A stretch of DNA of 37,148 bases from Patescibacteria group bacterium. GTDB taxonomy: Bacteria; Patescibacteriota; Minisyncoccia; Minisyncoccales; GWA2-38-27. Position 1 is the stretch's first letter, and each line of letters begins with the position of its first letter. The DNA lies in the NCBI GenBank assembly GCA_018830125.1, contig JAHJSY010000001.1, positions 1 to 37,148 on the forward strand, in the 5' to 3' direction. Under the pieces are notes generated by a model. That model saw nothing but the letters and a program-made list of their open reading frames with translations. It was not told the DNA's origin and searched no databases. This document shows positions 1 to 37,148 of this stretch, one piece after another. A program made the translations under genes and the position numbers.

Positions 1-40
1 AAACAAAAAGTCCTTTGTGATTAAACAAAGGGCTTTTTGT
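1..40. terminator. Bidirectional rho-independent terminator
   Basis: AAAAAGTCCTTTGT-gatta-AACAAAGGGCTTTTT hairpin, A-rich on one side and T-rich on the other. Confidence 0.75.
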
Positions 41-42
41 TG

Positions 43-115
43 TGGACCCGGCGGGAGTTGCACCCGCTTCGCTGGGTGTCAACACCAGCTTGTTAACTAA
101 ATACAATACGGGCCC
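43..115 (-). tRNA. tRNA-like gene, atypical (TTGACAC suggests Val-GAC; loop register ambiguous)
   Basis: Minus strand GGGCCCG TA TTGT-ATTTAGTTA-ACAA G CTGGTGTTGACACCCAG CGAA GCGGG-TGCAACT-CCCGC CGGGTCC A. 7-bp acceptor with G3:U70, D-like and T arms; T-loop lacks canonical TTC; no encoded CCA. Confidence 0.5.
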
Positions 116-139
116 ACGGATCCACGCATTTATTATAAA

Positions 140-175
140 ACAAAAAAGAGCTTCTTAAAAGAAGATCTTTTTTGT
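140..175. terminator. Terminator-like hairpin between the minus-strand leader and the tRNA-like element
   Basis: ACAAAAAAGAGCTTC-TTAAAA-GAAGATCTTTTTTGT, one mismatch in the stem, T-run on both strands. Confidence 0.65.
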
Positions 176-224
176 GACACCCAGCTTGTAGGCTCGTATT
201 GTACGAACATACTAGTGTACTTGA

Positions 225-252
225 ATTATAGCAAACCATACTCCTTTGTCAA
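225..252 (-). promoter_or_regulatory. Consensus sigma70-type promoter
   Basis: Minus strand TTGACA (252-247), 16-bp spacer, TATAAT (230-225). Confidence 0.75.
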
Positions 253-324
253 GAGAAGGATTGACATTGTGTTTGATTTTTGTTAAACTTCTTAGTAAGC
301 ATTTTATATGCTAACTTTTTAATT

Positions 325-738
325 ATGTCAACGATACATCAACTAGTAAAACATAAAAGAGTAAGCAAGAAAAAGAAAAGCAAAACACCTGCTTTGACTT
401 TTAGTTTCAATGTTTTAAAGAATAGACCGAAGAGATATAACTCTCCCTTTAAGAGGGGTGTTTGTCTTAGAGTTTTTACTGTTACTCCTAAAAAACCTAA
501 TTCTGCTTTGAGAAAAGTAGCTAGAGTTAGATTAACTAATGGAATGGAAGTATCGGCCTATATTCCTGGCGAAGGGCACAATCTTCAAGAGCATTCAGTT
601 ATTATGTTAAGAGGTGGAAGAGTAAGAGATTTACCAGGAGTAAGATATCATGTTGTTAGAGGAGTTTTAGATACGGGGGGGGTTGAAGGCAGAAAACAAG
701 GTAGAAGCAAATACGGAACTAAAAAAGCTAAGACATAA
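325..738 (+). CDS. rpsL: 30S ribosomal protein S12
   Basis: [12 protein letters not shown]...[38 protein letters not shown]; internal ATG at 325 preferred over ORF start 280. Confidence 0.96.
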
Positions 739-761
739 TGCAAATATACAAATGAAATGCA

Positions 762-836
762 AATCTACAAAAATGCCAATAATACTAAATAATGCGAATT
801 CGCATTTTCGCATCATTGGCATAAGATTCGTAGATT
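762..836. repeat. Intergenic nested inverted repeat
   Basis: AATCTAC..ATGCCAAT..AATGCGAATTCGCATT (perfect palindrome)..ATTGGCAT..GTAGATT. Confidence 0.7.
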
Positions 837-850
837 AGCGTTATAAATAT

Positions 851-1312
851 ATGAAAAGTTTTAAGAAACATCCAGTATCACCCGATCCATTATATAACAA
901 CGAAACAGTTTCCAAGTTTATTAATCAGATCATGAAAGAGGGTAAAAAAACAATAGCCAGAAAGATTGTTTATGGCGCCTTTGAGATTATGAAGGAAAAA
1001 ACAAAGAAAGATCCTTTGGATGTTTTTGAAATAGCTCTAGAGAACGCTTCACCTAGAATTGAGGTAAAATCAAAAAGAGTTGGAGGGGCCACTTATCAGG
1101 TTCCAATTGAAGTAAAAGGGAACAGAAAGATGGCTTTAGCAATGAGATGGATTCTTTTAGGAGCTAAAGCTAAAAAAGGAAAAGCAATGAGAGAAAAGTT
1201 GGCCGATGAGTTAATGGACGCTGCTAACGATACTGGTTGGGCTATTAAGAAGAAATCAGATACTCATCGCATGGCCGAAGCCAACCGAGCCTTCGCCCAC
1301 TTCGCTTGGTAA
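851..1312 (+). CDS. rpsG: 30S ribosomal protein S7
   Basis: S7 family sequence; position after rpsL. Confidence 0.96.
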
Positions 1313-1323
1313 CTTAAAATATT

Positions 1324-3432
1324 ATGCCTAGAGAATATCCAATTGAAAAAACAAGAGATATTGGGATTATTGCCCATATTGATGCTGGAAAAACAACAGT
1401 TTCCGAGCGTGTTTTATTTTATACCGGAATTTCTCATAAGATTGGTGAGGTTCATGATGGAGGAGCTATTATGGATTGGATGGAACAAGAAAGAGAAAGA
1501 GGTATTACTATTACTTCTGCAGCCACAACTTGTTTTTGGACACCAAGTCAGTTTACTGGAGATAAAACTAAGAAATATAGGATTAATATTATTGATACTC
1601 CAGGTCATATTGACTTTACTGCTGAAGTCCAAAGATCTCTAAGGGTTTTAGACGGAGCAGTTGTTGTTTTTGACGGAGTGGCCGGCGTAGAACCACAATC
1701 AGAAACTGTTTGGCGCCAAGCCGATAAGTTTAAAGTCCCAAGAATTTGCTTTATTAATAAACTAGATAGAACTGGAGCTAGTTTTGAAAAGAGTTTTCAA
1801 TCAATATTAGATAAGCTTACGCCTAATGCTATTACTATGCAGTTGCCTATTGGTTTAGAACAAGAGCATAAAGGGGTTGTTGATTTATTAAAAATGAAAG
1901 CCATTATGTTTGATGGTGATTTCGGTCAAATTATCAGAGAAGAGGAAATTCCAGAAAATATGAAAAAAGATGCTAAGAAGTGGAGAGATAAAATGATTGA
2001 AAAGATCGTTGCTGAAGATGATTCAGCAATGGAGAAATATTTAGGCGGAGAAGAAGTTCCAATGGAAAAATTAAAAGAAGTTTTGAGAAAAGCGGTTATT
2101 GATTATAAACTGGTACCAGTATTTTGTGGCTCTGCTCTTAAGAATAAGGGGGTTCAACCAATGCTAGATGCTGTTTGTGATTATCTTCCAAGCCCGATTG
2201 ATATGCCAGCTATTAAAGGAATTAATCCAAAAACAGGAGAAGAAACCGAAGAAAGGAGAGCCGATGATAGCGAAAAGTTTTCAGCTTTAGCTTTTAAGGT
2301 TGCTACAGATCCTTTCGTTGGAGCTCTTACTTATTTCCGAGTTTATTCTGGAACCTTGATTTCTGGTTCTTATCTTTTGAACCCGAGAACAGGCGATAAA
2401 GAAAGAATTGGTCGTATTTTAAGAATGCATTCAGCTGAAAGAGAAGAGGTGAAAGAGGTTTACACTGGAGATATTGCTGCCACAGTCGGTCTTAAAAATA
2501 CTAGAACAGGAGATACTTTATGTGATGAAACAGCTTCAGTTATTCTTGAGCAAATTATTTTTCCAGAACCAGTTATTGGTATTAGAATTGAGCCACAATC
2601 AAAAGCCGATCAAGAAAAAATGGGCTTGGCTCTTAAAAGGTTATCAGAAGAAGATCCTACTTTTAGAATTAAGAGTGATATAGAAACAGGTGAAACTATT
2701 ATCTCAGGAATGGGCGAGCTTCATTTAGAGGTTCTAGTTGATAGAATGAAAAGAGAGTTTAAAGTAGAGGCCTCTGTTGGCCGTCCTCAAGTTGCCTATA
2801 AAGAAACTATTAAAGAAGAAGCCCAAGCAGAAGGTAAGTTTATTAAACAATCGGGTGGTCGAGGTCAGTATGGTCATGTAATGTTAAAAGTTAAACCCTT
2901 AGAGAGAGGTAAGGGTTTTGTTTTTAACGATGAAATTAAGGGAGGATCTATTCCTAAGGAATATATCCCAGCTGTTGAAAAAGGTATTAAAGAGGCGATG
3001 AGTAAAGGTGTTGTTGCTGGATATTTAATGATGGATATTGAAGTAACTCTCTATGATGGATCTTTTCACGAAGTTGACTCTTCTGAAAATGCTTTTAAAA
3101 TTGCTGGTTCTATGGCTTTCCAAGAAGCAGCTAAAAGAGCTAAGGCTGTTATATTAGAGCCAATTATGAAATTAGAAGTTATTATTCCGTCAGATTTCTT
3201 TGGAGATGTTATTGGAGATTTATCTTCTAGAAGAGGAAAAATTGGCCAAACAGACGATAGAAATAATTTAAAGATTATTGATGCTACCATCCCATTAGCT
3301 CAAATGTTTGGTTATGCTACAACATTGAGATCATTAACAGAAGGAAGAGGAAACTTTACTATGGAATTTGATAAGTATGAAGAAGTCCCCGGAAACATCG
3401 CCCAAGAAATCATAGAAGGCAAGCGAAGATAA
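1324..3432 (+). CDS. fusA: Elongation factor G
   Basis: [21 protein letters not shown] GTPase motifs; full-length EF-G. Confidence 0.98.
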
Positions 3433-3515
3433 AAGTGTTGACAAGTTTAATTTAATTGGTTAAGATACTAGATATAATAAAAAAACAATTAATAACAAAT
3501 AATAATAATAAAATT

Positions 3516-4715
3516 ATGGCAGAAAAAGCAAAATTTGAAAGAGGGAAACCTCATGTAAATGTTGGTACTATTGGTCATGTTGATCATGGTAAAACTACTC
3601 TAACCGCAGCAATACTGCATGCTTTGGTTTTGAAAGGATTGATTTCAGCTGAGAAAGCTGTTGATCAAATTGATTCAGCTCCTGAAGAAAAAGCTAGGGG
3701 TCTTACAATTTCTGTTTCTCATTTAGAGTACGAATCAGAAAATAGACATTATGCCCACATTGATTGTCCAGGACATGCTGATTATATTAAAAATATGATT
3801 ACTGGAGCTGCTCAAATGGATGGGGCAATTTTAGTTGTATCAGGCCCTGACGGTCCCATGCCTCAAACAAGAGAACATATCTTACTTGCTAGACAAGTTG
3901 GTATTCCTTCAGTTATCGTTTTCTTAAACAAAACTGATCAAGTTGATGATTCAGAAATTCTTGAATTAGTAGAATCAGAAATTAGAGAATTATTAAACAA
4001 ATATGAATTCCCTGGGAATGAAACTCCAATTGTTAGAGGATCAGCTTTGAAGGCATTAGCGGCAACATCAGTTGACGACGAAGCTATTAAACCAATCTTA
4101 GAATTAGTTAAAGCATTAGATGAATTTATTCCAGAACCAGTTAGAGATATTGACAAGCCATTCTTAATGGCCGTTGAAGATGTTTTCTCAATTGAAGGAA
4201 GAGGAACTGTTGCTACTGGAAGAATTGAAAGAGGAGCTGTTAACGCCAACGAAGAAGTAGAAATAGTCGGTATTAAAGATACTACTAAAACAACTGCTGT
4301 TAGTGTTGAGATGTTTAACAAGATTCTTGATAGAGGTGAAGCTGGTGATAATGTTGGTATTCTTTTAAGAGGAACTAAGAAAGAAGATATTGAAAGAGGA
4401 CAAGTTTTAGCTAAACCATGTTCAATTACGCCGCATACTGAATTTGAGACTGAGATCTATGTTCTTACTAAAGAAGAAGGTGGAAGACACACACCATTTT
4501 TTAAGGGATATAAGCCACAGTTCTATATCAGAACTACCGATGTAACTGGAGATGTGGAATTACCAGAAGGAACAGAAATGGTTATGCCTGGTGACACAGT
4601 TACCTTAAAAGTTAAATTAATTGTTCCTGTTGCTTTAGAAGAAAAACAAAGATTTGCTATCAGAGAAGGAGGAAGAACAGTTGGTGCAGGAGTTGTAACA
4701 AAAATTATCAAGTAA
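3516..4715 (+). CDS. tuf: Elongation factor Tu
   Basis: [36 protein letters not shown] at 3516 preferred over ORF start 3456. Confidence 0.97.
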
Positions 4716-4729
4716 ATAAGACAAGAACC

Positions 4730-4748
4730 AGCCCCGCTTAGCGGGGTT
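4730..4748 (+). terminator. GC-rich hairpin after tuf (no clear T-tract)
   Basis: CCCCGC-TTA-GCGGGG. Confidence 0.4.
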
Positions 4749-4768
4749 GATTCATTAAAAATAGAAAG

Positions 4769-5113
4769 ATGTCAACGAAGGTCATAAAGAAAGAAAAAGA
4801 ACCAGAGCTTAAGCAAAGATTAAGAATAAAGCTTAGGGCTTATGATTATAAGGTTATTGACAATAGTGCTAAGCAAATTGTTGATACGGTTTTGAGGCAT
4901 GGTGTTGAGGTTTTAGGGCCGGTGCCTTTACCTACGGAAATAAAAAAGTACACCGTCAATCGTTCATCTTTTGTTCATAAAGACGCTAGGGAACAATTTG
5001 AGATAAGAATTCACAAAAGATTGATTGATATCTTGAATCCTAACTCGAATGTTATAGACGCTTTAATGAATTTAACCCTTCCAGCGGGTGTTGACATTGA
5101 AATCAAGATGTAG
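4769..5113 (+). CDS. rpsJ: 30S ribosomal protein S10
   Basis: [13 protein letters not shown]...[39 protein letters not shown]. Confidence 0.97.
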
Positions 5114-5207
5114 TAGTATACGGGAATATATTATAATAATATATTTGCACTATATCTGTCCTTATTTATTAGGGGCGTATGATATGCAAATGCTTTAGTT
5201 TCTTTGA

Positions 5208-5232
5208 CTGGGTGTTTGCCCAGTTTTATTTT
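5208..5232 (+). terminator. Terminator/attenuator-like hairpin between rpsJ and rplC
   Basis: CTGGG-TGTTTG-CCCAG followed by TTTTATTTT. Confidence 0.6.
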
Positions 5233-5243
5233 AGAAAACAGAT

Positions 5244-5825
5244 ATGAGATTTATTTTAGGTAAAAAAATAGAGATGTCACAGATTTTTGATGAAAATGGC
5301 AAGATTATCCCAGTAACTTTAGTTGAGGCTGGACCTTGTTTTGTTACTGAAATAAAAGACTTAGCTGTTCAGATTGGCTTTGAGAAATTAAGAGATAAGA
5401 AAGTGAAGATGCCACAGAAAGATAGACCATATAGATATTTGAAAGAACAAGCAACTAAAAATGCTGAAGCATTTAAGCTTGGTTCTAAGATTAGCGTTTC
5501 TGTCTTCAAAGAAGGAGATAAGGTGGTTGTATCAGGAATTACCAAAGGAAAAGGATTCCAGGGTGGAGTAAAAAAACATGGATTTCATGGAAGAAATGCC
5601 TCTCATGGTACCAAGCATGAAGAAAGAACAATTGGTTCAATTGGATCAAGGTTCCCTCAAAGAGTTATTAAGGGAAGAAAGATGCCAGGAAGAATGGGAG
5701 CTGATAGAGTTTCTGTTAAAGGATTAAAAATAATAAAAATTGATTTAAAGAATAATATCTTGGCAGTTAAGGGAGCGATTCCAGGTCATCGTGGAACATT
5801 GTTAGAAATACGTACATTAAAATAA
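5244..5825 (+). CDS. rplC: 50S ribosomal protein L3
   Basis: L3 family; VKKHGFHGRNASHGTKHEERTIGSIGSRFPQRVIKGRKMPGRMG. Confidence 0.95.
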   Translation: MRFILGKKIEMSQIFDENGKIIPVTLVEAGPCFVTEIKDLAVQIGFEKLRDKKVKMPQKDRPYRYLKEQATKNAEAFKLGSKISVSVFKEGDKVVVSGITKGKGFQGGVKKHGFHGRNASHGTKHEERTIGSIGSRFPQRVIKGRKMPGRMGADRVSVKGLKIIKIDLKNNILAVKGAIPGHRGTLLEIRTLK

Positions 5826-5831
5826 AAGAAA

Positions 5832-5853
5832 AAGGCGTCTTATTTGACGCCCT
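5832..5853. terminator. Hairpin terminator, best oriented for the minus-strand gene
   Basis: GGCGTC-TTATTT-GACGCC; minus strand continues CCTTTTTCTTTT. Confidence 0.65.
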
Positions 5854-5871
5854 TCATTCCTTCGTAAAGAA

Positions 5872-6048
5872 CTATTCAGATTTTGTTTTTTCTACTGGAA
5901 ATGCCCAAGTAAAATGAGGGCCATGAGTAGAACACTTATGTTTTGAGATTGCTATCTCTTTCGCCTCATTGTAACAACTCGTTTCCGAAACCTCTATTAT
6001 GGTTCCACAGTGTTCGCAAACAAGATTCCAATCAGTCACTTCTTCCAT
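5872..6048 (-). CDS. 58-aa Cys/His-rich small protein, unknown function
   Basis: Translated by eye: MEEVTDWNLVCEHCGTIIEVSETSCYNEAKEIAISKHKCSTHGPHFTWAFPVEKTKSE*; consensus promoter upstream and terminator downstream. Confidence 0.7.
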   Translation of the reverse strand: MEEVTDWNLVCEHCGTIIEVSETSCYNEAKEIAISKHKCSTHGPHFTWAFPVEKTKSE

Positions 6049-6104
6049 AAAATTTCCCCGTTAAAAAACAACAATCCGTTAAACTTACACAACCTAGAAC
6101 TTCC

Positions 6105-6133
6105 ATTATAAACCAACCAAAGACCAATGTCAA
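6105..6133 (-). promoter_or_regulatory. Consensus sigma70-type promoter for the 58-aa gene
   Basis: Minus strand TTGACA (6133-6128), 17-bp spacer, TATAAT (6110-6105). Confidence 0.8.
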
Positions 6134-6152
6134 ATTAAGAAGTTTAGCCCCC

Positions 6153-6196
6153 GAAATTAAACGATGTTAGACACCTGGTGTCTAACACTTAGTTTC
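6153..6196 (+). promoter_or_regulatory. Long hairpin in the rplD 5' UTR
   Basis: GAAATTAA-cga-TGTTAGACACC-t-GGTGTCTAACA-c-TTAGTTTC. Confidence 0.6.
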
Positions 6197-6238
6197 AGGA
6201 GCCAAGCTCCTTAAGAGCTTAAAAGGATTAAAACAAAT

Positions 6239-6868
6239 ATGAAAGTTAAGGTATATAATCAAAATAAGGAAGAATTGAAAGAGATTGAATTGCCGAAAGA
6301 GATATTTGAAGTAGAAGTTAATTCCGATTTGATTCATCAGGTGGTTTTGGGTCAGCAATCAAACAGAAGACAAGGAACAGCTCAAGCCAAGATGAGAGGC
6401 GAAGTTAGTGGTGGTGGGAAAAAACCTTGGCGTCAGAAAGGAACAGGAAGAGCTAGGCACGGTTCTACTCGTTCTCCTTTATGGAAGGGCGGTGGAATCA
6501 CTTTTGGTCCTAGATCAGATAGAAATTATAAAAAAACTATTCCTACTAAAATGAGAAGAAAAGCTTTAATTATGGTTTTGTCAGCTAAAGCCAAAGAGAG
6601 TATGGTCATAGTTGTTGACAAGCTTGATTTTAATAAACCAGAAACGAAACAAATGAAAAAGGTTTTAAACACATTGTTTTTGAAAGATGGTTCAGGGATA
6701 TTGGTCTTATCTAAAATGGATAAGAATTTAATATTATCAATCAGAAATATTCCTAAAACCATGTCAATTCAAGCAAAAGATTTGAATGTTTTAGATCTAT
6801 TGAATTATAAGTATGTTGTAGTGTCAGAAGCGGGAATTAAAAAGATTAAAGATGTATTTGCGAAATAA
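6239..6868 (+). CDS. rplD: 50S ribosomal protein L4
   Basis: QGTAQAKMRGEVSGGGKKPWRQKGTGRARHGSTRSPLWKGGG. Confidence 0.96.
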   Translation: MKVKVYNQNKEELKEIELPKEIFEVEVNSDLIHQVVLGQQSNRRQGTAQAKMRGEVSGGGKKPWRQKGTGRARHGSTRSPLWKGGGITFGPRSDRNYKKTIPTKMRRKALIMVLSAKAKESMVIVVDKLDFNKPETKQMKKVLNTLFLKDGSGILVLSKMDKNLILSIRNIPKTMSIQAKDLNVLDLLNYKYVVVSEAGIKKIKDVFAK

Positions 6869-6869
6869 T

Positions 6870-7295
6870 ATGGCATTGTTTGATATATTTAAAAATAGAA
6901 GGAAAGAGAAAGAGATTATTCCGGCTAAAGCCAAGAAAGTAAAAAAGAAACCGGTAGAGCAAAAACCGGAAGTTAAGAATGTTAAAAAGCCAGTTGCCAA
7001 GAAAAGAGAGATTAAGATGGCCTTTAAAGTTTTGGAATCTCCGCATGTAACAGAAAAAGCTTCAGAATTAGCTGAGAAAAACAAGTATTCTTTCAAGGTC
7101 TCTAAGAGATCGAATAAAACTGAGGTTAAGAAGGCAGTTGAAGAACTATATGGAGTAAGCGTTGTTAATGTTGCCATCATTAATATTCATAGAAAGAAAA
7201 AAAGAGTTGGCAGAACGATGGGCTTTAAGAATGGTTATAAAAAAGCTATTGTTGAAATTAAAAAAGGCCAATCAATAGAGGTAATGCCTCGCTAA
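6870..7295 (+). CDS. rplW: 50S ribosomal protein L23 with basic N-terminal extension
   Basis: L23 core VLESPHVTEKASELAEKNKYSFKV...; ~45-aa Lys-rich N-terminal extension. Confidence 0.92.
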   Translation: MALFDIFKNRRKEKEIIPAKAKKVKKKPVEQKPEVKNVKKPVAKKREIKMAFKVLESPHVTEKASELAEKNKYSFKVSKRSNKTEVKKAVEELYGVSVVNVAIINIHRKKKRVGRTMGFKNGYKKAIVEIKKGQSIEVMPR

Positions 7296-7306
7296 AGCTT
7301 GCTGAG

Positions 7307-7335
7307 AATCTATTGAGGTTCAACCTCAATAGATT
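7307..7335. repeat. Perfect inverted repeat between rplW and rplB
   Basis: AATCTATTGAGGTT-C-AACCTCAATAGATT (14-bp arms, 1-nt centre). Confidence 0.85.
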
Positions 7336-7353
7336 CAATAGATTTATAAAATT

Positions 7354-8154
7354 ATGAAGAAGATAAAGATACGAGCCAAGAAAATATTAAGTAAGAAAGA
7401 ACCTGAAAAAGGATTGCTTTTGACCTTGAAATCAAGAGCTGGCAGAGGAAGATCGGGAAGAATAACTGTTCGTCATCAAGGAGGCGGAGTTAAGAAAAGA
7501 TATAGGATTACTGATTTTGATCAAAATAGAAAAGATATTCCAGCTAAGGTTCTTGCCTTAGAATATGATCCCTATAGAACAGCTTTTATAATGTTATTAG
7601 AATATGAAAATGGGGAGAAGAGATATAGATTAGCTCCAGACAAGATTAAAGTTGGCGATACTGTTATTTGTTCTGAAAAAACAGAAATGAAAATAGGCAA
7701 CAGGATGAAAGTTAGCAATATTCCGGTTGGAACATTGATATATAATATTGAATTAGTTCCTGGAGAAGGAGGCAAAATGGTTAGATCGGCCGGAGGAACA
7801 GCTAAGGTCTTGGCTAATGAGGGAAAGTATACTAATCTAGAAATGCCGTCGGGAGAGGTTAGAAGAGTTTTTCAGGATTGTTATGCTTCAATAGGAATGG
7901 TTTCTCATCCAGAATGGAGGTATACTAATGTTGGGAAGGCTGGCAGCAAAAGAAGAAAAGGCATAAGGCCAAGGGTTAGAGGAACGGCTATGAATCCAGT
8001 TGATCATCCTCACGGAGGAGGAGAAGGACGTTCAGGAATTGGAATGAAACATCCAAAAACTCCTTGGGGCAAACCAGCTCTAGGTGTTAAGACTAGGAAT
8101 AAGAAAAAATGGACAAAGAAACTAATAATCCAAAGACGTAAAAAGAAAAATTAA
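7354..8154 (+). CDS. rplB: 50S ribosomal protein L2
   Basis: [21 protein letters not shown]...[19 protein letters not shown]. Confidence 0.97.
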
Positions 8155-8156
8155 TT

Positions 8157-8435
8157 ATGTCAAGAAGTGTTAAGAAAGGTCCTTATGTGGATCAAAAATT
8201 ATTGAAAAAGATCGAAAAGGCTGATCAAAATCAGGCGATAAAGACTTGGTCAAGATCTTGTACAATTATTCCAGAAATGATTGGCTATACTTTCGGAATT
8301 CATAATGGTAAAGACCATATTCCAGTAAAGATGACTGAGGAAATGGTTGGCCATAAGTTGGGTGAGTTTTCTCCAACAACTAAATTTGTTAGACATGGTG
8401 GAAAGATGCAAAAGGACATAGATAAAAAGAAATAA
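8157..8435 (+). CDS. rpsS: 30S ribosomal protein S19
   Basis: [18 protein letters not shown]...[30 protein letters not shown]. Confidence 0.97.
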
Positions 8436-8443
8436 AATAGATT

Positions 8444-8947
8444 ATGTTAGTAAGAAGTGAATTAAAATATTTAAGAATTGCACCAAGAAAGACCAGATTG
8501 GTTATAGCTCTGATTAATGGCAAGAAAGTTGAGGAAGCTCAGACTATTTTGAAGTTTGCAATTAAAAGAGGGGTTAATCCAATATTGAAACTTTTAAATA
8601 CTGCTATCGCCGATGCTAAGAATAATTTTCAGTTAGACCCAAGTAATTTATATATTTCAAAAATAAATATTGACGGCGGACCAATGTATAAAAGATGGAG
8701 AGCTAGATCAAGAGGGATGGCCGCTCCAATCCAAAAGAGAACTTCTCATATTACGATAGTTTTAGACGAATTAAAACCTGGCAAGAAGATTGAGAAAGTT
8801 GAGAAAGTTGAGACACCGATTATTAAGAAAGAAGAAGTCAAAACAGAAAAGCCGAAATTTAAACCAGTAGCTGAAAAGCATCCGCCAGTTGGCGGACCTA
8901 AAGAGGTTAGAGGATTGAAAAGGTTTTTTAGAAGAAAATCAATATAA
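8444..8947 (+). CDS. rplV: 50S ribosomal protein L22 with C-terminal extension
   Basis: RIAPRKTRLVIALINGKKVEEA...RSRGMAAPIQKRTSHITIVL plus Lys/Pro-rich tail. Confidence 0.95.
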   Translation: MLVRSELKYLRIAPRKTRLVIALINGKKVEEAQTILKFAIKRGVNPILKLLNTAIADAKNNFQLDPSNLYISKINIDGGPMYKRWRARSRGMAAPIQKRTSHITIVLDELKPGKKIEKVEKVETPIIKKEEVKTEKPKFKPVAEKHPPVGGPKEVRGLKRFFRRKSI

Positions 8948-8949
8948 AT

Positions 8950-9603
8950 ATGTCACATAAGGTTCATCCAAAAGCATATAGAATTAGAAGAATAGGCGAC
9001 TGGGATACTCGTGGTTTTTATAAATCTCATGCAGAATATCTGGAAGAGGATTTTAAGATTAGAGAATATATTGATAAAAAGCTTAAGAGTATTGGCATAG
9101 AGAAGATTGAGATAGAAAGATTTGCTACAAAGGTTAATATTATTATTTCTAGTGCTCGCCCAGGATTGATCATTGGAAGAGGCGGAGAAGGAGTAGAGTT
9201 ATTAAAAAAAGAATTAGAAGATAAAATTATTAAATCATTAAAGAAAAGTGATAAAAAGCAAGAATTAAGAATAGAAATTAGAGAAATAAAAGATCTTTGG
9301 ACTTCAGCTAGCTTAAGTGCTCAAGCAGTTGCTCAGCAAATTGAAAAGAGGATGCCTTACAGAAGAGTTTTGAAACAGTCATTAAGTAAGATTATGACCC
9401 ACAAAGATATTAAAGGAGCCAGAATAAAAATTGCCGGGAGATTAAATGGAGTGGAAATTGCCAGAAGAGAATGGGTTGGAGAAGGACAACTTCCTCGTCA
9501 AACAATTAGAGCTGATATTGATTATGCGCAGTTTGAAGCGAATTGTTCTTATGGGGTAATTGGAGTAAAGGTTTGGATTTATAAAGGAGAGAAGTTTGAT
9601 TAA
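8950..9603 (+). CDS. rpsC: 30S ribosomal protein S3
   Basis: MSHKVHPKAYRI; KH motif RPGLIIGRGGEGVELLKKEL. Confidence 0.97.
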   Translation: MSHKVHPKAYRIRRIGDWDTRGFYKSHAEYLEEDFKIREYIDKKLKSIGIEKIEIERFATKVNIIISSARPGLIIGRGGEGVELLKKELEDKIIKSLKKSDKKQELRIEIREIKDLWTSASLSAQAVAQQIEKRMPYRRVLKQSLSKIMTHKDIKGARIKIAGRLNGVEIARREWVGEGQLPRQTIRADIDYAQFEANCSYGVIGVKVWIYKGEKFD

Positions 9604-9608
9604 AAATT

Positions 9609-10016
9609 ATGTTACAGCCAAAGAAAACAAAACATAGAAAACAGTTTGTCGGAACAGGCAAGAAAGGAATTGATCAGAAATCAAATACCATTGCTTTCGG
9701 TAGTTACGGTTTAAAAGCGATTGCTGAAAAATGGGTTAATTCTCGTCAAATTGAAGCATCTAGAAAAGCTATTGTTAGATATTTAAGAAAGGGAGGCAAG
9801 CTTTGGATTAGAATTTTCCCCGATAAACCGATTAGCAGAAAAGGAACAGAAGTGCCGATGGGAGGCGGAAAAGGAGCAGTTGAGTTTTATGTTTTTCCAG
9901 TAAGACCAGGCAGAATTCTATTTGAGTTAGAAGGAATTCCAGAAAGTCAAGCTAGGGAGGCTTTTAAAAAAGCTGGAGACAAGTTGCCACTTAAAACAAA
10001 ATTCATTAAAAGATAA
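9609..10016 (+). CDS. rplP: 50S ribosomal protein L16
   Basis: MLQPKKTKHRKQF...RIFPDKPISRKGTEVPMGGGKGAVEFYVFPVRPGRILFEL. Confidence 0.97.
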   Translation: MLQPKKTKHRKQFVGTGKKGIDQKSNTIAFGSYGLKAIAEKWVNSRQIEASRKAIVRYLRKGGKLWIRIFPDKPISRKGTEVPMGGGKGAVEFYVFPVRPGRILFELEGIPESQAREAFKKAGDKLPLKTKFIKR

Positions 10017-10017
10017 T

Positions 10018-10206
10018 ATGAAAGCTAAAGAATTAAAACAAAAGAATGAAAAAGAATTGCAAAAATTACTGCAAGAAGATAGAGAAAAATTAAGACAGCT
10101 TAAATTTGACTTATCGGCTGGAAAAGTTAAAAATGTTAGAGAAATACGTAAAATAAAGAAAGACATTGCCAGAATAATGACAATACTAAACATAAAAAAT
10201 AAGTAA
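10018..10206 (+). CDS. rpmC: 50S ribosomal protein L29
   Basis: Short helical L29 sequence between rplP and rpsQ. Confidence 0.93.
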   Translation: MKAKELKQKNEKELQKLLQEDREKLRQLKFDLSAGKVKNVREIRKIKKDIARIMTILNIKNK

Positions 10207-10217
10207 TTAATAGTGTT

Positions 10218-10264
10218 TGCATAAGTCGGACTTATGCAAGCCTGACATAAGTCCGACTTATGCA
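10218..10264. repeat. Tandem palindromic element between rpmC and rpsQ
   Basis: TGCATAAGTC-G-GACTTATGCA, then CATAAGTC-C-GACTTATG. Confidence 0.85.
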
Positions 10265-10280
10265 GGTTTATGCAAATAAT

Positions 10281-10526
10281 ATGCCAAAAAGACAATTAAA
10301 AGGAATAATAATATCAGATAAAATGCAGAAAACTTTGGTTGTTAGGGTTGAAAGAGTTAAGCAACATCCGAAGTATAAGAAAAGATATAAGGTGCATAAG
10401 AACTATAAAGTTCATTACGAGAATCCGCCAGCTGGCGGAGAATATAAGATTGGAGACAAGGTTGTGATAGAAGAGACAACGCCTATTAGCAAGGATAAAA
10501 AATGGAAACTAATTAAGAAAATATGA
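10281..10526 (+). CDS. rpsQ: 30S ribosomal protein S17
   Basis: [45 protein letters not shown]...[18 protein letters not shown]. Confidence 0.95.
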
Positions 10527-10894
10527 TCCAACCAGAATCAACATTAAAAGTGGCGGATAATTCAGGAGCAAAGATGATTAAATGCATCAGGGTTTTAGGT
10601 GGTTCTGGGAAGAGATATGCTAGAATAGGTGATATTATTGTTGGTGCCGTTAAGACGGCTGAAGCGAGAAGGCCAGTTAAAAAACACGAAGTTGTTAAAG
10701 CAGTTATTATCAGACAAAGAAAAGAATTAAGAAGATCTGATGGTTCATATATTAGATTTGATGATAATGCCGTTGTTATCGTAGAAGCCACAGGTAAAAA
10801 CCCAAGAGGTGGAAGAATATTTGGCCCAGTTGCCAGAGAATTAAGAGAGAGGGGTTTTGATAAGATTATTAATTTAGCGTCAGATGTAGTCTGA
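10523..10894 (+). CDS. rplN: 50S ribosomal protein L14
   Basis: [40 protein letters not shown]. Confidence 0.97.
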
Positions 10895-10912
10895 TATAAT
10901 GCAAATATCATG

Positions 10913-10991
10913 CGAATGATATGCAAATGATGCGAATAATTTTTTTAAATAATAATTATTCTGAATATTCGTTGCATTTGCATATCATTCG
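10913..10991. repeat. Long inverted repeat between rplN and rplX
   Basis: CGAATGATATGCAAATG (10913-10929) perfectly complements CATTTGCATATCATTCG (10975-10991). Confidence 0.85.
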
Positions 10992-11011
10992 TAGATTGGT
11001 ATTATAACACT

Positions 11012-11317
11012 ATGAAGATTAAGAAAGGTGATCAAATTTTAGTAATATCAGGAAAGGATAAAGGCAGAAAAGGCAAGGTAATAGAAGCTCTCCCAAAGCA
11101 GGGTAAGATTGTTGTTGAAAATATTAACTTGAGAAAGAAACACAGTAAAGCTAAAAAATCTGGCGAAAAAGGTCAAATCATAGAATTACCAATTGCTTTT
11201 CAAGTTTCAGATGTGAAAATTGTTTGCCCTAAATGCGACAAGGCAGTCAGGGTTGGTTATAATATTGAAGGAAAGAAGAAATACAGAATATGTAAAAAAT
11301 GTAATCAAGAAATATGA
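11012..11317 (+). CDS. rplX: 50S ribosomal protein L24 with C-terminal zinc ribbon
   Basis: KKGDQILVISGKDKGRKGKVIEA; CPKC...CKKC. Confidence 0.95.
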   Translation: MKIKKGDQILVISGKDKGRKGKVIEALPKQGKIVVENINLRKKHSKAKKSGEKGQIIELPIAFQVSDVKIVCPKCDKAVRVGYNIEGKKKYRICKKCNQEI

Positions 11318-11868
11318 TCAACGTAAAAGAAAATTATAAAAAAGCAATACCGATTTTGAAAGAAAAGTTTGGCTATAAGAATGTTATGGCTCTTCCTAAG
11401 ATTGAGAAAGTGGTTGTTAATACTGGATTAGGGAGTTTGACCGTGAGTAAAACTGGTGGAGAGAGCAAAAAGATTTTTGAATCGGTCATTCAAGATTTAA
11501 GTATAATCTGCGGTCAAAAGGTTGTTTTAACGAAAGCCAGAAAATCAGTGGCTGTTTATAAAACAAGAGCTGGAATGCCGATTGGAGCCAAGGTAACCTT
11601 GCGAGGTCCAAAAATGAATGATTTTTTAAATAGAGTGATTAATATAGCTCTACCAAGATCTAGAGATTTTCAGGGTATTAATTCGAATTCTTTTGATCAA
11701 CACGGAAATTTAACTATACCGATAAAAGAACACATTATATTTCCCGAAATATCAGCCGAAAGTAGCAAGATTATTTTCGGGTTTGAAATTACTGTTGTCA
11801 CAACAGCTAAGAATAAAGAAGAGGGATTAGAATTACTAAGATTATTAGGCTTCCCAATTAAAAAATAA
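11314..11868 (+). CDS. rplE: 50S ribosomal protein L5
   Basis: L5 family; [28 protein letters not shown]. Confidence 0.97.
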
Positions 11869-11873
11869 TTAAT

Positions 11874-12059
11874 ATGGCTAAAAAATCAGATATAGCAAAA
11901 GCAAATAGAAAACCCAAATACAGTTCTCGAAAAGAAAACCGTTGTTTCAAGTGTGGCCGAAGTCACGGATTTATGAGAGATTTTGGGCTATGCAGAATTT
12001 GTTTTAGAGAAATGGCCAATAAAGGTTTAATACCCGGAGTAAAAAAATCATCTTGGTAA
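11874..12059 (+). CDS. rpsN: 30S ribosomal protein S14, zinc-binding short form
   Basis: 61 aa with CFKCGR...CRICFRE. Confidence 0.96.
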
Positions 12060-12067
12060 ATAACATT

Positions 12068-12448
12068 ATGACAGATCCAATAACAGACATGTTGAATAGA
12101 ATAAGAAATGCTCAAGCTGTTTCACATAAAACAGTGGTTATTCCTTATTCTAATATTAAATATTCAATTGCTAGAATACTGGAAAAGCAAGGGCTTGTTG
12201 GTGTTGTAGAAAAGAAAGGAAGAACCATTAAAAAAACTATTGACGTGACCTTAAAGTATCCTTCAGAGATATCGGGGTTAAAAAGAGTTTCAAAACCAGG
12301 ACAGAGGATATATGCTGGATCGAAAGAAATTAAAGGAACAAAAGGGAAATATGGATTAGTAATAGTTTCTACTCCTAAAGGTTTAATGACTGGTAAAGAA
12401 GCCAGAAGGAATAAAGTCGGAGGAGAAATAATTTGTGAGATTTGGTAA
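12068..12448 (+). CDS. rpsH: 30S ribosomal protein S8
   Basis: MTDPITDMLNRIRNAQAV; ATG at 12068 preferred over ORF start 12053. Confidence 0.95.
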   Translation: MTDPITDMLNRIRNAQAVSHKTVVIPYSNIKYSIARILEKQGLVGVVEKKGRTIKKTIDVTLKYPSEISGLKRVSKPGQRIYAGSKEIKGTKGKYGLVIVSTPKGLMTGKEARRNKVGGEIICEIW

Positions 12449-12452
12449 ATAT

Positions 12453-12998
12453 ATGTCAAGAATAGGAAAAAAACAAATTATAATACCGGAGGGCGTGATT
12501 GTTGAAATTGATGACAACAATAGGGTTTCGGTTAAGGGGTCTAAGGGCGAATTAGAAATATATATTAGGCCTGAAATTAAGGTTGAAAAAAAAGAAAATG
12601 AGATTGTTGTTGCTCCTGACAAAGAAACCAAGAGAACGAGTTCTCTGTGGGGATTAAGTAGAACCTTAGTTGCCAATATGATAGAAGGAGTTACCAATGG
12701 TTACGAAAAGAAATTAGAAATACAGGGCGTGGGATACAGAGCCAATATGGAAGGAGAAGATTTAGTTCTGCTTATGGGTTTTTCTCATCCTGTTAAGATG
12801 GAAAAAGTGGAAGGCATTAAGTTTGAAGTTCAGAAGAATATAATAACTGTTTCTGGAATTAATAAAGAATTAGTTGGTCAAATCGCTGCTAAAATTAGAA
12901 AAGTTCGTCCGCCAGAACCATATAAAGGAAAAGGAATAAGATATGTCGGCGAGTACGTCAGAAGAAAATCTGGCAAAAAAGCCGCAGGAACTGAATAA
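12453..12998 (+). CDS. rplF: 50S ribosomal protein L6
   Basis: [15 protein letters not shown]...[24 protein letters not shown]. Confidence 0.95.
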
Positions 12999-13003
12999 TA
13001 ATT

Positions 13004-13324
13004 ATGTTAGAGAAAAAAATTAAAAAATTAAGAAGGCATAGAAGAGTGAGAGCTAAAATCAATGGAACTGCTGAAGTGCCTCGTCTTTGCGTGTTTAGAT
13101 CTAATAAGCATATTTATGCTCAAGTGATTGATGATGAAAAGGGCAAGACCTTAGTAAATGCCAAAGGTGTTTTAGCTAAAGCGAATGAGGTTGGCAAGGA
13201 TATTGCCAAAAAAGCTATTGAGCAGAAAATAAGCAAAATTAGTTTTGATAGAGGCGGATATAAATATCACGGTAATGTTAAAGCTCTTGCCGATGGAGCT
13301 CGTGAAGGAGGATTAAAGTTTTAA
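13004..13324 (+). CDS. rplR: 50S ribosomal protein L18
   Basis: [27 protein letters not shown]...[24 protein letters not shown]. Confidence 0.96.
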
Positions 13325-13329
13325 ATATT

Positions 13330-13833
13330 ATGTTTGATAGAAAACAATCAAGAGGAAGAAAACCATTTGAGAAAAAAGATGAATTTGATTCAAAGCTTTT
13401 AGATTTAGCTAGAGTTATGAGAATGACTGGTGGTGGTCGTCGTTTTAGATTTAGAGCGGCTATAGTGGTTGGAGACAAGAAGGGAAGGATTGGGTTTGGG
13501 TTGGCTAAAGGAGCAGACGTTGCTCAAGCAGTAGAAAAAGCAACCAAAGCAGCCAAAAAGAATATTGTTCTTGTTCCGATTGTTAATGAAACGATCCCTC
13601 ATTTAGTTGAAGCCAAATTCGGAGCAGCTAGGATTATGCTTAAGCCACAGAGAAAAGGAAGAGGTCTAGTAGCCGGTGGAACGGTTAGAGTTATTTGCTC
13701 TTTAGCTGGGATCAGAAATATTTCCTCTAAAAAAATTGGCAAGACATCAAATAAAATTAATAATGCCAAAGCAACAATTAAAGCATTAAAGCAATTAAAA
13801 TATGCAACTACATCAACTGAAACCAACTCATAA
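13330..13833 (+). CDS. rpsE: 30S ribosomal protein S5
   Basis: RFRFRAAIVVGDKKGRIGFGLAKGADVAQAVEKA. Confidence 0.96.
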   Translation: MFDRKQSRGRKPFEKKDEFDSKLLDLARVMRMTGGGRRFRFRAAIVVGDKKGRIGFGLAKGADVAQAVEKATKAAKKNIVLVPIVNETIPHLVEAKFGAARIMLKPQRKGRGLVAGGTVRVICSLAGIRNISSKKIGKTSNKINNAKATIKALKQLKYATTSTETNS

Positions 13834-14215
13834 ATTAAAAAAGAGAAAACGTGTTGGTCGTGGAGGCAAGCGCGGGACTTATTCTGGACGTGGAATGAAA
13901 GGACAGAATTCAAGAGCCGGGACAAGATTTGCCCCTGTTATTCGTGAGCTGATTAAGAAATATCCTAAACTAAAGGGTTATAGAAACCAGAATAAAGAAA
14001 GTAAATACGCAATTGTTAATCTGGGTGATTTAGATAAGATATATAAAGAATCAGAAATCGTTAATCCAGAAACCTTGCTTAAAAAGGGATTAATTCGTAG
14101 AATGAAAGGGAGGTTGCCTAAGGTTAAGATTTTGGGTACGGGAAAATTAACTAAAAAAATAACTATTGAGAATTGTGAATTCTCAGAGAAGGCAAAAGAA
14201 AAGTATGCTAGATAA
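13802..14215 (+). CDS. rplO: 50S ribosomal protein L15
   Basis: MQLHQLKPTHKLKKRKRVGRGGKRGTYSGRGMKGQNSRAG. Confidence 0.95.
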   Translation: MQLHQLKPTHKLKKRKRVGRGGKRGTYSGRGMKGQNSRAGTRFAPVIRELIKKYPKLKGYRNQNKESKYAIVNLGDLDKIYKESEIVNPETLLKKGLIRRMKGRLPKVKILGTGKLTKKITIENCEFSEKAKEKYAR

Positions 14216-15497
14216 ATTAGTTCAAGTATTTAAGATAAAGGACTTAAGAAAGAAAATACTTTTTGTCTTAATGGTTTTTGTTATTTTTAGGTTAATGGCC
14301 AGTATTCCAATGCCTGGTATTAATCCCGAGAATTTACAAGAGTTTTTTGCTAGATTTAAGATGTTGGGCTTCCTTAGTGTTTTGACTGGAGGAGCTTTAA
14401 GTAGGTTCTCTATTATAATGCTTGGGATCGGACCATATATTACGTCTGTTATTATATTACAACTTTTGACAATGATTTTTCCAGGACTGGAAAGATTATA
14501 TAAAGAAGAAGGAGAGGCAGGGAAAAAGAAGTTTAATCAATATGGAAGATTGTTAACTATTCCATTGGCCTTTTTACAGGGCTATACAATGTTGGCTTGG
14601 TTGCAACGTCCACCAACGCCAGTTATTTCTCCTCCACTGGACTTCTTTGGAACGATAACAGCCCTTTTGACTATTACTGCTGGAACGGTATTTCTAATGT
14701 GGCTGGGAGAGTTAATTACTGAAAAAGGAATTGGTAATGGCGTTTCTCTTTTGATTTTTGCTGGTATTGTTGCTAGTTTACCAATGAATGTTTTTCAAGC
14801 TTTTCAAGATGTTAGTGTTGATCCAGCTAAAATAACTGGTTATGTTTTATTCTTTCTCTTGTCTTTGGTTATTATTGCGGGAGTGGTCTTGATCACCGAG
14901 GGAAGAAGAAATGTTCCGATTTCTTATGCCAAGAGAGTTAGAGGGAATAAGATGTATGGGGGTGTTTCAACATATCTTCCAATGAATATTAATCCAGCTG
15001 GAGTAATCCCAATTATATTTGCCATGTCTATTTTATTACTGCCAGAAATGGTGGCTAACTTTTTAGGTGGAGCGGGTGGAATGGTTGGGTCTGCTGCTCA
15101 AAGTGTAGCTAGTTTCATGGCCAATGCTTGGGTAAGGGGTGGTCTTTATTTTATTTTTGTTGTTTTGTTTACCTATTTCTATACAGCGGTAACTTTTAAT
15201 CCTAAATCTATTTCAGAGAATCTTCAAAAGATGGGTGGTTTTGTTCCGGGGATTAGACCAGGAGAATCAACGGCTAAATTTATTAAATATATTTTAAATA
15301 GAGTTTTACTTATTGGTGCCTTATTTCTAGCATCTATTGCTGTTATGCCTTCTGTCGTTGGAGGAATAACTGGCGTTCAAAATGTCTTTGGATTTCTTAT
15401 TGGAGGAACCTCTGTTCTAATTGTCGTTTCGGTTGTCTTAGAAACAATGAAACAAGTCAATTCTCAACTAGAGATGCGTGACTACGACACTTTTTAG
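14205..15497 (+). CDS. secY: Preprotein translocase subunit SecY
   Basis: Multi-TM SecY; MPGINPENLQEFF, TGGALSRFSIIMLGIGPYI; ATG at 14205 preferred. Confidence 0.96.
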   Translation: MLDKLVQVFKIKDLRKKILFVLMVFVIFRLMASIPMPGINPENLQEFFARFKMLGFLSVLTGGALSRFSIIMLGIGPYITSVIILQLLTMIFPGLERLYKEEGEAGKKKFNQYGRLLTIPLAFLQGYTMLAWLQRPPTPVISPPLDFFGTITALLTITAGTVFLMWLGELITEKGIGNGVSLLIFAGIVASLPMNVFQAFQDVSVDPAKITGYVLFFLLSLVIIAGVVLITEGRRNVPISYAKRVRGNKMYGGVSTYLPMNINPAGVIPIIFAMSILLLPEMVANFLGGAGGMVGSAAQSVASFMANAWVRGGLYFIFVVLFTYFYTAVTFNPKSISENLQKMGGFVPGIRPGESTAKFIKYILNRVLLIGALFLASIAVMPSVVGGITGVQNVFGFLIGGTSVLIVVSVVLETMKQVNSQLEMRDYDTF

Positions 15498-15504
15498 TAT
15501 TTAA

Positions 15505-15630
15505 AAATCATTAAAATAGTAATTCTGAAATAACAGCTGTTCAAATTTCTGCGGAAATTTGCCAGTTTCATTCTCAAGCTTCTGAGGAAGCTTTCCGAAA
15601 CGTATTTCTGAATCACCATTTTAACGATTT
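15505..15630. repeat. Branched inverted-repeat element downstream of secY
   Basis: 28-nt arms 15505-15532 and 15603-15630 (24/28 complementary) enclosing hairpins CAAATTTC-TGCG-GAAATTTG and AAGCTTC-TGAG-GAAGCTT. Confidence 0.7.
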
Positions 15631-15645
15631 TTATTTTGAGACTTA

Positions 15646-15703
15646 GAATGTTCTTCACTCGGTGTCGAACACCGCAGTGTTAGTCACCGAGTGTTGAACA
15701 TTC
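15646..15703. repeat. Nested hairpin repeat, copy 1
   Basis: GAATGTTC-tt-CACTCGGTG-tcg-AACAC-cgca-GTGTT-agt-CACCGAGTG-tt-GAACATTC. Confidence 0.85.
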
Positions 15704-15774
15704 GATATCCAGAAATTCAATATTCAAAAACGGACATAAACTATTACACTATATAGTACGATAGTATGTGGAAT

Positions 15775-15810
15775 TATCAAAATATGAAGGTCCAACCTTC
15801 ATATTTGATA
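15775..15810. repeat. Hairpin with TCCAA loop, copy 1
   Basis: TATCAAAATATGAAGG-TCCAA-CCTTCATATTTGATA. Confidence 0.8.
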
Positions 15811-15938
15811 CTTTACATAAAAAGCTACGATCGTGACGTTTAGTGTAATATGATGAGATAACATTTATATTGCGATCGCGATATATATTATTTTATTTTT
15901 AATTTCTTTTTATTTTTTTAATTTGGTATACTATAAAT

Positions 15939-16070
15939 ATGCGAAAAAAGTATAAAAAGAAAAAACATAGTTGCAAACTTTGTAAACCCCATAAAATGAA
16001 ATGGGCAAAACGTTGGAGCTCAAAAGATTTGAGTTTGCTTAAAGAATTTGAAAATAAGAATAAAATATGA
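15939..16070 (+). CDS. 43-aa basic CxxC small protein
   Basis: MRKKYKKKKHSCKLCKPHKMKWAKRWSSKDLSLLKEFENKNKI*; stop codon lies in a terminator hairpin. Confidence 0.6.
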   Translation: MRKKYKKKKHSCKLCKPHKMKWAKRWSSKDLSLLKEFENKNKI

Positions 16071-16090
16071 AGGTCCAACCTTCATATTTT
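16062..16090 (+). terminator. Terminator, copy 2 of the TCCAA-loop hairpin
   Basis: AAAATATGAAGG-TCCAA-CCTTCATATTTT, perfect 12-bp stem. Confidence 0.75.
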
Positions 16091-16171
16091 GTTTGCTTTT
16101 GGGTTCTTGGCGTGATAATATAGATAAAAATATTAAAATAATTTGATAAAAATAAAAAACAATTAAAATAT

Positions 16172-16822
16172 ATGGCTATAAAAGTTATTATTCTTCTTGG
16201 TAAGTCTGGTTCTGGGAAAGGAACGCAGGCGGAATTATTACAAAAAAAGTTTAAGTTAGATTACATTGGAAGTGGCGATTTGCTAAGAGCAAGAACGAGA
16301 AAGAATGATTATACTGGTAAAAACCTTGATAAGGTTTTAACTGGTGGAAAGTTGGCTCCAACAGCGGTAATTCTTAAGCTTTGGCTTGACGAGGTGGAGA
16401 AACTAAAGAACAAGAAGAACCTAAATGGTTTTATTATGGATGGCAACCCAAGAAAGATTTTAGAGGCCTATTTAATAGATGATGCTCTTGATTGGTACGG
16501 ATGGGATCCAAAAGTGATCTTAGTTGATATCTCTGATAAAGAAGCAACTTGGCGTTTGACTAAAAGAAGAATTTGTAAGAAATGTAAAAACATTCTTCCT
16601 TTTATCGGCGAGTTTAGGAAAATGAAAAAGTGTCCAGATTGTGGAGGTCAATTAATGACTAGAAGTGATGATAGCATTTCGTCAGTTAAGAAAAGGTTGG
16701 ATTGGTTTAAAAAAGAGGTTCAGCCAATAATTAATTATTATAGAAAGTCTGATAGGTTGATTAAGGTCAATGGAGAGCAATCAATAGAGGGCGTTTATAA
16801 AGACATTTTAAAACATGTTTAA
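16172..16822 (+). CDS. adk: Adenylate kinase with zinc-binding LID
   Basis: GKSGSGKGTQAELL; CKKC...CPDC; GFIMDGNPR. Confidence 0.92.
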   Translation: MAIKVIILLGKSGSGKGTQAELLQKKFKLDYIGSGDLLRARTRKNDYTGKNLDKVLTGGKLAPTAVILKLWLDEVEKLKNKKNLNGFIMDGNPRKILEAYLIDDALDWYGWDPKVILVDISDKEATWRLTKRRICKKCKNILPFIGEFRKMKKCPDCGGQLMTRSDDSISSVKKRLDWFKKEVQPIINYYRKSDRLIKVNGEQSIEGVYKDILKHV

Positions 16823-17393
16823 TAAAATAGTATTTATCGTTGGAATGACTGGATCGGGGAAAAGTGCGGTTTCCGATGAATTAGTTAAAAAGGGTTTTGA
16901 GTTTGTAAGATTCGGCCAAATCACTTTAGATAAAGCAGCTGAAGAAGGGGACGTGAGCGAAGCTAATGAAAAAAAAATAAGAGAAAGAATTAGAGCTGAG
17001 CATGGAATGGCTGCTTTCGCTACTCTAAACATTCCCAAGTTTGACAAGCTGCTAGAAGAAGGGAACGTGGTTGGAGATGGACTATACAGCTGGAGCGAGT
17101 ATAAGGTGTTGAAAGAGAAGTATGGAGATAATATGTATGTCATTGCCATTTATGCTCCGCCGAAGGTAAGATACGAAAGATTAGAGGACAGAGCCATAGA
17201 GAACGATTCTAAGAATCGTTGGCGAGCCACAACCAAAGAAGAATCCAAGTCTCGAGATTATGCAGAAATAGAAAACATAGAGAAAGGAGGTCCTATCGCC
17301 ATGGCCGATTATACAATTATTAATACAGGAACATTAGAAGAATTAAAAAAAGAACTCAATAGAATTTTATCAGAAATTGATGATCAAGATTAA
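16815..17393 (+). CDS. P-loop nucleotide kinase (dephospho-CoA kinase/AAA_18-like)
   Basis: VGMTGSGKSAVSDELVKKGFEFVRFG; R/D-rich lid region. Confidence 0.7.
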   Translation: MFNKIVFIVGMTGSGKSAVSDELVKKGFEFVRFGQITLDKAAEEGDVSEANEKKIRERIRAEHGMAAFATLNIPKFDKLLEEGNVVGDGLYSWSEYKVLKEKYGDNMYVIAIYAPPKVRYERLEDRAIENDSKNRWRATTKEESKSRDYAEIENIEKGGPIAMADYTIINTGTLEELKKELNRILSEIDDQD

Positions 17394-18129
17394 GACGGAA
17401 GAAGAAATTAAAATAATGGCTGAAGGAGGTAAGATTTTGGCTGGGATTATGAAAGAGATCATAGAAAAATCTAAGCCAGGTGTTACTACGAAGTATTTAG
17501 ACAAGGCCGCTGAAGACCTTGTTTTTAAGTATAGAGCCAAGCCATCTTTTAAGAATTTTAATAGCACTGGTTTCCCCGGCACTATTTGTGCTTCTATTAA
17601 TGAAGAGCTAGTTCATTGCGCTCCTTCAGATAGAGAATTAAAAGAAGGAGATATATTTTCTATAGACATTGGTATATTATATAAGGGATATCACTCTGAT
17701 ATGGCGGTTACTATTCCTATTGGAGAAGTTTCTCCAGAGGCCTTAAGATTAATCAGAGCTTGTAAGAAGGCCTTGAAAAGAGGGATTAAAAAAATAAGGC
17801 CAGGCCTTACTTTCGGTGATATTGGTAATACTATTCAAAGATATGTAGATGATCAGGGCTACGGAACAGTTAAAGAGCTTTGTGGACATGGAATTGGCAA
17901 AGAGCTTCATGAAGAACCACAAATAAATAATTATGGAAAAAGAAAATCAGGGCCCAAGATAACAGAAGGAATGGTTTTCTGTATTGAACCGATGATAACA
18001 ATAGGGGACTGGAATTTAAAAAAAACCAAAGATGGTTATGGTTTTCAAACAAAAGATGGCTCCCTATCAGCTCACTTTGAACATACTATAGCCGTAACCC
18101 CAAAAGGCATCAAAGTTTTAACGAAATAA
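17380..18129 (+). CDS. map: Methionine aminopeptidase type I
   Basis: SINEELVHCAPSDRELKEGDIFSIDIG, CGHGIGKELHEEPQI, EPMITIG, FEHTIAVT. Confidence 0.95.
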   Translation: MIKIKTEEEIKIMAEGGKILAGIMKEIIEKSKPGVTTKYLDKAAEDLVFKYRAKPSFKNFNSTGFPGTICASINEELVHCAPSDRELKEGDIFSIDIGILYKGYHSDMAVTIPIGEVSPEALRLIRACKKALKRGIKKIRPGLTFGDIGNTIQRYVDDQGYGTVKELCGHGIGKELHEEPQINNYGKRKSGPKITEGMVFCIEPMITIGDWNLKKTKDGYGFQTKDGSLSAHFEHTIAVTPKGIKVLTK

Positions 18130-18130
18130 A

Positions 18131-18170
18131 AAAAAGAGGCCAGATTTCCCGAGGGAAACCTGGTCCTTAT
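18131..18170. terminator. Bidirectional terminator between convergent genes
   Basis: GGCCAGATTTCCC-ga-GGGAAACCTGGTCC; minus strand continues CTCTTTTTTTT. Confidence 0.7.
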
Positions 18171-18175
18171 TATAG

Positions 18176-18712
18176 TTACTTTGTTGATCCTTCTTCTGTT
18201 TTTCTTTCTGGCTCTGTTGTTTTTTTGCCGTCGGCATCTTTTGGTGATCTGCCGTGTGGTTTGGCTTGAACTGGTTTCGTTTCTTTCTTTTTGTAATAGT
18301 CTGCCGAAACAAGAATTTCCCCAGTAGCGGGTATCACACATTCCGGGAGGGGCTCTTCAATCGATTTGGAGAGCATTACAGACCTTATCTCTCCGGTAGC
18401 GTATTCGATTGTAGCAATTGCTCTGCCGTCTGTGCTGAACGCCTGGCCTCTCAAATGAGATATCTCTGGTCGTAAATCGGAAACATTCAATATTTTCCCT
18501 TTTCCTGCACCGTATATACTGGTGTAGAAAATCCACATTGTTGCAAATCCTGCCATACAAAGCAGAACGCATGAAATAATGCGGACATAAGGGGGAATTG
18601 GCTCTCCGCTTTCAAGAGGACGGGAGAAAAAAACTCCTGCCGCTACAAAAAACACAATTGCCGTTGTTAGTGAAGCCACTACAATTAACCACACCCTAAA
18701 GTTCTTTTTCAT
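18176..18712 (-). CDS. Two-TM membrane protein, unknown function
   Basis: MKKNFRVWLIVVASLTTAIVFFVAAG...; SD AAGGAG 7 nt before ATG; Lys/Pro-rich C-terminus. Confidence 0.8.
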   Translation of the reverse strand: MKKNFRVWLIVVASLTTAIVFFVAAGVFFSRPLESGEPIPPYVRIISCVLLCMAGFATMWIFYTSIYGAGKGKILNVSDLRPEISHLRGQAFSTDGRAIATIEYATGEIRSVMLSKSIEEPLPECVIPATGEILVSADYYKKKETKPVQAKPHGRSPKDADGKKTTEPERKTEEGSTK

Positions 18713-18849
18713 GTTCGTACTCCTTAAAAAAAGTTGTCAAAGTAACCATTTACGATAGCTATATACTAGTATAGTATCAAAATCTTGTCAATGCTATTAA
18801 CATCCTTAACATTTACTTTTTGCTATAGATTGTTTACAATGAAGATAAT

Positions 18850-19527
18850 ATGGAAAAATTAATTGTTGCTAATTGGAAGATGAATCCGGGGACTTGGCAA
18901 GAAGCTGAAGAGCTTTTTGGTGCGGTAAAAAAGACAGGAGCTGTTATTTGCCCTCCGTTTATATATTTAAAAAGTTTGGCTCCTTATGAAAATCTTGGGG
19001 CTCAAGATTGTTTTTATAGAGAGAAGGGGCCTTATACTGGAGAAATTTCTGTGACCATGCTTAAAGATTTGGGATGTAAATATATTATAATTGGCCATTC
19101 AGAAAGAAGAAAGTATTTTAATGAAACAGATGAAGATATAAATAAGAAAGTTAAAACTGTTATAGAAGCTGGGCTCATTCCAATAGTTTGTGTTGGAGAA
19201 ACAGAAGAAGAAAGAGAGAATAATAAAACGGAAGAAATCTTAGAAAAAGAAATAAGAGATGGTTTAGATGGAATTGATTATTCTAAGATAGTTATTGCCT
19301 ATGAGCCAATTTGGGCTATTGGAACAGGTAACGCTTGTGATATAGAAGAAGCCGAGAGAATGAAAGAAGTAATTCAAAAAATGACTTCTAAAAATATTAA
19401 GATAATATATGGCGGAAGTGCTAACGCTGACAATGCCGATGGTTATTTAAATCAAGCTAACTTTGATGGCCTCCTCGTCGGCGGTGCTTCCCTAAAACCA
19501 GATGAATTCAAAAGAATTACGGAATAA
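18850..19527 (+). CDS. tpiA: Triosephosphate isomerase
   Basis: VANWKMNP, IIGHSERRKYFNETDEDI, IAYEPIWAIGTG, YGGSANADNADGYL. Confidence 0.96.
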   Translation: MEKLIVANWKMNPGTWQEAEELFGAVKKTGAVICPPFIYLKSLAPYENLGAQDCFYREKGPYTGEISVTMLKDLGCKYIIIGHSERRKYFNETDEDINKKVKTVIEAGLIPIVCVGETEEERENNKTEEILEKEIRDGLDGIDYSKIVIAYEPIWAIGTGNACDIEEAERMKEVIQKMTSKNIKIIYGGSANADNADGYLNQANFDGLLVGGASLKPDEFKRITE

Positions 19528-21169
19528 GTTTTTAAAGTATTTTGAAGAAAGAGGGCATAAAATTGTGCCTTCTAGTTCTTTGATCCCGAAAGATAGCACT
19601 GTTTTATTAACAACAGCTGGAATGCAACAGTTTGTGCCTTATCTTTCTGGAGACCATGATGCTCTTAAGGAACTTGGCTCCTTGCATTTGGCTTCAGCCC
19701 AGAAGTGCTTTAGGGCTGTTGATATTGATGAAGTTGGAGATGATACTCATCATACTTTTTTTGAGATGCTTGGAAATTGGTCTATTGGCGTTAATGATAA
19801 AGGAGAATATTTTAAAGAAGGAGCTATTAAGTTTGCTCTTGGTTTTTTTGTTGACGAGCTTGGTTTGGATAAAGAGGAATTACATATAACGATATTTAAG
19901 GGAGATAAAGATATTCCCAAAGATGAAGAAGCAAAAAGAATATGGTTAGAAAATGGTATTTCAGAAGATAAGATTCAGGAAATGGGAATGGAAGATAACT
20001 TTTGGGGGCCAACTGCTCAAACGGGACCTTGTGGGCCTTCATCGGAAATCTACTATAATGGTGTTGAAATATGGAACTTAGTTTTCATGGAGTATAATAA
20101 AAAAGTTAATGGAAGCTTTGAAAAATTAGCTCAAACCAATATAGATACGGGTATTGGCTTTGAGAGATTGCTTTCTCTACTTAATGGTGTTGACTCTGCT
20201 TATGAAACAGACTTGTTTAAATCGGTTATCGAAAAGATTGAATCCAAAGATATAAAAACTTCAAGAATAATAGCCGACCATATTAGAGGAGCTTGTTTTC
20301 TAATTGCTGATGGAATTATTCCAAGCAATACAGAAAAAGGATATATTTTAAGAAGAATTTTAAGAAGAGCTATCAGATTTGGGAAATCAGTCGATTTAAT
20401 CGATGTCGCTAAGGTGGTTATTAATGAGTATAAAGATATATATCCTGAATTAGAAAATAATAACATTTTAGATGTTATTAGGGAAGAACAAGAAAAGTTT
20501 GGAAAAACTTTAGAAAATGGTCTTAAGCAATTTGAAAAATTAGATAAAATAACAGGGGACGATGCTTTTAATCTTTATCAAAGTTATGGATTCCCTTTTG
20601 AGCTTACGCAGGAATTAGCTGAAGAAAAGGGGATAGACGTTGATGAAAATGCTTTTAAAAATGCTTTTGAGAAACATCAGGAGCTTTCTCGGAAAGGAAT
20701 GGAGCAGAAATTTAAAGGAGGATTGGCTGATACTTCAGAGCAAACAACAAAATATCATACAGCCACCCACCTACTTTTATCGGCTTTAAGAGAGGTTTTA
20801 GATAAAGATGTTTCACAGAAGGGAAGCAATATTACGGCTGAAAGAATAAGGTTTGATTTTAATCATGATGCTAAGCTGACCGAGGAAGAAGTTAAGCGGA
20901 TTGAAGATTTAGTTAATGAGAGGATAAAAGATGATTTGGAAGTAAAGTTTGAAGAGATGCCTCTGGATCAGGCAAGAAGCGATGGGGCAGTTGGTGTTTT
21001 TGGAGAGAAATACGGAGATGTAGTTAAGGTTTACACTATCAATTCTTTCTCAAAAGAAATTTGTGGTGGTCCTCATGTTAAAAGAACTTCAGAATTAGGC
21101 CATTTCAAAATTACCAAACAAAAATCCCCCGGAGCCGGCATACGTCGCATCCGTGCAATTTTAGAATAA
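19502..21169 (+). CDS. alaS: Alanyl-tRNA synthetase, short form (555 aa)
   Basis: MNSKELRNKFLKYFEERGHKIVPSSSLIP; editing motifs HTATHLL and CGGPH; ends after editing domain, no C-Ala domain. Confidence 0.95.
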   Translation: MNSKELRNKFLKYFEERGHKIVPSSSLIPKDSTVLLTTAGMQQFVPYLSGDHDALKELGSLHLASAQKCFRAVDIDEVGDDTHHTFFEMLGNWSIGVNDKGEYFKEGAIKFALGFFVDELGLDKEELHITIFKGDKDIPKDEEAKRIWLENGISEDKIQEMGMEDNFWGPTAQTGPCGPSSEIYYNGVEIWNLVFMEYNKKVNGSFEKLAQTNIDTGIGFERLLSLLNGVDSAYETDLFKSVIEKIESKDIKTSRIIADHIRGACFLIADGIIPSNTEKGYILRRILRRAIRFGKSVDLIDVAKVVINEYKDIYPELENNNILDVIREEQEKFGKTLENGLKQFEKLDKITGDDAFNLYQSYGFPFELTQELAEEKGIDVDENAFKNAFEKHQELSRKGMEQKFKGGLADTSEQTTKYHTATHLLLSALREVLDKDVSQKGSNITAERIRFDFNHDAKLTEEEVKRIEDLVNERIKDDLEVKFEEMPLDQARSDGAVGVFGEKYGDVVKVYTINSFSKEICGGPHVKRTSELGHFKITKQKSPGAGIRRIRAILE

Positions 21170-21176
21170 TGCTAAA

Positions 21177-21236
21177 GAAATGTTAATCACTCGGTGTCGA
21201 ACACCGCAGTGTTAGTCACCGAGTGTTGAACATTTC
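21177..21236. repeat. Nested hairpin repeat, copy 2
   Basis: GAAATGTT-aat-CACTCGGTG-tcg-AACAC-cgca-GTGTT-agt-CACCGAGTG-ttg-AACATTTC. Confidence 0.85.
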
Positions 21237-21256
21237 TGTGAAAATGTATAAATATT

Positions 21257-21436
21257 ATGAAAAAAGATTCGAAAATTAAAAAAAATGTAGAAATAGTTCA
21301 AGAGATGCAGGATGAGATATTTAGAAAAATGTCTGCAAGTAGGAAAATAGAGCTTGGTTCTGGAATGTGGAGATTAGCAAAATCTTTAACAAATAACGAT
21401 GTTTTATGGAAGAAAAAGATCCAGGGCAAGTATTAA
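21257..21436 (+). CDS. 59-aa small protein, candidate partner of the nucleotidyltransferase
   Basis: MKKDSKIKKNVEIVQEMQDEIFRKMSASRKIELGSGMWRLAKSLTNNDVLWKKKIQGKY*; 31-nt overlap with next ORF. Confidence 0.65.
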   Translation: MKKDSKIKKNVEIVQEMQDEIFRKMSASRKIELGSGMWRLAKSLTNNDVLWKKKIQGKY

Positions 21437-21984
21437 TTGAAGTCACAGACATTCTTCATGAATTAAATATCCCATATATTATTACTGGCGGGATGGCTGT
21501 TTTAATTTGGGGAAGACCTAGATTTACAGCGGATGTTGATATAATAGTTGAGTTGGATTATGGGAATGTTGATAATTTAACAAAAGCCCTGTTAATGCTC
21601 GGTGAAGCAAGTTATATCGACAAAGGTATGATAAAGGAAGCTTTGGAAAGCGAAGGAGAGTTTAATTTTATTCATGGGGATTCGGGTATCAAGGTAGATT
21701 TTTGGATTTTGAAGAAAAATGATCCTTTTGACTCAAGCAGAATTAAAAGAAAGGTAGTTAAAAGTATTGCCAATAAAAAAATTTATTTCTCTTCCGCTGA
21801 AGATTTAATTTTAAGTAAATTGGATTGGTATCAACAGAGTCAGTCAACTCGTCACTTAGAAGATATCGAATCAGTTTTACATGTTTCTGGAAAAAAACTG
21901 GATATGGACTATTTAAATAAATGGACAAAGAAATTAGGATTTTCAGAGGATTTTAATAAAATCTTAAACTCCAAAAAATATTAA
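21406..21984 (+). CDS. Nucleotidyltransferase (AbiEii/DUF6036-like)
   Basis: IPYIITGGMAVLIWGRPRFTADVDIIVEL; FSSAEDLILSKLDWYQQSQSTRHLEDI. Confidence 0.75.
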   Translation: MEEKDPGQVLIEVTDILHELNIPYIITGGMAVLIWGRPRFTADVDIIVELDYGNVDNLTKALLMLGEASYIDKGMIKEALESEGEFNFIHGDSGIKVDFWILKKNDPFDSSRIKRKVVKSIANKKIYFSSAEDLILSKLDWYQQSQSTRHLEDIESVLHVSGKKLDMDYLNKWTKKLGFSEDFNKILNSKKY

Positions 21985-22009
21985 GCTTGGTAAAACTTCT
22001 TCTATGGGG

Positions 22010-22062
22010 TATAATATATTAATGAGAGATTTTTTTTGGGGAAAAAGGGAGAAACCCTTTCT
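22010..22062 (+). repeat. pilM-like 5'-end repeat, copy A
   Basis: TATAATATATTAATGAGAGATTTTTTTTGGGGAAAAAGGGAGAAACCCTTTCT, identical to 23272-23324. Confidence 0.9.
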
Positions 22063-22114
22063 TGTTTTAGTAATATTGAGTTGACTAGCCAATATAATTT
22101 TATATAATTAAAAT

Positions 22115-22417
22115 ATGACAGACACTAAACAAATTGTTAAAAATTTAAAAAAATATAAGCCAGAAAAAATTATTCTTTTTGGTAGTCATGCTTGGGGGAA
22201 ACCAAATGCATCAAGTGATGTAGATATTTTGGTTATTAAAAATTCTAAACTACCTAAACGTTTTAGAACAACTCAGGCAGAAAAATTCTTAAGTAAATTT
22301 CCTCATCCAACAGATGTTATAGTTTATACTCCACAAGAAATAGAAGAAAGGATAAAAATGGGAGATTTTTTTATTAATTTAATCTTAGAAAAAGGGCAAG
22401 TTTTATATGAAAAATAA
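22115..22417 (+). CDS. MNT-type nucleotidyltransferase (MntA-like antitoxin family)
   Basis: IILFGSHAWGKPNASSDVDILVI (GSxAxGxxxxxSDxD). Confidence 0.8.
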   Translation: MTDTKQIVKNLKKYKPEKIILFGSHAWGKPNASSDVDILVIKNSKLPKRFRTTQAEKFLSKFPHPTDVIVYTPQEIEERIKMGDFFINLILEKGQVLYEK

Positions 22418-22420
22418 TCA

Positions 22421-22537
22421 TGTGCAACTCGTTATCCTGGAGATATTGAAAAATATTCATGGGAAGAAGTAAAACAAGCATTAAAAGCAGTAGATGATGC
22501 AAGGGATAAAATTCTAAAAATTTGCAAAATTTTTTGA
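22421..22537 (+). pseudogene. Remnant of a HEPN-domain protein C-terminus
   Basis: Frame reads CATRYPGDIEKYSWEEVKQALKAVDDARDKILKICKIF* with no start or upstream HEPN region, directly after the MNT gene. Confidence 0.6.
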
Positions 22538-22584
22538 AGTAGGTTTTTTAACAAGAAAACCTTTGTTAAATTTCTTCTACGGGG

Positions 22585-22649
22585 TATAATATACTAATGA
22601 GAGAATTATTTTGGAAAAAAGGGGGAAAGCCCTTTCTGGTTTTGGATAG
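22585..22649 (+). repeat. pilM-like 5'-end repeat, copy B (diverged)
   Basis: TATAATATACTAATGAGAGAATTATTTTGGAAAAAAGGGGGAAAGCCCTTTCTGGTTTTGGATA. Confidence 0.85.
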
Positions 22650-22674
22650 AAAATAAAAAAGTATTAAGATATAA

Positions 22675-23112
22675 ATGGCTTATCAAATTGACCAATCGGG
22701 TAAAGTTGAAGACACAAATAAATTAACCATTGTTGCTTTAGCCAATGGCAGAGTTAAGAGTTTAAAAATTAGTGCTGTAGAAAAACAAAAACTAATTAAA
22801 ATAATGCGCATACATGATTATCCTAAAAAGACATTTATTTATAAAATTTTTGCTAGCTTAATATTTTTGTTACTAAAAAATGAAAGAATAGAAGGAATTA
22901 TAATCGATAATGAATACCCAGGACACCAAGCAATAATTAAAGATGTTTTACAACGTCTCTTCAAAAAGAAAAATAAACAGGCACCTGAAATAATGTTTGC
23001 TGAAATAGGTAAGAAAAGTATTGCTCACAAGGTGGCATTAGAAGTATTTAGAGGAAAAAGAAAGCCAGATATTATAATAGGGGCAGATGATGTGATAAAA
23101 CTTTTATACTAA
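22675..23112 (+). CDS. Conserved-looking hypothetical protein (possible RNase H-like fold)
   Basis: MAYQIDQSGKVEDTNKLTIVALANGRVKSLKI...IEGIIIDNEYPGHQAIIKDVLQRLF... Confidence 0.6.
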   Translation: MAYQIDQSGKVEDTNKLTIVALANGRVKSLKISAVEKQKLIKIMRIHDYPKKTFIYKIFASLIFLLLKNERIEGIIIDNEYPGHQAIIKDVLQRLFKKKNKQAPEIMFAEIGKKSIAHKVALEVFRGKRKPDIIIGADDVIKLLY

Positions 23113-23201
23113 AAAAGCGAGCAAGAGCTCCTGCTCCAGGCAGGAGAATCCTTAGCTCAGACCGCCAGTTACGAACGGTGGTCACTAAGGCAATGTTCGC
23201 T
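23111..23201 (-). ncRNA. Structured small RNA candidate (~91 nt)
   Basis: TTGACA-16-TATACT promoter just upstream; 7-bp closing stem AGCGAAC/GCTCGCT; two internal arms; ends GCTCGCTTTTTT. Confidence 0.65.
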
Positions 23202-23207
23202 ACTTTA

Positions 23208-23235
23208 AGTATAGCATAACCAGAAACCCTGTCAA
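23208..23235 (-). promoter_or_regulatory. Consensus-like promoter for the sRNA candidate
   Basis: Minus strand TTGACA (23235-23230), 16-bp spacer, TATACT (23213-23208). Confidence 0.75.
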
Positions 23236-23271
23236 GTCTTTAAAATGTTTTGTTTTATCTCTTATAAATGA

Positions 23272-23324
23272 TATAATATATTAATGAGAGATTTTTTTTG
23301 GGGAAAAAGGGAGAAACCCTTTCT
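23272..23324 (+). repeat. pilM-like 5'-end repeat, copy C (in the intact gene)
   Basis: Identical 53 bp to 22010-22062; spans -10 box, start codon and first codons. Confidence 0.9.
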
Positions 23325-24045
23325 GGTTTTGGATGTTGAAGATGATTCAATAAAGAGTTTGATTTTGAGAAAAGATAAAAATAAGCTAGTTCTTTTAGGA
23401 AATGCTTTGGAAAGATACGGTGAGAATGATTTGAAAGAGAAAATCTTAAAAGCGATTGAAGGATCATATAATAACTACATATTTTTTTCTAATAAGCAAG
23501 AAAGAAATAAATATACTTGGCAGAATATTCCTGTTTTACTTGGCTTACCCTCAAGTGTGTTGAAAGCAAGGGTTATTTCATGCAATTTTAATCGTAATAA
23601 CCGTTCAAAAATATCCAAGAAAGAAGAAGTAGAGATTTTAAAAAAAGCTCTTAGGATGGTTAAGAGCAAGATCGGGAATGAGTTTGTTAGGGATTTTGGT
23701 ATTTTGCCCGAAGATATTAGATACACAAATTTTAAGATTTTAGAGACAGATATTAATGGTTACTTGGTTTCCAATCTTTTTGGTTTCGAGGGGCAAAATT
23801 TAAACCTCAAAGTTTTAGCAACCTTTATTCCTCAAAACGATCTTATCAATATTAAATCAACGCTTGATAGTTTAGGGATTAAAGTTTCTAAAATAATGCA
23901 TATAGCAGAGGCCCTGTCAGAATCAGGTGATAAGGTTATTTATCCAAAAGATTTAAAAAATATTAAAAATTTATCAAGAAAGTTGGAGAATTCATCATAT
24001 ACTCCAACTCTATTGATGTCATACTATGCAAAAGAAATTCTTTGA
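23284..24045 (+). CDS. PilM/FtsA-like protein, short
   Basis: MRDFFWGKREKPFLVLDVEDDSIKSLILRKDKNKLVLLG; VLLGLPSSVLKARVISCNF. Confidence 0.55.
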   Translation: MRDFFWGKREKPFLVLDVEDDSIKSLILRKDKNKLVLLGNALERYGENDLKEKILKAIEGSYNNYIFFSNKQERNKYTWQNIPVLLGLPSSVLKARVISCNFNRNNRSKISKKEEVEILKKALRMVKSKIGNEFVRDFGILPEDIRYTNFKILETDINGYLVSNLFGFEGQNLNLKVLATFIPQNDLINIKSTLDSLGIKVSKIMHIAEALSESGDKVIYPKDLKNIKNLSRKLENSSYTPTLLMSYYAKEIL

Positions 24046-25288
24046 TATTATACCACCAAAGGAGGAAGTGACCGAGTCACTTTTAACCGAAAAAAGTGAC
24101 TCGGTCACTTTGGAGCCAGTGGCGGTTGTTAAGGAGAAAAGGCACTCCCGTTTTCCAAAAGCATTGATCGGCGTAGTAACTATCGCAGTTTTAGCTTTAA
24201 TCGTAGTTTTCTTTTTGCCTAATGATGTTGAAATTAAAGTTTGGCCGGTAATGAGAGACGTAGCTTTCACAGAAACAGTCATTATTGATTTAAATACCGC
24301 AGAAGTTGATTTAGAAAATAATATTATTCCTGGTCAAATTGTTAATAGTGAAAAAACTGGATCTCAAGAGTTTAGTTCTACTGGGACAGCAATCAAAGAA
24401 TCAAAAGCCGAAGGAACAATCACGGTCTATAATGCCTATTCTTCGTCTTCTCGGTCGTTAGTTGTTTCGCGTTTTGTTTCGGCAGACGGAAAACTATTTT
24501 GGTCAACAAGGAAAATAACTATCCCAGGATATCATTATGAAGGAGGCAAGCTTATTCCTGGCGAAAAAGAAGTTGAAGTTATAGCAGCCGAGGCGGGTCC
24601 AGAATATAATATTTCAGCAACCACTTTTGCCTTACCAGCTTTAGCCGGAACAGCTTTGTATACCACTATCTATGCTAAATCATTCTCTCCGATGATGGGA
24701 GGATATGAGGGAAAAGTTGGCCAGGTTACTCAAGACGATTTAGACAATGCTGAAAATATCCTAGCAGAAAAGCTAAAATCAGAAAACGCAGATCAATTGA
24801 CAAAATCTTTAGAAGAAGATTTTATGCTACCAAGCGAAACAATAATTAATGACATTTCAAATATTAAAAGTTCTCAATTGGTTGGGGCTAAGGTTGATTC
24901 GTTTAATCTTGAAGCGGGAATAAAATCAACTGGCCTGGCTTTTAGAAAATCGGATATAGATGATTTTGTTTTGGCGAACATTAATTTGAATATTAAGCAG
25001 GATCACGTAATCAAAGAAGGAACTTTGGAAATAGAGTATGTTTTAGAAGAAGTAGATTTAGAAACCGGACAAATGATTATTCGATTAGAGGTTAGCGCTA
25101 AAAGCCATGCGGATATTGATTTGGAAACTTTAAAGAAGGCCATTATAGGTAAATCATTCAAGGAGACAGAAATATTCTTAAATAGTTTGCCAGAAATAGA
25201 TAGAATTGAGTTAAATACGGGTTTATCACTAAAGAAAACAATCCCAGAGGACATGAGTAAAGTAGAAGTGTTGTTGGGACTTGACTAA
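24026..25288 (+). CDS. Membrane-anchored baseplate J-like family protein
   Basis: N-terminal TM; IKESKAEGTITVYNAYSSSSRSLVVSRFVSADGKLFWSTRKITIPG...GEKEVEVIAAEAGPEYNI. Confidence 0.6.
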   Translation: MQKKFFDIIPPKEEVTESLLTEKSDSVTLEPVAVVKEKRHSRFPKALIGVVTIAVLALIVVFFLPNDVEIKVWPVMRDVAFTETVIIDLNTAEVDLENNIIPGQIVNSEKTGSQEFSSTGTAIKESKAEGTITVYNAYSSSSRSLVVSRFVSADGKLFWSTRKITIPGYHYEGGKLIPGEKEVEVIAAEAGPEYNISATTFALPALAGTALYTTIYAKSFSPMMGGYEGKVGQVTQDDLDNAENILAEKLKSENADQLTKSLEEDFMLPSETIINDISNIKSSQLVGAKVDSFNLEAGIKSTGLAFRKSDIDDFVLANINLNIKQDHVIKEGTLEIEYVLEEVDLETGQMIIRLEVSAKSHADIDLETLKKAIIGKSFKETEIFLNSLPEIDRIELNTGLSLKKTIPEDMSKVEVLLGLD

Positions 25289-25321
25289 ATTATTAGATTT
25301 TGTTAAACTTATTAATCATAA

Positions 25322-25546
25322 ATGGATAATCAAAATAAAAATATATTAAGAAAACAGGGCACTGTTCTGGAGGCCTTACCGAGTACTCATTTCAAAATAG
25401 AATTGGAAGATGGGAAAGTTGTTATTGCTCATCTTGCCGGCAAAATGAGAATGTTTCGCATTAAGATTTTACCAGGAGACAATGTAACAGTTGAAATGAG
25501 TCCTTATGATGAAACCCGAGGTAGGATAGTGTATAGAGGAAGGTAA
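25322..25546 (+). CDS. infA: Translation initiation factor IF-1
   Basis: [51 protein letters not shown]. Confidence 0.96.
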
Positions 25547-25612
25547 AACCTGACACCAATACACTAATAATTCACCAATGTCACTAATATCCGTATATTG
25601 GTATCGTGTATT

Positions 25613-25729
25613 ATGAAAGTAAGATCATCGGTTAAGAAAATTTGCAGAGATTGTAAAATCGTCCGAAGAAAGGGACGAGTTTATGTCATTTGTAAAAAGA
25701 ATCCAAGACATAAACAGCGCCAAGGATAA
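25613..25729 (+). CDS. rpmJ: 50S ribosomal protein L36
   Basis: [38 protein letters not shown] (38 aa, zinc type); below the ORF-track cutoff. Confidence 0.95.
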
Positions 25730-25733
25730 ACTT

Positions 25734-26123
25734 ATGCCAAGAATAGTCGGAGTAAACATTCCACAAGATAAAAAAATAGATATTGCCTTAACCTATATTT
25801 TCGGGATAGGTTCTTCTTTGAGTAAAAAGGTTTTGAAAGAATCTGGAATTAATCCTAAAACCAAAGCTTCTGAATTGACGCCAGAGGATCTTAATAAGCT
25901 CAAAGAAATTATTGAGAAGAAATATAGAATTGAAGGCGACCTTAGAAAAGATTTGATGATTAACATTAGAAGATTAAAGGATGTCGGTTCTTGGAGGGGA
26001 AGTCGTCATAGTAAAAAATTGCCAGTAAGAGGTCAAAGAACCAAAACCAACAATAGAACTGTTCGTGGTAATATTAGAAAAACTGTTGGTTCTGGAAGAA
26101 AGGCAGCTCCTGGTCCTAAATAA
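25734..26123 (+). CDS. rpsM: 30S ribosomal protein S13
   Basis: MPRIVGVNIPQDKKIDIALTYIFGIGSSLSKKVL; ATG at 25734 preferred. Confidence 0.96.
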   Translation: MPRIVGVNIPQDKKIDIALTYIFGIGSSLSKKVLKESGINPKTKASELTPEDLNKLKEIIEKKYRIEGDLRKDLMINIRRLKDVGSWRGSRHSKKLPVRGQRTKTNNRTVRGNIRKTVGSGRKAAPGPK

Positions 26124-26128
26124 TAATT

Positions 26129-26578
26129 ATGGGTAAAAAACGTATTATTCAAAAAACTGAAGAAGAGTTGATAAAGGAAAGAGAAAAGGTTGAAGCTGGC
26201 GTCAAAGATGTAAAAACCAAAGCCGTATCTGGAACAAGAGAGGGTCGTATTTATATTTCATCTTCATATAATAATACGATAATTACTTTAACAGACGAGA
26301 AGGGAAATAAATTAACTGCTGCTAGTGCTGGGTCAATTGGATTTAAGGGGGCTAAAAAGGCTACTCCCTTTGCTGCTTCAAAGGTGGCTGAAGGAGTTTC
26401 TTTAACAGCCAAAAAATTAAGAATAGAAAGAGTAGCTATACTTGTTAAGGGAATTGGTTCTGGAAGGGATTCAGCTATTAGATCTTTAGCTGGTCATGGT
26501 TTAGAGATTATATCAGTGGAGGATGTTACGCCGGTTCCTCACAATGGTTGTCGTCCGCGTAAGGTAAGAAGGGTATAA
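26129..26578 (+). CDS. rpsK: 30S ribosomal protein S11
   Basis: GRIYISSSYNNTIITLTDEKGN...VTPVPHNGCRPRKVRRV. Confidence 0.97.
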   Translation: MGKKRIIQKTEEELIKEREKVEAGVKDVKTKAVSGTREGRIYISSSYNNTIITLTDEKGNKLTAASAGSIGFKGAKKATPFAASKVAEGVSLTAKKLRIERVAILVKGIGSGRDSAIRSLAGHGLEIISVEDVTPVPHNGCRPRKVRRV

Positions 26579-26582
26579 TATT

Positions 26583-27215
26583 ATGATGAAAGATAAGAAA
26601 TGTAAAATTTGCAGAAGATTAAGTATAAAGCTTTTTTTGAAAGGTGAACGTTGTTTATCGCCTAAATGCGCCATGATTAAAAGGCCTTATTCTCCAGGGC
26701 AAAAATCCAAGAAAAGAAGAGGTAATGTTTCTGAGTATGGCAAAGAATTAAAAGAAAAACAAAAATTGAAAAATTGGTATAATTTAAGCGAAAAACAATT
26801 TAGAAATTATGTAAAAGATATTCTTGAAAAAGGATCTAAAGTTGAAAATGCCGGAGATGCTCTTTTGAGAAGATTAGAAGGTCGTTTTGATAATGTAGTT
26901 TTTCAAATAGGCTTTGCCGTTTCAAGACCGAAAGCAAGACAAATTATCAGTCATGGATTTTTCCTACTTAACGGAAGAAAAGTTAATATACCATCTTGCC
27001 AGCTTAAAAAAGGAGACAAGATAAGCTTACAGGCGGAAGCACGCAAAAAGATAAGTTTTCAAAATCTTTCAACGCTTTTGAAAAAGCATAAAGCTCCTTC
27101 GTGGATTAAATTAGATGCTGATAAATTAGAAGCAGAAATAATTGGTGAGCCAAACTTAGAAGAAATGACTCCGCCAGCTGAAATTTCATCAATTTTCGAA
27201 TTTTATAGTAAATAA
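26583..27215 (+). CDS. rpsD: 30S ribosomal protein S4
   Basis: CKICRR...GERC; GDALLRRLEGRFDNVVFQIGFAVSRPKARQIISHGFFLLNGRKV. Confidence 0.96.
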   Translation: MMKDKKCKICRRLSIKLFLKGERCLSPKCAMIKRPYSPGQKSKKRRGNVSEYGKELKEKQKLKNWYNLSEKQFRNYVKDILEKGSKVENAGDALLRRLEGRFDNVVFQIGFAVSRPKARQIISHGFFLLNGRKVNIPSCQLKKGDKISLQAEARKKISFQNLSTLLKKHKAPSWIKLDADKLEAEIIGEPNLEEMTPPAEISSIFEFYSK

Positions 27216-27237
27216 TAAAATAAATTAAATAAAAATT

Positions 27238-27972
27238 ATGATTTTATTGCCAAAAGCTCCCAAGATCGTTAATAAAGAGAATAATCAGGCTCAATTTGAA
27301 ATTGAGAGCCTTTATCCTGGTTATGGTATAACTATTGGTAATTCTCTAAGAAGAGTTTTGCTTTCCTCGTTAGAAGGATCAGCTATTACTCAAGTAAAAA
27401 TAAAAGGAGTTCAGCATGAATTCTCAACGATAGCAGGGGTTTTGGAAGATGTGGTTACTATCATAATGAACTTAAAGAATTTAAGATTTAAAAATTATTC
27501 AGATGAGTCACAGAAAGCGACTTTAAAAATAAAAGGAGAAAAAAAGGTAAAAGGTTCTGATTTCAAAGTTCCTTCTCAGTTGGAATTGATTAATAAAGAT
27601 CTTCATATTGCTACTTTGACTAGCAGTAAGACAGAATTAGAAATGGAAATTCAGATTGAAAAGGGTGTTGGTTATGAACCTGTTGAAAGAAGAAAACAAC
27701 AAAGCAAATTAGAAATTGGAATTATTCCAATCGATGCTATATTTACCCCAGTTAAGAGAGTGAATTACAAGGTGGAAAATATGAGAGTAGGAGAAAGAAC
27801 TGATTTTGATAGATTAACTTTGAATATTGAGACAGACGGAATAGTCAGCCCAGAAGAAGCATTTTATCAAGCATCAGATATTTTGGTAAAGCATTTCTCT
27901 TTACTGGTTGATGAATTTAAACCAGAGGATAAAAAAGAAATAAAAAAACAAGTTAAGAAAATAAAGAAGTAA
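27238..27972 (+). CDS. rpoA: RNA polymerase alpha subunit, no C-terminal domain
   Basis: LYPGYGITIGNSLRRVLLSSLEGSAITQVKIKGVQHEFSTI; 244 aa ending in a Lys-rich tail. Confidence 0.95.
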   Translation: MILLPKAPKIVNKENNQAQFEIESLYPGYGITIGNSLRRVLLSSLEGSAITQVKIKGVQHEFSTIAGVLEDVVTIIMNLKNLRFKNYSDESQKATLKIKGEKKVKGSDFKVPSQLELINKDLHIATLTSSKTELEMEIQIEKGVGYEPVERRKQQSKLEIGIIPIDAIFTPVKRVNYKVENMRVGERTDFDRLTLNIETDGIVSPEEAFYQASDILVKHFSLLVDEFKPEDKKEIKKQVKKIKK

Positions 27973-28010
27973 ATTCGCATGTGCCTATTCGTAGTAGGCT
28001 ATTCGCATAC

Positions 28011-28358
28011 ATGAAAAAGCTTAAACAAGGAAGAAAATTTGGGAGAACCAAGAGTCAAAGAAAGGCTCTGTTAGTTTCTTTATCAAGATCTTTGTTTTTA
28101 CATAGTAAAATTACAACGACAGAAGCTAAGGCAAAAGAGCTTTCAATGTTTGCTGAAAAGATGATAACTAGATCTAGAGAAGATAGTTTAGCCTCAAGAA
28201 GAATTTTAGCTAAATATTTTTCAGAGACTATGGTTAAGAAGTTAGTTACTGAAATTGGTCCGAGATATAAAGAAAGAAAAGGGGGCTATACAAGGATAAT
28301 TAAAAAAGGGCCAAGAAAATCAGACAGTGCCAAGATGGCTATTATTGAATTAGTATGA
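28011..28358 (+). CDS. rplQ: 50S ribosomal protein L17
   Basis: MKKLKQGRKFGRTKSQRKALLVSLSRSLFLHSKITTTEAKAKEL; ATG at 28011 preferred over 27981. Confidence 0.94.
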   Translation: MKKLKQGRKFGRTKSQRKALLVSLSRSLFLHSKITTTEAKAKELSMFAEKMITRSREDSLASRRILAKYFSETMVKKLVTEIGPRYKERKGGYTRIIKKGPRKSDSAKMAIIELV

Positions 28359-28702
28359 TTAGAGAAATACATAAAATTAATGCTGCTAATAAGGTCTTGG
28401 GAAGATTGGCTGTTGAGATAGCCGGATTATTGCGCGGTAAAAGCAAGCTTGATTTCATGCCCAATAAAGATGGGGGAGATATTGTAATTATTAAAAACGT
28501 CGATAAAATTATCGTTACTGGTAAAAAGTTTGATGATAAAATATACTATCATCACACGAGTTATATGGGTGGATTAAAAAAAACCCCTTATAAGAAGATT
28601 TTTAAGAGAGACCCAGGAGAAGTTGTTAGAAGAGCTGTTTATGGGATGCTTCCAAAAAATAAATTACGTGATGTCCAAATTAAACGTTTGAAATTTGAAT
28701 AA
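28355..28702 (+). CDS. rplM: 50S ribosomal protein L13
   Basis: L13 family; AANKVLGRLAVEIAGLLRGKSK, VVRRAVYGMLPKNKLRD. Confidence 0.95.
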   Translation: MIREIHKINAANKVLGRLAVEIAGLLRGKSKLDFMPNKDGGDIVIIKNVDKIIVTGKKFDDKIYYHHTSYMGGLKKTPYKKIFKRDPGEVVRRAVYGMLPKNKLRDVQIKRLKFE

Positions 28703-28703
28703 T

Positions 28704-29183
28704 ATGGTAGAAGGAAAAAAAACAATTGAAGAAGTAACAGAAATAACAGAAGCAACAGAAGAAAAAGAATTTAATTTTGATGATCTTAAAACAGATCGCT
28801 ATTTCGAAGCGATTGGTAAAAGAAAAACAGCTGTGGCTAATGTTCGTCTTTATACTCAGGGCGACAAAACTATTTTAGTTAATGATAAAGATTATAAAGA
28901 ATATTTTCCTGATTTAGAGCTTCAGCAGATTATTGAATCAGCTTTAGAAAAAATGAATGCTGTCGGTAAGTTTAAAATTTCAGTCAAATTGAATGGAGGG
29001 GGTTTCCATGCTCAAGCCGAAGCTGTTCGTCATGGAATATCTAGGGCTTTAGTAAAACTTAATCCTGAATTTAGAAAGAAATTAAGAAGAATCGGTTATT
29101 TAACTAGAGATCCTCGAAAGCGCGAAAGAAAGAAATTCGGTCTCAAAAGAGCTCGTAAGGCTCCTCAATGGGCAAAAAGATAA
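28704..29183 (+). CDS. rpsI: 30S ribosomal protein S9
   Basis: AIGKRKTAVANVRLYTQG...GGGFHAQAEAVRHGISRALVKLNPEFRKKLRRIGYLTRDPRKRERKKFGLKRARKAPQWAKR. Confidence 0.96.
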   Translation: MVEGKKTIEEVTEITEATEEKEFNFDDLKTDRYFEAIGKRKTAVANVRLYTQGDKTILVNDKDYKEYFPDLELQQIIESALEKMNAVGKFKISVKLNGGGFHAQAEAVRHGISRALVKLNPEFRKKLRRIGYLTRDPRKRERKKFGLKRARKAPQWAKR

Positions 29184-29186
29184 TTT

Positions 29187-29897
29187 ATGTTACATGAGAT
29201 TATTGATAAATATTATCTAGATAAAGAAAAGGGCAAAAATAGAAGTAAAGTTCAGAATCATTTCTATGTTAGCCAGACGGGGAAATGTCCTCGTCATCTT
29301 TTCTTTAAGTTCAAAAATGTTCCTGAAAAAGAATTAGAGCCTCATATGTTAAGGTTGTTTGATCATGGAGATCATATGCATCAGCTTATTATGAGTGCTC
29401 TAACTAGCACCAGAGATATTCATGTTGTTGCCTCCGAAGTAAAAATACCTCCCCAAGAGTTAATCTCTGGGAGAGCTGATGCGGTTATTAGTGACGGGAA
29501 TCAGTTATATGTTTTAGATATTAAAAGCATGAACAGTATGATATTTAAATCTTTAACTGAACCGAAACCAGAAAACATTTGGCAAATTCAACTTTATCTT
29601 TATTATTTTAGGATTCCCAAAGGGATTCTTCTTTATGTTAATAAAGATAATTTACAACTAAAGGAATTTATCTTTGATTATGATCCTGATCAGGCTAAGA
29701 AGCTTTTGGCTGATCTAAAGTTTTTAAAAAATCAAATAGACACAAATATTGTGCCTAAGCGTTTAGAGAGTTATCCTAATAATTGGGAATGTCGTTATTG
29801 TCAGTATAAGTCAGTTTGCGATATAGGAGCTCAAGGAGAAATGAAATGGGATGATTTCAAAACTCAGGTTCAATGGGTTAACTCATCAGAAGAGTAG
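29187..29897 (+). CDS. PD-(D/E)XK nuclease, Cas4/RecB-like
   Basis: KCPRHLFFKF; SGRADAVISDGNQLYVLDIKSM; WQIQLYLYYF; CRYCQYKSVC. Confidence 0.75.
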   Translation: MLHEIIDKYYLDKEKGKNRSKVQNHFYVSQTGKCPRHLFFKFKNVPEKELEPHMLRLFDHGDHMHQLIMSALTSTRDIHVVASEVKIPPQELISGRADAVISDGNQLYVLDIKSMNSMIFKSLTEPKPENIWQIQLYLYYFRIPKGILLYVNKDNLQLKEFIFDYDPDQAKKLLADLKFLKNQIDTNIVPKRLESYPNNWECRYCQYKSVCDIGAQGEMKWDDFKTQVQWVNSSEE

Positions 29898-31279
29898 AGG
29901 GTTTTTTCGGATAGTAGATATAGTTTTTTATTGCTGAAAAAGATTTCATTATGTTTAAAATTTACCAAGTCAACTATATTTATTTTATCTCTGTCGTCTA
30001 ACTCGGTAACTTTTATTTTATCTTCTAAGTCAAATATTAAATGATGATCCGTATACCAGAAAACATCATTTATGTTTTCTGAAAATCTTGTTATAAATAG
30101 TTTTTCGCCTTTTTCTTTTGTTGGTTGATCATATTGTTTTTCTAGAAAAAGAACCATTAGCTCGTTATTATTATAATAAACGAGTTTTTTACTATCAGGA
30201 GAAAACTTATAACCCTTCACTGAATCGGAGAGTTTTTTAAATGATTTTGCGTCTTCGTCAAGATAATATAATTCATTGTTTTCTCTTAAAAATATATTTG
30301 AATAGGAGGTAATAATTTCATAATCAGTTTCCTCTTTATATGGGAAAGCTATTACATTTAATGTTTCTATTCTATCCCCCGAAAGATCAGACCTTAAAAG
30401 AAGTCCCGAACTATTAAGATGATAGATGTTATCATTTGTGACTAAATAGGTTACAATATTTTTAAAGATAGGGGGAGATATTTCCTCCTTGTCTATATTG
30501 ACTTCACTTAGTATCATTATTATTCTTTTCTTCTCTTCTATGATTTGTGATACAAACAATTTTCGGTCACTTTTCGGGTGGAAGTATATTTTTTCAGGGG
30601 AATCAAGAAAATCAAGATTATTTATGACGATGGGCGATTTATCTATTTCTAAAGAATAATATTTAATGTCTTCTTTTAGCCCTAATTGTAATAAGATTCT
30701 TTTTGAATCGTCAGAAAATCGTAGATCAAACAACTCGACGCCTTTAATTGAAAAGTCAATTTCATTTACTATATGACTTTTAACATCGTTTTTTAATTCA
30801 TAGAGCTTTAAGCTCCATTTATTTCCGCCAGCTGGCGGATTTTCTTCTTTAACAATTATTTTATTATTATCTGGAGAAAGAAAGAATTCTTCCACATTTT
30901 CAGCCGAGACATTGAAGTTCGGGTCTTTAGGAACTAAAATAATATTATTAGCTTCAGCTACCTCCCTCTTTTTTATTTCTAATGTTTTTTCCCAAGGATG
31001 ATAGTTCTCTTTCTGGATTATTACTTTATATGTTTTGGGCATTAAATTATCAATAAGAGCTGAGCCGAAAAAGACATCAGTTTTGTTTTTTAACTCGCCA
31101 TCAATATATATTTGAGAACCCCTGGGCCATGTTTTAAAATAGAATATTCCAGTTTGAACAATTTCTTTAGTTTCCCAATCAAAACGCCACCCCAATGAAT
31201 AAAAAACAGTTAGGGGAGCGATAACTAGAAAGGAAAGAAAGAGAATTCCAAATATTATACTTCTACTTCTTCGTGTCAT
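29870..31279 (-). CDS. Membrane-anchored PEGA-domain protein with beta-propeller-like repeats
   Basis: N-terminal TM; WPRGSQIYIDGELKNKTDVFFGSALIDNLMPKTYKVIIQKENYHPWEKTLEI; repeated SPDxKK segments. Confidence 0.7.
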   Translation of the reverse strand: MTRRSRSIIFGILFLSFLVIAPLTVFYSLGWRFDWETKEIVQTGIFYFKTWPRGSQIYIDGELKNKTDVFFGSALIDNLMPKTYKVIIQKENYHPWEKTLEIKKREVAEANNIILVPKDPNFNVSAENVEEFFLSPDNNKIIVKEENPPAGGNKWSLKLYELKNDVKSHIVNEIDFSIKGVELFDLRFSDDSKRILLQLGLKEDIKYYSLEIDKSPIVINNLDFLDSPEKIYFHPKSDRKLFVSQIIEEKKRIIMILSEVNIDKEEISPPIFKNIVTYLVTNDNIYHLNSSGLLLRSDLSGDRIETLNVIAFPYKEETDYEIITSYSNIFLRENNELYYLDEDAKSFKKLSDSVKGYKFSPDSKKLVYYNNNELMVLFLEKQYDQPTKEKGEKLFITRFSENINDVFWYTDHHLIFDLEDKIKVTELDDRDKINIVDLVNFKHNEIFFSNKKLYLLSEKTLYSSDELTH

Positions 31280-31345
31280 AAAATTATATTATATTATAAT
31301 CTTATCATATTTCTTCCCAAACTTCTAGCGTTAACGCAGGTGTAG

Positions 31346-31364
31346 GGGCGAGGTTTTCTCGCCC
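31346..31364. repeat. GC-rich hairpin
   Basis: GGGCGAG-GTTTT-CTCGCCC. Confidence 0.6.
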
Positions 31365-31406
31365 ATAAAAATAGATGAACGTCCATTATAATTACAGCAA
31401 AATAAT

Positions 31407-31435
31407 TTGACAGGAATAAAATAGTATGCTATACT
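31407..31435 (+). promoter_or_regulatory. Consensus-like promoter upstream of an 18-codon ORF
   Basis: TTGACA, 17-bp spacer, TATACT. Confidence 0.75.
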
Positions 31436-31495
31436 TATAGCAGTTAGTTGAACCAAAAATGTTCGTTGAAACCTATATTTTGAAGGAGAAAGAAA

Positions 31496-31552
31496 ATGAG
31501 AAAATTAACTCTACAGAAAACTTGGCCTACTTTAAGATCGGTACTTTTTTAA
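31496..31552 (+). CDS. Candidate 18-aa small peptide
   Basis: AAGGAG upstream of MRKLTLQKTWPTLRSVLF*; promoter upstream. Confidence 0.35.
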   Translation: MRKLTLQKTWPTLRSVLF

Positions 31553-31600
31553 TCCTTGATTTTTGTTTAGTGTTTTGAAGTGTTATAATAGAAATGCTGT

Positions 31601-31668
31601 GGGGGTGGCTTGGTGCAGATCCCGGATTACCACCTGAGGATCTGGGGGTTCGATTCCCCTCACCTCCA
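31601..31668 (+). tRNA. Atypical tRNA-like element (68 nt)
   Basis: GGGGGTG acceptor with CACCTCC (G3:U70 type), T-arm GGGG-TTCGATT-CCCC, but a 7-bp stem CAGATCC/GGATCTG with 15-nt loop in place of D and anticodon arms. Confidence 0.5.
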
Positions 31669-31696
31669 CAGTAGTTTAGTTTTCCACAGCAGGCTA

Positions 31697-31724
31697 TTGA
31701 CAATATGACTCAATTTGTTATACT
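31697..31724 (+). promoter_or_regulatory. Consensus-like promoter for the short RNA before murA
   Basis: TTGACA, 16-bp spacer, TATACT. Confidence 0.7.
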
Positions 31725-31730
31725 AGCGGC

Positions 31731-31798
31731 AAGGTGGTAATTCGGGATTCTGTTTCAAGCTAGAAACTCCCAGAGTCGCTATTTATTGGCGACTTTTT
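31731..31798 (+). ncRNA. Small RNA candidate (~68 nt)
   Basis: Promoter at 31697-31724; GTTTC-aagcta-GAAAC hairpin; terminator AGTCGC-loop-GCGACTTTTT. Confidence 0.6.
31774..31798 (+). terminator. Rho-independent terminator
   Basis: AGTCGC-TATTTATTG-GCGACT with TTTTT. Confidence 0.75.
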
Positions 31799-31828
31799 GG
31801 TTACTTGATTTATCTATCAATAAAATTC

Positions 31829-31864
31829 CATAAACTTTCATACTCTAGAGCGTGAAAGTTTATG
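31829..31864. repeat. Perfect 12-bp inverted repeat upstream of murA
   Basis: CATAAACTTTCA-tactctagagcg-TGAAAGTTTATG. Confidence 0.85.
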
Positions 31865-31959
31865 TCCATTTTGGATTCTTTTTAATCAGATGTTCGACAC
31901 CGAGCGATTGACATTCTTGCTTCTTGATTTTTGTTGGTGATTGGTTTATCATTATACAT

Positions 31960-33231
31960 ATGGAAGAGAAATTTGTTATACAAGGAGGAATTCCTCTAAA
32001 AGGAGAAGTTGAAATAAGGGGGGCGAAGAATGCTGCCTTTCCTATATTAGCAGCTTCTCTTTTGACTAAAGAGACTTGCGTCATTGACAATTTGCCTTTA
32101 ATTGAGGATGTTTTTAAGATGATTAAAATTCTAGAAGGATTGGGAGCTAAGATTTCTTGGGTAAGTAAAAGAAAGATTGAAATAAATTGTTCTAATGTTA
32201 AACCATCAAAAATACCTTCAGATCTAATTAAATGTTTCAGAGGGTCTATTTTATTGTTGGGGAGCTTATTAGGAAGATTTAGTCGGGTGGAAACTCCTGC
32301 TCCAGGAGGGTGTGTTATTGGTTCAAGGCCAATAGACACTCACTTAGACGCTTTTAGACAAGCTGGAGTTAAAATTGAGGAAGGAAAGCTATATAGCTTT
32401 AAAAGAAATGGAGCTTTGGAAAAATCTCACGAGATTGTTTTAAGGGAAGTTAGTGTAACAGCTACTGAAAATATACTACTATTTTCAGCTGTTAATTCCA
32501 AGAAGACAATTATTAAGATAGCTGATGAGGATTACCAGGTTCAGGATTTAATTAGGGTTCTTGAAAAAATGGGAGCTGAGATTAAGCATACAGGCATCAG
32601 AGAAATAGAAATTATTGGTAAAAAGAAATTAAAAGGATTCAAGCATAGTATCGTTAATGATCCCATAGAAGCGGGAACATTTATTGTTGCTACTCTGGCT
32701 ACTGGGGGTCATGTTACAATTAAAAATGCTGAGTTAGAATATTTGGACTTATTTTTAAAAAGGTTGAATGATTTTGGAGCCAAGTTTAAAGTTTTAGATC
32801 CGAAAACAATCGAAGTTTTACCTTCCAAAAATCTTAGAATTGACAAAATTCAAAGCTTACCTTATCCTGGGATACATTCAGATCTTCAACCAGAACTAGG
32901 CGTTTTAGCTACTCAAACTAGAGGACCAACAATGATTCACGATCCTTTATTTGAAGGAAGATTGATGTATCTAAATGAATTAAATAAAATGGGAGCTGAT
33001 ATTATACAGTGTGATCCTCATAGAGCTATTGTTTATGGCTCAAGCAAACTTCAAGGAACAGAGATTCTTAGCTCAGACTTGAGAGCTGGAGCAGCCATGA
33101 TTATTGCTGGACTTATTGCTAAGGGAACAACAACAATCAATAATATTTATCAAGTTGATAGGGGCTATGAAAGAATTGAGGAGCGTCTTCAAAAATTAGG
33201 AGCCGATATGAAAAGAAGAATAAAAAGATGA
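31960..33231 (+). CDS. murA: UDP-N-acetylglucosamine 1-carboxyvinyltransferase
   Basis: GEVEIRGAKNAAFPILAASLL; ETPAPGGCVIGSRPIDTHL; SDLRAGAAMIIAGL; ATG at 31960 preferred. Confidence 0.95.
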   Translation: MEEKFVIQGGIPLKGEVEIRGAKNAAFPILAASLLTKETCVIDNLPLIEDVFKMIKILEGLGAKISWVSKRKIEINCSNVKPSKIPSDLIKCFRGSILLLGSLLGRFSRVETPAPGGCVIGSRPIDTHLDAFRQAGVKIEEGKLYSFKRNGALEKSHEIVLREVSVTATENILLFSAVNSKKTIIKIADEDYQVQDLIRVLEKMGAEIKHTGIREIEIIGKKKLKGFKHSIVNDPIEAGTFIVATLATGGHVTIKNAELEYLDLFLKRLNDFGAKFKVLDPKTIEVLPSKNLRIDKIQSLPYPGIHSDLQPELGVLATQTRGPTMIHDPLFEGRLMYLNELNKMGADIIQCDPHRAIVYGSSKLQGTEILSSDLRAGAAMIIAGLIAKGTTTINNIYQVDRGYERIEERLQKLGADMKRRIKR

Positions 33232-33236
33232 AATAT

Positions 33237-34247
33237 ATGTTTAATAGAAAAATAGGCATAGATCTAGGAACTTGTAATTCTATTGTTTTTACTCCTCAAA
33301 AAGGGGTTGTTTTGAGTGAGCCATCGGTTGTCGCTGTTAGTTTAGCCGAGAATAAAATATTAGCTGTTGGAAAAGAAGCCAAAGAGATGACTGGTCGGAC
33401 ACCAGATACAATTAGAATATATAGACCATTAAGAGATGGAGTGATTGCCGATTACAGAGTTACTGAAGCAATGATTAGATATTTTGTTAAAAACGCTGGT
33501 CCAAGAATTAGAATATTAAAACCAGAATTGTTGATTGGTGTTCCAGCTGGAATTACTTCAACAGAAAAAAGAGCAGTTATTGAAGCGGGAATGGCGGCTG
33601 GCGCTAAAGGAGTATATGTCGCTAAAGAACCTCTTTTGGCGGCCATTGGAGCAGGTATCCCGATTAATTCTTGTTCTGGTCATATGATTGTTGATATCGG
33701 TGGAGGAACTTCAGAAGTAGCTGTTATTTCTTTAGGCGGAATAGTCACCTGTGATTCATTGAGAGTTGCTGGAGATAAAATGGATCAGGCCATAGCTGAT
33801 TATGTTAAGAAGAAATACAACTTGGCCATTGGTGAACAAACAGCGGAAGAAATAAAGATTAAGATAGGAACAGCTATTCCTGAAAAAGAAGAAAGAGAAA
33901 TAGAGATAAGAGGAAGGGATTTAATCTCTGGTTTGCCTCAAAATATTAGAATTAAGTCTAATGAGGTTTGCGAAGCAATCTCTGACCGTTTAGCCGACAT
34001 TGTTCAAACTGTTAAGATGGTTTTAAGAGAAACACCGCCAGAATTATCAGCTGATATTATGGATAAAGGAATGATTGTTTCTGGGGGTGGAGCTTTAGTT
34101 AAAAATATAGACGAGCTTATTGCTCAATCAACTGGCGTTCCTTGTTTTATCGCTGAAGATCCGTTGTTATGTGTTGCTAAAGGCACAGGTATTGTTTTAG
34201 AAAACCTAGATGCTTATAAAAAAAGTATAATGACCAAAAAGAAATAG
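33237..34247 (+). CDS. mreB: Rod shape-determining protein MreB
   Basis: RKIGIDLGTCNSIVF; MIVDIGGGTSEVAVISLGGIV; GMIVSGGGALVKNIDELI. Confidence 0.95.
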   Translation: MFNRKIGIDLGTCNSIVFTPQKGVVLSEPSVVAVSLAENKILAVGKEAKEMTGRTPDTIRIYRPLRDGVIADYRVTEAMIRYFVKNAGPRIRILKPELLIGVPAGITSTEKRAVIEAGMAAGAKGVYVAKEPLLAAIGAGIPINSCSGHMIVDIGGGTSEVAVISLGGIVTCDSLRVAGDKMDQAIADYVKKKYNLAIGEQTAEEIKIKIGTAIPEKEEREIEIRGRDLISGLPQNIRIKSNEVCEAISDRLADIVQTVKMVLRETPPELSADIMDKGMIVSGGGALVKNIDELIAQSTGVPCFIAEDPLLCVAKGTGIVLENLDAYKKSIMTKKK

Positions 34248-34259
34248 CATTTTATTAAT

Positions 34260-34967
34260 ATGGACCACAATAAACAATGGCAATTTTTGACAAAAGCAGC
34301 TGGGCTTGGGAAACTACCCCATGCTCTTTTATTCTACGGACAGGAAAAGCTAGGCAAGAAAGAACTGGCGGTTAAATTTGCTGAACATCTTGTTGGTTTA
34401 AACAATCGGGCAGATTTTATCTCAATTGAATCACCATCTATTGCTCAGGTAAGAGAGCTTATTCAGAAACTTTCTTTCAAGCCCTATTCAGCCGAACATA
34501 AGGTAGCGGTTATAAGTCAAGCTCATTTGATGACTCGCGAAGCTCAAAATTGTTTCTTAAAATTTCTGGAGGAGCCGACGGATAAAACATTATTGATTTT
34601 AGTAACAGAATATCCTTCAACTTTACTTCCAACTATCTTGTCTCGAGTTCAAAAGATTAGATTCTTCCCATTAAAAGGTTTTAAAATTGATGATTCGGAA
34701 GAAATTGTTTCAGACCTAGTCAAATTAAAAGAATCAGACCTGGCCTATAAGTTTCAATATGCTAAAAAGATAACCGCTAAAGATTCAACGGCAGACATTA
34801 AAGAAATATTGAACACTTGGCTTCGTTGTTTTCGCACTCAACTTATTTCCGATAATACAAGCAAGACAAAAGAAATCTTAAAACAAATTCAATCAACTCA
34901 ACAGTTACTTTCAACAACTAACACAAACCCCAAACTAGCCTTAGAAATCCTCCTCCTAAAATTCTAA
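34260..34967 (+). CDS. holB: DNA polymerase III delta'-like AAA+ protein
   Basis: LPHALLFYGQEKLGKKELAVKFAEHL; LMTREAQNCFLKFLEEPTDKTLLILVTEYPSTLLPTILSRVQKIRF. Confidence 0.75.
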   Translation: MDHNKQWQFLTKAAGLGKLPHALLFYGQEKLGKKELAVKFAEHLVGLNNRADFISIESPSIAQVRELIQKLSFKPYSAEHKVAVISQAHLMTREAQNCFLKFLEEPTDKTLLILVTEYPSTLLPTILSRVQKIRFFPLKGFKIDDSEEIVSDLVKLKESDLAYKFQYAKKITAKDSTADIKEILNTWLRCFRTQLISDNTSKTKEILKQIQSTQQLLSTTNTNPKLALEILLLKF

Positions 34968-35026
34968 TTTTATTTGCTCTTATGATTTATTTTTGTTATG
35001 ATGAAATAAATACAAAATAAAATATT

Positions 35027-35584
35027 ATGGAATACAAAGAAATTATTAAGAAAATTAAACCAGAGATGGACAAAGTTATTGCCTTCTTGGAAAGAGAGCT
35101 TTCTAAGGTTAGAACTGGTCGATCTTCAGTTTCTTTAGTCGAAGATATAGTTGTTGATTGTTTTGGTCAAAAGTTTCCCTTAAAACAATTGGCATCAATA
35201 TCATCTCCGGAACCCAAACAAATTATTATTCAACCATGGGATAAATCATATATTGAAGGCATTGAAAAAGCCATTTCTAATTCAAGCTTAGGAACATCTC
35301 CAGTTGTTGATAAAGATATTATAAGAATATTTTTACCGCCCTTGAGTGATGAATACAGAAGAACCTTAGTCAGGGTTTTATCTGAAAAACAAGAAGAGGC
35401 GAGGAAAACAATAAGGCATTGGAGGGGGGAGGCATGGGAACAAGTCCAAAACGAAACCAAAACAGGTGAAATTAGAGAAGACGACAAGTTTAGAGCTAAA
35501 GACGAGCTTCAAAAAGTAGTTGACGAATATAATAAAAAGGTTGAGGAAATAGGCGAAAAAAAAGAAAAAGAAATTTTAGAATAA
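35027..35584 (+). CDS. frr: Ribosome recycling factor
   Basis: VRTGRSSVSLVEDIVVDCFGQKFPLKQLASISSPEPKQIIIQPWD. Confidence 0.95.
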   Translation: MEYKEIIKKIKPEMDKVIAFLERELSKVRTGRSSVSLVEDIVVDCFGQKFPLKQLASISSPEPKQIIIQPWDKSYIEGIEKAISNSSLGTSPVVDKDIIRIFLPPLSDEYRRTLVRVLSEKQEEARKTIRHWRGEAWEQVQNETKTGEIREDDKFRAKDELQKVVDEYNKKVEEIGEKKEKEILE

Positions 35585-35585
35585 T

Positions 35586-36653
35586 ATGACAATTTTTATC
35601 GCCATAGTATCTCTTATATTGCTTATTGTTCTACATGAATTAGGACATTTTTTGTTTGCCAAAAAATTTGGTGTTAGGGTTGATGAATTCGGGATTGGTT
35701 ATCCACCAAGGTTATTTGGTAAAAAAATAGGAGAGACAATTTATTCCTGGAATCTTTTGCCTCTCGGTGGTTTTGTTAAAATATATGGTCATGAAGAGAG
35801 AATAGAAGATCCAAGGAGTTTTACCACCAAGCCATTTTGGCAAAAGTCTATTATTATTTTAGGCGGAGTTGCTGTTTTCTGGGTTGTAGCAGCTGTTTTA
35901 TTAAGCGTTGTTTTGCTCATAGGTGCTCCATCGGTGGTAGAAGATTATGAAATTGGTAATTTTAAAAATCCTCGAGTTCAAATTATTGAAGTTTCTAATG
36001 ACTCACCAGCCTTCACTGCTGGATTAGAAATAGGAGACATAATAAAGAGCATTAATGGTGTTAGCGTTGATAAAGTGGTGGAGGTTCAAAACATGTCAGC
36101 TGTAAACAAAGGTAAAGAAATTGTTTTAACGATGCAAAGAGGTCAAAAAGTTTTTGATGTTTCTTTAACTCTTAGAGAGGATTTTCCTAATGACCAGGGT
36201 CCAATGGGTGTTGCTTTATTTAGAACGGCTTTAAAGAAAACTGTTTGGTATAAGGCACCTATCGATGGAGTAAAAGCAACAGGGAACTTAACAGTTTCAA
36301 TTGTTAAGGGTTGGGGAAAGGTTCTTAGTAGCTTGTTTCGGGGCAAGGGAGTTCCTGAGGGCGTTGAAATAAAGGGAGCTGTTGGGATATTCGAATTGTT
36401 TAACGGTATTGGTTCTTTAGGGGTTAGTTATTTCTTGCAATTAGTGGCCATAATTGCTATTTCTCTTGCTTTGCTCAATTCTTTACCCATACCGGCTTTA
36501 GATGGAGGATGGTTTGTATTTCTTCTTATTGAGAAAATAAAGGGCAAACCGTTAGACGATAAAATCGTTCAAAGGATTAGCACGGTGTTTTTTATCTTGT
36601 TGGTAATCTTGATGATCTGGATCACAGCTAAAGACATAATCGGGCTATTTTAA
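35586..36653 (+). CDS. rseP: Site-2 zinc metalloprotease, RseP-like with PDZ domain
   Basis: VLHELGHFLFAKKFGVRVDEFGIGYPPRLFG; PDZ SPAFTAGLEIGDIIKSING; NSLPIPALDGGWF. Confidence 0.93.
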   Translation: MTIFIAIVSLILLIVLHELGHFLFAKKFGVRVDEFGIGYPPRLFGKKIGETIYSWNLLPLGGFVKIYGHEERIEDPRSFTTKPFWQKSIIILGGVAVFWVVAAVLLSVVLLIGAPSVVEDYEIGNFKNPRVQIIEVSNDSPAFTAGLEIGDIIKSINGVSVDKVVEVQNMSAVNKGKEIVLTMQRGQKVFDVSLTLREDFPNDQGPMGVALFRTALKKTVWYKAPIDGVKATGNLTVSIVKGWGKVLSSLFRGKGVPEGVEIKGAVGIFELFNGIGSLGVSYFLQLVAIIAISLALLNSLPIPALDGGWFVFLLIEKIKGKPLDDKIVQRISTVFFILLVILMIWITAKDIIGLF

Positions 36654-36662
36654 GTTAAGCAT

Positions 36663-37148
36663 ATGTATCAATCAAAACTTTTCTATAAAGCGTTTAAGGA
36701 AGCACCTAAAGATGCCGAAGCAGTATCTCATATTTTATTAACAAGAGCTGGTTTTATTGATCAAACAGCGGCCGGTCTGTATTCCTTTTTGCCCTTAGGT
36801 TTTAAGGTTCTTAAGAAAATAGAAAATATTATCCGAGAAGAAATGACCAACATAGATGGTCAGGAATTTTTAATGCCAGCCTTAACACCCAAGGAGAATT
36901 GGCAGAAAACAGGTAGGTGGTCAAGCTTTGATGCCTTATTTAAATTAAAAGGCGGTGATAAAGAATATGCCTTAGCGCCGACTCACGAAGAAATTATATC
37001 CCCTCTGGTAAAAAAGATTATTCTTTCGTATAAAGATTTGCCGTTGTATTTGTTTCAGATTCAGACCAAATTTAGAAAAGAGCTTCGGGTTAAGTCAGGT
37101 CTTTTAAGAACCAGAGAGTTTATAATGAAAGATCTTTATTCGTTTCAT
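36663..37148 (+). CDS. proS: Prolyl-tRNA synthetase, 5' portion truncated by window end
   Basis: MYQSKLFYKAFKEAPKDAEAVSHILLTRAGFIDQTAAGLYSFLPLGFKVLKKIE...LAPTHEEIISPLV...LLRTREFIMKDLYSFH. Confidence 0.9.
   Translation, partial: MYQSKLFYKAFKEAPKDAEAVSHILLTRAGFIDQTAAGLYSFLPLGFKVLKKIENIIREEMTNIDGQEFLMPALTPKENWQKTGRWSSFDALFKLKGGDKEYALAPTHEEIISPLVKKIILSYKDLPLYLFQIQTKFRKELRVKSGLLRTREFIMKDLYSFH

What the first reader, a model, noticed from the sequence alone, without database searches (positions are those of the whole stretch)
31601..31798. tRNA-like element next to a promoter-driven sRNA with a 17-nt complementary match
The central loop and stem of the tRNA-like element, ATCCCGGATTACCACCT (31619-31635), pair with AGGTGGTAATTCGGGAT (31732-31748) over 17 nt with one G:U. 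The second segment is the 5' end of a short RNA with its own promoter (TTGACA-16-TATACT) and terminator. The same GGGA also joins the sRNA's own hairpin (GGGATTCTGTTTC/GAAACTCCC), so the two folds exclude each other. This could be an antisense pair or a switch within one ~200-nt transcript upstream of murA. Function is inference.
Basis: partly seen in the sequence, partly recalled or inferred. Interest (0 to 1): 0.8.

Follow-up and report, generated by a model that had tools for sequence, protein, structure and literature searches.

The report
Alanine tRNA mimic with antisense partner
A small tRNA look-alike carrying the signature that marks an RNA for alanine sits beside a second small RNA built to base-pair with it, and dozens of such matched pairs, each with its own matching sequence, occur across a group of tiny-genome bacteria; the pairing is therefore real, and the kind of RNA pair appears to be undescribed.

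Summary
Window 31597-31671 belongs to a family of tRNA-like RNAs (TLS): 23 of 25 base pairs show changes on both sides across 53 members. A stemless D-loop and the T-loop covary at the tRNA elbow. The alanine identity elements G3:U70 and A73 are held in 51 of 53 while acceptor pairs 4-7 vary freely. Of 63 TLS found by model search, 52 have an adjacent antisense RNA. In 47 scored downstream cases a promoter places the predicted start right at the antisense block (47/47; 2.6% in shuffles), and 44 have a terminator. Own partners fit far better than swapped ones (-42.9 versus -22.4 kcal/mol). 97 ordinary tRNAs from the same loci gave no such partner. Some loci have the two genes in swapped order, including a second pair in this window (minus strand, 1-252). 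So these are two separate RNAs, not one switch or a murA leader. Rfam 15 does not recognise the family, and I found no description in open-access literature. Most likely the antisense RNA blocks an alanine-accepting tRNA mimic, perhaps as an RNA-only toxin-antitoxin. Expression and function are untested.

The parts
31584..31589 (+). -10 (TATAAT, extended by TG at 31581-31582) of the tRNA-like RNA's promoter
   Evidence: sequence; homologs keep a -10-like element just upstream of the stem in most loci
31597..31671 (+). tRNA-like RNA 1 (TLS1): 11-bp extended acceptor stem (7-bp acceptor proper 31601-31607/31661-31667, G3:U70, A73 at 31668), stemless D-loop GCTTGGTGC, 9-bp central stem with 8-nt loop ATTACCAC, T-arm with loop TTCGATT
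   Evidence: CM family R2/R3; covariation
31697..31724 (+). promoter of the antisense RNA, TTGACA-16-TATACT
   Evidence: same arrangement in 47/47 scored pairs
31731..31799 (+). antisense RNA 1, predicted from start site to terminator
31732..31749 (+). antisense block a: pairs with TLS1 loop and 5' strand of its central stem
31749..31761 (+). antisense block b: TCTGTTTCAAGCT, pairs with the TLS1 D-loop region (imperfect)
31769..31774 (+). antisense block c: CCCAGA, pairs with TCTGGG at the 3' side of the central stem (short here, stronger in many homologs)
31772..31799 (+). probable intrinsic terminator of antisense RNA 1
   Evidence: sequence and fold; not listed by the consensus scan; a hairpin plus TTTT found in 44/47 homologous pairs
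225..252 (-). promoter of antisense RNA 2: TTGACA (252-247), 16 nt, TATAAT (230-225)
   Evidence: sequence
141..218 (-). antisense RNA 2 with TACAATACG (203-195) and GCTGGGTGTCA (185-175), exact complements of TLS2 segments, then terminator
40..119 (-). tRNA-like RNA 2 (TLS2), with own -10 TATAAT at 137-132 and own terminator at 38-1; miscalled tRNA-Ser(tga) by ARAGORN

Best explanation
The locus encodes two separate small RNAs. The first is a compact tRNA mimic: tRNA acceptor and T-arm, tRNA elbow, no D-stem, and a 9-bp central arm ending in an anticodon-like loop. It carries the G3:U70/A73 signature that alanyl-tRNA synthetase reads. The second RNA starts about 7 nt after its own promoter's -10 with a segment complementary to the mimic's loop and 5' stem strand, continues with a segment complementary to its D-loop, and often ends with one complementary to the 3' strand. 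Binding would open the central arm and occupy the D-loop, breaking the elbow, while leaving the acceptor and T-arm paired. The most likely role is cognate inhibition: the antisense RNA keeps an alanine-accepting tRNA mimic inactive, either as an RNA-only toxin-antitoxin-like module or as a regulated non-coding alanine carrier. Shown: structure, identity elements, covarying pairing, separate promoters, orthogonal pairs within one genome. Inferred: transcription, 3'-end maturation, charging with alanine, inhibition, and toxicity or other activity.
For: Covariation of TLS pairs: 329 both-side-change cells against 93.6 in shuffles, collapsing when partners are slid. D-loop/T-loop covariation: N55=U or C always with a GG D-loop (39 sequences), N55=G always with AG (14); G3:U70 in 51/53 and A73 in 51/53; -CCA encoded in 13. 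Own-versus-cross complementarity; permutation of D-loop and 3'-strand blocks, 0 of 5000 shuffles as good. Promoter 47/47. Swapped gene order. Members within one genome fit their own antisense best, including 4 copies in G304. No antisense at 97 ordinary tRNAs; the 2 'tRNAs' with one are TLS miscalled as tRNA-Ile(tat). AlaRS rules: PMC3968760, PMC9976931.
Against: No expression data. 11 of 63 model-found TLS, and four in viral contigs, have no antisense within 350 nt, so the mimic may act without one. Many members pair the discriminator and CCA positions into an extended stem, which should hinder maturation and charging unless it is processed first. Two members lack G3:U70. RNAs with no protein partner and no consistent neighbours give no outside clue to function.
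Confidence: 0.55

Rival explanations
1. The second RNA is a partner, not an inhibitor: it assembles with the tRNA-like RNA into a two-piece particle (as in two-piece tmRNA), with the intermolecular helices replacing the lower half of the tRNA.
For: Blocks a, b and c leave the acceptor and T-arm intact and would form a junction with two intermolecular helices. The TLS shares the alanine signature and stemless D-loop with the tmRNA tRNA-like domain; tmRNA is the best Rfam hit.
Against: No common open frame was seen by eye in the antisense RNAs. The D-loop needed for the elbow is itself base-paired in the complex. The genome has a normal tmRNA. Some TLS have no partner nearby.
Confidence: 0.15
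2. The tRNA-like RNA is a decoy (sponge) for the small RNA, whose real targets are mRNAs elsewhere.
For: The complementary segment lies at the sRNA 5' end, a usual seed position. The tRNA fold would give a stable decoy.
Against: Pairing covers D-loop and 3' strand too, so the sRNA is fitted to the whole lower half of the TLS. It diverges together with the TLS, which a fixed set of mRNA targets would resist. A decoy has no reason to keep G3:U70 and the elbow.
Confidence: 0.1
3. One ~200-nt transcript that switches between two folds and controls murA.
For: In the window the two RNAs are in tandem with no terminator between them, and the joint fold is very stable.
Against: Swapped order with separate promoters and terminators. 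No conserved neighbour. Relatives lack it at murA.
Confidence: 0.03
4. Degenerate tRNA or tmRNA debris plus chance complementarity.
For: Weak tRNA (17 bits) and tmRNA (29.3 bits) scores below family cut-offs.
Against: Covariation in stem, elbow and duplex; promoter positioned in 47/47 scored pairs.
Confidence: 0.01

Closest known systems
tmRNA tRNA-like domain (Rfam RF00023; PMC3968760)
   Same: Alanine identity G3:U70 and A73, reduced D-loop without a stem, tRNA-type T-arm, a helix in place of the anticodon arm
   Different: No message domain, tag frame or pseudoknots; about 75 nt; has a dedicated antisense RNA; G000 also has a true tmRNA (C30)
Type VIII toxin-antitoxin: SdsR-RyeA and CreTA (TADB 3.0, PMC10767807; PMC8501985)
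   Same: Two RNAs, no protein; an RNA partner matched to an RNA; same-strand neighbours within 200 bp are allowed for CreTA
   Different: SdsR-RyeA are on opposite strands; CreA acts through Cascade; neither involves a tRNA mimic. Toxicity is untested here
mascRNA/menRNA (RF01684)
   Same: tRNA-like RNA with T-arm and acceptor but no normal lower half (weak hit, 21.1 bits)
   Different: Human, processed from long RNAs, no antisense partner
Plasmid antisense pairs such as ColE1 RNA I/RNA II and CopA/CopT (from memory)
   Same: Loop-to-complement recognition, fast co-evolving specificity, orthogonal pairs
   Different: There the antisense is transcribed from the opposite strand of its target; here the two genes lie side by side on one strand in the loci examined
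Bacillus cereus pseudo-tRNA tRNAOther (PMC3399842, abstract only)
   Same: A tRNA-like RNA not used in translation, with a phenotype
   Different: No antisense partner or alanine acceptor signature was mentioned in the abstract lines seen; the full text was not read

Membership tests
tRNA (RF00005) | Score above the family cut-off (29 bits) and D-stem, 5-bp anticodon stem, 7-nt anticodon loop | tested here: not met
   TLS1 17.0 bits, not called by ARAGORN; no D-stem, 9-bp central stem, 8-nt loop
tRNA (RF00005) | Acceptor/T-arm stack and D-loop/T-loop elbow | tested here: met
   Acceptor and T-stem covariation; position 18/55 covariation in 53/53
tmRNA (RF00023) | Score above the family cut-off (47 bits) | tested here: not met
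   29.3 bits; all 20 member loci tested also unrecognised
tmRNA (RF00023) | Message domain with tag reading frame and pseudoknots | tested here: not met
   Only 15-20 nt where the 300-nt domain should be
tmRNA (RF00023) | Alanine identity G3:U70 + A73 | tested here: met
   51/53 each
tmRNA_permuted (RF04321) | 3' acceptor piece preceding the 5' piece in one gene | tested here: not met
   14.2 bits against a cut-off of 47; both acceptor strands lie in one 75-nt RNA
Type VIII toxin-antitoxin (RNA-RNA) | Two adjacent RNAs, one antisense to the other | tested here: met
   (sequence evidence; transcription not shown)
Type VIII toxin-antitoxin (RNA-RNA) | One RNA is toxic and the other neutralises it | not testable with these tools
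   needs expression experiments
Cis-regulatory leader (T-box or attenuator of murA) | Conserved position in front of a regulated gene | tested here: not met
   no shared neighbour genes; absent in front of murA of relatives

The most novel reading that the evidence does not exclude
The mimic is an RNA toxin of translation. Charged with alanine but presenting an anticodon-like loop (consensus N-U-U-R-N-C-A-N; read as an anticodon mostly GUC or AUC, also GAC, ACC, GCC) on a stem as long as a D-stem plus an anticodon stem, it would insert alanine at wrong codons or jam ribosomes or rescue factors. It would be held off by a co-evolving antisense antitoxin that covers exactly that loop: a protein-free addiction or defence module with many mutually orthogonal pairs, some of whose mimics are also carried by phages.
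Probability: 0.25. Interest if true: 0.95.

Novelty: categorically new. Interest (0 to 1): 0.86.

Why it matters
A tRNA-like RNA with an AlaRS signature and a purpose-built antisense RNA is not in Rfam 15 and I found it in no open-access paper. If it is charged with alanine, it is an alanine-accepting RNA other than tRNA and tmRNA, present in some of the smallest bacterial genomes. If the antisense is an antitoxin, it would be a protein-free toxin-antitoxin type built on a tRNA mimic. It also explains odd 'tRNA-Ser(tga)' and 'tRNA-Ile(tat)' calls in such genomes. Both RNAs are small and the predictions (charging, binding, growth effect, orthogonality) can be tested directly in a laboratory strain.

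Tried and rejected
Model R1 was built with a structure shifted by one position and was dropped for R2. Permuted tmRNA: rejected. The Synechococcus phage S-CAM1 hit is a known cyanobacterial-type tmRNA. A regulator of murA: rejected. A tag-peptide frame in the antisense RNA: none seen by eye. The idea that antisense RNAs serve several mimics in one genome: the tested same-genome combinations are largely orthogonal. Phage TLS antisense: none within 350 nt. BLAST in named phages and plasmids found no member.

Full report
WHAT WAS CLAIMED AND WHETHER IT IS THERE. Both are present at the stated coordinates. ARAGORN does not call the element, and Rfam at its cut-offs sees nothing in the window. Below cut-off it scores 29.3 bits for tmRNA (cut-off 47) and 17 bits for tRNA (cut-off 29). 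The genome (G000: 0.62 Mb, 55 contigs, held without a name) has its own tmRNA at C30 and more than 30 ordinary tRNAs. The small genome and its relatives suggest Patescibacteria/CPR; that is my inference.

A FAMILY. A DNA search found two more copies in one related genome and one in another. In two of these three a downstream RNA was complementary to its own element with different letters; the other copy lies near a contig end and has none. A covariance model made from the single window sequence (R2) then found clear members (E <= 1.2e-6) in 23 of 384 genomes of the class. R3, built from 40 members, found matches in 39 of 380 genomes of the phylum, up to 6 per genome. One low match (L199) is a true tRNA-Ala. 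Distribution is sporadic.

STRUCTURE OF THE tRNA-LIKE RNA. On 53 members, 93.5% of cells pair, 23 of 25 pairs have changes on both sides, and 329 cells change on both sides against 93.6 in shuffles; sliding the partners abolishes the signal (for the earlier set). The alignment was fitted to the structure, which inflates paired cells somewhat. The molecule has a 7-bp acceptor stem, usually extended by up to 4 pairs into leader and trailer, a stemless D-loop, a 9-bp central stem with an 8-nt loop, and a 5-bp T-stem with a 7-nt loop. Position 55 (T-loop) and the D-loop covary perfectly: U55 (38) and C55 (1) with GG, G55 (14) with AG. That is the tRNA elbow contact, so the L-shaped fold is probably maintained.

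ALANINE IDENTITY. Acceptor pair 3 is G:U and position 73 is A in 51 of 53 each, while pairs 4-7 exchange G-C, C-G, A-U and U-A freely. G3:U70 plus A73 is the recognition signature of AlaRS and is also why tmRNA is charged with alanine (PMC3968760; PMC9976931). Thirteen members encode CCA. In G000 G3:U70 with A73 occurs in tRNA-Ala and in two RNAs called tRNA-Ile(tat) and tRNA-Ser(tga); both turned out to be further members.

THE ANTISENSE RNA. In 47 scored downstream pairs the complementary block lies just after a TTGA-type -35/-10 promoter: 47 of 47 have it, with the -10 ending a median of 7 nt before the block, against 2.6% in shuffled sequence; 44 have a hairpin-plus-T terminator. Duplex energy with the own partner averages -42.9 kcal/mol against -22.4 with others, and the own partner is best in 39 of 47. 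Beyond the loop block (a), the RNA continues with a block for the D-loop (b) and often one for the 3' strand (c). For both, the true pairing beats every one of 5000 permutations. Because the two strands of the TLS stem are complementary, block c also pairs with part of block a inside the antisense RNA, so covariation cannot tell these two uses of c apart. Five more loci have a partner outside the main scoring rule: L140 and L178 with swapped order, L146 with one mismatch, L157 and L197. That makes 52 of 63 model-found TLS. Of 99 ARAGORN tRNAs in the same DNA, 97 have no such partner; the two that do are L195 and the C36 element, TLS miscalled as tRNA-Ile(tat).

TWO RNAs, NOT ONE. In L140 and L178 the antisense gene lies upstream. 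The same holds for a second pair in this very window: minus strand, antisense promoter 252-225, antisense RNA about 218-141, then TLS2 119-40 with its own -10 and terminator. Its antisense matches TLS2 in CGTATTGTA and TGACACCCAGC exactly. A third pair in the genome is at C36:43961-44037. So G000 has at least three pairs. Within genomes with several pairs each antisense fits its own mimic best.

CONTEXT. No protein family is shared by the flanks. In relatives with the same PEGA-gene/murA order the gap is about 70 nt, so here the roughly 680-nt gap with the RNA pair is extra. Four viral contigs carry TLS with G3:U70 but without an antisense nearby; phage genes are present in L162 and L169.

HOW IT MAY WORK. 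Binding of blocks a, b and c would dissolve the central arm and occupy the D-loop, leaving acceptor and T-arm paired. That would destroy the elbow contact and cover the loop. The loop consensus N-U-U-R-N-C-A-N resembles an anticodon loop with one extra base, and a 9-bp stem matches D-stem plus anticodon stem in length. Therefore the simplest account is inhibition of an alanine-accepting tRNA mimic by its own antisense RNA. Whether the mimic is a toxin, a decoy of translation or rescue factors, or a useful alanine donor is not shown.

LIMITS.

Noticed in passing
window 1-252 (-): Second TLS/antisense pair with swapped gene order at the contig end; ARAGORN calls its TLS tRNA-Ser(tga).
   Followed up: yes
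G000:C36:43961-44037 (L200): Third TLS-type RNA, with a D-stem, miscalled tRNA-Ile(tat), with antisense TAGGTATAAGTT after TTGACA..TATAAT.
   Followed up: partly
L162:7131-7205, L166:2197-2269, L167:1021-1095, L169:4029-4105: TLS in viral contigs keeping G3:U70 and A73 but with no antisense RNA nearby.
   Followed up: partly
window 31407-31552: TTGACA-17-TATACT promoter, ribosome-binding-like GAAGGAGA and an 18-codon frame MRKLTLQKTWPTLRSVLF just upstream of TLS1; a weak freshwater-2 RNA hit overlaps (E 0.32).
   Followed up: no
window 31822-31864: AT-rich inverted repeat with near copies in G000:C33 and in relative G010:C12, possibly a small repeat element.
   Followed up: no
window 19502-21169: Alanyl-tRNA synthetase gene of only 555 aa (tRNA-synt_2c and tRNA_SAD domains only), so lacking the usual C-terminal part.
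   Followed up: partly
G000:C36:57242-57322 (L202): Odd tRNA-like sequence with a 10-nt anticodon loop CGGATTATTG and a G3:U70-like acceptor; nature unresolved.
   Followed up: no
L073 (G007) about 1380-1450: A relative has a different inserted inverted repeat (CCCCGTTAGAGATT...AATCTCTAACGGGG) in the same murA gap.
   Followed up: no
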